Assembly (NCBI RefSeq): GCF_028275055.1
Contig: NZ_JAQCNJ010000097.1
Location: 1 to 59,286 of the forward strand
From: Haloplanus sp.
GTDB lineage: Archaea; Halobacteriota; Halobacteria; Halobacteriales; Haloferacaceae
DNA length: 59,286 nucleotides
Reading direction: 5' to 3'
This document shows positions 1-59,286 of the stretch, in pieces. The notes beneath the pieces were generated by a model that worked only from the letters and a program-made list of their open reading frames with translations, did no database searches and was not told the origin of the DNA. Position 1 is the first letter of the stretch; each line of letters begins with the position of its first letter. The position numbers were made by a program, and so were the translations under genes.

Positions 1-1
1 T

Positions 2-1018
2 ACGACGGCGATGGGTGGGTTATGCGTCGACTGTGGTGCGACGACTGTGGGAGTTCGGCTATCGGGACCGAGACCAATGGAGCCGACGAGGTGCTGGTCA
101 AGGCGGTGTTCTGGGAACATCGGCTGGCCGGTGTCGAAACCGTCGACCGTTGCCGTCCCGAAGTTCCGCGGGTCGGCCACGCGAGGCGGCGAACACACCG
201 TCAGGATCACCGACAACGGGATCGAGGTGTTTCCGGCGCTCGAACCCGGAAACCACCGTGTGTCGTTCGAATCGGAGTCCATCTCCTCGGGTGTCCCCGA
301 AATCGACGAACTCCTCCACGGCGGGTTAGAACGGGGGACGGTCAGCATCATCAGCGGCGCGACCGGTGTCGGGAAGACGACGCTCGGCACACAGTTCATG
401 AAAGAGGCTGCGGGACGCGGGGAGCGGTCGGTTATCTACCTGTTTGAGGAGAGCGAGAACACGTTTCTGGAGCGGTCGTCGGCCATCAGCATCCCGGTCA
501 GGGAGATGATCGACCGCGGGACGCTCCGAGTCGTCGAGGTGGAGGGCATGGAAACGACACCACAGGAGTTCGCGTCGATGGTTCGACACGAGGTCGAGAC
601 CCGCGACACCCGGATCGTGATGATCGACGGGACCGTCGGCTACCGGCAGACACTCCAAGGCGACCGGGAGCGAATAACCCAGCATCTACACGCACTCGGT
701 CGGTATCTGAAGAACATGGGCACCACGACGATTCTCGTCGAGGAGACGGGAAGCGTCGCGGGGGAGTTCAGCGCCACCGACAGCAACCTCAGTTATCTCG
801 CGGACAACATCGTGTTCCTGCGACATCTGGAGTTACGCGGGGAGCTTCGAAAGGCCATCGGAGTTCTAAAAAAGCGCACGACCGACTTCGAGCGGACGCT
901 CCGTGAGTACGGGATTACCGGGCACGGGATCAAGGTCGGCGATCCGTTGACGCAGTTGCGCGGTGTGCTGTCCGGAACACCGGAGGTCGTCGAACGGCGG
1001 ATCGACGACGAGGGGTAG
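2..1018 (+). CDS. KaiC-like RecA-superfamily ATPase, 5'-partial, possibly frameshifted
   Basis: This is the C-terminal RecA/KaiC domain of a probable two-domain ATPase of the type common in haloarchaeal signalling. The Walker A motif GATGVGKTT lies near 355-385 and the Walker B-like RIVMIDG near 613-633. The stretch KFRGSATRGGEH...ITDNGIEVFP before it looks like the end of a first KaiC domain, so the gene began upstream of the window. The reading frame is open to the left edge. Codon use and residue composition look right only after about position 150. Before that, frame 1 (ADEVLVKAVF...) fits a KaiC domain end better, which suggests a frameshift at about 145-152. A regulatory role is inferred from the family and from the neighbouring two-component genes. 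Confidence 0.75.
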   Translation, partial: TTAMGGLCVDCGATTVGVRLSGPRPMEPTRCWSRRCSGNIGWPVSKPSTVAVPKFRGSATRGGEHTVRITDNGIEVFPALEPGNHRVSFESESISSGVPEIDELLHGGLERGTVSIISGATGVGKTTLGTQFMKEAAGRGERSVIYLFEESENTFLERSSAISIPVREMIDRGTLRVVEVEGMETTPQEFASMVRHEVETRDTRIVMIDGTVGYRQTLQGDRERITQHLHALGRYLKNMGTTTILVEETGSVAGEFSATDSNLSYLADNIVFLRHLELRGELRKAIGVLKKRTTDFERTLREYGITGHGIKVGDPLTQLRGVLSGTPEVVERRIDDEG

Positions 1019-1049
1019 CGGGCGGGGGGCGCGGCGGGGTGACCGACGC

Positions 1050-1628
1050 TCAGGGATCGTCCAGATCCCGAAACGCGGCCTCGAAGTCACCCTCCTCGAA
1101 GTCGCCTACGGCGAGATCCATCTCCGCCTCTAGATCGGCGATTCGAGCCTCCAGATCGGCGAACCCCGGACTCGCGGCGAGTTCGTCCTCGCTCTTTTCG
1201 GTCACGAGTGCGGCGGACTGTTCGACGAGACGGTAGTAAGACCGGAGTTGCGCGTCGTACTCGCGGCGTGTGACCATCCGTTCGACGAGGGTGTGCAGTT
1301 CGGTGCGATCGACGGGTTTGGTGACGTAGTCGTCGAACCCCATCCCGAGAATGTCGAAGTCCGGATCGACCGCGGTCACCATGACGACCTGACAGTCGTT
1401 CCCTTGATCGCGGAGTCGTTCCAGAACCTCGTCGCCGGACAGGTCGGGCATCCGACGGTCCAAGAGAACGACATCGACCGCGTTGTCGCATACGTCGAGT
1501 GCCTCCTCACCGCCGTAAGCCGTGCGCACCCGGTACTCCTCGGATAGCCACACCTCATACAGGTCGGCGAGGTCGCGTTCGTCGTCCACGACGAGGATCG
1601 TGGGGCTGAGGTCCGGCGGGTCGGTCAT
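1050..1628 (-). CDS. HalX-type response regulator
   Basis: A 192-aa receiver protein. The acidic pair DD at residues 15-16, the phospho-acceptor Asp57 in VVLLDRRMPDLSG and the Lys in DYVTKPVD are all present. The C-terminal part (about 120-190) is a helical, coiled-coil-like HalX domain rich in Glu, with no DNA-binding domain visible. The start chosen is ATG at 1628, just before the receiver fold; the frame stays open further upstream, but that part lies opposite the kinase. It lies 109 nt downstream of the histidine kinase on the same strand, so the two probably form a cognate pair. Confidence 0.88.
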   Translation of the reverse strand: MTDPPDLSPTILVVDDERDLADLYEVWLSEEYRVRTAYGGEEALDVCDNAVDVVLLDRRMPDLSGDEVLERLRDQGNDCQVVMVTAVDPDFDILGMGFDDYVTKPVDRTELHTLVERMVTRREYDAQLRSYYRLVEQSAALVTEKSEDELAASPGFADLEARIADLEAEMDLAVGDFEEGDFEAAFRDLDDP

Positions 1629-1737
1629 GGTAGGATCTGATTCCGAGCACGGAGGTGTAAGCCTGTCGCGGATACGGACGGATCCGTGACCGGAACGGGA
1701 ACGATCGGGCACGTCCATCGGGGTCGATGGTGTCGGC

Positions 1738-2838
1738 TCACGTCCGGATCTCGAACCTCGCGCTGCCGGCCCGACTCTCCGAGACGGTGATCGTCCAGTC
1801 GTGGGCGTCGACGATCTCTCGTACGATGGCGAGACCGAACCCCGTTCCGTTGCGGGCGGTCGAGTACCCCGATTCGAAGATCCGCTCGCGGTCGTCGTCC
1901 GGAATGCCGGGGCCGTCGTCCGCGACGTAGAAGCCATCGCCGTTGGCGAGCGCGCCGACCCGGATCGTAACGTCGCGGCCGGTGTCGTCGTCGGGGTCCG
2001 ACCGACCGCCCGTGGAGCCATGTTCCACGCTGTTCCGATACAGGTTCTCGAAAAGTTGCTGGAGGCGATCCGCGTCGGCGTCGACATCGAGCGAGGCGTT
2101 GACGTTGAGCGAGGCGTCCCCGGTATCGACGACGCGCCAGCACCGATGGGCGACGGCCGAGAGGCTCACGGGTTCGGTTTTGTCGATCGGCCGGCCCTGA
2201 CGTGCGAGTGTCAACATATCGTCGATCAACGTGTTCATACGGTCCAGTGCCGCCTTCACGGTGTCCAGTCTCTCGTTCCCGGTCGTGTCGCGGGCGACGT
2301 CGACGTGTCCTTGAGCAACGTTGAGCGGGTTTCGAAGGTCGTGGCTCACCATCCCCGCGAACCGTTCGAGGCGGTCGTTCCGGTCGGTGAGTTGTCGTTC
2401 CCGCGCCGCGAGTTTGGCGGTGGCGCGGCGGGTGTCGAGCAGGTTCTCGATCCGCCGGTGGAGAACGGACTGGTCGACCGGGAGGGTGACGACGTCGCTG
2501 ACGAGGGCCGCGGCGTCGTCTTGCGCTGCGGGTCGACCGGCGGCGTGATCGGTGTCCGACTCGGAGACGACAAAGAGGTAGGGCAACAAGACGGGGGCGG
2601 CCGCCGCCTGTCTGTCGTGGAGAACGCTCCCGGAGCGGGCGAGGGCGGCGTCATCGAGAATGCAAAGGTCGTAGTCCTCGGGGATGGGCTCTCCCGGGCC
2701 CCGGGTCATCACGGTGTACCCGGACACCGAGTCGAGCCAGTCCGCGAGGAGGTCCCGGTCGAATCCCGGCCGGAGCGCGAGAAGGATCGACGCGTCGGAT
2801 CCGGTTGACTCGACCGAACGAGCGGGGGGACCGTTCAT
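1738..2838 (-). CDS. Receiver-like sensor histidine kinase
   Basis: A 366-aa cytoplasmic kinase without clear membrane segments. Residues about 16-135 look like a degenerate receiver domain (DLCILDD). The H-box VSHDLRNPLN carries the predicted phospho-acceptor His166. The ATPase domain has an N-box (LYRNSVEHG), a G1 box (DDGPGIP) and a G2 box (GTGFGLAI). It probably phosphorylates the response regulator encoded just downstream. The input signal cannot be read from the sequence. The KaiC-like ATPase nearby may belong to the same signalling module. Confidence 0.9.
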   Translation of the reverse strand: MNGPPARSVESTGSDASILLALRPGFDRDLLADWLDSVSGYTVMTRGPGEPIPEDYDLCILDDAALARSGSVLHDRQAAAAPVLLPYLFVVSESDTDHAAGRPAAQDDAAALVSDVVTLPVDQSVLHRRIENLLDTRRATAKLAARERQLTDRNDRLERFAGMVSHDLRNPLNVAQGHVDVARDTTGNERLDTVKAALDRMNTLIDDMLTLARQGRPIDKTEPVSLSAVAHRCWRVVDTGDASLNVNASLDVDADADRLQQLFENLYRNSVEHGSTGGRSDPDDDTGRDVTIRVGALANGDGFYVADDGPGIPDDDRERIFESGYSTARNGTGFGLAIVREIVDAHDWTITVSESRAGSARFEIRT

Positions 2839-3347
2839 CTTCCCGGAGGTACGAATTCGAGGAGCAAAAACGATCCGAACAACGCGCCGACATCATGGTG
2901 CCGGTGGCCGCGGAACGAATCCGGCGGTGGACGGGGTGGTCCGGGCGACGTCGGTTGCCTCGCCGTCGGCATCGACGAGTGTCGCCGCGAGCGTTTGCGA
3001 AACTATATTTAATTTGATATAAGCTACCAGTGGACAACTCGGTGGCGTCCGAGGCGTCACCCCGGACTCGGTGCCCGGGTCCGGGAGCGTGGAGTGACCT
3101 CCGGGACTGCGCCGTCGAAGACGGTGCCGTGGGGGAACGGCGCCGAGCACCAAGGTGCCAGTGGGGTGTTTCGGGCGCGCGGGTGGGGAGGATGGGAACC
3201 GGAACCGGTGTGCGCGCCCGGTCACACGGTTGCCGTCCCCTGACTTAAACATACGTCAGACATCAGTGAGGTTTCCAACAGGTGTTCGACGCCCGTTCCG
3301 GCCGGCGAAAGCTAAGGCTCTTTATCGGGGGCCACACAGCAACGGTC
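2839..3347. other. Intergenic region with strong TATA-like tract and hairpins, no confident gene
   Basis: No reading frame here has convincing haloarchaeal composition. An AT-rich tract at 3003-3022 (tatatttaatttgatat) stands out in the GC-rich background and looks like a promoter. It is followed by about 200 nt of GC-rich sequence with several potential stems, including a long imperfect hairpin at about 3194-3239 in which accggtgtg pairs with tcacacggt. This could be a small untranslated RNA, but no known family was recognised and SRP RNA motifs are absent. Confidence 0.35.
3321..3326 (+). promoter_or_regulatory. TATA-like box for the 31-aa ORF / PIN-like gene pair
   Basis: The sequence tttatc lies about 25 nt before the GTG at 3348, the spacing expected for a leaderless haloarchaeal transcript. 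This supports that GTG as the first start codon of the transcript. Confidence 0.5.
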
Positions 3348-3443
3348 GTGACTTGGGCCGACCTCTTCGCTCGCGCCGACCGATACGACCGGACCGAGAC
3401 GGACGTGACCGACGCGCTGGCACGGCACCGCGATGCGGGCTGA
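3348..3443 (+). CDS. 31-aa small protein overlapping the PIN-like gene
   Basis: A GTG-started ORF beginning VTWADLFARADRYD and ending TGA at 3441-3443, with acidic composition and high GC3 typical of real haloarchaeal genes. It overlaps the start of the next gene (ATG 3433) by 11 nt, suggesting translational coupling. I recall similar short N-terminal pieces beside this PIN-like family in other haloarchaea, but that needs checking. It could instead be the N-terminal part of the next protein separated by a frame change. Confidence 0.5.
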   Translation: MTWADLFARADRYDRTETDVTDALARHRDAG

Positions 3444-3909
3444 GCCGTCACCCGCGCGGGTCGTCGCCGGCGCGGACGTACTCGCGGCGGACCTGGTCGT
3501 CGGCGGCGACGCCCGCGCCGCACTGGACCACGTCCGCGAGCACTCGTGGATGACACTCGTCGCAAGCGACCACCTCCTCGACGACGCCGCGGCGATCATC
3601 CGGGAACTTGCCGACGACGACGACCTAGCGCGGGACTGGCTGAAACGCATCGAGACGGCGCGTGAATCGGTCGACCACCCGGCGGAGGATCAGCCGGCGC
3701 TCGCCTCCGCCTACCGCGGCGGCGCGATGCATCTGCTCACGCTCGATGAGTCGCTGCTGTCGGCGTCTGCCGGGGCGGCCATCCGGAGGCGCGTGGAGAC
3801 GAGCGTGCGCCATCCCGGCGCGTTCGCGTCGTTGTTCGACGCCGAGAGCCTCTACCGTACGGTGGTTGGTGGCGGGTATCCGGGCCCGGACCGCGACCCA
3901 CGGGGTTGA
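3433..3909 (+). CDS. PIN-like protein (DUF7384-type)
   Basis: A 158-aa acidic protein with a PIN-like layout. An early Asp (VVAGADVLAADL), an acidic middle (DHLLDDAAAIIRELADDDD) and a late LLTLDESL strand resemble the conserved acidic positions of PIN nucleases. The family resembles the haloarchaeal DUF7384 group. Nuclease activity is inferred and unproven. There is no antitoxin-like partner apart from the overlapping 31-aa ORF. The gene ends 2 nt from the converging ITPase gene. Confidence 0.7.
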   Translation: MRAEPSPARVVAGADVLAADLVVGGDARAALDHVREHSWMTLVASDHLLDDAAAIIRELADDDDLARDWLKRIETARESVDHPAEDQPALASAYRGGAMHLLTLDESLLSASAGAAIRRRVETSVRHPGAFASLFDAESLYRTVVGGGYPGPDRDPRG

Positions 3910-3911
3910 GA

Positions 3912-4571
3912 CTACCGCGTCGCGTACCACTCGGCGAACTTGGCGAGCGCCCGACCCCGGTGTGAGATGGCGTTTTTTTCCTCGGCGTTCATCTCGGCCA
4001 GCGTTGTCCCGTCGTGTTCGAAGATCGGATCGTAGCCGAAGCCGCCGTCGCCGCGGGGTTCGACGATCCGTCCGCGGACGACGCCCTCGAAGAGTTTGAC
4101 CGGGAGGCCGCCGGCGGCACCGTTCTCGTCGTCGGCTGCGGCCGCGGCGGCTCGGTCCCCACGGTCGACCGGGTCGGGACTGGCGTCGAACGGGTCGCCG
4201 TCGCAGTAGGCCAACACACACCGGAACGCGGCGCGGGCAGGGCCTGTCGCCTCGTCCGCCTCGTCTCGTGGGGTCGTGTCGGTCCCGCGGGCGAGTTCGC
4301 CGACTCGTTCGGTCCCGAGCGTCTCCTCGACGTAGGCGGAGTATGGTCCCGGAAAGCCGTCGAGACCGTCGACGAACAGGCCCGCGTCGTCGACGAGAAC
4401 CGGCTCGTCGGCGTGGCGGTACGCCTCACGGGCCCCGCGGGCGGCGATGGGTTCGAGCGTCGGCGCTTGGACCTCGGCGTAGTCGAATTCGAGTTGGGTG
4501 ACCGAGCCGTCATCGAGGTATTCGCGGGCCTCGCGCACCTTCCCCGAGTTCGTGGTGACGTAGCGGAGCAC
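3912..4571 (-). CDS. rdgB: Non-canonical purine NTP pyrophosphatase (RdgB/HAM1)
   Basis: Hydrolyses ITP, XTP and dITP to monophosphates, keeping damaged purines out of nucleic acids. The N-terminal YVTTNSGKVREA, the VDDAGLFVDGLDGFPGPYSAYV segment (catalytic Asp) and GGFGYDPIF near the C-terminus are diagnostic. The GTG at 4571 was chosen because the first strand starts there; an in-frame ATG at 4622 would add 17 residues. A low-complexity Ala/Asp-rich insertion of about 25-30 residues lies before the VKLFEGVVRGRI strand and is not usual in the family. It converges with the PIN-like gene. Confidence 0.9.
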   Translation of the reverse strand: MLRYVTTNSGKVREAREYLDDGSVTQLEFDYAEVQAPTLEPIAARGAREAYRHADEPVLVDDAGLFVDGLDGFPGPYSAYVEETLGTERVGELARGTDTTPRDEADEATGPARAAFRCVLAYCDGDPFDASPDPVDRGDRAAAAAADDENGAAGGLPVKLFEGVVRGRIVEPRGDGGFGYDPIFEHDGTTLAEMNAEEKNAISHRGRALAKFAEWYATR

Positions 4572-4707
4572 ACAGACCGTGAGGCCGGTCGGGGCAAAGA
4601 GCCGTCGGTCAGGTCGTGACACCGATCCCGGCCCGGCCGGCCGTTGTCTCCCGGTCGTGCGTGATACGGGCCGTGGCGGCGATCACGTGTGCGTCGGCAA
4701 ACAGCAA

Positions 4708-4715
4708 GTTTATCA
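4708..4715 (+). promoter_or_regulatory. TATA-like box for the aIF2-gamma block
   Basis: The sequence gtttatca lies about 40 nt before the aIF2-gamma ATG. This would place the transcript start near 4738, with a short leader. It is the only good candidate promoter ahead of the translation/transcription gene block. Confidence 0.4.
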
Positions 4716-4751
4716 CCCGCAGGGAGCGAAAATCCTCCAAGATTACTCTCA

Positions 4752-5984
4752 ATGGCGACGGAAACACACCAGCAACCGGAGGTGAACATCGGCCTCGTCG
4801 GCCACGTCGATCACGGCAAGACGACGCTGGTTCAGGCCCTCAGCGGGTCGTGGACCGACCAGCACTCCGAAGAGATGAAACGCGGGATCTCGATCCGCCT
4901 GGGCTATGCCGACGCGACGTTCCGAACGTGTCCCGGTCTCGACGGTCCCGACCGGTTCACGGTCGACGAGACCTGTCCCGACGGCTCGGAGAGCGAGGTG
5001 TTGCGGACGGTCTCGTTCGTCGATGCACCCGGCCACGAGACGCTGATGGCGACCATGCTCTCGGGAGCCGCGCTCATGGACGGTGCTGTGCTCGTCGTGA
5101 GCGCGACAGATCCGGTGCCACAGGCCCAGACCGAGGAACATCTGATGGCGCTCGACATCATCGGGATCGAAAACATCGTTATCGCCCAGAACAAGGTCGA
5201 CCTCGTCGACCGCGAGGGCGCGGTCCGGAACCGCGAGGAGATCGAGGCGTTCGTCGAGGGAACCGTCGCCGAGGACGCCCCGATCGTTCCGATCAGCGCA
5301 CAACAGGAGGTGAACATGGACCTCCTCATCAACGCCATCGAGGAAGAGGTCCCGACGCCGGAACGCGACCCGGACGAGACTGCGCGGATGTTCGCCGCCC
5401 GCAGTTTCGACATCAACCGCCCGGGGACGACGTGGGAGGATCTCAAGGGTGGCGTCGTCGGCGGCAGTCTGGTCGACGGCACACTCGAGGTCGGAGAGAA
5501 GATCGAACTCCGCCCGGGTCGCGAGGTGGAGGAGAAAGGACAAACCGAGTGGCGACCGATCACGACGGAGGTGCGGTCGCTCCAAGCCGGCAACCGGTCG
5601 GTCGACGTGGCCCGCCCCGGCGGACTGCTCGGCGTCGGCACCGGTCTCGACCCCAGCCTCACGAAAGGTGACGCCCTAGCCGGACAGGTCGCCGGCGAGC
5701 CGGGGACGCTCCCGCCGACCCACGAGGGCTTCGAGATGACCGTCGATCTGCTCGATCGGGTCGTCGGAGAGGAAAGCGAGGAGATCGAGGAGATCTCCAC
5801 GGGCGAACCGCTGATGCTCACCGTCGGCACCGCGACAACGGTCGGTGCGGTGACCAGCGCCCGTTCCGGCGAGTGTGAGGTGTCGCTGAAACGCCCCGTG
5901 TGCGCGGAGACGGGGGCACAGATCGCCATCAACCGCCGTGTCGGCGCACGGTGGCGACTCATCGGGATCGGCACTCTCAAGTGA
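4752..5984 (+). CDS. eif2g: Translation initiation factor aIF2 subunit gamma
   Basis: GTP-binding subunit of archaeal initiation factor 2, which brings Met-tRNAi to the small ribosomal subunit. The 410-aa product has G1 [10 protein letters not shown]3 DAPGHE, G4 NKVD, and downstream beta-barrel domains. The start ATG at 4752 gives the usual N-terminus ([23 protein letters not shown]). The frame extends upstream without support. It heads a forward block with a PIN protein, Rpo7, Spt4 and a CoA kinase, an arrangement familiar from haloarchaea and other Euryarchaeota. Confidence 0.97.
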
Positions 5985-6001
5985 CCCGGCCACCCGCCGC
6001 A

Positions 6002-6367
6002 ATGGACACCAGCGCGCTCATGATGCCCGTCGAGTGTGACGTCCGCGTGTTCGACGAACTCGATCGACTCCTCGGGCCGGTCGAGTTCATCACGCCAGCG
6101 GCAGTGATCGAGGAACTCGACTCCCTCGCGACCGGGGCGGGAGAGGAAGCCATCGCCGCCAGCGTAGGGCGGGATCTGGCCGAGCGGTGCCGCGTGGTCG
6201 AGACGGACGCATCGTACGCAGACGACGCTCTTGTCGAACTCGCCGACCGTGGCGACTGCGACTACGTCGTGACGAACGACGGCCCTCTCAGAGACCGGGT
6301 GCTCGAACGTGACGTTCGGGTGATCGGTTTAAGGGGTCGGAACAAATTGGCAACAACACAACCTTAG
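6002..6367 (+). CDS. PIN-domain protein (Fcf1/Nob1-like) of the aIF2-gamma operon
   Basis: A 121-aa single-domain PIN protein. Conserved acidic residues are seen in MDTSALMMPVE (first Asp), AAVIEELDSL and VVTNDGPL. It is the PIN protein commonly found between aIF2-gamma and Rpo7 in Euryarchaeota and is suspected to act in rRNA or tRNA processing; I infer this role from context. The start ATG at 6002 was chosen; a GTG at 5983, overlapping the aIF2-gamma stop, would add seven residues. The gap to rpo7 is only 1 nt. Confidence 0.85.
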   Translation: MDTSALMMPVECDVRVFDELDRLLGPVEFITPAAVIEELDSLATGAGEEAIAASVGRDLAERCRVVETDASYADDALVELADRGDCDYVVTNDGPLRDRVLERDVRVIGLRGRNKLATTQP

Positions 6368-6368
6368 C

Positions 6369-6941
6369 ATGTACAAACGGGTACGACTCAAGGACACGGT
6401 CGAGGTGCCCCCGCGGCACCTCGCCGACGTGACGCCCGAGCGGGTCAAGCGCCTGCTCCAGGACAAGCTCGAAGGACGGATGGACGAGACGGTGGGAAGC
6501 GTCGTGAGCGTCGTTAACGTCCACGACATCGGTGACGGCGCGGTGCTTCCCAACCGACCCGGCGTCTACTACGAGGCCGAGTTCGACGCCATCACCTTCG
6601 ATCCACAGATGCAGGAGGTCGTCGACGGCACGGTCGTCGAAGTCGTGGAGTTCGGTGCGTTCGTCGGGATCGGTCCCGTCGACGGCCTGCTCCACGTCTC
6701 ACAGATCTCCGACGAGTATCTCGCCTACGACGGTGAGAACCAGCAGCTCGCGTCGACGGAAACCAACCGGACGCTCGGCGTCGGCGACGAGGTCCGGGTG
6801 CGCATCGTCACGAAGAGCATCGACGAGCGCAACCCTCGCGACAGCAAGATCGGGCTGACGGCGAAACAGCCGGGGCTTGGCAAACACAGCTGGCTCGAGG
6901 AGGAACGACAGAAGCGCGAGGCGGAGATGGAGGGTAACTGA
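6369..6941 (+). CDS. rpoE1: DNA-directed RNA polymerase subunit Rpo7 (E')
   Basis: The 190-aa stalk subunit of archaeal RNA polymerase, homologous to eukaryotic Rpb7. The N-terminal MYKRVRLKDTVEVPP begins the truncated RNP domain. An S1 RNA-binding domain follows (GTVVEVVEFGAFVGIGPVDG). The C-terminal tail is charged. Its stop overlaps the start of spt4 by 1 nt (TGATG), so the two are probably translationally coupled. Confidence 0.96.
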   Translation: MYKRVRLKDTVEVPPRHLADVTPERVKRLLQDKLEGRMDETVGSVVSVVNVHDIGDGAVLPNRPGVYYEAEFDAITFDPQMQEVVDGTVVEVVEFGAFVGIGPVDGLLHVSQISDEYLAYDGENQQLASTETNRTLGVGDEVRVRIVTKSIDERNPRDSKIGLTAKQPGLGKHSWLEEERQKREAEMEGN

Positions 6942-7138
6942 TGGCCGAGGACCGCTTTGCCTGCCGTGAGTGTCATTACATCAACGAGCCCGACAGGCAG
7001 ACCTGCGGGAGCTGTGGATCCTCGAGTCTCACGGAGGACTGGGCGGGGTATGTCATCATCACCCACCCGGAACGGTCCGCGGTGGCCGAGGAGATGAACG
7101 TCTCGGAACCCGGCGGCTACGCGCTGAAGGTCCGCTGA
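6941..7138 (+). CDS. spt4: Transcription elongation factor Spt4 (RpoE'')
   Basis: A 65-aa zinc-ribbon protein that pairs with Spt5 on RNA polymerase. Four Cys (C8, C11, C22, C25) form the zinc site in CRECHYI...CGSCG, and the following VIITHPERSAVAEEM segment is typical of Spt4. It overlaps rpo7 by 1 nt, and only 2 nt separate it from the next gene. Confidence 0.96.
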   Translation: MAEDRFACRECHYINEPDRQTCGSCGSSSLTEDWAGYVIITHPERSAVAEEMNVSEPGGYALKVR

Positions 7139-7140
7139 TC

Positions 7141-7662
7141 GTGCTCGAACTCCCCGACGCCCTCCGGGGAGCGTTCAAACAGCCCCTCGGCCGCGTCTTC
7201 ACCGATCCGCGCCTCCTTCTCGACGCCGACGGGGCCGGCTCCCCAATCGTCGCCGTCGGCGACGTGGTTACCTACCACCTGATTCGCGCCGGTCGCCAGC
7301 CCGACGTGGCGGTGGTCGATGGCCGGACCGAACGCGAGCGCGTCGACGAGGCGGTCGCAGCGGGGCTGCCCGACCCGGGCGTTTCAGTCGCCAATCCGCC
7401 GGGAACGCTCTCCGAGGGCTTGCTCGACGCTCTCTCTGCCGCGTTTGGGTCCGAGGGGCCGACCGTTATCGGCGTCGACGGCGAGGAGGATCTGGCGACG
7501 CTCCCGGCCGTCGTCGCGACGCCCCTCGGCGGATCGGTGGTCTACGGCCAACCGGGAGAAGGGATGGTGCTCGTCCCCGTCACCGAGGCGACGCAGGCAA
7601 CGGCACGGGACCTCCTCGGCCGCATGACCGGCGACACCGACGCCGCGCTGTCCCTGCTGTAG
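7141..7662 (+). CDS. GTP-dependent dephospho-CoA kinase (DUF359)
   Basis: A 173-aa archaeal-type enzyme for the last step of coenzyme A synthesis, using GTP to phosphorylate dephospho-CoA. DUF359 features include VAVGDVVTYHLI, DGRTER and VDGEEDLATLPAV. It starts with GTG 2 nt after spt4, the usual gene order in this archaeal block. Length is normal for the family. Confidence 0.92.
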   Translation: MLELPDALRGAFKQPLGRVFTDPRLLLDADGAGSPIVAVGDVVTYHLIRAGRQPDVAVVDGRTERERVDEAVAAGLPDPGVSVANPPGTLSEGLLDALSAAFGSEGPTVIGVDGEEDLATLPAVVATPLGGSVVYGQPGEGMVLVPVTEATQATARDLLGRMTGDTDAALSLL

Positions 7663-7726
7663 CGAGGCCGCCGCCCGCTTCGTAATCCTTTTGTCCGGTT
7701 CGGAACCACGTACAGGTAACTGACCG

Positions 7727-8029
7727 ATGGAAATCGATATTATCGAGGAAGACGAAAGTCCGATGTTGCATCGAACGGACGTTCGATTCCAGACCACACA
7801 CGACGAGGCGACCCCGTCGCGTCTCTCCGTTCGTGACAGTCTCGCGGCCAAACTAAACAAGGACTCCGCCGAGGTCGTTGTCCACGAACTCGACACGAAG
7901 TTCGGGATGCGGAAGACCATCGGCTACGCCAAGGTGTACGAGAGTCCTGACCACGCCCGCGACGTCGAACAGGACCACATGCTCAAGCGAAACAAGATCA
8001 CCGAGGACACGGACCCCGAAGAGGCCTGA
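7727..8029 (+). CDS. rps24e: 30S ribosomal protein S24e
   Basis: A 100-aa small-subunit protein. N-terminal MEIDIIEEDESPMLHR, RLSVRDSLAAKLN and FGMRKTIGYAKVYE are family hallmarks. S27ae, which follows S24e in many archaea, is not present in the 76 nt before kae1-bud32. Confidence 0.96.
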   Translation: MEIDIIEEDESPMLHRTDVRFQTTHDEATPSRLSVRDSLAAKLNKDSAEVVVHELDTKFGMRKTIGYAKVYESPDHARDVEQDHMLKRNKITEDTDPEEA

Positions 8030-8105
8030 GCGTGCCGGCCACCCGTCGAACCGATCGCACGGCCGTGTGTGATCGGCCCACGACGGCGTCGACACCGACA
8101 CGGCG

Positions 8106-9701
8106 ATGACGACACGGATCATCGGCATCGAGGGCACAGCGTGGGCGGCAAGCGCCGGCGTTTTCGAGTTTGACCCCGACGATCTGTCCGGCGCCGACCC
8201 GCCGGCCGTCGAAACCGACGCCTACCAGCCCGATAGCGGCGGCCTCCACCCACGGGAGGCGGCCGAACACATGAGCGAGGCGATCCCCACGGTGATCGAG
8301 ACGGCCTTAGAGAACGCCGAGGGACCGATCGACGCCGTCGCCTTTTCACGGGGGCCGGGACTGGGTCCCTGCCTGCGCATCGTCGGCACCGCCGCCCGCG
8401 CCCTCGCGGGGACGCTTGCGGTGCCGCTCGTCGGCGTCAACCACATGCTCGCCCACCTAGAGATCGGCCGCCACGGCTCCGGCTTCGAGTCGCCGGTGTG
8501 TCTGAACGCCAGCGGAGCCAACGCCCACCTGCTGGGCTACCACGGTGGCCGGTACCGTGTGCTGGGCGAGACGATGGACACCGGCGTCGGGAACGCACTC
8601 GACAAGTTCACCCGTCACGTCGGCTGGACCCACCCTGGTGGCCCCAAGGTTGAGGAGGCCGCCGTGGACGGCGAGTACGTCGATCTGCCCTACGTGGTAA
8701 AGGGGATGGACTTCTCGTTTTCCGGGCTGATGAGCGCCGCCAAGGACGCCTACGACGACGGCACGCCAGTCGAGGACGTCTGCTTCTCGTTGCAGGTGGC
8801 GGTCTTCGCCATGCTGACCGAAGTCTCGGAGCGGGCGTTGTCGCTGACCGGCGCGGACGAACTCGTTCTCGGCGGCGGCGTCGGCCAGAACGAGCGCCTC
8901 CGCGAGATGCTAGCGACGATGTGTGAGGCGCGTGGAGCGGCGTTCTACGCCCCTCAGGCCCGCTACCTCCGGGATAACGCCGGCATGATCGCAGTGCTTG
9001 GCGGCAAGATGTTTGCGGCCGGCGAGACGATGGCTATCGACGAGTCGGCGATCGATCCGAACTTCCGACCCGACGAGGTGCCCGTGACGTGGGAGGCTGG
9101 AAGGTCGGTGTCGGTGGGGACCGTCGGAGATGCCGAGCAACAGGGGGCGGAGGCGGTCGTCACCGTCGTCGACGGGCACGTCGTCAAACGACGCGTGCCG
9201 AAGGCGTACCGTCACCCGGACCTCGACGCCAGACTGCGCCGCGAACGGACGGTCGCCGAGGCCCGTCTCACCGGCGAGGCGCGCCGACACGGGGTGCCGA
9301 CGCCTGTCGTGTACGACGTCGACGTGCCCGAGGCGACGCTCACCCTGTCGCGTGTCGGCGACCGTGACCTGGGGGCCGACCCTTCGCCTGCCCGCGCCCG
9401 AACCGTCGGCAAACACCTCGCGACGCTTCACAGAACGGGTATCGTCCACGGCGACCCGACCGTCCGGAACGTCCGGGTTGGGACGGATCGATGCTTTCTC
9501 ATCGACTTCGGTCTCGGCTACCACAGCGACCACGTCGAGGACCACGCCATGGACTGTCACGTCTTCGGCGGAAGCGTCCGGGGCACCGCCGACGACCCCG
9601 AGGCGGTGCTGTCGGCGTTCGAGGCCGGCTACGCCGACGCGGCCGACGACGAGACGTTGTCTCGACTCCGCGAGATAGAGGATCGGGGCCGCTACCGGTA
9701 G
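8106..9701 (+). CDS. kae1-bud32: KEOPS Kae1-Bud32 fusion protein
   Basis: A 531-aa fusion of the Kae1 (TsaD-family) threonylcarbamoyl-transferase and the Bud32 kinase, the core of KEOPS, which makes t6A37 in ANN-decoding tRNAs. Kae1 spans about residues 1-325, with metal-binding His113 and His117 in NHMLAHLE and the GGGVGQN loop. After a linker, Bud32 (about 340-531) has the catalytic-loop HGDPTVRN and the LIDFGLG metal motif. The fusion is known in haloarchaea and methanogens. A third KEOPS subunit, Pcc1, lies at 30.7 kb. Confidence 0.97.
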   Translation: MTTRIIGIEGTAWAASAGVFEFDPDDLSGADPPAVETDAYQPDSGGLHPREAAEHMSEAIPTVIETALENAEGPIDAVAFSRGPGLGPCLRIVGTAARALAGTLAVPLVGVNHMLAHLEIGRHGSGFESPVCLNASGANAHLLGYHGGRYRVLGETMDTGVGNALDKFTRHVGWTHPGGPKVEEAAVDGEYVDLPYVVKGMDFSFSGLMSAAKDAYDDGTPVEDVCFSLQVAVFAMLTEVSERALSLTGADELVLGGGVGQNERLREMLATMCEARGAAFYAPQARYLRDNAGMIAVLGGKMFAAGETMAIDESAIDPNFRPDEVPVTWEAGRSVSVGTVGDAEQQGAEAVVTVVDGHVVKRRVPKAYRHPDLDARLRRERTVAEARLTGEARRHGVPTPVVYDVDVPEATLTLSRVGDRDLGADPSPARARTVGKHLATLHRTGIVHGDPTVRNVRVGTDRCFLIDFGLGYHSDHVEDHAMDCHVFGGSVRGTADDPEAVLSAFEAGYADAADDETLSRLREIEDRGRYR

Positions 9702-9711
9702 CGAGTGGTCG

Positions 9712-10026
9712 TCAGCAGTCGGCCGACCGGCGGCCGACGACGAGCGTCGACCACGCGGACAGATACCGTAGCCACGTGTCGGCACACCACCGAACAGGAT
9801 CGCAGGTGGGACGCATACCCGTCGAGGAGTGATCCACGCCGCGACGGTCGACTACCCGCCGACACTTCGGGCACCGAAGCCGCCGACAACCGGCCGTGGT
9901 CCGAGCGTCCCAGTCCCCGTCGAGGGGACTAGCGTGGCCACAATCCGGACAGAACAGCGTCGACTTGCGGTCGTGGGGCGTATCGGGGGCAGGCGACGGG
10001 ACGGCGGAAGGAGGTGATATTACCAA
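9712..10026 (-). CDS. Small zinc-ribbon protein (DUF8106-like)
   Basis: A protein of about 100 aa with two CxxC pairs, FCPDCGHASP and LRCPKCRRVVDRRG, forming a probable zinc ribbon, followed by a C-terminal tail with two further Cys. The start is uncertain. I show a TTG at 10026; the frame extends to 10173 but the added part has poor composition. It converges with kae1-bud32, 10 nt apart. No function can be assigned. Confidence 0.5.
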   Translation of the reverse strand: MVISPPSAVPSPAPDTPHDRKSTLFCPDCGHASPLDGDWDARTTAGCRRLRCPKCRRVVDRRGVDHSSTGMRPTCDPVRWCADTWLRYLSAWSTLVVGRRSADC

Positions 10027-10178
10027 ACTGTACGTTACCGAGAGACATAATTCTGATGCCAGAGCGTCCAGAACGGTAGATAATGAACGATTCGGCGGGA
10101 CAGTCGTGGTGCGCTCCGGCGTCAGGCGCGTCACCATGGGCCGAAACGATTTATCCCGCGAAACCGTACGCATCGGTC

Positions 10179-10457
10179 ATGGCAGATAAACCGCAGTCCG
10201 GATCGATCCTCGGGATCCCGTACAACTTCGAACGGCCGAGCCTCGGACGGTTGCTCTCCGCCCACTGGAAGCCCGGCGAGGGGATGGTTGTCGAGAAGCC
10301 CTTCGGCATCGGCTACACGCTGAACCTGGCGAACTGGCGGTCCTGGATCGTCGTTCTCGTGGCGGGTGTTCTGCTCTGGCAGGAGGGTGGCGACGGTGGG
10401 ATCGAGACGCCCGACGACGACGAGGACGAACCGGTCGAGGTTGTCGTCGACGACTGA
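10179..10457 (+). CDS. DUF5808-like small membrane protein
   Basis: A 92-aa protein. A short N-terminal domain with IPYNFERPSLGR and VEKPFGIGYTLNLANW matches the haloarchaeal DUF5808 pattern. One transmembrane helix (SWIVVLVAGVLLW) and a very acidic tail follow. A tttatccc element about 27 nt before the ATG suggests a leaderless transcript. The next gene starts right after its stop codon, so they are likely co-transcribed. Confidence 0.75.
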   Translation: MADKPQSGSILGIPYNFERPSLGRLLSAHWKPGEGMVVEKPFGIGYTLNLANWRSWIVVLVAGVLLWQEGGDGGIETPDDDEDEPVEVVVDD

Positions 10458-11492
10458 GTGGCGGCCGTGTCGGAGTATGCGTTCGAACTGGCGTTGTGCG
10501 CTCATCTCGAACGGAGCCGCAACTGGGTGTTGAGCCGGCAGCTCGGTGCCTCCGTCGCCGACCCCGGGTCGCGTGTCATCGACATCTGCGGGGTCGTTCC
10601 AGGCTCCAGGTTTGACCGCCGGGCGGCGATCACGAGCGAGACGATCCCGCCTCGCGCCGTCGAGAGCGACGTGGGTCCCGGCCGCGCGGTCGACCCCGTC
10701 GACGCCCTCGACTGCCCGCCTGCCGCCGCCCGTCGGGTCGCTGACCGCGCCGTCGATGTCGGCTTTTTCGAGGCCGAACGCCGCGGGAGTCGTCGCCATG
10801 TCCGCGCGACGACCCGGTATCCCGACTGGTTCGACCGTCTGATCGGCATCGAAAACAAACCCGACCTCGGACGGCCGGGCGACCTCCAGCGACAGTTGCG
10901 TCGCGACGTGTCGCTTGGCCTCTTCGACGCCGTGATCCTCGCGACGGAGAGCTACGTCACCGGGGCACACCTGAACCGCATCCCCGAATCGGTCGGTGTC
11001 TGGCGGTTCGACGACGGCGATGGATCGGAGCATCCTCGGGCAAACGGCGAAGCCGCCGACCGCGGGGCGGCCGACACTAACCGCCGACTGACCGTCGTCC
11101 GCGACCCGACGCCAATCGACCCCGAGGCGACGGGCGTCGAACGGACCGCGGAGCGGCCTCTCCGGACTGATATCGCCTTCGCGAGCCCCGAGGCGAAGGC
11201 GCGCAAACGGCGCGCGATAGCCGAACGCGCCTACGGAAGGGGGTGGCGGCCCCGCGCCGACGACTACCCCGCCTGTGTGTCGATGCGGCCGACCGACGAC
11301 GGCCGGCCACACTGTCGCGCCTTCGAACGAACCGTCGATCCGGCGAGCGACTGCGGCGAGGACTGTCCGGCCTACGATCCGGGCGACCCACCGGCGGTCG
11401 ACCGCGAGCGACTGCGCGACGAGCGAACGCCGTGGGTGGCGGACCCGGCGGGTGTGGCGCGCCGGCAGGCCGGGTTGGATCGGTTCACCTGA
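10458..11492 (+). CDS. DUF5787-like haloarchaeal protein
   Basis: A 344-aa soluble protein starting with GTG immediately after the upstream stop. The middle contains IGIENKPDLGRPGDLQRQL, which resembles the core of a PD-(D/E)xK-type nuclease (E-x-K). The C-terminal part has spaced Cys residues (CVSM, CRAF, CGEDCPAY). The family appears restricted to haloarchaea and its function is unknown; the nuclease idea is inference from one motif. Confidence 0.7.
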   Translation: MAAVSEYAFELALCAHLERSRNWVLSRQLGASVADPGSRVIDICGVVPGSRFDRRAAITSETIPPRAVESDVGPGRAVDPVDALDCPPAAARRVADRAVDVGFFEAERRGSRRHVRATTRYPDWFDRLIGIENKPDLGRPGDLQRQLRRDVSLGLFDAVILATESYVTGAHLNRIPESVGVWRFDDGDGSEHPRANGEAADRGAADTNRRLTVVRDPTPIDPEATGVERTAERPLRTDIAFASPEAKARKRRAIAERAYGRGWRPRADDYPACVSMRPTDDGRPHCRAFERTVDPASDCGEDCPAYDPGDPPAVDRERLRDERTPWVADPAGVARRQAGLDRFT

Positions 11493-11661
11493 GGCGGGCG
11501 AGTTCGGCCACGACGGCGACGGCGGCGGCGACACCGAGGCCGGCAACGGCGGCGCGGCGCAGGTCGGGGGCGCCAAGAACGAACACCGAGACGACGACCC
11601 AGACAAGCGTGCCGGCGAGGCCACTCGCCACGCCGCGGCCGAGCGTCGAGACGTGAGTCAT
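11485..11661 (-). CDS. 58-aa two-helix membrane protein
   Basis: A 58-aa hydrophobic protein with two predicted membrane helices (VASGLAGTLVWVVVSVFVL and AAVAGLGVAAAVAVVAELA). The ATG at 11661 is preferred over an upstream in-frame ATG at 11715. Its 3' end overlaps the end of the convergent DUF5787-like gene by 8 nt. No function known. Confidence 0.65.
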   Translation of the reverse strand: MTHVSTLGRGVASGLAGTLVWVVVSVFVLGAPDLRRAAVAGLGVAAAVAVVAELARLR

Positions 11662-11683
11662 ACGGACGGGTCGGTGGCAGGGG

Positions 11684-12508
11684 TTATAACTCGTACCGCT
11701 CGCCGTCGACCGCAAGCGGGTCGTCGAACGCCTCGTCGGCAGGGTAGAAGTGTGCGACGTGGACCAAGCGCGTCCGGTCGGCGTCGAGGGCCGCCGCCAT
11801 GTCGAGGGCTCCTTCCCGGGTCATGTGTTTCGACCCGAAGGTTCGGGGGACGCCGTCGGCGTCGTAGTGGGTCCCGCCGAGCGGGTGGTGCTCACAGGAC
11901 GACGCGGGGACGATGGCGTCGGCCAACAGGAGGTCGGGATCGGACAGTGCCGACCGGGATGCCTCGGGGATGGCGTAACTGGTGTCGCCCGTGAGCGAAC
12001 ACGTCGCGCCCGTCTCGGGGTCCTCGATCACGACGCCGTAACACAGGAGCGGCGGGTGGTCGACGGGAACGAGGCGAACGTCGAGACCACAGACACGGAA
12101 CCGCTCGGCCGGGGCGTGGTCGTGGACACGCACACGGTCGAGATAGTCGTATTTCCGTCGGACCGTGTCGGCGACGCTCTCCCCCGTGACCGGATCGACC
12201 TCGTTTGCGGCGTGGACGGGCAGGTCGTCGAACACCCGGTAGGCGTTGCCCAGTCCATCGAGATGGTCGAAGTGGATGTGTGTCACCAGTGCGGCGTCCG
12301 GCAACGGGACGTCGTGGGTGAGAAACTGGTGACGGAAGTCGGGACTGCAGTCGACCAGCAACGACTCGTCCGTCCGCTCGTTGGTCACGTGGACCGAAAA
12401 CCGGGACCGTTCGACACCGCGGTCACGGGCCCGCCGACAGGTCGCACAGTCACACCCGGCTGTCGGCGTCCCCGTCGTATCGCCCGTTCCAAGCAGTGTA
12501 ACCTGCAT
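11684..12508 (-). CDS. Metallo-beta-lactamase-fold hydrolase (PhnP-like)
   Basis: A 274-aa MBL-fold phosphodiesterase-type enzyme. The metal motif HIHFDH (His77, His79, Asp81, His82) and later SLTGDTSYA and LVHVAHFYP are visible. The N-terminal GTGDTTGTPTAGCDCATCRR is typical of PhnP and related cyclic phosphodiesterases. The substrate cannot be told from sequence. Start ATG at 12508. Confidence 0.88.
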   Translation of the reverse strand: MQVTLLGTGDTTGTPTAGCDCATCRRARDRGVERSRFSVHVTNERTDESLLVDCSPDFRHQFLTHDVPLPDAALVTHIHFDHLDGLGNAYRVFDDLPVHAANEVDPVTGESVADTVRRKYDYLDRVRVHDHAPAERFRVCGLDVRLVPVDHPPLLCYGVVIEDPETGATCSLTGDTSYAIPEASRSALSDPDLLLADAIVPASSCEHHPLGGTHYDADGVPRTFGSKHMTREGALDMAAALDADRTRLVHVAHFYPADEAFDDPLAVDGERYEL

Positions 12509-12534
12509 TCGCTTTGGATTGCCACCGATTGGTC

Positions 12535-12660
12535 TTAGTGGTCGTGGTTCGGCCGGGATGGCGGGTGGTCGTGGCCGAGACGCAACGTGACGGCGTTGCC
12601 AGCGGGGACGACGACCCACTGTCGGGCCGGCGCCGTACCGTCGGTCACAACCGCCCACAC
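12535..12660 (-). CDS. Possible 41-aa protein
   Basis: A GTG-started ORF (VWAVVTDGTAPARQWVVV...) with strong GC3 bias, ending 26 nt upstream of the MBL-fold gene on the same strand. The composition looks coding, but the protein is unknown and very short, so it could also be a remnant of a longer gene. Confidence 0.35.
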   Translation of the reverse strand: MWAVVTDGTAPARQWVVVPAGNAVTLRLGHDHPPSRPNHDH

Positions 12661-12698
12661 AGCAAGAGAACGTCGGTTTGAGCGATGCGGCCGCGGTT

Positions 12699-13565
12699 TC
12701 AGTACCGCGAGGGCATGTACGCCATGCCGAGCAGCATGATCGCGGTCGCGAAGCTCACGATCGAGACGCCCCAGAGTCCGTTGACGTAGCTGTGGTACGT
12801 GTCGATCTCTTCGGTTTGGCTCGTGTACACGCCGTAGTCGTCCTCGAGAACGAGCGTGTTGTTGTCGGCGAAGTGGGCGAAGTACGTCCGTCCGTTCAGC
12901 GTGACGTTGGCGTGGTTGTCGACGGCAACGGTGTTGGTACGGGGGCTGGTCCACGCGAGCGTCGCGCCGTCGCCGGTGACACGACTGACGGTCGTGGCGT
13001 TGCCCTGATACCGGACGGTGTCGCCCTCGCTGTACTCGGTCGCGGACGGGTCGGGGAAGTATTCGCTCGTCGGGATCAGCGTCCGGTTGTCGCCCTCCTC
13101 GCGGACGACGTACTCCGTACCGTTCACCGTGACCGTCTCGTTGTTCACGGCGGCGTCATCCTGTAGGATGGCGGTGCGGTTGACCGTCTCCTGGAGGCGG
13201 AACGTCGAGGGGTCGTCACCCTCGGCGACGAGAACGCGGTACTCCTCGTTCTGGTAGGTGACGGTGGAGTTGTGTTCCCACATCTGGGTGTGGCGCGCGG
13301 AGTCGTTGGTCCACGTTAGTTCGCCCGAACGGGTGAGTTCGGCACCGCCACCGCCGTGACCGCCGCCCCCACCGGACGTCTCTGCCGTGATCGACGACAC
13401 GGTGTACTGCCGATCGTCGACGGTGAACCGGTCGTTTTCGGAGAGACTGTGATCGGGGTTCTCGAACGTGACCGTCGGCGCACTGGCCGTCGCGACAAGC
13501 GAGTACGACGCCGCCCCGAGAACGACGAATAAGGCGACGTAAATCGCTGCAGCGCGTCGTTGCAT
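12699..13565 (-). CDS. Surface-exposed membrane-anchored protein
   Basis: A 288-aa protein with an N-terminal hydrophobic helix (IYVALFVVLGAASYSLVAT) and a C-terminal helix (GVSIVSFATAIMLLGMAYM), so most of the chain probably lies outside the cell. The extracellular part is rich in Asn-x-Thr/Ser sequons and beta-strand repeats, with a Gly/His-rich loop (GGGGGHGGGG). It lies divergently from hemH. I do not recognise a function. Confidence 0.7.
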   Translation of the reverse strand: MQRRAAAIYVALFVVLGAASYSLVATASAPTVTFENPDHSLSENDRFTVDDRQYTVSSITAETSGGGGGHGGGGAELTRSGELTWTNDSARHTQMWEHNSTVTYQNEEYRVLVAEGDDPSTFRLQETVNRTAILQDDAAVNNETVTVNGTEYVVREEGDNRTLIPTSEYFPDPSATEYSEGDTVRYQGNATTVSRVTGDGATLAWTSPRTNTVAVDNHANVTLNGRTYFAHFADNNTLVLEDDYGVYTSQTEEIDTYHSYVNGLWGVSIVSFATAIMLLGMAYMPSRY

Positions 13566-13766
13566 ACGTGGGGCATAGTTCACCCGGGGTATAACGATTA
13601 CTAACTGCCGATATCCTGTCGAGCGAACGGACGGAGCCGACGGGGGCAACCGGATCCCTCCACCGACTCGGCGGCTGACCGGTGGTGCATATAAATCGTG
13701 GGGTCGGGCTTCGGATCGTCGTGACGACCGACAGGTTTTGTACCGGCCTTCCCTTAGATAGGTTGT

Positions 13767-14819
13767 ATGACAACCGGGATCGTTCTGCTCAACTTCGGTG
13801 AACCGTCGGACGGTCAAAGGGACGTCGTCCTCGACTATCTGGAGCGCATCTTCATGGCGAACATGTCCATCGAGGGTGAGTCGGGGATGCCAGAGGAGGC
13901 CGCTCGGGAGCGTGCGCGGGAACTGGCCAAGCGTCGCGCACCCGGTCTCATCGAGGAGTACGACGAGATCGGCGGCTCCCCACTGATCGACCACGCGACG
14001 ACGCAGGCGACGATGCTCGCCGAGGAGGTTACCCGGCGAGGCTACGACGTCGAGGCGTACTACGGGATGCAGTACACCGAACCGTTCATCACGGATGCCG
14101 TCGAGGCCGCCCGCGAGGACGGCGTCGACCGGCTGATCGGCCTGCCCATCTACCCGTTGTGTGGGCCGTCGACGACCGTCCAGTCGTTGGACGAACTCGA
14201 CGAGGCGCTCGAGGAGGTCGGGTGGGACGTGCCCGTCGAAGGCCTGACCGGTTGGCACAAGCATCCGACGTACAACCGCGTCCGCATCGACAACGTGCAG
14301 GGGTACCTCGACGACCACGACCTCACGCTCGGTGACGGCACCCGACTCGTCTTCTCCGCACACGGCACACCCCAGTACTACCTCGACGAGGGGAGCCGGT
14401 ACGAACAGTACGTCGAGGAGTTCTGTGACGTGGTGGCGACGGCGCTCGACGCCGACGGCTACGAACTCGGCTACCAGAACCACGAGAACCGCGACGTCGA
14501 GTGGACCGAACCCGACGTGGAGGAGGTCATCGAGACGGTCGAGGCCGACCGCGTCGTCGTCGAACCGGTGAGTTTCATGCACGAACAAAGCGAGACGTTG
14601 TCGGAACTCGATATCGAGCTCCGGAAGGAAGCAGAGGAGCGGGGACTGGAGTTCCACCGCATCCCCGTTCCCTACGACGATGACCGGTTCGTCGGCGCGC
14701 TCGCGGATCTGGTCGAGCCGTTCGTGGCGGGCTACGATCCGGAGTACGCCGGGCTTCACCAGTGTGAGTGTCGGGATGTGCCGGGAACGATGTGCCTGAA
14801 CGCGCCACACGAGGCATGA
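13767..14819 (+). CDS. hemH: Ferrochelatase HemH
   Basis: A 350-aa enzyme that inserts Fe2+ into a porphyrin. FSAHGTP carries the metal-binding His near residue 198, and EPVSFMHEQSET matches the second active-site region. The C-terminus has three Cys (CECRDVPGTMC), which may bind an iron-sulfur cluster as in some ferrochelatases. A ttttgta element about 29 nt before the ATG suggests a leaderless transcript. Its stop overlaps the hemG start (ATGA), so the pair is an operon. Whether the substrate is protoporphyrin or coproporphyrin is not clear from sequence. Confidence 0.95.
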   Translation: MTTGIVLLNFGEPSDGQRDVVLDYLERIFMANMSIEGESGMPEEAARERARELAKRRAPGLIEEYDEIGGSPLIDHATTQATMLAEEVTRRGYDVEAYYGMQYTEPFITDAVEAAREDGVDRLIGLPIYPLCGPSTTVQSLDELDEALEEVGWDVPVEGLTGWHKHPTYNRVRIDNVQGYLDDHDLTLGDGTRLVFSAHGTPQYYLDEGSRYEQYVEEFCDVVATALDADGYELGYQNHENRDVEWTEPDVEEVIETVEADRVVVEPVSFMHEQSETLSELDIELRKEAEERGLEFHRIPVPYDDDRFVGALADLVEPFVAGYDPEYAGLHQCECRDVPGTMCLNAPHEA

Positions 14820-16132
14820 CCGTCGGTATCGTCGGGGCGGGAATCACGGGGCTTGCGCTCACGCAGTACCTCCGGGAGCGTGGCGTCGACGCCGTCGCGT
14901 TCGAGGCGACGGCGGAGCCCGGTGGCGTTATCCGGTCGACGACGGTCGACGGACGGGTGGTCGAGCACGGCCCACAACGCACCCGGCTGACACCGGAAAT
15001 CGAGTCGCTGATCGAGGCCTGTGGGATCGAGGCCAACGTCCGGACCGCCGACCCGGACCTCCCGTTGTACGTGTACGCCGATGGTCGGCTCCGGCAGGTG
15101 CCGTTCTCGCCTCGGGAGTTTCTGACGACCGACCTGCTGTCGACCCGGGGAAAGTTGCGGATGCTGGCCGAACCGCTGACCGAGGGGGCCAACGACGACG
15201 AGACGGCGGCCGCCTACTTCGTCCGGAAGTTCGGCAAAGAGGCCTACCACAACGTGATCGAGCCCCTGTTTGGCGGCATCTACGGCTCCGACCCCGCCGA
15301 GATGCCGGGGAAGTACGCCCTGCAAACGATCAGCCGGATGGAGCGGTCGGGGAGTCTCCTCCGGGCCGCCATCCGTCGACAGCTCGACGGCAAGGACCGC
15401 AAGCCGCCGGTGTCGTTCGACGACGGAATGGCCCAACTGCCACGCGCACTCTACGAACACAACGCCGACCGGGTGGAGTTGGAGACGCCGGTCGAGGGGA
15501 TCGAGACCGCCGGCGACGGCTACCGTCTCGACACCGCGGCCGGCCCCCGAACGGTCGACCGCGTGGTTCTTACGCCACGGGCGGACGTGACCGCCGATCT
15601 CCTCTCTGGCGTTGCTCCCGAGAGCGCCGGTGCGCTCCGGCGACTCCGCTACAACCCACTTGCGTACGTCCACCTTGTCTCCGACACCGAGCCCGCGGGG
15701 TATGGGTATCAGGTCCGTCACGACGAGTCGCTACAAACCCTCGGCGTCACGTGGAACACCAGCCTGTTCGACCGCGACGGCGTCTACACCTGCTTTCTCG
15801 GTGGAATGGGCAACCCGGGACTGGTGGATCGGTCCGACGAGGAGATCGGTCGGATCGCCAAGACGGAGTTCGAGTCCGTACTGGGCGTGTCGGCCGAGGT
15901 CGTCAACATCACCCGGCACCGACGGGGGATCCCCGCATACGACGGGTCGTGGACGGCGATGGAGGCGGTTGACCTCCCCGAGGGGATCACGCTCGCGTCG
16001 AACTACACCGGACGGATGGGCGTTCCGGCGCGTGTCAGGGAAGGGAAGCGGCTCGCCGAGCGGTTCGCATCCGAGGCCGAAACCGAGACCGAACCCGACC
16101 GCGACCGAGTCGCTGCCGAGGCTACCGGCTGA
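14816..16132 (+). CDS. hemG: Protoporphyrinogen/coproporphyrinogen oxidase HemG (HemY type)
   Basis: A 438-aa FAD-dependent oxidase that aromatises a porphyrinogen. The N-terminal dinucleotide-binding motif is GIVGAGITGLALTQYLRERG, followed by GGVIRSTTVDG. The ATG at 14816 overlaps the hemH stop by 4 nt, which fixes the start. The 3' end overlaps convergent hemE by 11 nt. With hemH and hemE it forms a heme cluster. Confidence 0.93.
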   Translation: MTVGIVGAGITGLALTQYLRERGVDAVAFEATAEPGGVIRSTTVDGRVVEHGPQRTRLTPEIESLIEACGIEANVRTADPDLPLYVYADGRLRQVPFSPREFLTTDLLSTRGKLRMLAEPLTEGANDDETAAAYFVRKFGKEAYHNVIEPLFGGIYGSDPAEMPGKYALQTISRMERSGSLLRAAIRRQLDGKDRKPPVSFDDGMAQLPRALYEHNADRVELETPVEGIETAGDGYRLDTAAGPRTVDRVVLTPRADVTADLLSGVAPESAGALRRLRYNPLAYVHLVSDTEPAGYGYQVRHDESLQTLGVTWNTSLFDRDGVYTCFLGGMGNPGLVDRSDEEIGRIAKTEFESVLGVSAEVVNITRHRRGIPAYDGSWTAMEAVDLPEGITLASNYTGRMGVPARVREGKRLAERFASEAETETEPDRDRVAAEATG

Positions 16133-17129
16133 TCGACTTCGCCGTCTCGACAAAGGCCCGGACGGACTCGACGGGCGTGTCGCGGTGGACGCCGTGGCCG
16201 AGGTTGAGAATGTGGCCGCTCGGTCCGGCGGCGTCGATCACCTCGTTCGTCCGCTCGCGGACGAACTCGGGGGAGCCAAACAGATACTGCGGGTCGAGGT
16301 TGCCCTGCACCGGTCGGTCGCCGAGTTCCGCGCGTGCGTCGGCCATGTCGACGGTCCAGTCGAGGCCGACCACGTCGGCGCCGGTGCGGTCGAGGCTGTC
16401 GAGGCGGCCGGCCATGTTGCGGACGAAGATGATGGAGGGGACCGAAAGGTCTGAGAGGATTTCGCGGTGGAGCGGGAGGACGAACTCGCGGTAGTCGGTC
16501 GGCGAGAGCACGCCCGCGTACGTGTCGAACAGTTGGATCACGTCCGCGCCGTGGTCGGCCTGATACTCCAGATACTCCCGGACGACGTCGGCAAAGGCGG
16601 AAAGCAGCGTCCGGAACGCGTCCGGGTGGCGGGCGCGGAAACGCCGGACCGGACCGTGGTTTCGCGACGCGCCGCCGGCAACGGCGTATGACGCGAGCGT
16701 AAAGGGTCCACCGGCGAAACCGACGATGGCCGTCTGATCGCCCACCTCCGCGACGAGTTCATCAAGAAGGGAGCCGACGAAGCCGAGGTCGGACGCGACC
16801 GAGCCGCGGGGTCGGTCGGCGTCCTCGGGGTTCTCGACCGGGTTCTCGACGACCGGGCCGACGCCGCTCTCGACGTGATAGTCGAAGCCGAGGGGTTCGA
16901 GAACGGTCAGGATGTCCGAAAACATCACCAGCCCGTCGGGTTCGTACAGCTCCCACGGAAGGAGGGTGATGCGCTTTGCCACTTCCGGCGTCTCGATTGC
17001 CTCCCGGAAACTGTATTCGGACCGAATCTCGCGATACTCGGGGATGTGGCGGCCGGCCTGTCGCATCAGCCACACCGGCGGACGCTCGGTCCGTTCGCCC
17101 TGGGCCGCGCGGACGAGAAGGTTCGACAT
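16122..17129 (-). CDS. hemE: Uroporphyrinogen decarboxylase HemE
   Basis: A 335-aa enzyme that removes four carboxylates from uroporphyrinogen III to give coproporphyrinogen III. PPVWLMRQAGRHIPEYR near the N-terminus and LDWTVDMADARAEL and ILNLGHGVHRDTPVE near the C-terminus are diagnostic. It is encoded opposite hemH-hemG, overlapping tail to tail. The start ATG at 17129 fits the family (MSNLLVRAAQGE). Confidence 0.95.
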   Translation of the reverse strand: MSNLLVRAAQGERTERPPVWLMRQAGRHIPEYREIRSEYSFREAIETPEVAKRITLLPWELYEPDGLVMFSDILTVLEPLGFDYHVESGVGPVVENPVENPEDADRPRGSVASDLGFVGSLLDELVAEVGDQTAIVGFAGGPFTLASYAVAGGASRNHGPVRRFRARHPDAFRTLLSAFADVVREYLEYQADHGADVIQLFDTYAGVLSPTDYREFVLPLHREILSDLSVPSIIFVRNMAGRLDSLDRTGADVVGLDWTVDMADARAELGDRPVQGNLDPQYLFGSPEFVRERTNEVIDAAGPSGHILNLGHGVHRDTPVESVRAFVETAKSISR

Positions 17130-17195
17130 GGGCGAAGATTGGACCGAGGCCGGCTAAGTATGTCGCATCGGATGCGGCACGCGGCGCGGGCGGTG

Positions 17196-17549
17196 TCAGG
17201 CCGGCCGCTCGTCGACTGCCACCTCGGGGTCGGCGACCCACTCCCGCGCCCACTCATCGATGGCGTCGAACACCGGACAAAGCGACCGTCCCTTCTCTGT
17301 GAGCGAGTAGTACGTCGCCACCGGCGCATCCTCCTCGAGACGGCGGTCGACAAAGCCCATCTCCTGAAGGTCGTCGACGACACGGGAGAGCGTCCGCGAA
17401 CTCGCGCCGGTCGAGCGCTTGAGTTCGTTGAACCGCTTCTCCTCGCCCTGCAGATCGTGGAGAACGGCCAGTCGCCACTGCGAGCCGATCTGTTCGAGCG
17501 AATCGATGATATAACACGTGTCGGCGTCGCCGCCGGCCTGGTCCGACAT
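17196..17549 (-). CDS. HxlR-family winged-helix regulator
   Basis: A 117-aa MarR/HxlR-type repressor or activator. The HxlR pattern is clear: IGSQWRLAVLHDLQGEEKRFNELKR, SRTLSRVVDDLQEMGFVDRR, then a wing (VATYYSLTEKGRSL). A single Cys (DTCYIID) lies near residue 12, where redox-sensing HxlR/MarR proteins often have one. It is divergent from the DoxX gene, and a 29-bp palindrome lies between them. It probably controls DoxX and perhaps itself. Confidence 0.88.
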   Translation of the reverse strand: MSDQAGGDADTCYIIDSLEQIGSQWRLAVLHDLQGEEKRFNELKRSTGASSRTLSRVVDDLQEMGFVDRRLEEDAPVATYYSLTEKGRSLCPVFDAIDEWAREWVADPEVAVDERPA

Positions 17550-17621
17550 ATCCGATCGACGCCGGCCGCCGGATTACCAGTTTCGATACGAACCAGGTGG
17601 CGGAAGGTTATTGTCCCGGTA

Positions 17622-17650
17622 ACACCCGCGTCACCCGGTGACACGGGTGT
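17622..17650. promoter_or_regulatory. 29-bp near-perfect palindrome, candidate HxlR operator
   Basis: The two arms (ACACCCG-n-GTCACC and GGTGAC-n-CGGGTGT) pair at 13 of 14 positions about a central base. It ends about 10 nt before the TATA-like box that would drive the DoxX transcript, so a bound dimer or pair of dimers could block or recruit the basal factors. It lies in the divergent gap with the HxlR regulator gene, the usual place for the operator of such a regulator. Confidence 0.65.
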
Positions 17651-17659
17651 CAGATAACG

Positions 17660-17667
17660 CATATATC
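17660..17667 (+). promoter_or_regulatory. TATA-like box for leader ORF and DoxX
   Basis: The sequence catatatc is centred about 28 nt before the ATG at 17691, consistent with a leaderless transcript beginning at the 22-aa ORF. It directly follows the palindrome. Confidence 0.55.
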
Positions 17668-17690
17668 GCCGCGGCCCGTAGGAACGGTCG

Positions 17691-17759
17691 ATGATCGACG
17701 ACAACGACAACGATAGCTCGCTTCGACCGACTGCACCGACGACAGGGGTGGTCGGATGA
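17691..17759 (+). CDS. 22-aa leader ORF coupled to DoxX
   Basis: The ORF MIDDNDNDSSLRPTAPTTGVV(G) is very acidic at its N-terminus, and its TGA overlaps the DoxX ATG as ATGA. Position behind a TATA-like box at leaderless spacing makes it the first start codon on the transcript. It may serve to couple translation to DoxX rather than act as a protein; an in-frame reading of both is impossible. Confidence 0.45.
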   Translation: MIDDNDNDSSLRPTAPTTGVVG

Positions 17760-18172
17760 TGTTCGACACCGCGGGCGGGGGTGTCGCCTTTCTGTTGGCT
17801 CGCGTGCTCTTCGGGGCAGTGTTCGCCTTCACCGGCTTGAACCACTTTATCGACGCCGAAGCGATGATCGGCTACGCACGGTCCAAAGGTATCCCCGCCG
17901 CGTCCCTTGGTGTTCCCATGTCCGGTGGCCTCCTGTTGTTCGGTGGGCTTGGCATCGCGCTCGGCGTCTACCCGACGGTCGCGGCCGGCGCACTCGTCGT
18001 CTTTCTGATCGTCGCCACGCCGACGATGCACGACTTCTGGAACGCGCCCGAGGAGCAGTATCAAAACGAGTTCAACAACTTTCTGAAAAATGTCGCGCTC
18101 CTCGGTAGTTCGCTCGCCTTTCTCGTTCTCGCAAGCGAGGTGTGGCCGCTGGCGGCGAACGTCGGTCTGTAG
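17756..18172 (+). CDS. DoxX family membrane protein
   Basis: A 138-aa protein with four predicted membrane helices. The N-terminal LLARVLFGAVFAFTGLNHFIDAE and the later PTMHDFWNAPEEQYQNEFNNFLKNVALLGSSLAF are typical DoxX features. DoxX proteins are linked to thiol or quinone redox chemistry and oxidative stress in bacteria, but the archaeal role is not known. Divergent from the HxlR gene and probably under its control. Confidence 0.85.
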   Translation: MMFDTAGGGVAFLLARVLFGAVFAFTGLNHFIDAEAMIGYARSKGIPAASLGVPMSGGLLLFGGLGIALGVYPTVAAGALVVFLIVATPTMHDFWNAPEEQYQNEFNNFLKNVALLGSSLAFLVLASEVWPLAANVGL

Positions 18173-18233
18173 GGGCCGACCGAGCCTGCGCGGAGCCGAA
18201 TTTTTAACCCAGATGTCCACGTACTGAGGGGGT

Positions 18234-19337
18234 ATGAAGCTCGGCTGGCCCTATCGCGTCGCGGCGGGTGTTCTCGTGGGCACGCTGGTCGCATCGCGGC
18301 CGGTGGTCGCACACGTCGACTACGTCACCGACGGTCCGGGCGACTCGGTAGCTGTCGTCAAGTTCCTGTTGTCGGTTCTCTCGGAGCCGGTGAACCTCAC
18401 GCTGCTCATCGCCGGCGGCGTCGGTGTGAGCGTCGCGACTGCCGGCTGGCTCCGCTACGGCGACCATCTCAAAGACGTGACGGTGATTCGGCGGACGCTC
18501 CAATCATACCGACCGTATCTCGGCTGGCTGTTGCGACTCGCAACCGGGCTTCCGCTCATGGGAGCGGGCTTCGGGGGCTACTTTTTCACCCCGAGCGTGC
18601 CGGTCGAGGCCCGCCTCGTCCAGGTCACGCTGGCTTTTCTCCTGTTGTTCGGGTTGGTGACGCGGCTCGCAGCGGCCGCGGGTCTCGTCATTTACGCCGT
18701 CGGGTTGGTGACGAATTTCCCGACGTTCCTGCTCGCCTCCGAATACATCGCCGGATTCCTCGGTATTCTCGTGGTTGGACCGGGGCAGCCAAGCGCCGAC
18801 CTCCTGTTCCGTCGGCTGACTCTCACCGATGGGACGGTTATGAGTCGGTTTCGGGATGCTCCGACCGTGCCGGACCTCCTCGCGAAGGCCGGGGTGGAAA
18901 AGGAGATCGCACCCCTGCTCATCCGTGTCTTTCTCGGGCTCAACTTCGCCTATCTCGGGGTGACCGAAAAGTGGCTCGCCCCCGGGCAGGCACTCCAGGT
19001 CGTCGAAAAGTACGATCTCACGGCCGTCTTCCCCATTGCCCCCGAGATGTGGGTGTTCGGGGCAGGTCTCGGCGAACTCGTCGTCGGACTGTTTATTCTG
19101 ACCGGCACGTTCACCCGGAGTGCCGCCGGAGCCGGGTTCGTCATTCTCACCACCACGCTCTTCGGGCTTCCGGATGACCCGGTGTTGGCACACGTCACCC
19201 TGTTCGGACTCACGTCGGCCCTGTTGATCACGGGAAGCGGCCCGTTCGCCATGGACCGGTCGGTGATCCCCGCGCTCCGTGCACGGTTCAGCGCCACAGG
19301 CCGTGTCGACGACGCCGCCGCCGCGCCAGGCGACTGA
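18234..19337 (+). CDS. DoxX/DoxD-like integral membrane protein
   Basis: A 367-aa protein with roughly nine membrane segments. It has two DoxX-like halves (GLPLMGAGFGGYFF... and IRVFLGLNFAYLGVTEKWLAPG). The N-terminus resembles a signal sequence or first helix (VAAGVLVGTLVASRPVVAHV). A tttttaac element about 29 nt before the ATG suggests its own leaderless transcript, 61 nt after the smaller DoxX gene. It may be a quinone-linked oxidoreductase subunit like DoxD, but the substrate is unknown. Confidence 0.75.
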   Translation: MKLGWPYRVAAGVLVGTLVASRPVVAHVDYVTDGPGDSVAVVKFLLSVLSEPVNLTLLIAGGVGVSVATAGWLRYGDHLKDVTVIRRTLQSYRPYLGWLLRLATGLPLMGAGFGGYFFTPSVPVEARLVQVTLAFLLLFGLVTRLAAAAGLVIYAVGLVTNFPTFLLASEYIAGFLGILVVGPGQPSADLLFRRLTLTDGTVMSRFRDAPTVPDLLAKAGVEKEIAPLLIRVFLGLNFAYLGVTEKWLAPGQALQVVEKYDLTAVFPIAPEMWVFGAGLGELVVGLFILTGTFTRSAAGAGFVILTTTLFGLPDDPVLAHVTLFGLTSALLITGSGPFAMDRSVIPALRARFSATGRVDDAAAAPGD

Positions 19338-19482
19338 GTCGTGACCGGTGTTGCGCCTTCGACGGGGGGCGAGTACGACAGGGGCGCACACTCACGACGC
19401 CGTGTGCGGGGTCGTGATGTGAACTTCTGCACGACCGTGGCGACAACGTTGAGCGGTGAAAAACGGTGTAACGGCCGGAACG

Positions 19483-20079
19483 TCAGGGTGCCTCGCCGGT
19501 TTCGATGGTGAAGTCGGCTTTCGGGTACGCCACACAGGTCAGCGTGTAGCCGTCGTTGAGTTCGCCGTCGTCAAGCATCTGTTGGTCGTCGTGGACGACG
19601 TACTCCTCGCTGTTGTCGCCGGCGGTGATCTGGCCGGCACAGGAGACACACTGGCCCTGCCGGCAGGCGTAGGGCAGGTCTAGACCGTCGTCCTCGCCGG
19701 CTTCGAGAACGGTCTCGTTTTCCGCCACCTCGATCGTGTCACCCTCCTTGGCGTACTCGATTTCGAAGGTCTCGGCCTCGTCGTCGGGCACGTCCCACGG
19801 GCCGGACTCCTCGACGGCCTCGGCCTCACCTTCGAGTTCAGCCCCCTCCTCGCCGGTGACGGCGCCGGCGGCGACGGCCCCACCGCCACCGCCGCCGATG
19901 GCGCGGTTCATCGGTTCGGGGAAGCCCGTTTCGGGAACAGACTCCGCCCGGCGTTCGAGCACCTCCCCCGAGATATCGGTGGTGGGGGTCCAGCCCGTGC
20001 CCCTCGAAAGATGGAGGGTAACGGCGGTGAGCGTCAGTATCGCACCGACACTCAACCCGATCAGATTTACCTCAACCAT
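19483..20079 (-). CDS. Membrane-anchored plant-type [2Fe-2S] ferredoxin
   Basis: A 198-aa protein. Residues 5-24 form one N-terminal membrane helix (NLIGLSVGAILTLTAVTLHL). A low-complexity acidic/Gly/Ala linker follows (about 50-100). The C-terminal ferredoxin domain has Cys139, Cys144, Cys147 and Cys182 (CRQGQCVSC...LTC). It probably passes electrons at the membrane. It is divergent from the PQQ-type sugar dehydrogenase, with 117 nt between starts. Confidence 0.88.
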   Translation of the reverse strand: MVEVNLIGLSVGAILTLTAVTLHLSRGTGWTPTTDISGEVLERRAESVPETGFPEPMNRAIGGGGGGAVAAGAVTGEEGAELEGEAEAVEESGPWDVPDDEAETFEIEYAKEGDTIEVAENETVLEAGEDDGLDLPYACRQGQCVSCAGQITAGDNSEEYVVHDDQQMLDDGELNDGYTLTCVAYPKADFTIETGEAP

Positions 20080-20196
20080 GCGCGCCGATACGGAGCCGGG
20101 GGTTAAGGGGATTGTGATCCACACGGCTGTGGCAGACGGTTCCGCGGAAACCCATGCTATCGATAGAATTTTGTATTTTTTAGGCGTGCCGAAAGT

Positions 20197-21546
20197 ATGC
20201 GCAGTGACGCGAACCGGACGGGCGAGTCGACCAGACGGTGGTATCTCCGTCGCCTCGGCGGGGCGCTCTCCGTGTCGGCGCTGGGGGGCTGTGCCGGGGA
20301 GAGCGTCGACCGGACCACGACGGCTGTCGGGGACGAACTGTACGACGCGTCGGTTGACCACGACGTGACGGCGTGGTCGGGGTACGATCCCACGTGGACA
20401 CCGCCGACCGCGCCGCCGCCGGCCGACTACGACGTGGAAGTACTCATCGAGAACCTAACCATCCCGTGGGACATAGACATTGCCCCCTCGGGCGATGTGT
20501 TTCTTTCAGAGCGCGTCGGTCGGATCAGCAGGTACGAAAACGGCGTGTTACACCCCGTGGTAGAACCGGACGATCTGATCCCGACGGGGGCGGTAGCGCC
20601 GGGGTCGGACGACAGCCGGTGGTGGCTCCGCGGGGGTGAGGGAGGGCTACTCGGCATTGCCGTCCACCCGACGTATCCGGACCCGCCGCTGGTCTACGCG
20701 TACTACACCGTCGAGACGGGGTCAGGGCGTCGGAACCGCGTGGTCGCGTTCGACGGTCTGAGCGGCGACGGCCCGTGGCCCATCGTCGACGACATCCCGG
20801 CTCACACCTTCCACAACGGCGGTCGGTTGGAGTTCGGACCGGCGAACTATCTCTGGGTAACGGTCGGCGACGCCGATCCGGGCATCGAGACCCCCGAGCG
20901 GACCCGCGATCCGGCGTCGCTCGCCGGAAGCATCCTGCGGGTGACACCGACGGGCACTCCGCCGGCCGACCGGGGATGGGCCGGCGACGCACGGGTCCAC
21001 ACACACGGCCACCGGAACCCACAGGGTCTCGCGTGGCTCCCCGACGGAACGGCGCTCGCGACCGAACACGGTCCCGGCGTGGGCGACGAGGTAAGCGTGC
21101 TCCGGCAGAACGGAACGTACGGCTGGCCCGAGGTCCGCGCCGGCGACAACTTCGGCTTCTACGCCGGCACCGACCACGTCCCGCCGGTTGCGACGGCACC
21201 CGACTGGGCTCCCTCCGGGGCGACCTTCTACACCGGCGACGACGTGCCCGGACTGCGACACCGCCTGCTCGTCGGCGGCCTCCGGAGCCAGCGGGTCGTC
21301 GCGCTCACGTTGTCCCCCGACCCGCTCGGAGACGGCTACGACGAGTCCCACGACGCCGCCCACCTCGACGACGCCTACCGGACGGCGTCGACGCCGCTGT
21401 TCGAGGGGAGGTTCGGCCGACTCCGCACGCTCGAACAGGGTCCGGACGGTGAACTGTACGCCCTCACGTCGAACCGCGACGGCCGGGCGGGAGGGGGGTT
21501 CCCGACGGCACGTGACGACCGCCTCCTCCGGATCCGCCACGCCTGA
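20197..21546 (+). CDS. PQQ-dependent sugar dehydrogenase, Tat lipoprotein
   Basis: A 449-aa secreted six-bladed beta-propeller of the soluble glucose/sorbosone dehydrogenase family. The N-terminal RRWYLRRLGGALSVSALGGC combines a twin-arginine motif with a lipobox-like Cys, so it is likely exported folded and lipid-anchored. IPWDIDIAPSGDVFLSERVGRI, GGEGGLLGIAVHP, HNGGRLEFGP and HTHGHRNPQGLAW are family motifs; the last two contain the catalytic His and PQQ contacts. No PQQ synthesis genes are in the window, so the cofactor source is unclear. Confidence 0.87.
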   Translation: MRSDANRTGESTRRWYLRRLGGALSVSALGGCAGESVDRTTTAVGDELYDASVDHDVTAWSGYDPTWTPPTAPPPADYDVEVLIENLTIPWDIDIAPSGDVFLSERVGRISRYENGVLHPVVEPDDLIPTGAVAPGSDDSRWWLRGGEGGLLGIAVHPTYPDPPLVYAYYTVETGSGRRNRVVAFDGLSGDGPWPIVDDIPAHTFHNGGRLEFGPANYLWVTVGDADPGIETPERTRDPASLAGSILRVTPTGTPPADRGWAGDARVHTHGHRNPQGLAWLPDGTALATEHGPGVGDEVSVLRQNGTYGWPEVRAGDNFGFYAGTDHVPPVATAPDWAPSGATFYTGDDVPGLRHRLLVGGLRSQRVVALTLSPDPLGDGYDESHDAAHLDDAYRTASTPLFEGRFGRLRTLEQGPDGELYALTSNRDGRAGGGFPTARDDRLLRIRHA

Positions 21547-21554
21547 GTCGTCCC

Positions 21555-22454
21555 CTACGCTCCATCACGCCGGGCGACCTCGTGTCGGCCGAAGCCGTAA
21601 CGCAGACGATTGGCGAGCCGGCGCGAGAACCGCTCCCGCCGCGAGGCGAACCGCTCGGCGAGCGCCTGGTGGATCAACGGCACCGGCACCTCGCGTTCGA
21701 GGGCCTCCTGGACCGTCCACGTTCCCGTCGACCCGCCGGCGACGTTGTCGGCCACATCGCCCAGGTCGGCGCCCTCCTCGCGGAACGCCTCCTCACAGAG
21801 TTCTAGTAGCCACGACCGGATCACGGCCCCGTTGTTCCACGTTCGCGCGACCGTTTCGAGGTCGAGGTCGTACCGGCCCTCGTGGAGCAGTTCGAACCCC
21901 TCACCGTAGGCCTGCATCAGAGCGTACTCGACGCCGTTGTGGACCATCTTCACGTAGTGGCCCGACCCCGCCGGCCCCATGCGGTCGTGGCCGTCGGGGC
22001 CGGTGGCGACGGCATCGAAGGCGGGCCGCATCGTCTCGTAGGCGGCCTCCGGCCCGCCGATCATGAGCGAGAAGCCAAGCTCCGCCCCGGCGGGACCCCC
22101 ACTCGTCCCGCAGTCGAGATACGCCGCGTCCGTCGAGTCGGCCCGCCGGACCGAGTCCTCGAAGTGGGAGTTGCCGCCGTCGACGATCACGTCCTCCTCG
22201 CCGAGGTGTGGGGCGAGGTCGTCGAGTGCGGCGTCGACCGCGTCGCCGGCGGGCACCATCAGCCAGATCCGTTTCGCCCCGCCGAGTCTGTCGGCGAGGT
22301 CGGACAGCGAGTCGGCCGGTCCCGCGCCCGCCTCGGCGACAGACGCCACCGCTGCCTCGTCGATGTCGAACGCTACCACGTCGTGACCGGCGTCGAGTAC
22401 GCGGTCGACGACGATGCGTCCCATCCGTCCGAGTCCGACGACTCCGAGTTGCAT
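21555..22454 (-). CDS. gndA: 6-phosphogluconate dehydrogenase, decarboxylating
   Basis: A 299-aa short-form enzyme converting 6-phosphogluconate to ribulose 5-phosphate and CO2 with NAD(P)+. The Rossmann motif is GLGRMG. DGGNSHFEDS, CGTSGGPAGAELGFSLMIGG and HYVKMVHNGVEYALMQ carry substrate and catalytic residues, including the Lys. It serves the haloarchaeal oxidative pentose phosphate pathway. Convergent with the sugar dehydrogenase. Confidence 0.95.
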   Translation of the reverse strand: MQLGVVGLGRMGRIVVDRVLDAGHDVVAFDIDEAAVASVAEAGAGPADSLSDLADRLGGAKRIWLMVPAGDAVDAALDDLAPHLGEEDVIVDGGNSHFEDSVRRADSTDAAYLDCGTSGGPAGAELGFSLMIGGPEAAYETMRPAFDAVATGPDGHDRMGPAGSGHYVKMVHNGVEYALMQAYGEGFELLHEGRYDLDLETVARTWNNGAVIRSWLLELCEEAFREEGADLGDVADNVAGGSTGTWTVQEALEREVPVPLIHQALAERFASRRERFSRRLANRLRYGFGRHEVARRDGA

Positions 22455-22542
22455 ACCGTGTGCTCCCGCGTGCCGGGAGGTAGTGGTTCCGGTTCGGCGC
22501 CCCGACCGCCGGGGTTTTGCGCCCCGGCGACCATCCCCCCGT

Positions 22543-23646
22543 ATGGACGACCGCGTCCGCGCCCACGCCGAGACGCTCGTCGACTGGAGCGCCCGGGTCG
22601 ACCCCGGAGACAACGTGGTGGTACGCGTCGCAGAGGGCGCACACGACCTCGCCGTCGCCGTCGCCGCCGTTCTCGGTGACCGGGAGGCGAACCTGCTCGC
22701 CACCTACGGCTCCGACGAGGTGTCGCGGGCGTACCTCCGCGCTCACGACGGCGAGTTCAGCCCGAACGACGCCGAACGGGCGTTGTACGAGGCCGCCGAC
22801 GTCTACCTCTCGCTGGGCGGGGGGCGCAACACCGCGGCGACGGCCGACGTGCCGGGTGACGTCCGAAACGCGTCCGACCGCGCCCGGTCCGACGCCCGGG
22901 AGGCACGCATGGCGACCGACTGGGTGTCGACGGTCCACCCCACGCGCTCGCTCGCACAGGCCGCGGGGATGTCATACGAGGCCTACCGCGACTTCGTGTA
23001 CGACGCCGTACTCCGGGATTGGGAGGAACTCGCGACGGAGATGGGCCAGCTGAAAGATATCCTTGACGCCGGAAGCGAGGTCCGGATCGTCGCCGAAGAA
23101 ACGGGGACGGATCTCACGCTCGATATCGACGGGCGAACGGCGGTCAACAGCGCCGCAAGCGTCGCTTACGACTCCCACAACCTCCCCAGCGGCGAGGTGT
23201 TCACCGCGCCGGGAACCGTCGAGGGTGAAATCGGCTTCGACGTGCCGATCACCGTCCGTGGCCGTCGGCTCCGGGATGCCCGCCTCGTGTTCGAAGACGG
23301 TGCGGTCGTCGACCACGCCGCTGCGGAGGGTGAGGCGGCGCTCGGGGAACTGCTCAACACCGACGACGGAGCGCAACACGCCGGGGAACTCGGCGTCGGT
23401 ATGAACCGCGGCATCACCCGACCGACCGACACCGTTCTCTTCGACGAGAAGATGGCGGGGACCGTCCACCTCGCGCTCGGCCGCGCCTACGACGCCTGCC
23501 TGCCCGACGGGGAAACCGGAAACGACAGCGCGATCCACGTCGACCTCATCGCCCGGACGGGCGAGGGATCACGGCTGACCGTCGACGACGAGACGATCCA
23601 GCGGGATGGCGTCTTTCGGTGGGAAAACGGGTTCGAACGGCCGTGA
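22543..23646 (+). CDS. M29-type (thermophilic) aminopeptidase
   Basis: A 367-aa metallo-aminopeptidase. N-terminal AHAETLVDWSARVDPGDNVVVR and C-terminal ELGVGMNRGITRPTDTVLFDEKMAGTVHLALG and SAIHVDLI contain the conserved Glu, His and Asp metal ligands of the M29 family. It probably trims peptides in the cytoplasm. Start ATG at 22543 is 88 nt from divergent gndA. Confidence 0.92.
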   Translation: MDDRVRAHAETLVDWSARVDPGDNVVVRVAEGAHDLAVAVAAVLGDREANLLATYGSDEVSRAYLRAHDGEFSPNDAERALYEAADVYLSLGGGRNTAATADVPGDVRNASDRARSDAREARMATDWVSTVHPTRSLAQAAGMSYEAYRDFVYDAVLRDWEELATEMGQLKDILDAGSEVRIVAEETGTDLTLDIDGRTAVNSAASVAYDSHNLPSGEVFTAPGTVEGEIGFDVPITVRGRRLRDARLVFEDGAVVDHAAAEGEAALGELLNTDDGAQHAGELGVGMNRGITRPTDTVLFDEKMAGTVHLALGRAYDACLPDGETGNDSAIHVDLIARTGEGSRLTVDDETIQRDGVFRWENGFERP

Positions 23647-23958
23647 CGACCGGTATCGCCCATGTGGATTCGCGGGCGTCAACCCAGAGAACATGGTCGC
23701 GGCGGTCCGTGCGACCGCCGCCCGCGCCGACCGCGTCGAGGCCGGCACCGTCGCCTGCGTCGACGGCACGCCGGTCGGTACGGCGCCGGGGCGATCCATA
23801 CGTCGCTGTCGGCCGTCCGAAACGCGGATGTCGACACCGTCGACCGCACGGTCAACGTTTTGACGGGGCGGACGTGGCAGGCGGCGGTCGACGCGGTAGC
23901 GGCGGGCGCAGACAGGGTGGTCGCGGATCATCCGGGGCTGTCGGCGTGGGTGTCATGA
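23643..23958 (+). pseudogene. Unrecognised gene broken by two frame changes
   Basis: Three consecutive pieces in different frames all have haloarchaeal coding character: VTTGIAHVD from 23643, then GFAGVNPENMVAAVRATAA...GTVACVDGTPVGTA (about 23673-23790), then GAIHTSLSAVRNADVD...DHPGLSAWVS ending with TGA at 23956-23958. Joined, they would make one protein of about 104 aa. The first GTG overlaps the aminopeptidase stop, as a coupled downstream gene would. I do not recognise the family. Either the gene is decayed or the sequence carries indel errors. Confidence 0.45.
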
Positions 23959-24003
23959 ACGAGACAAACCGGGAGACGCGGCGTGGTGGCCGGAAAGGAA
24001 AGT

Positions 24004-24428
24004 GGCTGAGAGGAGTAAGCCCCCTTCTGTTCGACCCGGCATTCGGCTGAGCGTCCGCCTCCGCGTCCGGACTACCTTGACGAGGCGGACTTGCACCGGT
24101 GGGGATTCGCCGTTCCATCCGTTCTCGGCCGTCATAGGACCCGGCTGGTCCCGTGAACGGGTCGCCGGGTCTCGGGAGACGCGTAGTGTCTCCCCGCTCG
24201 CGGCGTCTACCGCTCGCGTGTTCCGTGACCGTCGGTTACGCTTCCCTCGGTGGGTTAACTCCCGTCGCTTTCGCTCGGGTTCGCACACCTCATCGGTCGG
24301 GCCGAGTGGTCTCGTTTCTGTTCCAGAGCCAGCCGTCTCCGACTCCGGGCTTGCGCCCGGTCACCCGTCCGGACGGTGGGGGGACTTTCCTCGTGCCTGA
24401 CGGCACGGGGGCCGGGCTCTCTCTGCCG
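24004..24428 (-). ncRNA. rnpB: RNase P RNA (archaeal type A)
   Basis: Catalytic RNA that matures the 5' ends of tRNAs. Reading the minus strand, GAGGAAAGTCCCCCC (24393-24379) is conserved region I, and ACAGAAGGGGGCTTACTCC (near 24035-24013) is conserved region V. The arms GGCAGAGAG (24427-24419) and CTCTCAGCC (24012-24004) pair as helix P1 and set the ends. GCGAATCCCC...GGTGCAAG near the middle matches the conserved core. Length about 425 nt is in the normal archaeal range. It lies in a stretch without protein genes. Confidence 0.92.
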
Positions 24429-24450
24429 ATGCAAGCTACGCCTGACCGTC

Positions 24451-24459
24451 GAATAAGCC
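24451..24459 (-). promoter_or_regulatory. TATA-like box for RNase P RNA
   Basis: On the minus strand ggcttattc lies about 26 nt before the predicted 5' end of the RNA at 24428, the correct spacing for an archaeal TATA element. Confidence 0.5.
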
Positions 24460-24561
24460 GTTCGGTCGACAAAGCGAACCGTGGATAGGTTGTGGATAAT
24501 ACATCACGGTTCTTTGCTCGGAAAGGAAGGGTTCAAGTCAGTCCGGAGCGTCGTACGCTGT

Positions 24562-25164
24562 ATGTCCGAGGCGCAGACGGTACACCTTTCTTACGACGAT
24601 GGAGCCCGGGCGGTCGAACTGGCTCGTGAAGCGGTGGAGGCGTACGTACTCCAGGGCCAGCGAGAACAGCCGGGAAGCATGCGCGATGCGTTTTATACGC
24701 GAACTGGGGCGTTCGTCCGGATCACCTCGACCCGAGGGCGGGGGCGACTCCGCGGCTGTGCCGGGGCCTACCGTAGCACCGACCAGCTCGGACACGCCAT
24801 CGTCGACGCCGCCATCACGGCGGCCTCCGATGACTCCTGTGGTTCCGAGGTCGAACCGCCGGAGCTAGAGAGCCTCAACATCTCTATCTGCGTCGTCGGA
24901 AACCACGTTCTCACAAACGATCCGGCGTCGGACCTCGAACTCGGCACCCACGGCATCGCCGTCGATGCCGACGGCCAACACGCGTGGATGTATCCCACAC
25001 TCCCGGTCGAAAACGACTGGAACGAGGAGCAGTTTCTCACACACGCCTGCCGGAAGGCCGGGCTTACCCCCCTCGCCTGGCAGGATGACGACACCATGAT
25101 CACCCTGTTCGACGGACAGGTGTTCCGCGAACGCCCCGGCGGCGGTAGCGTCGAACAGCTTTAG
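24562..25164 (+). CDS. AMMECR1 domain protein
   Basis: A 200-aa protein of the universally conserved AMMECR1 family, whose biochemical role is unknown. GAFVRITSTRGRGRLRGCAGAY matches the signature LRGCIG-type motif, and LNISICVV and ELGTHGIAVDADG follow the family pattern. Its 3' end overlaps the convergent nicotinate phosphoribosyltransferase by 4 nt. Start ATG at 24562. Confidence 0.92.
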   Translation: MSEAQTVHLSYDDGARAVELAREAVEAYVLQGQREQPGSMRDAFYTRTGAFVRITSTRGRGRLRGCAGAYRSTDQLGHAIVDAAITAASDDSCGSEVEPPELESLNISICVVGNHVLTNDPASDLELGTHGIAVDADGQHAWMYPTLPVENDWNEEQFLTHACRKAGLTPLAWQDDDTMITLFDGQVFRERPGGGSVEQL

Positions 25165-26312
25165 TCCCCGCCAAAGCCCGTGGCCGACGCGTCGGCCAGT
25201 GCTCGTTCTGTCGCGGCATCCAGATCGAACTCCCGAACCACCTCACCGTCCCGGATCAACGCCTCCAGCAACGGCTCCGCCGCTGCCGGCCCCTCGCGGT
25301 CGGCCAAGCCGACATGGTGGCCGCCATCGGGCGTCCGGTACGCTTGTTTCGTCCCCGAGAGTTTCCCACGCTTTGCCGCCGGTTCTCCCTCGACCTCGAC
25401 GATATCGAGTGCGAAATCCACGGGGTCGGCGTCCGAGACGTAGCCACCAACGCCGAAGCCGTCGGCCACGTCTCGGAGCGAGCGCAGGGCGTCGGGGCCG
25501 AGACCACCGCTTGCGAACACGTCCACGTCCTCGTGGCCGCGGGCATCGAGTTCCCACCGGATTTCGCGGATGATATGCCGGAGGTCCCCCCGGCGCGACC
25601 CCGTCGTGTCGATGCGGACGCTGTCGAGGTCGTCTCCCAACGTCTCGACGGCGCGCAACACCTCGCCGACCTCGTCGCCGTAGGTGTCACACAGCGCAAC
25701 GCGGGGCACCTCCGGACCGACCGCCTCGTCGAACGCCCGCCACGCCGTTTCTTGCTTCCCACGGCCGAAACAGATCAACAACGCGTGGGGCATCGTCCCG
25801 CCGGCCTCGCGGCCGAGCACCTCGCCTGCGGCGACGTGTGAGAAGCCATCGAGCCCAGCGAGCAGTGCACTCCGCTCAACAACGGCCGCGATAGAAGGGT
25901 GGACGTGGCGCGCACCGAAGGAAAGCACCGTCGACTCGGGTGCGGCCCGGCGGGCCGCCAGAGCCGCCGTCGCCATCCCACTCGCGTGTGAAAGAAAGCC
26001 AAGCAGCGACGTCTCGAACCGGGCGAACTCCAGATACGGCCCCTCGATCCGGAGAACAGGCCCGCCGTCGAACAACTGCCCCTCACACATCGCGTCGACG
26101 TCAACACCGCGACCCGAAAGAAGGGCTGCGGCGTCTTTTACACCCGCAAGGAGTTCGAAGTCGCCGTCGGGGAACTGATCGGCCGTCACCTCGGCGACGA
26201 CCCGCGGGTTTCGACCGGCGTGCCGGAGGGTCGTCTCCGTCCGGGTGAAGTACGCGTCGGTCGCCGTCCCCTCGCTGATCGCCTCGGGTCCGACGATATC
26301 GAACGGTGGCAT
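25161..26312 (-). CDS. Nicotinate phosphoribosyltransferase
   Basis: A 383-aa enzyme making nicotinate mononucleotide from nicotinate and PRPP, in NAD salvage. DAYFTRTETTLRHAG, EGPYLEFARFETSLLGFLSHASG, LSFGARHVHP (catalytic His) and FASGGLGPDALRSL are family features. Length is normal for the short archaeal form. Convergent with AMMECR1. Confidence 0.92.
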   Translation of the reverse strand: MPPFDIVGPEAISEGTATDAYFTRTETTLRHAGRNPRVVAEVTADQFPDGDFELLAGVKDAAALLSGRGVDVDAMCEGQLFDGGPVLRIEGPYLEFARFETSLLGFLSHASGMATAALAARRAAPESTVLSFGARHVHPSIAAVVERSALLAGLDGFSHVAAGEVLGREAGGTMPHALLICFGRGKQETAWRAFDEAVGPEVPRVALCDTYGDEVGEVLRAVETLGDDLDSVRIDTTGSRRGDLRHIIREIRWELDARGHEDVDVFASGGLGPDALRSLRDVADGFGVGGYVSDADPVDFALDIVEVEGEPAAKRGKLSGTKQAYRTPDGGHHVGLADREGPAAAEPLLEALIRDGEVVREFDLDAATERALADASATGFGGD

Positions 26313-26381
26313 CGCTTTGCCTTCGCCCCCGTGAGTGAAAAATCCGTCTGTTCGGTCGATGCTTTCGAAGAAGATTCCTCT

Positions 26382-27827
26382 TCAGTCTCCGTGAACCGAC
26401 TCGAGGTCGGCGGCCGTCGGCGCGTTCGTCACCGTAACCGTCGTCCCCGAGCGCCGGACGCGGAAAGCATCGGCGTACGGTCCCGAAGGAACCACCAGCA
26501 CGTCGCCCTCGCGGCGTTCGGCCCCCCAACGCTCCCGCAGGAGTTCGCGGTAGGCGATGGCGAAGGCGGCGGCGTCGCCCGTTGTCTCCCACTCGGTCCG
26601 GAAGACGTAGCCGTACTCACCCTCGGCGCTCCGGTAGGGGACGAGTCTGTCGCCGGCCCATCCAGTCGACGTTGTGTGGGTGTAGTTGTAGCGCCGGTAA
26701 GGCCGGGTCGGCCGCTGGAGGTGGAACGGCGCCACCCCGCCGTTTGCGTGGAGAAGCGCGAACACCGACGCTTCGCCCACGGTCGTCCCCGGTGGCGAGC
26801 GGTCGAACCGGCTCCAGTTCGCCGCCGACCTGTCCTCAACCCGGACGCGCTGGGCCGACCACTCGGGGTAGCGGTCGGGGTGGATCACCTGTGATGCCGT
26901 CGTCGGCGGGGCGTCATAGGCGGCGTTGACGGCCGCCCACCCGCCGCGTTCTCGGAGTCGGTGGATCAACGCCGGGCCGTCGCTGTATGGCTGGTAGGTC
27001 GCGACGTAGACGCCCATGTCGCCGTCGAGACCGGCTCCCGGACCGTCGTCGGGGCGGGGCAGACACGACCACGCCGCCTCACAGCGTTCCTCGTACCGCG
27101 CCGCGACGTAGCCCGCGTCGCCCTCGATCAGCGCCTGTCGCGCCAACCGCTCGTCGCGGGACCGGCTGGCGTTCCGGTCGAACCCGAACTGCTGGTCCTG
27201 CAGGGCGTGGACGAGTTCGTGGGCCAACGTCTGCCGGTCGAGCGTCGGGCGGTCGGCCTCGCTCACGGCCACGATGCGGTTCTCGCTCGGCACTTAGGAT
27301 CCCTGTACGGACGCGCCGTAGAACGACTCGAAGACGCGCTCGACCGATCGATCCTCGCCGATCAACAGAAGCGCTTCCCACACCTGCTCGTCCCACGCCG
27401 TCGCCGTCACCTCCTCACCGGCGCGGTACGCCTCGCGGTCAACCACCTCAACCGGGACCGACGACCCGAACTCAAGGGCCCGAATCCGCTCAACCCGGGC
27501 CATCGTCCGCGCGGCGACTGCCGCCCGCTCGCTGTCGTTCAGGCCATCGCTCGCGTTTACGGGGAGCGGTTCGTCGTACCAGTAGCCCGCCTCCCAGCCC
27601 AGTCGATCAGTCTCCGGGTCCGTGAAGCCGTCGCGGTCCGGCGTGACCGTGGGTGGCGGCGTGCTCGTGGTGGGTGCCGGCGTCGTGGGCTCCACTCCCG
27701 TTGGCACCGGCGTCGATGTCGGCGTCGGCGTCTTCGGGGTGGTGTCGCCACCCGACGCCGGGCTTCCGCCACAGCCGGCGAGAACGACAAGAACCGTCAG
27801 CAGGAGCGTCAAGCGAGCGGAGCGCAC
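26382..27827 (-). pseudogene. Hvo_1808-family lipoprotein/metallopeptidase, interrupted by in-frame TAA
   Basis: Two reading frames on either side of a TAA at 27294-27296 are in the same phase and together match the intact neighbour end to end. The N-terminal half (GTG 27827) has a lipobox (LTVLVVLAGC), a Thr/Pro-rich linker and GWEAGYWYDEPLPVN. The C-terminal half has AHELVHALQDQ, an HExxH zinc-peptidase-like motif. In the neighbour, FYAPADDRIRI aligns with GS-stop-VPSENRIVAV, so the lost codon was probably Tyr (TAC or TAT to TAA). Without read-through, the membrane-anchored part lacks the putative catalytic motif. Confidence 0.8.
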
Positions 27828-27852
27828 GCTCCGGTCGTGGTCGTCGTGAAAC

Positions 27853-27857
27853 AAAAA
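27853..27857 (-). terminator. T-tract after the Hvo_1808-like gene
   Basis: On the minus strand ccctttttgttt follows the intact Hvo_1808-like gene by about 45 nt and precedes the broken paralogue. T-runs of this kind end archaeal transcripts. Confidence 0.35.
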
Positions 27858-27900
27858 GGGTGCCGCCAGCCACCAACCGTCGGTCGTCGGTCGTCGGTCG

Positions 27901-29538
27901 TCAGTCGCGTCGGCGGAGCGCGACGAGTGCCGCAGCGACAAGAGCAATCACGGCCGTTAACGCGCCGAATCCGGGTGCTTCCAGCCCGGTCGAGCCGCCG
28001 TCACCACCGTCATCGGAGCCGGTGCCGGAGTCGTCGCCCTCACCGTCGTCAGTCGAGTCGGTTCCGTCGGTCGAGTCGGCTCCGTCTGCCCCGTCACCGT
28101 CCAGCTCGTCGGCGGCACTCGATCCGTCGGTGGGGGGCCGGATATCGGACACCGCTTCGGGTGTCGGCCCGTTGACAATGGTGACGCGCGTGCCGTCGCG
28201 GTCGATCCGGAAGGCGTCCTCGAACTCGCCGTCAGGGATGACGTACAGGCCGTTCTGTTGGGTCGCACCCTGTGCGTCGAGAATGGCGCGGTACGCCTCA
28301 ACGAACTCGTCGGCGTCCTCCTCACTGTCCCACTCGGTGGTCCAGACGTAGCCGTGTTGGGCGTCGTCACCGCTGCCCTTCTGGTAGGGGAACACCCGGT
28401 CGTTCCCCCACCCGGCCGAGGGTTCGGCGTCGTAGTTGTATATGTCGAACGACCCCGAGGTCCGGGTCACGGACCGAACCGGGATGGTGTCGGCTCTGGC
28501 CGTCCGCGCCTGATACCAGAACATCACGTACATCGATGCCTCGCCGACGGTGTCCGAGCCGTTTTCACCCTGATTGGGGAAGGTCTCCCAGCCGTTGCGG
28601 GCGCGGTCCTCGTACTCGATGGGCGTCGGTTCCTCGTCCGTCTGGTGGATGACCTGTTCGGTCGACTGAGGCGGCTCCTCGAACTCCGCGTCGATTGCGC
28701 TCCAGCCCTCCTCTTCGAGGCGCTGGTCGACGTACACCGGGCCATCGGAGTACGGTTGGAGGAGCGTCAGCAGGATACCGAGGTTCGGCGGCTCGTCGGC
28801 CGAGGAGTCGTCGCTCGGGGTCCCCACACACTCCCACTCGTCGCCACACCGCTCGGTGTACCGTTGCTGGATGTAGTTGGCCTCACCCTCCACAACACCG
28901 TCGACGGCGAGGTCAGCGTCCTGGGTTTCCGTGTCGGCGATGCGCTCGCCCAGCGCCCCGTTCTGGTCTTGGAGAGCGTGGACGAGTTCGTGCACCAACG
29001 TTGCGTTGTCGATGGTCGGGTTGTCGGGCGAGTCGGTGATGATCCGGATGCGGTCGTCGGCCGGCGCGTAGAAGCCCGCGGTCGTCTGTCCGGACGCACT
29101 CTGGAGGGCCTCGTTTGCCTCCCTGTCCTCACCGATGATAAACAGCGCCTCCCACACCTGATCGTTCCACGCGTCGAAGGAGGCGTTGCTTGAAGTGTTG
29201 CCCGACTGTCGTTGCTCGAACTCATCACGGGAGAGGATTTCTACGGGGACGTCGGACTCGAACTCCTTTTCGCGAATATACTCCACGCGCGCCATCGCAC
29301 GGCTGACGTAGGCGTCTACTTCCTCGTCGGTCAGCCCGTCGGACTGGTCGACGTCGATCGATTCGTTGTGCCAGTAGCCACCTTCCCAGCCGATGACGTC
29401 CTCGCTCGGATCGGCACGCTGGGGTGTTATCTCCCCGTCGTCGCCGACGGCCGCCGGCCGCTCACCGACGGCGGCCGCAGGAACGACCGACGCGAGGATT
29501 ATCAGTACCGCGAGACCAACGGATGCCCGCTTTCGCAT
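27901..29538 (-). CDS. Hvo_1808-family surface protein with PGF-CTERM anchor
   Basis: A 545-aa secreted protein. It has an N-terminal signal peptide (VGLAVLIILASVVPAAAVG), a domain with GWEGGYWHNESIDVDQ, an HExxH-like motif in VHELVHALQDQ suggesting a zinc-peptidase fold, and long Asp/Gly/Ser/Thr-rich low-complexity spacing near the C-terminus. It ends with APGFGALTAVIALVAAALVALRRR, a PGF-CTERM signal for archaeosortase processing and lipid anchoring. Start ATG at 29538; a second ATG three codons upstream (29547) is possible. The broken paralogue lies directly downstream. Confidence 0.85.
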   Translation of the reverse strand: MRKRASVGLAVLIILASVVPAAAVGERPAAVGDDGEITPQRADPSEDVIGWEGGYWHNESIDVDQSDGLTDEEVDAYVSRAMARVEYIREKEFESDVPVEILSRDEFEQRQSGNTSSNASFDAWNDQVWEALFIIGEDREANEALQSASGQTTAGFYAPADDRIRIITDSPDNPTIDNATLVHELVHALQDQNGALGERIADTETQDADLAVDGVVEGEANYIQQRYTERCGDEWECVGTPSDDSSADEPPNLGILLTLLQPYSDGPVYVDQRLEEEGWSAIDAEFEEPPQSTEQVIHQTDEEPTPIEYEDRARNGWETFPNQGENGSDTVGEASMYVMFWYQARTARADTIPVRSVTRTSGSFDIYNYDAEPSAGWGNDRVFPYQKGSGDDAQHGYVWTTEWDSEEDADEFVEAYRAILDAQGATQQNGLYVIPDGEFEDAFRIDRDGTRVTIVNGPTPEAVSDIRPPTDGSSAADELDGDGADGADSTDGTDSTDDGEGDDSGTGSDDGGDGGSTGLEAPGFGALTAVIALVAAALVALRRRD

Positions 29539-29962
29539 ACCCTCCATTAGAAAGCGGCACAGAAGTACCTTGCCCGCCCGTGAGTGTGGACACAGCCACG
29601 GCTTACCGTTCGGCGACCGCCGCGCTCGCACCCGGCGACGGCCTCGCTGCCGCCCGGTTCGGCCCGCTTCCGGGCGTGCCGTTCTCGAACCCGGGGTGAA
29701 TCCCTGGGGTCGGTGGCAGCGTGAGCGGTCACGCCCCCCACGGCGGAGAACGAGACGCCGGCCGCCGTGTCGGCGTCGGTCCGGCCACCGTCGGCGACAT
29801 CGGTCGTCGGCACGGCCGCGAACGCGGTGGCTGGGGTCGGAGAACCACACGGGTGTGTCTCACGTCGTGTGGCCAGTTCGTCCGGCTGTACGGTCCGTGG
29901 CGTATACGTGCAGCGGCGGTAGGCACCCTTTTATCCGGACACAACCGCAGATAGAGGGGGAA
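29539..29962. other. Intergenic stretch, possible gene remnant
   Basis: No confident gene. On the plus strand 29580-29699 encodes 39 residues (VSVDTATAYRSATAALAPGD...LPGVPFSNPG) with good haloarchaeal composition, then stops; following sequence in other frames is Ala/Val-rich but broken. It may be the start of a decayed gene. A ttttatcc element near 29930 may belong to an unidentified transcript. Confidence 0.3.
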
Positions 29963-30226
29963 TCACTCGTCGAATAAGTCGTCGACGGCATCACGTGCCG
30001 TCCGGGCGGCCTCGTCGGCCACCGTCTCCGGGTCTGCGTCCGTGTCTGCGGCGTCGTCGGGGACGTTCAGGTACACGTCGACCTCGAGAACACCCTCCTC
30101 GAACGTCACCGTCACGTCCAGATCGCGGACGGAGGACTGTCGGTAGTGTGCAAAGACGGTTCCCTCGGCCGCCTCGGCCGCCGTCCGTACAACCGTCTCG
30201 TCGTCCGGTTCGTCGGTGTCCGGCAC
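29963..30226 (-). CDS. DUF3194 protein
   Basis: An 87-aa archaeal protein. The pattern TAAEAAEGTVFAHYRQSSVRDLDVTVTFEEGVLEVDVYLN matches DUF3194, which usually follows prefoldin beta. The GTG at 30226 is preferred because it starts just before the conserved domain, 4 nt after the prefoldin stop; the ORF is open further upstream. Function unknown, but its fixed place next to prefoldin suggests a link to protein folding. Confidence 0.85.
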   Translation of the reverse strand: MPDTDEPDDETVVRTAAEAAEGTVFAHYRQSSVRDLDVTVTFEEGVLEVDVYLNVPDDAADTDADPETVADEAARTARDAVDDLFDE

Positions 30227-30230
30227 GGCC

Positions 30231-30620
30231 TTACGCGCCGCCGGCGCCACCCGGTCCCATCGGACCGCCGCCGGCACCGCCCTGCAGCATCTGCTGGAGT
30301 TCCTGTTGGAGCGATTCGAACTGCTCGCGGACGCGCTCCTCTTGTTTGCTCAGTTGCTCGACACGAACCTCGAGATTTTCGACCTTTTCTTCGAGGTCCT
30401 CCTCGGCATCGTTGTACTCCGTTTCGACGAGAAGTTCGCCGACCTCGCGGTACATCGGCGTGTCCTCGTCGATGTCTCCGAGGGCGTCGAGCGCCGTTTT
30501 GGACTCGTTGAGCGCAGTTTCGGACTGCTGTTTCTGTGCGGCGACCTGTTGGGCGGTCTCCTGCAGATCCTGCAGTTCCTCAAGTTTCTCCTGGGCTTCC
30601 GGCGGCAGATTTCCTTGCAT
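30231..30620 (-). CDS. pfdB: Prefoldin subunit beta
   Basis: A 129-aa chaperone subunit that forms the beta4/alpha2 jellyfish hexamer and hands unfolded proteins to the thermosome. Two long coiled-coil helices flank the central hairpin ([20 protein letters not shown]). The C-terminal tail is Gly/Met-rich ([14 protein letters not shown]). In operon with Pcc1, Rpo12 and L37ae, a common archaeal order. Confidence 0.95.
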
Positions 30621-30668
30621 GAACAGATGGTGGTGTCCCGGAGTGAAAAAGCCCCGTATTCCGCGACG

Positions 30669-30965
30669 CTACCGGCCGGCGGCCGTGGCGACGGACTCCG
30701 CCACGGTGAGCAGTCGTTGCCAACTGTTCGTGCCGGCCCGCAGGGCAACGAGGTCGGCCGCGCCGATGCGCACGCGGACGGTATCGCGAGACGACGACCC
30801 GTCCGACGGGACTCGGTCGACCCGCGCCGCCGACCGGGGGTCGTCGACCTCGCCGGCCTCGGCGCGGACGCTGCGCTCGACGATCCGGGCGCGCCGAGCG
30901 GTGTCGTACTCGAAACGAAGGGAGAGGCGGTGTGGCGCGTCGTCGATCCCCGACTCATCGACCAC
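30669..30965 (-). CDS. pcc1: KEOPS subunit Pcc1
   Basis: A 98-aa protein that dimerises the KEOPS tRNA t6A-modification complex. The C-terminal IGAADLVALRAGTNSWQRLLTVAESV is the Pcc1 signature. I chose the GTG at 30965, 7 nt after the Rpo12 stop; the frame extends upstream inside Rpo12 and is not used. The catalytic Kae1-Bud32 partner is at 8.1 kb. Confidence 0.85.
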   Translation of the reverse strand: MVDESGIDDAPHRLSLRFEYDTARRARIVERSVRAEAGEVDDPRSAARVDRVPSDGSSSRDTVRVRIGAADLVALRAGTNSWQRLLTVAESVATAAGR

Positions 30966-30972
30966 GGACTGG

Positions 30973-31107
30973 CTACTCGACGTTAACTTCCTTGACCGTC
31001 GGGGCACGTTCCTTCAAAAGCACCCGATGGCCACAGTACGGGCATCGAACCCCGCCGTACTCGTCGAGTTCGACATCGCGCTTACACCGGGAACATTTGT
31101 AGCTCAT
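30973..31107 (-). CDS. rpoP: DNA-directed RNA polymerase subunit Rpo12 (RpoP)
   Basis: A 44-aa zinc-ribbon subunit of RNA polymerase, homologous to Rpb12. The protein reads [19 protein letters not shown], then [21 protein letters not shown]. Two CxxC pairs bind zinc. Its ATG at 31107 overlaps the L37ae stop by 1 nt. This gene is easily missed because of its size. Confidence 0.93.
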
Positions 31108-31376
31108 TACTCGTCGTCGGTGGAAAGTGCCGCACGGATCGACCGTTTCACCGTCCGGCCACCGGGCGTCTCCGGCCGGTACGCACCGCCGGTGAACGTC
31201 TCGCCTGTCTCCTCGTTTTTCCAGACGCCCGTCCCGATTCGGGTGACGTCGTCGCCGTCGAGGGTGGCGTTCTGCATGTCGCTTTCGATTTCTTTGACCC
31301 GTCGGCGGGCGACGCGCCCGTAGCGCGCGCCAAATCGGCCCGCGCTCCCGGTACTGCGTGCCTTGTTCTCGGCCAT
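31107..31376 (-). CDS. rpl37ae: 50S ribosomal protein L37ae (eL43), zinc Cys lost
   Basis: An 89-aa ribosomal protein. [22 protein letters not shown] and [22 protein letters not shown] are the conserved ends. The usual zinc-finger centre (two CxxC pairs) is replaced by [21 protein letters not shown], and the whole protein has no Cys. The fold is presumably kept by other contacts. Start of the L37ae-Rpo12-Pcc1-prefoldin-DUF3194 gene run. Confidence 0.93.
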
Positions 31377-31430
31377 AGTACCACGAAATACCGGGAGCGA
31401 ACGGATAAACCCTGCGAGTCCGGGTCGAGG

Positions 31431-32150
31431 TTACTGCAGGTCGACGGCCGCGAGTTCCTCGTTCAGGTCGTCTCGGACTCGCTCGCCGGTTTCGCGGTCC
31501 ATCGCCGTCGTAACGATGCGGTTCTCCTGGACGCTTGACCCGTCGCGCAGAAGAAGGCGGACGTTGCCGTTACCGTCGGCCCGCGTCACCTTCGCCCGCA
31601 AGCCGGACTGCGATCCCGTCCCACTGGCGTCGATCGGCCCGGGAACGATCTTTTTGACGTGCGGGTGGTTGGCGACCGTCGAGATGGCGCGACGGCCCTC
31701 ACGGTCGCCGATCAGCGTCGTATGCCGCCCTCCGAGTTTCTCCTTAGGCGGCGTCTCGACCACCTCCAAGGCACGTTCGCCGCGCCGTTCTAGCACCACT
31801 GTTACGGGATCTTCACCCGCGACGCGGAAGAACTCGTACCGGGTCTCCCCACGCACCGCCCGGATGATCTCACGGTCGCCAGCCGAAAACACCGTCTCCG
31901 GGCGCTTTCGGCGGAGTTCGTCCGCGATCCGGCCGGCGAAATTACGCCGCTCCACGACACGGGGTTTCCCCTCGGGTTCCGGATGGGTGGTGATCGTCGT
32001 CTCGCCCACCGTCGCCTCCTCGTCAAGCATGGTCAGGTGGGCGCGGTCGGCGTCGATGTCGAGAACGACGGTGTCGCAGTTGGCGGTGTGACAGACCAAA
32101 CAGTAGTCGCCCGGGCGATCGAGCGGGGATCCACACCGCCGACACTCCAT
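31431..32150 (-). CDS. DUF2103 zinc-ribbon protein
   Basis: A 239-aa protein. An N-terminal zinc ribbon ([26 protein letters not shown]) is followed by a large basic domain with [35 protein letters not shown], typical of DUF2103. A nucleic-acid-binding role is plausible but unproven. The ATG at 32150 starts right at the zinc ribbon. It lies upstream of L37ae on the same strand. Confidence 0.82.
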
Positions 32151-32275
32151 GCCGGACGGAGACGATGACACCGGATAAGTCCATCCCTCGCGCCCGCAAA
32201 CGGGCCGCTTGCCCACGTCCGAAGCCCCACCACCGTCCCGTTCTCCGGTAGAGCCGTCGTCGGAACCGTCGCTTC

Positions 32276-32500
32276 TTGTTACCGACGCTCGGTTTCGCGG
32301 TCGGTGTGTGGGCGGTCACGGGCGTGGCCGACCGCCTCACTCCCGAGACGGTCACCCTCTCCGACCGTGGTGCGCTCACGACCGTGGACGGTGGGACGCC
32401 GCCGCGGCCGAGGGCTAAAGCGCCCGCGGGTCGACCTTCAGATACTCCCGGAGAACGGCCGTTGCGTACGACCCTCGGGGGAGCGAAAAGGAGAGCGTGA
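32276..32500 (+). CDS. Possible small membrane protein, antisense end to truD
   Basis: A frame open from 32252 encodes [20 protein letters not shown], then [19 protein letters not shown], with a positively charged start, one membrane helix and good GC3, as in real haloarchaeal membrane proteins. There is no ATG; a TTG at 32276 is the only start. The 3' third runs antisense into truD and looks non-coding. It may be real with a wrong end, or a remnant. Confidence 0.25.
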
Positions 32501-33755
32501 GAGGGTCGCGCTCGACCGTCGGCCCCGCGCCGACGAGAATCGGCCGCCGCGTCCCAGTCGAGTCGAAGTCGCCCGGCAGGTCGAAATCCGCGGGTGCGAG
32601 GTCGAGGTCGTCGAACACCGCACGCTCGACCTCGCCGGGGTCGCCGTCACCCAGTTCTGTCTCCGTGCCAAGCAGCGGTGCGGTGACAAAGGCACGCCCG
32701 CGCTCGCAGTGGCGACTCACCACATCGACCCGGGATCCGGTCACCCGTTGGAGGCGGTCGGTGTCGGGCAAAGGCAGGTCCTCGGGAGCGTCGGAATCCG
32801 CGAAACAAACCACGTCGCCGGCAACGGGACGGTCGAAAGGAAGGCCCGCACGCAGTCGCGCCGAAACGATGCGGTTGAACGCGTAGGACTGTGCCGCGTG
32901 GACGAACAGTCGCTGGAGGTTCCACGGAACCGCCTCCAGTGCCTCCCGGAAGTCCGACGGTTCGGTCCCCCCGTTCTCGACGAGCGTATGGAGCATCGAC
33001 CGTTCGTAGCCAAGGTGGCCGGGGACCGCGGCGAGCGCCTCGGTCCAGTCCGGAGCGGGGGCCGACGCGACCGCCTCGACCGTCGCCCGCGCCTCCTGGG
33101 TCCGGTCGGGTTCGGTCTCGGCGGGGTTACCGACGTAGGTCAGAACCGCCTCGCGCCACTCGCCGCGGACGACACACAGACCCACCTCGTGGGTCACGGG
33201 ACGCTTGCTGCCGAACCGCTGGTGGCCGAAGACGTTCGGCACGGCGACCCGGTCGCCACCGAACGCGGCGAGGTCGTCGGTGACGGCGTCGACCGCCGTC
33301 GGATCGTCGGGGTTGCGGATCGTGATCTCGAAGGCGTTGCCCGCGAGGTCACCGAACTCCAGGTTGCGACCGACCCGACCGACCGGATCGAGGGTCACCC
33401 CCGAGAGGTCGGGTAGGTCGGGTGGGCCGACCCCGCGTATCGAAACCAGTTGGGTCGTGACCGCGCGCTTGTCCTTCGTGCCGGCCCACGACACCCGCTC
33501 GCGGCTGATCCCCATAGCGTTTGAGAGCGCACCGACGAAGTCGTTGGTGTCCCAGTCGGTGAGCGTCGCCCGGACCAACAGGTGGGGGTACGACGACGGG
33601 TCGGCGTCGAGGGGTTCGGGATCGATCGCTTTGCTCTCGAGTTCTCTGACCCGAAACTCCGCGGGGTCGTCCCGGAGTCGCCCACCGACGCCCGGTCCGT
33701 CGCTCACGTAGTGATCGATGCCGACCTGTCGTTCCAGCGGGTGTGCCTCGCGCAT
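32415..33755 (-). CDS. truD: tRNA pseudouridine(13) synthase TruD
   Basis: A 446-aa enzyme that makes pseudouridine at tRNA position 13. The catalytic Asp, near residue 95, lies in the family motif [33 protein letters not shown] matches the second TruD block. A TRUD insertion domain follows. It lies 207 nt downstream of pth2. Confidence 0.95.
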
Positions 33756-33962
33756 CGGGTCGTCGGTTGGGGTTCGCGTCCCCGACGGGAGTCGTTGTCG
33801 GTCCCGGTCAGAACGGGACGGGGCCGGGCCGTTCGACAGAACGAAAGTGCGGTGACGACGCCGACTCCGACCCGGTCGTCTCGCTCCCGGCCAGCGACGA
33901 CCGCGGCGGTCGGTGACGCACCCACCTCATCGCTCACGCCAACGGTATCGGTCGTAACGTTG

Positions 33963-34301
33963 TCAGTACAGCGACAGATCACCGGTCACGCGGTCCACCT
34001 CGTCGTCGTCGGCCGGGCCGACGGCGAGTGTCGTCACGGTCCCCGGTTCCAATTGGGTGTGCCCGGCATCGCGGACGATGGCGTGGGGGAGGCCCGCCCG
34101 CTCGGCGGCGTCGGCCAGTTCGAACAGGTCGCGCTCGCCGCTCCCTTTCAACACCACCTTCTTTTGTCCCTCGCCTTTCCACGCTCGGCGGGTACGGTCG
34201 GCGGCGTCCTCTGAAGCCGACAGCGCCGCGTGTGCGACCTGCGCGGCCAGTTTTCCCTGTCCCATACCGAGGTCAGTGCGTGCGACGATGGCCTGTTTCA
34301 T
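33963..34301 (-). CDS. pth2: Peptidyl-tRNA hydrolase Pth2
   Basis: A 112-aa archaeal-type hydrolase that rescues tRNA from stalled peptidyl-tRNA. [27 protein letters not shown] and [21 protein letters not shown] are family signatures. It lies between the actin-like gene and truD on the same strand. Confidence 0.96.
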
Positions 34302-34341
34302 GCGTACTGGTGTGGGGGCCGGGACAAAGCGTCGTCGGTGT

Positions 34342-35403
34342 TCAAGACGCGTCGGCGTCGACCAGTCGCTCCGCGATGCGCTGTGCCCCTACCGCAGCAG
34401 ACAGCGCCGGCTCCTCGGGGGCGATAGCGGACACCTCGCGGCCGAGTTCCTCGGACAGGCGCTTCTCGAACTCGTCGACGATGCCCGGGATGCAGGCCAT
34501 ACCGCCCGTGAGCACGATTGGGTGGTCAAGCGCCAGCTGGTACACCTTTATATGATCGTTTGCAAGCTCCGGGAGGAAAGCGTTGGCCACCTCCTCAACG
34601 GCCTCGTCGACGTACTCGTCGACGGCGTCAACCACGCTGCGCTCGATGGTGAACTCGTGGGAGCCGCCGCCGGGCTGTTGGATCACATCGGTAAACGGCT
34701 CGAAGTCGACGAGGTCGGCGTGGTCCTCCTTGTACTCGCGGGCGGTCGTGTTGTCGATGTTGACCCGCCCCTGCGTCTCCTCCTCGACGTAGTTGGCGAT
34801 CATGCGGTCCACCTCGTTGCCCGTCACCGCGCCGGTGGTGAACGGGACGAGCTGTTCGCCCCGCCGGTATGCCGAGGCTTCGAGGTTGGTCGAGCCCAGA
34901 TTGACGGTGACAAAGATGTCGTCGACCGCCTCGAGCCCCTCGCCCAATGCGGGCACCGACCCACACAGCGACTCGGGGTAGCTCCGGATCAGCGCCCCGC
35001 CGATTGCGCTGCCCTCGATGACCGACTGGAGGTTCTGCAGGCCACGCTCGTTGTCGATGGTCGGGATGGCGTAGACAACGGCGCTGTCGGCAGGTACGTC
35101 GTTGGCCTCGATAACCTCCTGGAAAAACGTCGCGGTCAGGTCTGCGCCGCCCTCGTCCTCGGGAAGCCCGGATCGGAGGGTGTACCGCACGCGCTCGGGG
35201 TACTCGGTCGCCGCCTCCTCGCCGTAGAGCACCCGCTCCTCGCCGGTGATCACGTCCTCGTACGTCGCGAGACAGGTCAACGTCTTCACCGTCCGCAGAC
35301 CGTCACCGTCGGGGATGGCGATCACCGTCCGGGTGCTGCCCAACTTCACGCCGATGGGCGTCGGGGCGCCGGTGTCGGCGTCTGGGTCATCGGAGTCATT
35401 CAT
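34342..35403 (-). CDS. Actin/MreB-like ATPase (salactin-type)
   Basis: A 353-aa actin-superfamily protein. The phosphate-1 region [16 protein letters not shown], phosphate-2 [15 protein letters not shown] and adenosine motif [17 protein letters not shown] are visible. The N-terminal acidic stretch is short. It resembles the haloarchaeal actin homologue salactin, which forms dynamic filaments at the poles in Halobacterium; assigning it to that exact family is my inference. It lies 32 nt downstream of a FlaD/E-domain gene on the same strand, so the two may be co-transcribed. Confidence 0.72.
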
Positions 35404-35435
35404 GCATCCGGGCTACACGCGGGTGTGATAAATAA

Positions 35436-36002
35436 TCACTCCCGGTGCCCACGGGCGAGCGACGCCAGCCGTGCGACGTAGTGGAGGCTCACGCGGTGGT
35501 CGGCGGCGTCTAAGCCGTTGCCGGCACCGGCTTGTGGCTCGTCCAACCCCGAGAGGTACGCATCGAGGGTATCGGCGGCGTCGGCGCCGACCCATCCGAC
35601 CGACTCGTAGAACGCGATGGCATCGGCCACCGACTCGCGGCCCGCCCGCAACAACAGAAACTCCAGCCAGTCGAAGATCAGCATCTCGGCGGGCAAAGCC
35701 GCCGGGAGCGCGGGGAGGTACGGTCTGGTGAGGTCGTCCGCGTCCCGGTCTAGCGCGGCCAGATCCCGGGCCACGGACGCCTCGAACGCCGCGTCGGCCG
35801 TCGGTCGCCCGGCGTCGGGAGCGGTCGGCCGGCGGCCCCGAAGGCCGTCGTGCCAGTCGCCCGGCCAGTGGTCGTCGGTGTCGGTGTCCGCGTTTCTCGC
35901 GTCCCCGGCCACACCCGCTTCGGCCCCTGGGTCGGCCGTCCGTGGCGTGCCGCTGGCCGCCCGGAGCTCGTCGAGGTCGTAGTTTCGCGGGTCGATGGCC
36001 AT
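35436..36002 (-). CDS. Stand-alone FlaD/E-like domain protein
   Basis: A 188-aa protein. NPRNYDLDELR-type N-terminus (here DPRNYDLDELRAA), a variable acidic linker, then RPYLPALPAALPAEMLIFDWLEFLLLRAG and DAIAFYESVGWVGADAADTLDAYLSG match the conserved domain of archaellum proteins FlaD/FlaE (ArlD/E). No other archaellum or chemotaxis genes are in the window. It is upstream of the actin-like gene on the same strand. It may be an adaptor for another membrane or polar complex. Confidence 0.72.
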   Translation of the reverse strand: MAIDPRNYDLDELRAASGTPRTADPGAEAGVAGDARNADTDTDDHWPGDWHDGLRGRRPTAPDAGRPTADAAFEASVARDLAALDRDADDLTRPYLPALPAALPAEMLIFDWLEFLLLRAGRESVADAIAFYESVGWVGADAADTLDAYLSGLDEPQAGAGNGLDAADHRVSLHYVARLASLARGHRE

Positions 36003-36274
36003 CGGTCGGTACCGAGTACGGCCGCCGGTGAATTAAAACTTCTCGAATCTCCGATGTCGTCCACAGCGGTCGGCGCCGGGAGTCTGACCGGCAACGACGG
36101 CGGCGGCTCAGGTGGCTGAAATCGCCGCGAACACGACCTCCCCCCGATTCGGCGTCGCCGCGGGGCCGACCGCAGGTCCGTCGTTCGGCCGCCGTTCGCC
36201 GAGCGGACCGAAAGGCCACCGACCCGGTCGAGTCCGGCAGGGGACTTTTACCCTCCGGGTGCGGGTGTTTGGGT

Positions 36275-37483
36275 ATGGATCCCGGGGACGTGTCGTACGA
36301 ACCGGTCAGCGTGAAAGCCGTCCTCGCGGAGATGAAAGACACGGCCGAACTCCTCATCGACCTGTCGTACTCGGCGGTGCTCCACGGGAGCGACGAGGTG
36401 GCCGCGGAGGTGCTCGAACTCGAAGAACGGATGGACGTGTTGCAACTGCAGGCACGGATGAGTCTCCTGATGGCGGCCCGGAGTCCGGAGGACGCCGAGG
36501 CGCTCGCACCCGTTCTCGGCGTCGTCGGCGCCGCCGAGAAGATCAGCGACGCCGCCGGCGATATCGCCAAGATCGTTCTGGGGGATATCGGCGTCCCCGA
36601 GGCGATGCGGACGGCCATTCCCGAGGCGATGGAGACGGTCGTCCGCGGACGGGTCACGGGCGACTCCGAGTTCGCCGGCCGGACGCTCAGCGACTGCAGT
36701 TTCGAGACCGAGACGGGTGTCCGGGTGATCGCGATCCGGCGGGCCGGCGAGTGGATCGTCAACCCCGACCGGGAGACGAGCCTCGACGCCGACGACGTTG
36801 CCCTCCTCCGCGGGACCGAGGCGGCGCTCTCGTCTGCGTACGGCGCCGTCACCGGCGACGCGTACGACCCGCCCGAACCGGTCGACTCCACCATCGACGA
36901 TCTGGATCGAGCGGTCGACTCCATCGTGTTGATGAAAAACATGAGCGAACTCGCGGTGGATCTGGCATACGGCTCCGTTCTCTTCGACAGCGAGGGGGTG
37001 GCCGCCGAGGTGGTGGAACTCGAAGCGGAGGTGGACGCGCTGAAATCGCGGTTCGAGGCGTGGGTGTTGCGCGCCGCCGGGCGGGTCGAAGACCCCATCT
37101 CGCTTCGGGGACTGGTCCACCTCGCAAGCGCGACGGAGGTGATCAGCGACGCCGCCGTGGAGATCAGCGAAGGCGTTCTCAGGGGGTTGGACACCCACCC
37201 GGTCGTCGCCGCCGCCGTCGAGGAGTCCGACGAGGTGATCGTCCGCGTCGCCGTCGGCGAGGGAGCGCGTCTCGCGGACGCCTCACTCGGCGAACTCGAG
37301 GTAAAGACCGCGACGGGAATGCGCGTGATCGCGGTGCGGCGCGGCGACGGCGACTGGGCGATTTCGCCCGGCCCGGAGACGGCCGTCCACGCCGACGACG
37401 TCATCATCGCCAAAGGGACCCGTACCGGGGCGTCGCGCCTCGCCGAGTTGGCCGGCGACGACGACCCTACAGACGGCGGGTGA
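36275..37483 (+). CDS. Tandem PhoU-like / TrkA-C (RCK_C) domain protein
   Basis: A 402-aa soluble protein with an internal duplication. PhoU-like helical segments (VKAVLAEMKDTAELLIDLSY and DRAVDSIVLMKNMSELAVDL) are each followed by a TrkA_C domain (about 110-190 and 310-390; RVIAIRRAGEW and RVIAVRRGDGDW). This resembles the cytoplasmic partners of archaeal ion channels and transporters, probably sensing a nucleotide or ion. There is no pore region. The ATG at 36275 is chosen. Its end overlaps the convergent DUF7536-like gene by 17 nt. Confidence 0.85.
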   Translation: MDPGDVSYEPVSVKAVLAEMKDTAELLIDLSYSAVLHGSDEVAAEVLELEERMDVLQLQARMSLLMAARSPEDAEALAPVLGVVGAAEKISDAAGDIAKIVLGDIGVPEAMRTAIPEAMETVVRGRVTGDSEFAGRTLSDCSFETETGVRVIAIRRAGEWIVNPDRETSLDADDVALLRGTEAALSSAYGAVTGDAYDPPEPVDSTIDDLDRAVDSIVLMKNMSELAVDLAYGSVLFDSEGVAAEVVELEAEVDALKSRFEAWVLRAAGRVEDPISLRGLVHLASATEVISDAAVEISEGVLRGLDTHPVVAAAVEESDEVIVRVAVGEGARLADASLGELEVKTATGMRVIAVRRGDGDWAISPGPETAVHADDVIIAKGTRTGASRLAELAGDDDPTDGG

Positions 37484-37757
37484 GGCGGTAGGCCGTCGCG
37501 GCCGTCAGCGCCGCCGTCACGAGCAACGCCGTCGCCGACGCGAGAACGAAACCGAGAATCAGGAACCACCCTTCGGGCCCGACGACGGGGTACGATTGGG
37601 TGCCCTCGGCGGGGCCGGCAAGTTCGAGAACGCGGACGAGATAGCCGAGAACGGCGAGAACACCGCCGGTGACAACGCCCACAGCCGCGTTGCGCCGGAC
37701 CTGCAGGGCATCGAGCAATCCCGCCGAGGGCGGGCGTTCCGGTCGTTCGTCGCTCAC
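37467..37757 (-). CDS. Small membrane protein (DUF7536-like)
   Basis: A 96-aa protein with two membrane helices (AAVGVVTGGVLAVLGYLVRV and WFLILGFVLASATALLVTAAL) linked by a conserved SYPVVGPEGWF segment. It matches a haloarchaea-specific small family, remembered as DUF7536. Function unknown. Confidence 0.75.
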   Translation of the reverse strand: MSDERPERPPSAGLLDALQVRRNAAVGVVTGGVLAVLGYLVRVLELAGPAEGTQSYPVVGPEGWFLILGFVLASATALLVTAALTAATAYRLTRRL

Positions 37758-37869
37758 ACACTACGTTTGAACCGCACGGTAAAATCCCCGTCGTTGTCCA
37801 CGGATGGACGGCCGCGACCACCCGTTCGCGACCGAATCGCTCAAAGGGGGCGAGTCCATGTGTCGAATA

Positions 37870-38826
37870 ATGACTTCGGTGGGAAGCGCGAACGCCTCAC
37901 CTGGGACGGTCGACACCGGCCGTCTCGACGTCGGCGAGACGCGTGATGGCAGTAGGTTCGGACTCCCGGTGGCCGTCGTTAAGGGGGCTCGCGACGGAAA
38001 GACCCTCTACGTTCAGGCGGCGAGCGATGGCGACGAACTCAACGGTGTCGGCGTGGTGCAACGCGTCGTCCCGCGACTCGACCCGACGGAACTCGCCGGA
38101 ACGGTGGTCCTGGTGGGCATCGTCAACTACCACGCGTTTCAGGTCGCCAAACACCGCAATCCCATCGACGACACGAAGATGAACCGGGCGTACCCGGGCG
38201 ACGAGAACGGCACGTCGAGTGAACGTATCGCCGCCGCCACCTACGATATCGCGCGGGACGCCGACCTCATTCTCGACCTTCACCAAGGGTCGACGAGTCG
38301 GATGATCGATGAGGTGCGGGTTCGGTGTGGGCGCCGCCACCGCCTCCACTCCGACTGTCTCAACCTCGCGAAGACGTTCGGATGCGGGTACGTCCTCGAC
38401 CAGAAGGGTCCGGATGGTCAACTCGCCCGGGTCGCCCCCTCCGACGGGACGCCGGCGATCGATCCCGAACTCGGCGGCGCCGTCGGCTGGGACGAGGGGA
38501 GCATCGCCACGGGTGTCGAGGGCGTGTTCAACGTTCTCAGGGAGTACGGCTTTCTCGATGGCGACGCGGCGGTCGACCCACAGACGCGTGCGAAGGCGTT
38601 CGACCAGTACGGGTCGCCGGTGGGGGGTCTCGTCCGCTACGAACACGACCTCGGGGACCGGGTCAGCGCCGACGAGACGCTGTTCGAGGTGACCGATCCA
38701 TTCGGAGAGTTGAAGGCCCGAATCACCGCCGACAACGACGGCATCTTCTGGCGGAGTCGCCGCCTCCCGCAGGTCGCCACCGGCGAGTACGTCTGTTCCG
38801 TCGGCAAGAACGTCGACAGCTACTGA
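37870..38826 (+). CDS. Succinylglutamate desuccinylase/aspartoacylase family protein
   Basis: A 318-aa zinc-carboxypeptidase-like hydrolase. KTLYVQAASDGDELNGVGV corresponds to the usual GIHGDE motif, but His is replaced by Asp at the first zinc-ligand position. DLHQGS carries the later His. A C-terminal lipoyl-like beta domain (GGLVRYEHDLGDRVSADETLFEV) is present, as in related proteins. The ATG at 37870 is preferred; in-frame ATGs at 37858 and 37804 exist. It is 1 nt from the next gene. Confidence 0.8.
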   Translation: MTSVGSANASPGTVDTGRLDVGETRDGSRFGLPVAVVKGARDGKTLYVQAASDGDELNGVGVVQRVVPRLDPTELAGTVVLVGIVNYHAFQVAKHRNPIDDTKMNRAYPGDENGTSSERIAAATYDIARDADLILDLHQGSTSRMIDEVRVRCGRRHRLHSDCLNLAKTFGCGYVLDQKGPDGQLARVAPSDGTPAIDPELGGAVGWDEGSIATGVEGVFNVLREYGFLDGDAAVDPQTRAKAFDQYGSPVGGLVRYEHDLGDRVSADETLFEVTDPFGELKARITADNDGIFWRSRRLPQVATGEYVCSVGKNVDSY

Positions 38827-38827
38827 C

Positions 38828-39904
38828 ATGCCCGTCGGTCTCGTCTGCCCGAACTGCAACCGGACCTACGCCGACCGTTGGCGCTGTGCCTGCGGGTCAC
38901 CCCTCGAGTTCGCGTCGACGCCCAAGCCGGACGGGCCGGCGCCCGCGTTCACCTCGTTCGACGGTCGGCGCGGGGTCTGGGCGTTCGGGGCGTTTCTCCC
39001 GATCGACCCCCACGTCACCCTCGGCGAGGGGTTCACCCCGCTCGTCGACGCGCCGGCGTGGAACGCGACGTTCAAACTGGAACACGTCTCACCCACCGGG
39101 AGTTTCAAAGACCGCGGTGCGGCGACGGTCGTCTCCCGGGCGATCGAACTGGGTGTCGACCGCGTGGTCGAGGACTCCTCGGGCAACGCCGGCGCGGCGG
39201 TCGCCGCCTACGCCGCCCGTGCGGGTCTCGACGCCGAAATTTACGTTCCGTCGTCGGTCACGGCGGCCAAGCGTCGGGCCGTCGAGTCGGTCGGCGCGAC
39301 GGCCGTGGCGGTCGACGGCGACCGCGAGGCGGTGTCGGCGGCGTGTCGGCAGGCAGTCGAGACCGGCGAGGGGTGGTACGCCAGCCACGCGTGGAACCCT
39401 GCCTTCTTTGCTGGGACCGCTACCTTCGGCATCGAACTGGCCGCACAACGCGACTGGACCGTCCCGGACGCCGTGGTGGTGCCGCTGGGACACGGCACGC
39501 TTCTGCTGGGCGCGTACCGCGGGTTTCGTGCCCTCGTCGAGGCTGGGTGGACGGACCGGATGCCCCGACTGCTCGCCGTGCAAGCGGCGGGGTACGACCC
39601 GGTTGCGGCCGGCCGCGGCGGCGGGAGCGGGAGCGAGGGGACGAACGACCTCGCGGACGGGATCCGGATCCGGAGTCCGGTGCAACGGGAGTCCATCGAG
39701 GCGGCACTCGATACGACAAACGGCGACGCGATAGCGGTGTCGGGCGAGGCCGTCGAACGGGCGGCGACAGCCCTCGGTGATGGAGGCTTCCGAGTCGAAC
39801 CCACGGCCGCCGTCGCGCCCGCGGGCCTCCGTCGCTACAGAAAGCGAGGGATCATCCGCGACGACGCCGACACCGTTGTTCCACTCACCGGACGGGCAAA
39901 GTGA
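38828..39904 (+). CDS. Threonine synthase-like PLP enzyme
   Basis: A 358-aa fold-type II PLP enzyme. An N-terminal zinc ribbon (CPNCNRTYADRWRCACG) precedes the catalytic domain. The PLP Lys is in SPTGSFKDRGAATV (near residue 93), and SSGNAGAAVAAYAARAGL binds the cofactor phosphate. It probably makes threonine from phosphohomoserine, but haloarchaea have several such paralogues, so another substrate is possible. In operon with the AstE-family gene. Confidence 0.82.
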   Translation: MPVGLVCPNCNRTYADRWRCACGSPLEFASTPKPDGPAPAFTSFDGRRGVWAFGAFLPIDPHVTLGEGFTPLVDAPAWNATFKLEHVSPTGSFKDRGAATVVSRAIELGVDRVVEDSSGNAGAAVAAYAARAGLDAEIYVPSSVTAAKRRAVESVGATAVAVDGDREAVSAACRQAVETGEGWYASHAWNPAFFAGTATFGIELAAQRDWTVPDAVVVPLGHGTLLLGAYRGFRALVEAGWTDRMPRLLAVQAAGYDPVAAGRGGGSGSEGTNDLADGIRIRSPVQRESIEAALDTTNGDAIAVSGEAVERAATALGDGGFRVEPTAAVAPAGLRRYRKRGIIRDDADTVVPLTGRAK

Positions 39905-39905
39905 G

Positions 39906-40100
39906 CTACCGGACCTCGTCGAGAGCGACGAAGGCGTCGCCGTGGGCGGTGATCCACGCGCCGGTTTGACCGTCCGCGCGTCGGGTCGATGGAGACACTG
40001 TACACCGTCCGTCGTTGATTTCGTGATCCAACCTGAACGTCGGCCACCGGTCGAGGGCGGGGCTATCGGTCGTCACATCGGGGCGGTCGGTCGAACTCAC
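39906..40100 (-). CDS. DUF7511-like small protein
   Basis: A 64-aa acidic protein. The C-terminal NDGRCTVSPSTRRADGQ and AWITAHGDAFVALDEVR fit the haloarchaeal DUF7511 pattern. The start is GTG at 40100. A 13-codon ORF (ATG at 40138) overlaps this GTG as GTGA, so a short leader is possible. It converges with the threonine synthase-like gene 1 nt away. Confidence 0.55.
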   Translation of the reverse strand: MSSTDRPDVTTDSPALDRWPTFRLDHEINDGRCTVSPSTRRADGQTGAWITAHGDAFVALDEVR

Positions 40101-40227
40101 GGCTCGACCCCTCGGCGGTGTTCGGGACGACTAAGCATCGCCTGCATATAGCGGTTGGTTCCTTTTCGATATATGTCGCTTACCGCCGGTCAACGGGTCG
40201 TTGAACGGCACCCTGCGGGGAGTGAGA

Positions 40228-41523
40228 TCACCGCTCGGGGTGGGTCGGTGCGTCGAACCCACCTCGAATCAGCGGTTTCGCGATATGGCGGCGGGCACAC
40301 GGTGGCACCTCGTACCACCCCGGATCGAGGTCGCGGTTGAGGTTGCGGTCGATCCGGCCGGGTGCGGTCGTACCGCAGTCCCGGCAGCGGTAGCCTTGGT
40401 CACGGCCGGCGCTCTCCATCGACCGGCCGCAGTCGGGACAGGACGGTACGGCGCGGTCGGTCGTCACAGGGTCACGGAGCGCGAACTTCTCGAGTTTGAG
40501 TGTGCCGCGACTCACCTCACCACACACCGTCACTCGGTCGCCAGAGTGAAGCGCACGGACCCGGTCGCGGAAGCGCTTGGTGGGTTCGAACGCCACACAG
40601 GGGAGGCGGTCGTCGCCATCACGGACCGTCAGATGGACGTGGCCGCCCGCCCGCGTTTCGGGGGCGTCGTCAACGACCGCGTCGACCCGGTATGCTCGGC
40701 CGTTCCGGACCGTCCCGACCGCCCCACGCTGGAGGTGGGCATCGGTCCCTTGATTGGTCAGAAAGGTCGCTGACCGGTCGACCGGTTCGCTGTCGATGGC
40801 GCGGGCCACCTCCCGGACCGTCCGTGCGTCGTCGCCACGGATGCCGTACAGAACCGGACCGGGTGCGGCGGGGACACAGACGAGTTCCCCCTCTCCGCGG
40901 TCGACGGTGTCCCACGCGTCGGGCGCGCCGGCATCGGCCGCCGCGAAGACGCTGTCGGCGTTGACCGCTCGGGGGGTCCCACACCGGTCCAGCGACCGGT
41001 AGGCGACGTGTTCGTACGTCCAGTCGTTGAAAACGCGGCCGGCACCGACCGCCGCGAGCGCACCGATCCGACCTCGGCCACCGTCCCAGCCACGGTGTCG
41101 ATAGCCCAGACTGTCGGCGAGTTCGATCGCTTCGTCGAGGTCGACACGTTCGCGGAGTGTCCGTCGGGCGAGGTCGGCAACCGGATCGGGGACGGCGTCG
41201 GCCGTCGTGTGTGCAACAACGACGCCCGGGCTCGTTCTCGGGTCCGCGACCGCGGCCAGCGACTCAACGTTCTCGACCGCGAGGTCGAACGCTCGGTCGG
41301 GGTCGAGGTCGGTTTCGAGACAAAGCGCGGCGTTGCCGCGGGTCTTGAACTCGATCGACGGGTTGAGGCGGATCAGTCGCGTGCAATCGACCGTTCCGCC
41401 CGCCGCCTCGATGGCCGTGGCCACGCGGGTCGCCACGTACGTCGTACACATCCCACGGTCGCGGGAGTCGGTGTCATCGAGTCCAACGAACGTCACAGCC
41501 GGGAGGAGCGGGTCGACGGTCAA
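40228..41523 (-). CDS. tiaS: tRNA(Ile2) 2-agmatinylcytidine synthetase TiaS
   Basis: A 431-aa archaeal enzyme that attaches agmatine to C34 of tRNA-Ile(CAU), letting it read [23 protein letters not shown] is the characteristic N-terminal motif. [17 protein letters not shown] follows. An OB-fold domain (about 270-350) and a C-terminal zinc ribbon (CPDCGRS...YRCRDCG) complete the usual layout. Confidence 0.94.
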
Positions 41524-41678
41524 AGCCGTTTCGCGTCCGCACGAGACGACGGCTCATGGAACGGGCGTAGGGCGGCGACTCATGGGAAGGACCTAAGACG
41601 ACGGTTGGCGCTCTGCGGGCGTCACCGGCGCCGACTGTCGTCGTGCCAATCGCCAGACGTAAGCCGGGTGCCGACGCA

Positions 41679-41688
41679 ACATATATGT
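41679..41688 (+). promoter_or_regulatory. Palindromic TATA box of the HTH regulator gene
   Basis: The self-complementary sequence acatatatgt is centred about 29 nt before the ATG at 41713, suggesting a leaderless transcript. Just after it, gtgtcacggaacac has dyad symmetry and could be an autoregulatory site. Confidence 0.45.
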
Positions 41689-41712
41689 GTCACGGAACAC
41701 TTACCTTTGGGT

Positions 41713-42684
41713 ATGTCACGGTCAGCACTGGTCGGGAACATCACGGCGATGCTCCAGGACGCGGGGTTCGTGGTGAGTGACCGGTGTTCGATCCGTCCCA
41801 AAAGCTTCGACCTTGCCGCACGGCGGGGTGATGACCTGCTCTTGGTGAAGATTCTCGCCAACGTCGACGGTCTCGACGCTGAGACGGGCATCGAGATGCG
41901 GCGACTCGGATCGTACCTGTCGGCGACGCCGCTCGTAATCGGCCTCCGAACCCGCGACGAGGACCTCAAACCCGAGGTGGTCTATTTCCGACACGGGGTC
42001 CCCGCGATCAACCCCGACACCGCGTTCGACCTGTTCGTTGAGAACGTTCCGCCGCTCATCTACGCGGCTCCGGGCGGACTGTACGTCAATATCGACGGCG
42101 ACCTACTCGCGGACAAACGCGAGGAACGTGGCTGGAGTCTGGGTCGGCTGGCGACCGAACTCGGCGTCTCCCGGCGCACCGTCTCGAAGTACGAGGACGG
42201 GATGAACGCCAGTATCGAGGTGGCGATCAAACTGGAGGAGTTGTTCGACCAGCCGTTCAGCGATCCCGTCGAGGTACTCGACGGGGCCGAGTCGGTCCGT
42301 GACGCGGAGCCAACGCCGGAAGATCCCGCGGTCGGCCCGGACGAGGACCACGTTCTCGCCGTTCTCGCCCGCGTCGGCTTCACCGTCCACCCGACGAACC
42401 GCGCGCCCTTCACCGCCGTCAGCGAGGACGGCGACCACGAGATAGAGAACCTGCTGACGGGACACTCGGCGTTCACCCGGAGCGCGGAGAAGCGCGCCCG
42501 CATCATGTCCTCGCTGGGCGAGGTGACACGCACCCGGTCGGTGTACGTCACGGAGGAACGCGAGAAGCGCGACGCCGTCGAGGGAACCGCCCTCGTCAGT
42601 CAGGACGAACTCGCGTCGTTGCGCGACGCGGGCGACCTCCGGGATCTGATCCTCGAACGCGCCCGTTCGCCGGCCGAGAGCTAA
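41713..42684 (+). CDS. Archaeal HTH-type transcriptional regulator
   Basis: A 323-aa protein conserved in many Euryarchaeota. Residues about 1-125 form a PD-(D/E)xK-like domain ([21 protein letters not shown]). A lambda-repressor-type HTH follows ([22 protein letters not shown]). The C-terminal domain is conserved but undefined. It is the HTH family annotated as a putative regulatory protein in many archaea. Target genes are unknown. Confidence 0.85.
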
Positions 42685-42689
42685 CCCCA

Positions 42690-43074
42690 TTGTCGGCGGT
42701 GTATGCCCGGCCGTGTCCGAACAACACCGTCCAACCCGGAGCCGTACAGAACGACCGATTCCAGACCTGCGAGACGACCGTGCGAAAACTGACCGAACCG
42801 CTCGGCCGTACGGACCTCCGAGTGAACCGAGTCGTCGAGACGGGCGAGGTGACCACGCCCACGACGGACAGGAGGAGGTGTTCGTGGCGACGACCGATCT
42901 ATCGCCATCGAGGGCGAGGTTCACGACGTGTCGGCTGGCGGCGTCGTCCGTGTCGCTCCGAAGACGGTCCGAAACCTTGTCAATCACACCGACGAGACGC
43001 ACGTCCGGCTGGCGGTGGGCGCACCACCCGTCGGAAGCGTCGACGACTTCGTCACGTACGTGGTCGAGGAGTGA
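42690..43074 (+). pseudogene. Cupin gene with two frameshifts
   Basis: Joined across three frames, the region reads as one small cupin. Frame from 42690 gives VRKLTEPLGRTDLRVNRVVETGEVT. A shift near 42854 gives HAHDGQEEVFVA, which carries the cupin metal-binding HxH...E motif. A second shift near 42890 gives DRSIAIEGEVHDVSAGGVVRVAP and DETHVRLAVGAPPVG to the TGA at 43072. Each step is equivalent to a missing base. It is either a decayed gene or two sequencing errors. Confidence 0.7.
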
Positions 43075-43086
43075 GTCGGTCGGAGT

Positions 43087-43347
43087 TTAGTTCGTCGCGC
43101 CGGAGCCGTACGTCTCGTCAAGGTAGGCGACGATGTCGTCGCTTTCGGGCATACCGTCGACGTCGTGGTCGGGGTCGACGAGCACCGGAACGCCGGTTTG
43201 GCCGCTCACCGCCTCAACCTCCGTCCGCTCCGAGTGGGAGCGTGGCACCTCGTGGGACGTGTACTCGAGGTCGAGGTCGTCGAGTTTGGTCTTTACTTTC
43301 GCACAGTACGGACAACCGGGCAGTTCGTACAGTTCCATCGTTGCCAT
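43087..43347 (-). CDS. Glutaredoxin-like protein
   Basis: An 86-aa thioredoxin-fold protein with a GCPYC active site, VPRSHSERTEVEAVSGQTGVPVLVDPD (cis-Pro loop) and a C-terminal DDIVAYLDETY helix. It probably handles disulfides with a low-molecular-weight thiol such as gamma-glutamylcysteine. Start ATG at 43347 is the natural first strand. Confidence 0.9.
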   Translation of the reverse strand: MATMELYELPGCPYCAKVKTKLDDLDLEYTSHEVPRSHSERTEVEAVSGQTGVPVLVDPDHDVDGMPESDDIVAYLDETYGSGATN

Positions 43348-43739
43348 CGGTGTCACTTGGTCCTCGGAGAACTTGAGGTCGGCGGGCGTGTGTGCGGTGT
43401 GCGCGACCGGTGGTCGGCGGCGAACACGCCGCGGCGTCGCCACGGCGACGATGGCACGGCAGGTATCGACCACACCTCGCCGGGGTCGTGCGTCGAGGTG
43501 ACGATGTCGAGTTCTTTTCGGGAGTCCGGGTCGGGATGCCAGAGTTCACCGGACGAGGTGCGACGTCATACGACGTCATCAGGACGGTGGCGGCGCCTGC
43601 GAGTGCCTGTGTCAGGAAGTCGGTCCCAGTTCCGGTCCCGAACTCAGGCGAGGGCGCGGCGATCCGCGAACCGTCACGCACCGCATCCAGCGTTCGGAGC
43701 CTGACGACTGGTACAGAGACCGTGTGAACGTCGGCTCGG
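43348..43739. other. Unassigned stretch, possible decayed gene
   Basis: No intact gene. On the minus strand VVRLRTLDAVRDGSRIAA...DFLTQALAGAATVLMTSYDVAP (about 43560-43727), then in another frame SSGELWHPDPDSRKELDIVTSTHDPGEVW (about 43465-43555), have coding-like composition. They could be parts of one frame-shifted gene ahead of the glutaredoxin. I recognise no family. Confidence 0.3.
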
Positions 43740-44147
43740 TCATCCGTCGACGCCGACACCGACGTCGCGGTCGCCGGTGTACCAGTACGCCCACAGGATC
43801 AACACGCCCTGCAACGGGAGCCGTACCCAGCGAGCGAGCGCCGACGGGTCCCCGCCGGGCGTCACCGAGACCATCGAGACCGCCATGTAGACGTTTGCGG
43901 GAAAGACGGCAACGAGCAACGCGATCGTCGCCCACGCCGCGTACCGCCGCGTCGATGGCACCAGCACCCCGATTCCGACGGCGATTTCCGCGATTCCCGA
44001 CAGGTAGACCAGCGCGAGCGGCGCGGGGAACATCGGCGGGACGATACGGACGTACGGCTCCGGCACGACGAAATGCAGAACTCCTGCGACGACGTACAGG
44101 AGTCCCATCAGGTAGCGCAACGGGCGTTTGAACCGTAATAGGCGCAT
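43740..44147 (-). CDS. DoxX family membrane protein
   Basis: A 135-aa protein with four membrane helices. RPLRYLMGLLYVVAGVLHFVVPEPYVRIVPP and LVYLSGIAEIAVGIGVLV are DoxX-like. Start ATG at 44147, after two basic residues; a longer start at 44219 is possible. It is the third DoxX-type gene in the window and is only distantly like the two at 18 kb. Confidence 0.82.
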   Translation of the reverse strand: MRLLRFKRPLRYLMGLLYVVAGVLHFVVPEPYVRIVPPMFPAPLALVYLSGIAEIAVGIGVLVPSTRRYAAWATIALLVAVFPANVYMAVSMVSVTPGGDPSALARWVRLPLQGVLILWAYWYTGDRDVGVGVDG

Positions 44148-44286
44148 CCACCACCGATTAGCCCTCCGGGCATGAAGCGGTTTGGGCCACCGCCACAGGA
44201 CCTGTGTGCGGGCAGACATCCGGGCGGCCTCGCTCGTGCGAGCGGGAGCGAACCGGGGGTGAAAAACCGATTCACCCCGCGATCGG

Positions 44287-44820
44287 TCACCCGTCGGCCA
44301 GCAGTTCGGTCGCCGTCAGCAGCGCTTCGAGTTCGATTCCGTGGTCGGCGAGCAACTCGCTTGCCCCCTCCTCACGGTCGACGACAACCAACACCCGGTC
44401 GACCGTCGCGCCGGCCTCGCGGAGCGCTCCGACGGCGTCGAGTGCGCTCTTGCCGGTGGTGGCGATGTCCTCGAGAACGACGACGCGGTCACCCTCGCCG
44501 AGTCGCCCCTCGATCCGGTTGCCCGTGCCGTACTCCTTTGCCTGCTTGCGGGCGATCACGTAGGGACGGCCGGTTTCGGCGCTCGTCACCGCAACGAGGG
44601 GGACCGCACCGAGGGCGACGCCGGCGAGTGTCACTTCGTCGTTTAGCTCTCCGACACGGTCGGCAAAGGCCGACGCGATCAGCCGGAGGCACTCGGGATC
44701 GGTCTCGAAGAGGTATTTGTCGACGTAGTAGTCGCTCGTACCGCCGTGTGAGAGTTCGAACTCGCCGAACTTCACCGCGTCGGCGGCCCGGAGCGCGTCG
44801 ATGAGGTCCTGATCCGTCAT
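44287..44820 (-). CDS. pyrE: Orotate phosphoribosyltransferase
   Basis: A 177-aa enzyme converting orotate and PRPP to OMP in pyrimidine synthesis. [35 protein letters not shown] and the PRPP motif [13 protein letters not shown] are all present. It lies 61 nt downstream of carS on the same strand. Confidence 0.95.
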
Positions 44821-44881
44821 TAGGGTGTTCGGGGCCGCGAACCGATATAAACCGGACGGTCCACCGTCGGTGTCGCCGGCC

Positions 44882-45424
44882 TCACCACGGCTCGGATTTC
44901 AGGCCGAAAAGGTACGCCACGACGTTCGTCGTGAGGTGGAGCAGAGGCGTGGCGACGAGAACGACCGCCAGTCGCGGGGGAGTGAACGTCGACAGCGTCC
45001 ACGCCGGCGCAAGCAGTACCGCGAGGGCGAGTGCGCCGAAAACGAAGTCGAGTTGGTCGAGACCGGGGACCGACGCCCCGCGTCGACGGCCGAGTCGGCG
45101 TTTTATCAGTGACGCGCCGACGTCGCCGACCATCGCACCGAGTGCCAACCCGAGGGCGGCCCGGAGCGGGAAGATCGGAAGCGTCGTCGCCAAAACGGCG
45201 GCGGCGGCGGGGCGGAGAGCGTTCAGTCCGACCGCGAGAACAACACCCACGAGCGTCCCCGCGGCGGTGCCACGCCACGTCTTCCCGTCGCCGAGGAGGC
45301 GGCGGTCACCGAGGGTGCGCCCGCCGTCGATCGGTCGACCCCCGCCGGCGACGACCGCGGCGTTGTTCGGTACGTACGCCGGGAGCATCGCCCAGAGTGC
45401 GCCGGCAACCAGCGAGACGGTCAT
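44882..45424 (-). CDS. carS: CDP-archaeol synthase CarS
   Basis: A 180-aa membrane enzyme that activates 2,3-digeranylgeranylglyceryl phosphate with CTP for archaeal phospholipid synthesis. [35 protein letters not shown] and [21 protein letters not shown] fit the family; about five membrane helices. The start ATG at 45424 gives the normal N-terminus. Confidence 0.94.
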
Positions 45425-45519
45425 GGGGACGAGTGGTGACCGCGGGGTGTTAAGCCCCGGCGGTTCGCCATCTCGGTCGCGTGAACACGCTGAAGGCCCC
45501 GGCCACCAATCACCTGCCA

Positions 45520-46182
45520 ATGTCCTCGTGGAGACGCGACATTGCCAGCGGGCTGGTGGTGCTCGTGCCGATCCTCGTTATCCTGTTCGTCCTCAACTGG
45601 GTGTACTCGCAGGTCGCCGACCTCCCCATCGTCCGGACGCTCCCACAGCCTTACGGTGTCTTCGTCGCACTCGTCGTGTTCGTCATGCTGGTGTTGTCCG
45701 TCGGCTACCTGATGCGTACAACGGCCGGGCGCCTGTTCGAGGGGCTTCTGGACAACGCGATGAACCGCGTGCCCCTCATCCGCATCCTCTACAACGCCTC
45801 GAAACTCGCCGTCGAGACGGCGCTCACCGGCACCGAGGATCTTCAGAAGCCGGTGCGACTGGAGACGTGGCCGGGCATCAACATGACCGCGTTCAAAACG
45901 GGAAAGACAACCGCAGACGGCGAGGTGGTGTTGTTCATGCCCACCGCACCGAACATCACCACCGGCTTCATTATCGAGGTCGATGCCGACCGGGTCGAGG
46001 AAACCGGTGAGAGCGTCGAGGAGGCGCTGACACGCATCCTCAGTGCAGGGTTCGCCGAGGAGGAGGCCCAGGGTGTCGACATCGCTGTCGAGGGTATCGA
46101 CGGCGTTGAGACGGCGAAGTCCGCCGTCGACATGGGGGACGGGACCGGGGACGAGACCGATAACGAGAACGACGACCGGTAG
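45520..46182 (+). CDS. DUF502 family membrane protein
   Basis: A 220-aa protein with two N-terminal membrane helices ([20 protein letters not shown] and [19 protein letters not shown]), then a soluble domain with [36 protein letters not shown] and [16 protein letters not shown], as in DUF502. The acidic tail is low-complexity. Function unknown. The ATG at 45520 fits other family members; a GTG at 45481 would add 13 residues. Confidence 0.85.
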
Positions 46183-46191
46183 ATCCGGTGG

Positions 46192-47145
46192 CTACGCGTC
46201 CGTCTCGACGAACTCGAACCAGTCGGCGTGGTCGTCGGTGCGGCGCTCGATCAGATCGAAGAAGGCCCCCTGAATCTCCGTCGTCACCGGGCCGCGGGTC
46301 CCCTCGCCGATGACGACGTTGTCAACCTTCCGGATGGGCGTCACCTCGGCCGCGGTGCCCGAGAAAAACAGTTCGTCGGCGGTGTTGAGTTCGCCGCGGC
46401 TGATCGTGGCGTCGTCGTGGACGGTGTAGCCTCGTTCGCGTGCGAGGGTGATAACGGTGTTTCGGGTGATGCCGTCGAGAATACCTTCGGCGAGCCCGGG
46501 CGTGTATATTTCACCATCGCGGACGAGAAAGAGGTTTTCGCCCGGCCCTTCGGCGACGTTACCCGCCTGATTGAGTAGGATGGCCTCGACGTAGCCCTCA
46601 CGTTTGGCCTCCAGACTCGCGAGGACGCTGTTGACGTACGGTCCGGTCGTCTTTGCGTTGGTCGGGATCTGCGAGGAGGCGTACTTGCGCCACGAGGAGA
46701 CGGTGACCTCGACGCCCTCCTCAAGGGCGTTCTCGCCGAGGTACGCGCCCCAGGGCCAGACGGCGATTGCGACGCGTTCCGGACAGCTCTCGGGACTCAG
46801 TCCGAGCATGTCGTAGCCGTAGTACGCGATGGGGCGGATGTAACAGGAGTACAGGTCCTGTCGTCGGATCAGTTCCTTCGCCGCCGCGGTCAGTTCCGCC
46901 CGGTCGAAAGGAATCTCGAGGTTGTACGGCTCTCCCGACTGGTAGAAGCGGTCGAGATGTTCTTCCCACCGGAAGATGGCCGGTCCCTCCTCGGTGTCGT
47001 AACAACGGACCCCCTCGAAGACGCCGGTCCCGTAGTGGAGGCCGTGGGTGAGAACGTGGATCTGGGCGTCCTCCCAGTCGACGAACTCGCCGTCCATCCA
47101 GATGGTGTCGACATCGCCCGCCTCAAGCATCTCGTCGAAACTCAT
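46192..47145 (-). CDS. ilvE: Branched-chain amino acid aminotransferase
   Basis: A 317-aa fold-type IV PLP aminotransferase for the last step of Ile, Leu and Val synthesis. GLHYGTGVFEGVRCYD, the PLP Lys near residue 164 in SQIPTNAKTTGPYVNSV, GNVAEGPGENLFLV and the phosphate loop SGTAAEVTPI are diagnostic. Convergent with the DUF502 gene. The ATG at 47145 is the normal start. Confidence 0.95.
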   Translation of the reverse strand: MSFDEMLEAGDVDTIWMDGEFVDWEDAQIHVLTHGLHYGTGVFEGVRCYDTEEGPAIFRWEEHLDRFYQSGEPYNLEIPFDRAELTAAAKELIRRQDLYSCYIRPIAYYGYDMLGLSPESCPERVAIAVWPWGAYLGENALEEGVEVTVSSWRKYASSQIPTNAKTTGPYVNSVLASLEAKREGYVEAILLNQAGNVAEGPGENLFLVRDGEIYTPGLAEGILDGITRNTVITLARERGYTVHDDATISRGELNTADELFFSGTAAEVTPIRKVDNVVIGEGTRGPVTTEIQGAFFDLIERRTDDHADWFEFVETDA

Positions 47146-47382
47146 CTCACGCACCCTCCGACTCGGAGCGTGCGCTTCTCGTACAAGTTGCGTCGGCAGA
47201 CCCCGTCGTATCGAGCGACATACGTTGCTCATGTGTTGGCCCAATCCGGTCTTAACAGTTTCCGTGGCGAACGCCTCGGTGACGCGACCCGGCGAAGACC
47301 GAGGCTCGTGGGACGGGGCCGTCGACTCCTCGGGCGGGTGAGGAATCGGGGCAGTCAAAACCGACGGGGGTCGTCGTTTGTC

Positions 47383-48060
47383 TCAGTCCAGCGCCCTGAC
47401 CAGCGCCGCGCCCTCAACGAACGGCAGGTCGTGCCGGCGGGCGTAGGCGCGGGCGTCGGCCGTCGAGAGCGCCCCGCCGGTCACGTCGTCGAGCATCTCA
47501 CAGCCGGCGACGGCGGGCGCGACGCCGGCCTCGCGGGCGAGCACCAAGCCGAGTTCCGTGTGGCCACGGCGGTCATCGAGAAGGCCCGGCGACGCCCGCA
47601 GGAGGTGGACGTGGCCGGGTGTTCGGAACTCGCTTGCGAAGGCGCCGACGTCGTAGCTCTCGTCGCCGCTCACCTCGCCGAGACGACGGATCGTCAGTGC
47701 CCGGTCGTCATCGGTGACACCGGTAAACCCGTCGCGGTGGTTGACGGTCAAGGAAAAGGAGGGGTGGGCGTCGTAGCCGAGGTCGGAGTGGTCGTTCGCA
47801 GGATGGTCGACCGCCTCGTGGAGAAAGGGGAGGTCGAACCGGTCGGCAACGGCTGCGGTGAGCGCGACAAAGAGCAGCCCACCACAGTCGTTCCGGAGGC
47901 GGGCGACGGCCGCAGGCGTCACCGCCGCGGCGGGGTACAGGAGGTCGGTCTCGCCCTCGCGGTCGTCGGCGTCATGAACTAAGACCGGCTCACCGGCCCG
48001 GAACGCGGACACCGCCTGATCGAGGGAACCGGTGGACTCCTCGTGTCCGTGGCCGTGCAT
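47383..48060 (-). CDS. ribB: 3,4-dihydroxy-2-butanone-4-phosphate synthase
   Basis: A 225-aa enzyme of riboflavin synthesis that turns ribulose 5-phosphate into DHBP and formate. DADDREGETDLLYPA is the catalytic motif, and LRASPGLLDDRRGHTELGLVLAREAG the second. The ATG overlaps the ribK stop by 1 nt (TGATG), so the two are coupled. It lacks a fused RibA domain. Confidence 0.94.
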   Translation of the reverse strand: MHGHGHEESTGSLDQAVSAFRAGEPVLVHDADDREGETDLLYPAAAVTPAAVARLRNDCGGLLFVALTAAVADRFDLPFLHEAVDHPANDHSDLGYDAHPSFSLTVNHRDGFTGVTDDDRALTIRRLGEVSGDESYDVGAFASEFRTPGHVHLLRASPGLLDDRRGHTELGLVLAREAGVAPAVAGCEMLDDVTGGALSTADARAYARRHDLPFVEGAALVRALD

Positions 48061-48776
48061 CAGGCCTCACCCAACCGGACGGTCAGGGCGTCGCCGTCGT
48101 CGATACCGAGGGTGTCACGCAGTTCCACGGGGGCGATCAGTTCGAGTTGCGTGGCGTCGTGGTGGGTCCGTTCGGGCACGATAACGTGAGCGCCGCCGTA
48201 TGTGGCGTCGCCGGCCTCCGCGCGGGCCGCATAACAGGTCGCTGGACCGAACGTCCGGTCGTCGTCCTCCCAGCCGTCGATGGGCGTCGCGTCGGCTTTC
48301 AGTGCGCCCAACTCGCCGCGTGCGCGGACGCTCTCGGCCGTGAGGTCAACGTTGAGCGTCCCCGGGAACGGCTCGTAGCCGAGGCGCTCGCGGAACTGTG
48401 TCATGTAGCCCGACAGCGAGATGTAATGTCGACCCTCGCCCATCCCACTCGTGACCGTGCCATGAAGGGTGAGCGTGGTGTTCTCCTCGAACAACCGGCG
48501 GTAGTCGGCGTACTCGCGACGGAGGGCCGCCGCGCCGTCGTCGGTGAGGGCGACGCGTTGGCCGTCAGACAACACTTCGCGGTCGAGCAACCCCGTGTCG
48601 TCGAGTTGCTGGAGTCGCCGGGACGCCGTCTGTGCCGAGGTGTCGAGGCGCTCGCCCAGCCCGGCACACGAGATTTTCGTCCGACCCGAAAGGCCGCCGT
48701 CCAACGCGACCTGCTTCAGCGCGGCGAGTCCGTCGTTTCCGACCGTCGACGCCGCTGCGGTCTCTGCCATGTACAT
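48060..48776 (-). CDS. ribK: CTP-dependent riboflavin kinase with HTH domain
   Basis: A 238-aa archaeal protein. An N-terminal winged helix ([28 protein letters not shown]) is fused to the DUF120 riboflavin kinase ([46 protein letters not shown]), which uses CTP to make FMN. In such RbkR-like fusions the HTH part often regulates riboflavin genes, so it may control its own operon. Two ATGs (48776 and 48770) are possible. Confidence 0.92.
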
Positions 48777-48904
48777 TGGTTACCGTCGGACCGGCATAAG
48801 CATATCGAATATGGGATGCATAACGGTATTGGTACGGTTTTTCATGCGTAGAGAACGGATCTATTTTTAACCGTTCAATGGGCATGAACCCGTCGACGAA
48901 CGAC

Positions 48905-49033
48905 CTACGCCGGGACGACGACACTGGCGATCAGCGAGCCACCGACGGCTGACACCACAAGCGCGCCGATGCCGAGCGCGAGCACCAGAAACAACAGTAC
49001 CCACCAGAGCGGGACCGAGTTCGACTCGTCCAT
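48905..49033 (-). CDS. 42-aa single-helix membrane protein
   Basis: The minus strand encodes MDESNSVPLWWVLLFLVLAL then GIGALVVSAVGGSLIASVVV and two further residues, a short acidic start and one or two membrane helices, with a clean ATG and TAG. It lies 39 nt downstream of minD on the same strand, so it may be part of that operon. Function unknown. Confidence 0.6.
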   Translation of the reverse strand: MDESNSVPLWWVLLFLVLALGIGALVVSAVGGSLIASVVVPA

Positions 49034-49072
49034 ACCCGCCTTTCCTTGTGGCGGCCTCAAAGAACTTCCCGT

Positions 49073-49885
49073 TCAGCGGAGAAGCCAGCGCAGGAACCCC
49101 GTTCGTCCCTCGTCGTCCGCTCCGGACGCGCCGGGACCGGCGGCGCCCGGGTCGGCCTCCGCCCCGCCTTCCCCGTCGTCGGGGACGAGCGAGTCGTCGC
49201 CGGTCAGGTCGGCCCCGAGCCGACGGTAGGCGTCGGTCGCGGGCGCGTCGGCTGCGGCGATAACGAGCGGTTCGCCCGCCTCGGCGGCCGACACCGCCGG
49301 ATCGTCGGGGATCGTCGCTCGGATTGGCACGTCGAGGTGTGCCTCCGCGGCCGTCGAGTCCGTCTCGGGTGTCGTCCGCGTGAGCACTGCGCCCGTCACG
49401 GTCGTTTCGAACCGTCCGGCTACCTCCCGGGTTTTGGCCGTATCGCCGAGGGACCCCCGCGTCGGCGTCGACACCAACAGCACCTCGTCGGCGACCCGGA
49501 GCGGTTCGACGCTGTCGTGACTCAGCCCTGCGGAGGTGTCGACGAGGATGATCTCGGCGTCGATCCCGTTGAGGAGTACCGACAGGTTCGCCGGGTCGGC
49601 CGCCGCGAAGTCGTCGATGTCGTCCGACGCCGGGACCACCGACAGACCCACCGGCCCCTCGCGGACGGCGTCGGCGACGCCGGCGCTCCCGGAGAGCACG
49701 TCGTGGACCGTCGGCCCGGCGTCGGCATCGATTCCGAGAACGCCGGCGAGGTTCCCCATCCCGAGGTCTGCGTCGACGACGACCGTCTCGTGGCCGCCGG
49801 CGGCGAGAACCACGCCGAGGTTCGCCACGGTGGTGGTCTTTCCCACGCCACCTTTCCCACTGGCGACCGCGTACACCCGTCGCAT
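49073..49885 (-). CDS. minD: MinD/ParA-family ATPase
   Basis: A 270-aa deviant-Walker ATPase. AVASGKGGVGKTTTVANLG is the Walker A motif with the signature Lys, and VVVDADLGMGNL and ILVDTSAGLS are the switch regions. The C-terminal tail is acidic and ends in a short basic, aromatic amphipathic piece (GRTGFLRWLLR) that could bind membrane. It resembles haloarchaeal MinD paralogues; the exact cargo is unknown. Confidence 0.88.
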   Translation of the reverse strand: MRRVYAVASGKGGVGKTTTVANLGVVLAAGGHETVVVDADLGMGNLAGVLGIDADAGPTVHDVLSGSAGVADAVREGPVGLSVVPASDDIDDFAAADPANLSVLLNGIDAEIILVDTSAGLSHDSVEPLRVADEVLLVSTPTRGSLGDTAKTREVAGRFETTVTGAVLTRTTPETDSTAAEAHLDVPIRATIPDDPAVSAAEAGEPLVIAAADAPATDAYRRLGADLTGDDSLVPDDGEGGAEADPGAAGPGASGADDEGRTGFLRWLLR

Positions 49886-49986
49886 AGGTCGTCAGAAACC
49901 TCCGCCGACGAGCACATAACTCTACTCCCCGAGTGGCCGCGCCGGACCGAGCGCGGACGGCATCGCCGTTGCGCTCCCAGTCAAAG

Positions 49987-49994
49987 ATTACTTA
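49987..49994 (+). promoter_or_regulatory. TATA-like box for prf1
   Basis: The sequence attactta is centred about 29 nt before the prf1 ATG at 50019, the spacing of a leaderless transcript. Confidence 0.5.
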
Positions 49995-50018
49995 GCACCG
50001 ACCCAACTACTGTCATTA

Positions 50019-51263
50019 ATGAGTACTGACGCTCAAGAGGCCGACGATGACCGTCGGAAATACGAGTTCCGGAAGGTCATCGAGGATCTGAAGGAGTACG
50101 AGGGCTCCGGGACCCAGCTCGTCACCATCTACATCCCTCCGGACAAACAGATTTCTTCGGTTGTCGCTCACGTCACGCAGGAACACTCCGAAGCGAGCAA
50201 CATCAAATCCAAGCAGACCCGAACAAACGTTCAGGACGCGCTCACGAGTATCAAGGACCGTCTCCGCTACTACGACACCTATCCGCCGGACAACGGTATC
50301 GTCATCTTCAGCGGCGCGGTCGATGCCGGCGGCGGCCAGACCAACATGGTGACAAAGGTTCTCGAAAGCCCGCCCGATCCGATCCAGTCCTTTCGGTATC
50401 ACTGTGATTCCGATTTCCTCACCGAACCCTTAGAGGAGATGCTCTCGGATAAGGGACTGTTCGGGTTGATCGTTCTCGACCGGCGGGAGGCGAACGTCGG
50501 CTGGCTCAAAGGGAAACGCGTCGAACCCGTCAAGAGCGCCTCCTCGCTCGTCCCCGGCAAACAACGGAAAGGTGGTCAGTCCGCCCAGCGGTTCGCCCGC
50601 CTCCGTCTCGAAGCTATCGACAACTTCTATCAGGAGATCGCGGGGATGGCCGACGACCTTTTTGTCCCGAAGCGTCACGAACTCGACGGCATTCTCGTCG
50701 GTGGCCCTTCGCCCACCAAAGACGAGTTTCTCGATGGCGACTATCTCCACCACGAACTACGCGACACGGTGGTCGGAAAGTTCGACGTCTCCTACACCGA
50801 CGAGTCCGGGCTTTACGACCTCGTCGACGCCGCACAGGATGTGCTCGCGGATCAGGAGATAATGAAAGACAAGGTGGAGATGGAGGAGTTCTTCGAGAAC
50901 CTCAACACCGGCGACCTCGCCACCTACGGCTTCGAGCAGACCCGCCGCAACCTCGTGATGGGCTCCGTCGACCGTCTCCTCATCAGCGAGGACCTCCGTA
51001 AGGACGCGGTGGTGTACGACTGTGATGGCACGGAGGAGTTCGAGGTGATCGACCGTCGGCACGACACGCCGGATCACGAGTGTGCTGACGGGGGGGACGC
51101 CGAGGTACAGGAGCGTGAGGACGTCATCGAACACCTGATAGCTATCGCCGAACAACGGGGAACGGAAACGAAGTTCATCAGCACCGACTTCGAGAAGGGC
51201 GAACAACTCCACGACGCGTTCGGCGGTATCGCCGGCATCCTTCGGTACTCGACCGGGATCTAG
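50019..51263 (+). CDS. prf1: Peptide chain release factor aRF1
   Basis: A 414-aa archaeal/eukaryotic-type release factor that reads all three stop codons. The NIKS motif is at residues 61-64 (SNIKSKQTR), and the GGQ catalytic loop near 185-187 (KQRKGGQSAQRF). It ends with the usual C-terminal domain (FGGIAGILRYSTGI). The MSTDAQEADDD start is at the TATA-determined position. Confidence 0.96.
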   Translation: MSTDAQEADDDRRKYEFRKVIEDLKEYEGSGTQLVTIYIPPDKQISSVVAHVTQEHSEASNIKSKQTRTNVQDALTSIKDRLRYYDTYPPDNGIVIFSGAVDAGGGQTNMVTKVLESPPDPIQSFRYHCDSDFLTEPLEEMLSDKGLFGLIVLDRREANVGWLKGKRVEPVKSASSLVPGKQRKGGQSAQRFARLRLEAIDNFYQEIAGMADDLFVPKRHELDGILVGGPSPTKDEFLDGDYLHHELRDTVVGKFDVSYTDESGLYDLVDAAQDVLADQEIMKDKVEMEEFFENLNTGDLATYGFEQTRRNLVMGSVDRLLISEDLRKDAVVYDCDGTEEFEVIDRRHDTPDHECADGGDAEVQEREDVIEHLIAIAEQRGTETKFISTDFEKGEQLHDAFGGIAGILRYSTGI

Positions 51264-51269
51264 CCACAG

Positions 51270-51275
51270 TTTTTT
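51270..51275 (+). terminator. T-tract after prf1
   Basis: Six T residues start 6 nt after the prf1 stop codon, in a GC-rich background. This fits the T-run terminators of archaea and separates prf1 from the following gene. Confidence 0.45.
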
Positions 51276-51301
51276 GCCGTCGCCGACGGGACTCGGGAAG
51301 G

Positions 51302-52549
51302 ATGTCGGTTCTTTGTCGCCTCGTTGGACGCCGCGGTGATCGGCCTGTCTTTGTTGCCGTCGCCCTGTTTACACTTCTTGTCCTGTTCGGTTATCCGGCT
51401 GTCGACCGCTACCTCCGTCTCGCCGGCATCGCGCCACAGTTTATTTTCTGGGACTTCGGTGCGTACGCCACCGCCGTTGAGCGCTGGTAGGCCGGCGAGA
51501 GCGTCTACGTCCAGACCGAGGAGGGCGGCTACCACGGGAGTTATCTCTACCCACCGGTCGTCCTCCTCGCGTTCGCTCCGTTCGTCCTGACCGTTCCGGT
51601 CGCCGTCGGTGCGGCGGCGTGGGCCATCTGTTCCGTGTTGCTATTTTGGGTTGCGGTCCAGCGCCTCGCCTCGGCGCTTGGCTGCCGGCTGCATCCCGTC
51701 GAACGGCTGCTCTGTCTCCCCGTCGTCGCCGGGTTCCAACCGCTCCTGTTGTCGGTGAAGATGGGACAGACCGCCGGTCTCCTCGGCGCGTCGCTCACCC
51801 TCGCCGCGTCGGCGTCGCTCCGCGGACGGGCGTACGCGAGCGGGGTGTTCACCGGTGTCTGTGGTGTTATCAAGCTCCCGTACGCACCCGCCGGTGCGCA
51901 CCTCCTCGCTGACCGGCGGCGGTTCGCCGGCGCGGTCGGGGGCGGGGTCGTTCTCCTCGCGTGTTCGGTTCTCGTTTTCGGTATCGACCCACACCGGACG
52001 TACCTCGACGTGCTCGTGTGGGGGCTGCGGGAGGGGAGCGACGCCCGGTCGCCGCGTCTCTGGCTCCCGCCGTACTACCGACCGCTGTACGCCGTCCCGT
52101 ACAACCTCGCGCTCCGACTGCTCGCGAGTCTCGTCGTTGTCGGCCTCGTTCTCCGGGCGGCCGACGACGCCGCCGTCCGCGAGACGACGGCTCTCGGCTT
52201 CGCCGCCGTTCCCCTGCTCGCGCCGCTGACCTACGCGTACTACCTCGTCGCCGCCGTCCCTGCGGCCGTACTGCTGGTGGCCGCAGAACTCGACCGGCCG
52301 GACGGCACACCCGTTCTCCCGGTGGTCGGCGTTCTCCTGCTCCACGTCCACTCGTACGGGCTCAGGACCGCCATCGGACTCACGCCGGAGTGGGTTCCGG
52401 CGGGCCCCCTCCAACCCGGGCTCTGGGGAAACCTCCTTCTCGTGGGGCTTGCCGCCCTCCGCGTCGCACAGACCGGAGGCGCGGGCGGCGACGAAGGGAG
52501 GCACCTTGCGGGGTCGCTCCCGAGTGTTCCCGTACCCGGACGGGAGTGA
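51302..52549 (+). pseudogene. GT87-family (DUF2029) membrane protein, interrupted by in-frame TAG
   Basis: The frame from ATG 51302 runs through VFVAVALFTLLVLFGYPAVD and QFIFWDFGAYATAVERW, stops at TAG 51488-51490, then continues in the same frame: AGESVYVQTEEGGYHGSYLY and a long multi-helix membrane region to 52549. Together they make a typical DUF2029 protein of about 415 aa, a glycosyltransferase-87-like polyprenyl-sugar enzyme. In relatives the sequence is often RW-x-AGE, so the lost codon was perhaps Gln (CAG to TAG). The second part alone begins at a weak internal start and lacks the N-terminal helix and the WDFGAYA catalytic region. Confidence 0.82.
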
Positions 52550-52942
52550 TCAGCCAAGCATCTCGGCGAGTTGGACGCGTCGCCTGTCGGCGTCGAAGTG
52601 AGGGTCAACCCCGCCGGCCGTCGCCAGGCGGTCGAGCGTCAGTAGCACGTCCGCGCCCGCGCGCTCGGCGTGTGAACAGCAGTCGTCGATGTCCGCCCGG
52701 CGGAGCGCGAGCGAATCCAGTAGCCCGAGCGTCAGCGCGAGCGCCGCACCGGCCTTGCCCGTCGGGAAGGCGGAGTGAACGGCCTCGAACGGCGGTTCCG
52801 CAACCGCCGATCGGTCGGTGGGGTGGGTCCGCAGACAGGAGGCACAGATGGCGGCCGTCCCACCGGCGCCCGGAGCGTGGGGCCGGAGCGACGGCGGCAC
52901 GGCGAAGACGACGACATCACTACCACAGGCCGGACAGGTCAT
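52550..52942 (-). CDS. DUF6276-like zinc-ribbon protein
   Basis: A 130-aa protein. CPACGSDVV and CASCLRTHP form a probable zinc ribbon, followed by a helical domain (GAALALTLGLLDSLALRRADIDDC). It matches the haloarchaeal DUF6276 pattern as I recall it. Its start overlaps the end of the upstream small gene (ATGA), so they are coupled. Convergent with the broken GT87 gene. Confidence 0.75.
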   Translation of the reverse strand: MTCPACGSDVVVFAVPPSLRPHAPGAGGTAAICASCLRTHPTDRSAVAEPPFEAVHSAFPTGKAGAALALTLGLLDSLALRRADIDDCCSHAERAGADVLLTLDRLATAGGVDPHFDADRRRVQLAEMLG

Positions 52943-53166
52943 GCGTCGTTACGATGCGCGACCGGGTGGGAAACGTAGTTCATGTCGGGGCGTGGGGGCG
53001 CAACCGAGGCGTCGGTCCCGTGGCGGTCCGTTGGGGGGCCGTAGGGCGGTGGAATAGTGTCGGCCATCATCGCCGCGGTCATGAGCGCCCGGTGTAGCTC
53101 GTGGAGGCGGGAAGCGACGGCCGAGGACTGTCGTTCGTACCAACCGGTGGGATACGGAAACGACAC
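52939..53166 (-). CDS. 75-aa protein between atpD and DUF6276
   Basis: A 75-aa protein (MSFPYPTGWYERQSSAVA, then SRLHELHRALMTAAMMADTI) with a helical centre and Pro-rich tail. It starts 6 nt after the atpD stop on the same strand and overlaps DUF6276 by 4 nt, so the three are likely co-transcribed. Family not recognised. Confidence 0.55.
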   Translation of the reverse strand: MSFPYPTGWYERQSSAVASRLHELHRALMTAAMMADTIPPPYGPPTDRHGTDASVAPPRPDMNYVSHPVAHRNDA

Positions 53167-53172
53167 CGACGC

Positions 53173-53883
53173 TCAGTCGTCGGCGGTGACGACGTCCGAG
53201 TCGGCCGTCTCGGCCTCAGCCTCGGCCTCGGCTTCGGCTTCGGCTTCCGCTTTCTCCTCGGCTTCCTTTTTCGCCTTGATCTTCTTCAGGCGGAAGATCT
53301 CTTCTCGCTCCTGTTCTTCCAACTTCTGTTCGATGTACTCCTTGTTTTCGTGGAGGTCGGGGAGGAGCTTGAACTCGAGGGCGTTGACGCGGCGCTTTGT
53401 CGTCTCGATTTCGGTCAGCATCTTCTTCATCGCCGTCTCCACCTCGGCGGCGAGGATGATGGATTCGATGAGTTCCTCGTAGGCGTCGGCGGCCTCGTCG
53501 ATGCGGGCGGAGGAGCCGAGCAAGCCGTAGCCTCGTTGGTCGAGGCTCTTTCGCACGCGCGAGGACTCGATCTGTGGGACGACCACACCCATGATGTTTT
53601 TCGACTGGGTCGTGATCTCGGGGTGTTCTTTCAGTGCCGCGGCCGCGCCGCGCACAGCCACGTCCCCTTCCATCGCCCGTGCCATGTTGATCTTGCGTTG
53701 GGCGGTCTGGTAGTTCGCGTCGAGATCCGCGCGGATGTCTCGGGCTTGGTCTAGAATGTCCATGAACTCCATGATGAGGCCGTCTCGCTTCTGTTCGAGC
53801 GTGTCGTGACCCCGCTCTGAGAGTTCGATCCGATCCTCGATCGCCATGAGGTTTTTGCGAGTTGGTTTGACGTCCTCGTCCAT
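53173..53883 (-). CDS. atpD: A-type ATP synthase subunit D
   Basis: A 236-aa central stalk subunit of the archaeal A-type ATP synthase, an antiparallel coiled coil inside the A3B3 head. [37 protein letters not shown] and the C-terminal [11 protein letters not shown] are diagnostic. The C-terminal tail has a highly acidic Ala-Glu repeat (about 210-225) not needed in the usual family. Normally it follows atpB directly; here bat, bop, crtY and brp lie between. Confidence 0.95.
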
Positions 53884-53910
53884 TGCCGAACGGTTGTGGG
53901 CGGAGGCGGT

Positions 53911-53920
53911 TAACGTTTTA
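53911..53920 (-). promoter_or_regulatory. TATA-like element for atpD
   Basis: On the minus strand taaaacgtta lies about 28-37 nt before the atpD start and overlaps the brp stop codon. It would let atpD be transcribed separately from the bop genes inserted before it. Confidence 0.4.
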
Positions 53921-54958
53921 CTGTTTTACCCCGTGCCGTTCGGCCCGGTCCATCCACGTCACGACCGCGACGTGGGGAAGCGTCAGAACGGCGATAAAGA
54001 CGAGATACAACGCGGCCAAGCGGCCGGGAGCCGTCTCAACACCGACGGCGACGCCGGCCCCGACCAACAGAACGACCGAGAGCCCGGTCAGCGGGGCCGC
54101 CTCCCGGCCCGTTCTGGCGAGTGCCGCGATCGCTCCCCGGTCAGAAAAGGTCGCACGCGCGCCGTCACGATCGATCCCGATCAGCCTGGCGAGGTGTCGG
54201 AGCGAGTGCCACAGACAAAAGTACACCCCGATGGCGACGAGCGGCGGGACGACGAGAAAGTACAGCCACAACGCAACCGTCTCGGCGACGTCGCGGCGCC
54301 ACACTCGGCCGTTCGCCCGTCGGTAGCCGGCGAGAAGCGTCGCCACCGTCACCGTCGCGAACGCGACGGCCAAGCCGAGTCGACCATCGACGGTGATGGC
54401 AAACGCCAGATCGCGGCCGAACAACGATACCCACGCGTCAACCACCTGTCGGTATCGGTCCGGGTGGGCGAGAAGCGGAACGAGCATCGGTAAGCCGCCA
54501 CGGACAAAGAGCGTCCCTGCGCGGACGCCCGGGCCGTCGAGGTAGTCGGCACCGAGCGCCTCGAGAGCGTACAGATCCCCTTGCCCCCAGTGGAACCAGG
54601 TCAACGCGACGAACAGAACTGCCGAGGCGACCGGGGCGACCGTCCACAGGAGGGCGTACCCGCCTCCGAGAAGAAGATACACGACGCCGACGAGCACCAT
54701 CCACCGCGGTGTCGTCCGGCGGCCGGCCGCACGGGCGGGCGCGAGGTGGTCGATCGCGCCGTGAGGGAGCCCGAAAAGGAGTAGGCTCGCTGCGAGGGGC
54801 AGGTACCGGACCCACGCCGGGAGCGGTGAGGTGACACCGAGGGCCGCCACGGCGACGGCGAGAAGGCCAACAACGGCGACGGCGGCCCATGCCGGGTGAC
54901 AGCCGACCGCACGCATGATCGCCGCGAGTTCGGGATCGGCCGCCTGTCGGTCCGACAT
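53918..54958 (-). CDS. brp: Brp/Blh beta-carotene 15,15'-dioxygenase
   Basis: A 346-aa membrane enzyme that splits beta-carotene to two retinals for bacteriorhodopsin. Conserved His-rich motifs that bind the iron are visible: [31 protein letters not shown] and [12 protein letters not shown]. There are about eight membrane helices. It lies 3 nt after crtY, so the two form an operon that ends the retinal pathway. Confidence 0.9.
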
Positions 54959-54961
54959 CGG

Positions 54962-55774
54962 CTACGCCGAACCGGGCTCGTCGTCCGGTGCTCGCAGTCG
55001 GAGCGTCGCCACCGAGTTGTCGGCCCGGCGGTCGAGTACCCACCGGTAGAGGACAAGCCCTTGAACGACGAAGATATTGGTCACGAGAAAGAAAAGCGCC
55101 TCCTCAACCGGGAGCCCGGCGACGGTCAAGCCGGTGGTGTACTCCTCGGCCAACACCCAGATACCAAGCTCGATGGCGATGCGATCGGCAACACACAGGT
55201 ACGTCGTCGGGACGGCCACCCCGATGGTGACGAGGCGTTTGCGTGCCCACAACTGGGGTGCGCCGACGCCCCACTGCAACGCCAACACCGGCGCGCCCCA
55301 CGCGAGGATCGCCCCGAGGTAGAACGTCGCCGACGTGCCGAGCAGTCGCCAGCCGGCGAGGCCGACGAGGGTAGCGGCACCGAGGGCCGCCAACCGCGGC
55401 CGCCAGCGAAGCGCGCGCCCGGTGTCAGGCCATGACCCCGGAAGCGAGAGGTGGGAAAGCCACAGCGCGGTCAGCCACGGCTGGACGAGAATAAACAGGT
55501 ACTCCCCGAGCGGGGCGTAGCCGATCGTCGCGACCGTGCTCCCGTCGCCGTACCACCAGACCCCTCTCGCGATCAGGTAGTTGTCCCACGGTGTCGTGTA
55601 CACCAGCGCGACCACGGTGATGATCGCAACCCCGGTCCAGTACGTCCGTCCCGAGCCAACCTGTGGCACGGCGTCGGGGAGTTGTGCCCGACTTACGAAC
55701 GCCGTCGCGATCATCAACATCACCGCCGGAATGAGAAACGCGATATGGAACTGGAGGTATGTGAGGCTGGTCAT
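54962..55774 (-). CDS. crtY: Lycopene beta-cyclase (CrtYcd type)
   Basis: A 270-aa membrane protein with seven predicted helices, a fusion of the two halves known as CrtYc and CrtYd. The duplicated PxxE signature is seen in APLGEYLFILVQPW and GLPVEEALFFLVTNI, and PWDNYLIARGVWWYG is typical. It cyclises lycopene to beta-carotene, the Brp substrate. The ATG at 55774 is preferred over an upstream in-frame ATG. Confidence 0.9.
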   Translation of the reverse strand: MTSLTYLQFHIAFLIPAVMLMIATAFVSRAQLPDAVPQVGSGRTYWTGVAIITVVALVYTTPWDNYLIARGVWWYGDGSTVATIGYAPLGEYLFILVQPWLTALWLSHLSLPGSWPDTGRALRWRPRLAALGAATLVGLAGWRLLGTSATFYLGAILAWGAPVLALQWGVGAPQLWARKRLVTIGVAVPTTYLCVADRIAIELGIWVLAEEYTTGLTVAGLPVEEALFFLVTNIFVVQGLVLYRWVLDRRADNSVATLRLRAPDDEPGSA

Positions 55775-55896
55775 CGTAGGGATGTCTGAGTGTAGAGCAG
55801 CGGTTGTTCGTCTGTGCGTATAGCTTCTCGGGTCTCGGGACACCGAACGGAGCTGCCGGCGAGAACAGGGGTGCCGGCTCCGTCGTCAGCTATCGA

Positions 55897-56643
55897 TTAG
55901 TCGGCCGCTTCCGCGGTGCCGGTACTCGATCCTGCGGCGTCGAGCACCTCGCGGCTCGACAACAGGATGATCCCGAAGCCGACCTTCGCGACCAGGTCGA
56001 GCACCATGAAGCCGGCCGTCTCGATGGACAACGACACCACGCCAAGTCCTTCGGTGCCGACGATCCACCAAGCCGGGTAGACCAGCCAGACAACGACGAT
56101 CAGCGTCCGAAGCGTGCTGAACGTCGATGCCGCATCGCCCGAGAGCCGGCTGGCCTTGTCTCCGAGGGACCCGTACAACATGTACAGCAGCACGAGCAGG
56201 AAGCCCGTGGAGACGCCCCACCAGATCAGCCGCCGGGCACCCTCACCGAGTGCGCCCGGGCCGGCCGACAGCGTCGCGACAGCGCCGGTACCGATCATCA
56301 GCATGTCCAGGCCGACGAGCGCCGAAAGCTGGTTCCGAGTCGCCCCGGCGAGCAGGCCGAGGTCGATCAACAACAACGGTGTCGTGAAGAACCAGTCCGT
56401 GTATCGCGCCCAGTAGATCGGTAGTTCTTCGCCACCGACCATCACGTTTGTCAGGCCGAATCCCAGTGCCATCGCGAGATAGTTCGTGAACGCGATGGCT
56501 GTGATGAATATGGTGACGATATAGAACTCCTGTCGCCGTTCATCCGTTTCTCCCCAGCCCCTAGCGACGAAGTACAGCATCCCTAGGAACATGCCGAGCG
56601 TGCCGATCCAAAGCCAAATCCCCTCACTGCCTGGTTGTGGCAT
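55897..56643 (-). CDS. bop: Bacteriorhodopsin
   Basis: A 248-aa seven-helix retinal protein. Proton-pump residues by bacteriorhodopsin numbering are conserved: R82 (here R80), D85 (D83) in [14 protein letters not shown]89 (T87), D96 (D94) in [10 protein letters not shown]194 (E198), E204 (E208), D212 (D216) and the retinal Lys216 (K220) in [10 protein letters not shown]. These point to an outward light-driven proton pump rather than a sensor or chloride pump. There is no long N-terminal propeptide. It lies between the bat and crtY genes and within the atp operon. Confidence 0.96.
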
Positions 56644-56672
56644 AGTGCAGTTGCATACTCAATAGGGAATGG

Positions 56673-56678
56673 TTGTAA
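56673..56678 (-). promoter_or_regulatory. bop TATA-like box
   Basis: On the minus strand TTACAA lies about 30-35 nt before the bop ATG. The bop gene in Halobacterium has a TTTACACA-like TATA box and a transcript start 2 nt before ATG, so the spacing fits. Confidence 0.5.
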
Positions 56679-56686
56679 GCGGCGTA

Positions 56687-56699
56687 CACAACTAGTTGG
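56687..56699 (-). promoter_or_regulatory. bop upstream activator-like sequence (Bat site)
   Basis: Minus strand reads ccaactagttgtg, close to the ACC-n-actagTT-n-G-type UAS reported upstream of Bat-regulated genes in Halobacterium. It lies about 9 nt upstream of the TATA-like box, at roughly -42 to -55 from the expected transcript start. Bat binding is inferred. Confidence 0.5.
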
Positions 56700-56716
56700 A
56701 TTCTGGGGGCCGACGG

Positions 56717-58363
56717 TCAGCCGTCGAACATCGCACCGACGACTTTCCGCTGGGCAGCCCGGAGATGCTGGTGGAACGTCGACCGACAGACGCCCATCGC
56801 CTCCGCGATGTCGTCGCCGGTCGCCTCGTGTGGCCACTCGAAGAAACCGCCGGCGTACGCCCGAACCAGCGCGGCGCGTTGTCGGTCCGTGAGGTCGGCT
56901 TTCAGGCGCGCGACAAACTCCTGTTGGGTCTCGGGGCGTCGCTCCCGCCGACGGTACCGGGTCAGGTCCGCAGCCTCGAAGCGGTCGGTGACGGCGGTGG
57001 CCAAAGACCGGGCGAGTGACTCACGCCCGACCTCGATGGTGAACTCGCTGGCCATCGGCGTGACCGTCGCCGCATGCAGTTCGGCCCCGTGGTCGGCGAG
57101 AAGCCCCCGGATCGACGGGGCGGTGACGGACAGTTCGACGAGACACTCATCGTCTTTCTCGACAACGACGGCGTGAAGCTCGACCGGAGCCGTCCGTGTC
57201 GCCGCCCGCACCGCGTCTGCGTCGGCTCCGTCGACCTCGAACAGTTCGGCCGGGGAGTCTCTGTCCCCGACACTCCCGGCGTACTCCAACTGGCAGTCGG
57301 CCGCCGCGGCCACCGAGAGCAACGGGTGGTCGCTGGCCACCGAAAACTGGAGCTCGATCAACTCGTCGGCCCGGAGCATGCGGTGACTTTCGAGCGCGTT
57401 GATCCCCGTCGCGACCGTCCGTCCAAGCGCCGTCAGAACGGCACGTTCGTGGTCGCCGAAGTCGGTGCTGTCCCGGACGTACACACAGAGAGCGCCGTAG
57501 GTGGCGTCGCCGTAGTGGAGCGGGACGGCACCGACCGCGGTCGACGCGTCGCCAAGCGGTCGGATTCGGACGGTCCGGTCGTCGACCGCGGTCGACACCG
57601 CCGCCGCGACGGGAGCGGGGGTGTCGTCGCGGCCGACGGCGACCGGGATGCGGTCAAGCGCCTCGTCGCCGTCGGTCCAGCCGGCCTCGGCCTCCGGAAC
57701 GACGGCTTCGCCGGCCGGATCGTAGCGGCCGACCCACGCGCCCGCGTACGTCTCCGACAGCCGCGTCACGATGTCGCGCTCCAGCGACGCCTGTGATCGC
57801 GCCTCCGCGACCGCACGGGTCACATCGACAACGACCCCGTCGATCCGGTTCAACAGGCGTTCCTGCGCGTTCCGTTCTCGGTCGAGACGCGACGCGTGCC
57901 GGGCAGCAGCCTGTTCGGCCCGCTTGCGGCGGGTCACGTCCTGTTGGAAGCCGACGTAGTGGGTCGCCTGTCCGCTGTCGTTCCGGAGCGGCGCGATGGT
58001 CACCTCGTTCCAGAACAGTTCGCCGTCCTTCCGGTAGTTGCGGAGTTCGACCGTCGTCGCCTCCCCAGCCTCGATCGCCGCCCGCATCTGGGCCACCGGC
58101 GCAGTCCGGGTCTCCTCGCCCTGAAGAAATCGACAGTTGCGGCCAACGGCGTACTCCGGCGAGTAGCCGGTGATCCGTTCGAACGCCCCGTTCACGTACA
58201 CGAGCGGCATGTCCGGCTGTGTCGCGTCGGCGACCGTGATCCCGACCGGCGCCTCGTCCATCGTCCGAGTCTTCAGCGACTCGTCGACGGCCGGCGCGCT
58301 CGCGGCCGTGATTCCGGCGCATGATTCCTCGGCGTCCGGTTCGGCATCGCCGCGGCGTGACAT
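56717..58363 (-). CDS. bat: Bacterio-opsin activator Bat (LOV-GAF-HTH10)
   Basis: A 548-aa transcription activator for bop genes. Residues about 35-165 form a PAS/LOV domain with GRNCRFLQG, in which Cys77 is the residue that forms a flavin adduct in LOV photoreceptors. A GAF domain follows (about 200-350, ESTYAGAWVGRYDPAG-like region). The bacterio-opsin activator domain and HTH10 are at the C-terminus (LTDRQRAALVRAYAGGFFEWP...VCRSTFHQHLRAAQRKV). The start ATG at 58363 is chosen; the frame is open upstream. It lies 73 nt upstream of bop. Confidence 0.93.
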   Translation of the reverse strand: MSRRGDAEPDAEESCAGITAASAPAVDESLKTRTMDEAPVGITVADATQPDMPLVYVNGAFERITGYSPEYAVGRNCRFLQGEETRTAPVAQMRAAIEAGEATTVELRNYRKDGELFWNEVTIAPLRNDSGQATHYVGFQQDVTRRKRAEQAAARHASRLDRERNAQERLLNRIDGVVVDVTRAVAEARSQASLERDIVTRLSETYAGAWVGRYDPAGEAVVPEAEAGWTDGDEALDRIPVAVGRDDTPAPVAAAVSTAVDDRTVRIRPLGDASTAVGAVPLHYGDATYGALCVYVRDSTDFGDHERAVLTALGRTVATGINALESHRMLRADELIELQFSVASDHPLLSVAAAADCQLEYAGSVGDRDSPAELFEVDGADADAVRAATRTAPVELHAVVVEKDDECLVELSVTAPSIRGLLADHGAELHAATVTPMASEFTIEVGRESLARSLATAVTDRFEAADLTRYRRRERRPETQQEFVARLKADLTDRQRAALVRAYAGGFFEWPHEATGDDIAEAMGVCRSTFHQHLRAAQRKVVGAMFDG

Positions 58364-58447
58364 ACTGCCCTGTGGGAACGTGGTTACAAAGGAGTTTGGC
58401 CGGGCCGAACCAAACCGAACCGACAATGAAAATCGCGCGCGTGGCGG

Positions 58448-59286
58448 TCAGTCCGCCGTGGCCTCTTCCTCGGTCGCGTCCTCGTCGTAGTACGTCTCGA
58501 TGAACTCCTCGTCGATCCGGTTGAGCTCCTCCGTGGGGAGTTGTGAGAGAAGCTCCCAGCCGATGTCGAGGGTCTCTTCGAGTTCGCGGTTCGTGTTGAA
58601 GCCCTGGTCGACGAACTCCGTCTCGAACGCGTCCGCGAAGTCGAGATACTTGTTGTCCCGCTCTGACAACGCCTCGCGGCCGACGATGTTCACGAGGTCA
58701 CGGAGGTCCTCACCCTCCGCGTACGCGGCATACATCTGGTCCGAGACATCGGCGTGGTCCTCGCGGGTGAGACCCTCGCCGATACCGTCGTCCATCAGCC
58801 GCGAGAGGGATGGCAACACGTTGACCGGGGGCTGGATGCCTTGGCTGTTGAGGTCGCGGTCGACGTAGATCTGCCCCTCCGTGATATACCCTGTCAGGTC
58901 GGGGATCGGGTGGGTGTCGTCGTCGCCGGGCATCGTGAGGATCGGAATCTGCGTGACCGATCCCTCACGGCCCTGGATCCGGCCGGCCCGTTCGTAGAGT
59001 TGGGCCAGGTCGGTGTACATATACCCGGGGTAGCCACGCCGACCCGGCACCTCCTCGCGGGCCGCACCGATCTCCCGGAGCGCCTCGCAGTAGTTGGTCA
59101 TGTCCGTCAGGATCACCAGCACGTGGTAATCCTTATCAAAGGCGAGATACTCGGCGGTCGTCAGGGCCATCCGCGGCGTGACCGTCCGTTCGACGGCCGG
59201 GTCGTCCGCGAGGTTCATGAAGACCACGGAGCGTTCAAGCGCGCCGGTGCGCTCGAAGTCGTCCATGAACTCGTTGGCCTCCTCGG
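58448..59286 (-). CDS. atpB: A-type ATP synthase subunit B, 5'-partial
   Basis: The C-terminal 279 residues of the regulatory B subunit of the A-type ATP synthase; the start lies beyond the window edge. The frame is open from 59286. [52 protein letters not shown] and [32 protein letters not shown] are hallmark segments. The bat gene starts 84 nt after its stop, instead of atpD. Confidence 0.97.

Follow-up and report, generated by a model that had tools for sequence, protein, structure and literature searches.

A phototrophy gene cluster at the atpB–atpD junction of a Haloplanus genome, with predicted local control of the pump and a candidate promoter for atpD

The occurrence of the phototrophy genes bop, crtY, brp/blh, and bat at the atpB–atpD junction of haloarchaea is already published (Verma et al. 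2019, PMC6465532; Verma et al. 2020, PMC7755889). Passages of both papers concern the same junction, gene families, and type of organism as our locus, and their text, figures aside, does not spell out the exact order of the four genes described here. In Haloarcula, bop is linked to H+-ATPase genes (passages of Sharma et al. 2007, PMC1885257), which places a bacteriorhodopsin gene beside ATP synthase genes as in our locus; unlike it, in the Haloarcula loci that we fetched bop is the sole gene at the atpB–atpD junction, bat, crtY, and brp being absent, and its upstream box is altered. In Halobacterium salinarum, bop is controlled by Bat and preceded by an upstream activator sequence (parts of PMC2253796 and PMC3184054), features that are also predicted for our locus. 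According to a passage of PMC7755889, crtY and blh are present at the atpB–atpD junction of this species; the pair resembles what is left of a junction cluster. The H. salinarum bop cluster, unlike ours, is not at the atp locus, and two bop genes of inferred Halobacterium likeness (L268, L259) fall in a different bop clade from the atp-locus genes.

The analysed stretch of 59,286 nucleotides (the window) is an entire contig (C60) of a Haloplanus sp. draft assembly of 102 contigs and approximately 79% completeness, and the remaining atp operon is thus outside view. As in the junction clusters of Verma et al. (2020), bop lies between atpB and atpD on the same strand, with crtY, brp/blh, and bat alongside. 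The minus-strand order is atpB-bat-bop-crtY-brp-atpD, with all six reading frames in place, and successive gaps are 84 (atpB–bat), 73 (bat–bop), 122 (bop–crtY), 3 (crtY–brp), and 34 nt (brp–atpD) if bat starts at the ATG at 58363, for which a TTG at 58426 is the alternative. Coordinates and profile searches thereby confirmed the order, identities, and gaps given in the first-pass annotation. The features are:

58448..59286, minus strand: atpB, A-type ATP synthase subunit B, C-terminal 278 residues (PF00006, PF22919; TIGR01041, 529.6 bits)
58429..58432, minus strand: T-tract TTTT just past the atpB stop, possible archaeal terminator (sequence; present in 81 of 121 class-sample loci)
58384..58390, minus strand: TATA-like TTTGTAA, 21–27 nt upstream of the bat ATG (sequence; AT peak)
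56717..58363, minus strand: bat, bacterio-opsin activator with LOV-type PAS (GRNCRFLQ), GAF, BAT, and HTH_10 domains (profile search)
56690..56697, minus strand: putative Bat-type upstream activating box AACTAGTT, 47–54 nt upstream of the bop ATG (single copy in the window)
56673..56678, minus strand: bop TATA-like TTACAA, 30–35 nt upstream of the ATG (sequence; AT peaks)
55897..56643, minus strand: bop, bacteriorhodopsin (PF01036, 222.6 bits; motif DLVAKV)
54962..55774, minus strand: crtY, lycopene cyclase, CarR-domain type (TIGR03462, 122.8 bits)
53918..54958, minus strand: brp, Brp/Blh family beta-carotene 15,15'-dioxygenase, retinal synthesis (PF15461, 254.6 bits; TIGR03753, 236.8 bits)
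53909..53920, minus strand: promoter-like box TAAAACGTTAAC upstream of atpD, overlapping the brp stop codon (conserved pattern)
53173..53883, minus strand: atpD, A-type ATP synthase subunit D (PF01813, 197.3 bits; NF001542, 368.5 bits)

The TIGR01041 score is below the whole-protein cut-off because atpB is cut by the contig end. The crtY product scores 22.8 bits against Pfam Lycopene_cyc, below the cut-off of 27, and is identified by the NCBIfam CarR domain model. Asp 85, Asp 96, and Lys 216, the proton-pump residues of bacteriorhodopsin, are present in the window bop, where the DLVAKV motif was read, and its product is a predicted light-driven proton pump.

The window layout is neither a one-off nor new. 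The first-pass annotation had described it as an unusual insertion and left it to a synteny survey whether it was a one-off or a clade trait; the arrangement is published for relatives and recurs in many genomes. Our class-wide sample comprised 145 genomes, the window included, with three extra genomes (L192–L194) excluded from all its counts. Bop lies between atpB and atpD in 24 of the 145, and the full order is found in nine, counting the window. Among 11 genomes of the same genus, eight have the full order (in assemblies of 1 to 10 contigs), two have crtY-brp only, and one has an empty junction. Named loci show the full order in 17 of 64 cases, with both atpB and atpD visible in 11 of these. 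The bat-bop-crtY-brp order is identical across three family codes (f1, f2, f7) and in Halobellus, Halosimplex, and Halorubellus. The premise that atpB and atpD are usually adjacent needs correction: they are less than 700 nt apart without a cluster gene between them in 46 of 145 genomes, while the remainder hold cluster genes, other DNA (42/145), or no atpB in the fetched 9 kb. Which genes lie between atpB and atpD differs from genome to genome in the sample, and the junction also takes other genes.

The upstream region of bop carries the core AACTAGTT at −54 to −47, with two mismatches to a 15-base Bat-type consensus. Exact matches to this core number 25 across 82 atp-linked loci that contain bop (1.16 Mb), all 25 at −70 to −40 of bop and none elsewhere in these loci. 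The 15-mer, searched with three mismatches, was uninformative (22 matches, approximately 30 expected); as judged from these counts, the signal is carried by the exact 8-base core. All five bat-only loci lack the core, and the exact box revealed no Bat target there. The box precedes 34 of 40 bop genes with linked bat versus two of 29 without, an association that represents only three to four independent changes, is not significant on the tree, and was discarded as independent evidence. Box positions of bop genes outside the atp locus were set aside because called start codons are partly wrong there (e.g., L268). AT-rich peaks occur at −16, −34, and −52 of 69 atp-locus bop starts and at −28 of 46 atp-locus bat starts; together with TTACAA and TTTGTAA they support, at the level of sequence, the earlier suggestion of separate TATA-like promoter elements for bop and bat.

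AT-rich peaks also occur approximately 30–46 nt upstream of atpD, whichever gene precedes it (atpB, bat, bop, brp, crtY, or other), and the same analysis detected no strong peak at atpB, crtY, or brp starts. In the window, TAAAACGTTAAC at −26 to −37 of atpD is a conserved promoter-like element. The corresponding pattern, which was written after inspection of the sequences in which it was counted, occurs in 109 of 145 class-sample atpD upstream regions compared to 1.7% of base shuffles, and in none of 212 upstream regions of five other genes (126 atpB, 21 crtY, 23 brp, 25 bop, 17 bat). Many of the 36 atpD upstream regions that it misses have visible variants, and the box is absent from seven loci with short atpB–atpD gaps. 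The T-tract after atpB is found in two-thirds of the class-sample loci assessed, versus approximately 22 of 121 expected from base shuffles, and in none of seven loci with atpB and atpD less than 100 nt apart. T-tracts also follow atpD (59/145) and bop (13/25), and none was found after brp in 23 loci. We claim no terminator hairpins at the junction, as folding z-scores were weak: the predicted stem 3' of the window bop is not clearly above shuffles (z = −1.49; 20 of 200 shuffles equally good), z falls below −2 in only six of 51 bop–crtY gaps, and it does so in four of 15 brp–atpD gaps of at least 63 nt, a set outside which the 34-nt gap of the window lies.

Because of the T-tract after atpB, the Bat-type box at bop only, and the atpD box in any context, the junction appears to separate transcription units. 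In this model, the atp operon proper would stop after atpB, and bat would be transcribed from its own promoter. Bat, which pairs LOV-type sensing with DNA binding in its domain architecture, would switch on bop through the AACTAGTT box that immediately precedes the TATA element of this gene. The bop transcript would probably continue into crtY and brp, supplying retinal; bop-crtY-brp is probably one unit, since crtY and brp starts lack a strong AT-rich promoter peak. AtpD would start from its own promoter overlapping the brp end, such that the pump is regulated locally. The conserved box suggests that atpD keeps this putative promoter next to pump genes, which can be compatible with some co-transcription. 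Within the atp cluster of Haloquadratum walsbyi, no gene is expressed more highly than atpD (passage of PMC5496347), which fits an own atpD promoter. An RNA-seq study of Haloferax volcanii counts the atp operon as one of the transcripts that span more than seven ORFs, and the passage concerned (PMC6490895) does not state whether atpD is a member.

It is tempting to infer from this layout that pump and ATP synthase are coupled, with the whole junction co-transcribed. That idea lost its leading place in view of the atpD box and of the T-tract that follows atpB, and the proposal of the first-pass annotation that the cluster lies within one transcription unit with atpD is likewise weakened, also by the restriction of the Bat box to bop. 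Co-regulation would mean that light or low oxygen, acting via Bat, raises a bop transcript that reads through crtY-brp into atpD, so that one ATP synthase subunit increases along with the pump. Such read-through from brp is possible because the gap is only 34 nt and no terminator was seen there, and the shared strand, the 3-nt crtY–brp gap, the peakless crtY and brp starts, and the lack of T-tracts after brp agree with it. We nevertheless regard co-regulation as unlikely, given that atpD has its promoter-like box even with nothing or other genes upstream, that the junction so often holds other DNA, that the exact Bat box occurs nowhere outside bop, and that within one genus two genomes keep crtY-brp only and one has an empty junction. 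Moreover, junction-located bop of Haloarcula marismortui is reported to be unchanged by light, as cited in a passage of PMC7755889. Somewhat less likely still is that two promoters feed atpD, with constant transcription from its own promoter supplemented in light by read-through from that of bop, the latter controlled by a LOV-Cys Bat that senses blue light. If so, full-cluster genomes would raise an ATP synthase subunit and the pump together in light, and light capture would be hard-wired to ATP synthesis in them but not in relatives whose junction is empty. Species of one genus can be compared that have the full cluster, crtY-brp only, or an empty junction, which makes co-regulation cleanly testable. 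The comparison instead suggests an insertion-tolerant transcription-unit boundary that holds a phototrophy module in many lineages. Taken as a whole, we consider it fairly probable that this module occupies a common haloarchaeal home, with local pump control, an own atpD promoter, and an old locus subject to losses rather than a fresh insertion.

This history is addressed by trees of bop (138 called genes reduced to 122 rows by dropping identical proteins and two frames below 200 residues, L057 and L196) and brp (frames below 250 residues dropped). Since both trees were quick, without bootstrap and with no root inferred, they do not distinguish among gain, loss, and co-transfer with the adjacent atp genes. 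All 69 atp-locus bop genes fall in one clade of 98 rows (SH-aLRT 100), the other 29 rows being from elsewhere. The window bop is 94% identical to that of locus L041, and the five nearest rows listed are all from atp loci. Verma et al. (2020) take the view that bop and accessory genes entered an insertion-tolerant atpB–atpD junction at random and many times. The variable gene sets, the acceptance of other genes by the junction, and at least five changes of the atp label forced by well-supported branches of the bop tree agree with repeated insertion. So does the more mixed brp tree, in which several atp-locus genes group with copies from elsewhere, and L154 (a locus with crtY-brp only) and four loci with brp alone stand apart from their own genus. 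The bop tree does not favour random insertion: its atp label changes nine times versus 39.8 in shuffles, and the cluster order is constant across families and genera. Bop distances also track those of AtpB (rho = 0.56) and AtpD (0.55) across 61 loci (71 before removal of near-copies), with none of 500 permutations as high; AtpB and AtpD distances correlate at 0.76. In the brp tree, the label of atp with bop needs 10 changes versus 25.7 in shuffles, and seven of the eight loci with crtY-brp only are nested with congeneric full-cluster loci. Repeated insertion is accordingly improbable in our judgement, and a single old bacteriorhodopsin locus that many lineages have reduced, moved, or lost is favoured over repeated or fresh insertion, though not proven, by these sequence comparisons. 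That the draft genome joined two unrelated segments might be suspected from a single contig of a fragmented assembly that ends inside atpB; the chance of such misassembly is minute because eight of 11 same-genus genomes share the order, as do named genomes.

The window Bat has the LOV adduct-forming Cys (GRNCRFLQ, fitting GxNCRFLQ) and matches the YtvA-family model over residues 53–181 with 147.1 bits, below the whole-protein cut-off of 250; it may be a light sensor. A paper on archaeal LOV proteins (PMC12202551) does not mention bop or Bat in its searched text. An earlier pattern-based count of the motif (36 of 52 rows in atp-bearing loci) was too low, in our reading because called starts cut off the domain, and was superseded by a count on whole frames, which found the Cys in all 46 distinct atp-locus Bats. 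His replaces it in three Bats from other bop clusters, that of L268 among them, a difference relevant to whether Bat is a direct light sensor or a redox sensor.

The genes atpB, bat, bop, crtY, brp and atpD lie in this order on the minus strand (53173..59286), and open reading frames and profile matches confirmed both the positions and the identities that the first-pass annotation had assigned to all six. The intergenic gaps of 84, 73, 122, 3 and 34 nt also hold, given a bat start at 58363. The window is the entire contig C60, one of the 102 contigs of this draft genome, so atpB is cut at the contig end. Two more rhodopsin genes, read by motif as putatively halorhodopsin-like and sensory-rhodopsin-II-like, are also encoded in this genome, and a second Brp/Blh homologue is present on contig C41.

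Insertion of the phototrophy genes into the atp operon had been flagged as unusual; the layout is real, yet it recurs among the sampled genomes and was already in print. A phototrophy layout between atpB and atpD appears in passages of Verma et al. (2020; PMC7755889), and an excerpt of Verma et al. (2019; PMC6465532) reports the site in Haloarcula and Halogeometricum rufum, in the latter also with a PAS protein and a lycopene cyclase. Linkage of bop to H+-ATPase genes in Haloarcula is stated in part of Sharma et al. (2007; PMC1885257). We surveyed the atpD neighbourhood in a class-wide sample of 145 haloarchaeal genomes including that of the window, all of which had atpD, with the window's own proteins as queries, so that distant homologues would count as other DNA. 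A bop gene was located between atpB and atpD in 24 genomes and upstream of atpD, with atpB outside the fetched piece, in one; cluster genes without bop occupied the junction in 16 (crtY-brp in 7, bat in 5, brp in 4). The junction was shorter than 700 nt without any cluster gene in 46 genomes, longer than 700 nt without a cluster gene in 42, and atpB was absent from the fetched 9 kb in 16. With the window excluded, bop was at or beside the site in 24/144 genomes (including one without atpB in view), which represent 11 of the 58 genera and five of the ten family codes. The full order bat-bop-crtY-brp was found in 9/145 genomes across three family codes and is thus not a one-off; the 11 genomes drawn from the window's genus had the full order (n = 8), crtY-brp (n = 2) or nothing (n = 1) at the junction. 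Sixty-four named loci, picked by likeness to the window's bop and thus not a fair sample, were flanked by atpB and atpD (n = 38), atpB only (n = 5), atpD only (n = 2) or neither (n = 19, some with too little flanking sequence). Seventeen of them had the four-gene order; in eleven, namely five Halobellus, three Halosimplex, Halorubellus salinus and two MAGs, both flanking genes were in view.

Whether pump and ATP synthase are co-regulated, as the first-pass annotation had proposed, is a fair question, but the sequence favours separate control of the pump and atpD. Averaged upstream regions had AT-rich peaks approximately 30–46 nt before atpD in every context, the preceding gene being atpB, bat, bop, brp, crtY or a different one. 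The atpD upstream regions are plainly alike (type AAAAnGTTAAC), and a pattern derived from the same sequences in which it was then counted matched 109 of 145 atpD upstreams, compared with none of the 212 upstream regions of the five remaining genes and 50 out of 2900 base-shuffled sequences. Many of the non-matching atpD upstreams are variants, e.g. ACAACTATTAAC, and the box is missing in all seven loci with an atpB-atpD gap below 100 nt. Downstream of atpB, which was in view in 128 of 145 loci, a T-tract was present in 81/121 loci, where base shuffles predict about 22, but in none of the seven short-gap loci. T-tracts also followed atpD (59/145), bop (13/25) and bat (3/17), and none was found after crtY (0/21) or brp (0/23). 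Together, the atpD box and the T-tract after atpB make it probable that, in most sampled genomes, the junction separates transcription units; read-through into atpD is a possibility.

An activator sequence of Halobacterium bop is mentioned in parts of PMC2253796 and PMC3184054. The 8-mer AACTAGTT is located upstream of bop as the sole copy in the 59-kb window. By comparison with the consensus of the Halobacterium activator sequence, it is a presumed Bat box. The exact 8-mer has 25 copies in 82 atp-linked bop loci (1.16 Mb, a few genomes counted twice), all 40–70 nt before bop. With one mismatch allowed, it preceded 34/40 atp-locus bop genes with linked bat and 2/29 without, an association that rests on few independent changes. 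It was not found before bat, crtY, brp, atpB or atpD in upstream groups of at least five sequences. Haloarcula-type loci without linked bat (e.g. L076, L078, L228, L231 and L233) keep flanks like the ACC and GG of the presumed box 40–60 nt before bop and have an altered core.

The PAS domain of the window's Bat contains GRNCRFLQ with the LOV adduct cysteine. Among Bats scoring 150 bits or more against the Bat of the window, this cysteine was conserved in 46/46 distinct atp-locus sequences (41 with bop, 5 without), in 12/16 linked to bop elsewhere and in 4/4 others; in a second, differently selected set it was conserved in 33/33, 22/24 and 6/9, respectively. In both sets the cysteine is universal at the atp locus, yet is not confined to it. 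Of the four Bats lacking it in the first set, three have histidine (loci L268, L276 and L285), and the fourth (L244) looks damaged or misread. A Halorubrum Bat with proline at this position is described in part of Yee et al. (2015; PMC4682037), where redox or light sensing via flavin reduction was argued. The atp-locus Bat, as predicted from its motif, may be a classic LOV sensor. All five sampled genomes of genus code g7 (loci L084, L093, L096, L100 and L137) have bat alone between atpB and atpD; no rhodopsin match was listed in four of them and one in genome G076.

The gene phylogenies are more simply read as a single old locus with later losses and moves, although this is no proof. In a quick, midpoint-rooted tree of 122 Bop proteins (69 from the atp locus, 53 from elsewhere), all 69 fell into one clade of 98 sequences (SH-aLRT 100) together with 29 from elsewhere, and the atp label changed 9 times versus 39.8 in shuffles. 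Well-supported branches forced at least five of these label changes, and Natronomonas, Halolamina and Halobaculum-like bop genes are within this clade but located elsewhere in the genome. The remaining 24 sequences included none from the atp locus and comprised, among others, Halobacterium-like and second-copy Halorubrum genes (some genus names in both groups are inferred). Bop distances correlated with those of AtpB (rho 0.56) and AtpD (0.55) across 61 loci, with 0/500 permutations as high, versus 0.76 between AtpB and AtpD. In the brp tree (likewise quick and midpoint-rooted), seven of the eight loci with crtY-brp only (two from the window's genus, five from genus code g26) grouped with loci of the same genus that carry the full cluster, which is the pattern that loss of bat and bop would produce; the eighth (L154) did not. 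The brp tree was more mixed overall ('atp with bop' label, 10 changes versus 25.7 in shuffles), and four brp-only loci of genus code g44 grouped with bop-bearing loci from other genera.

Two loci of the window's genus (L035 and L040) have only crtY-brp at the atp locus, and at another site both genomes encode a bop from the other clade (L270 and L272), as if one pump had replaced the other. Both bop types are present in genomes G135 and G240 of the window's genus; G135 carries a full cluster upstream of its atpD and a second, different bop approximately 1.3 kb downstream (locus L297, near 2874). The called bop frame of Halobellus inordinatus (loci L057 and L196, ~9001–9744 of L196) stops after 30 residues, the protein match being nevertheless full-length; a nonsense change or a sequencing error is possible.

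Ten 'other' junction open reading frames from nine loci (eight in the class sample) were searched against Pfam. Two had no family match, and eight matched EutB, EutA, an EamA transporter, methionine synthase, 5'-nucleotidase, OsmC, WD40 repeats and an AMP-binding enzyme. Twelve loci of family code f4 share junction reading frames of one sequence cluster, and a reading frame from one of these loci is an AMP-binding enzyme.
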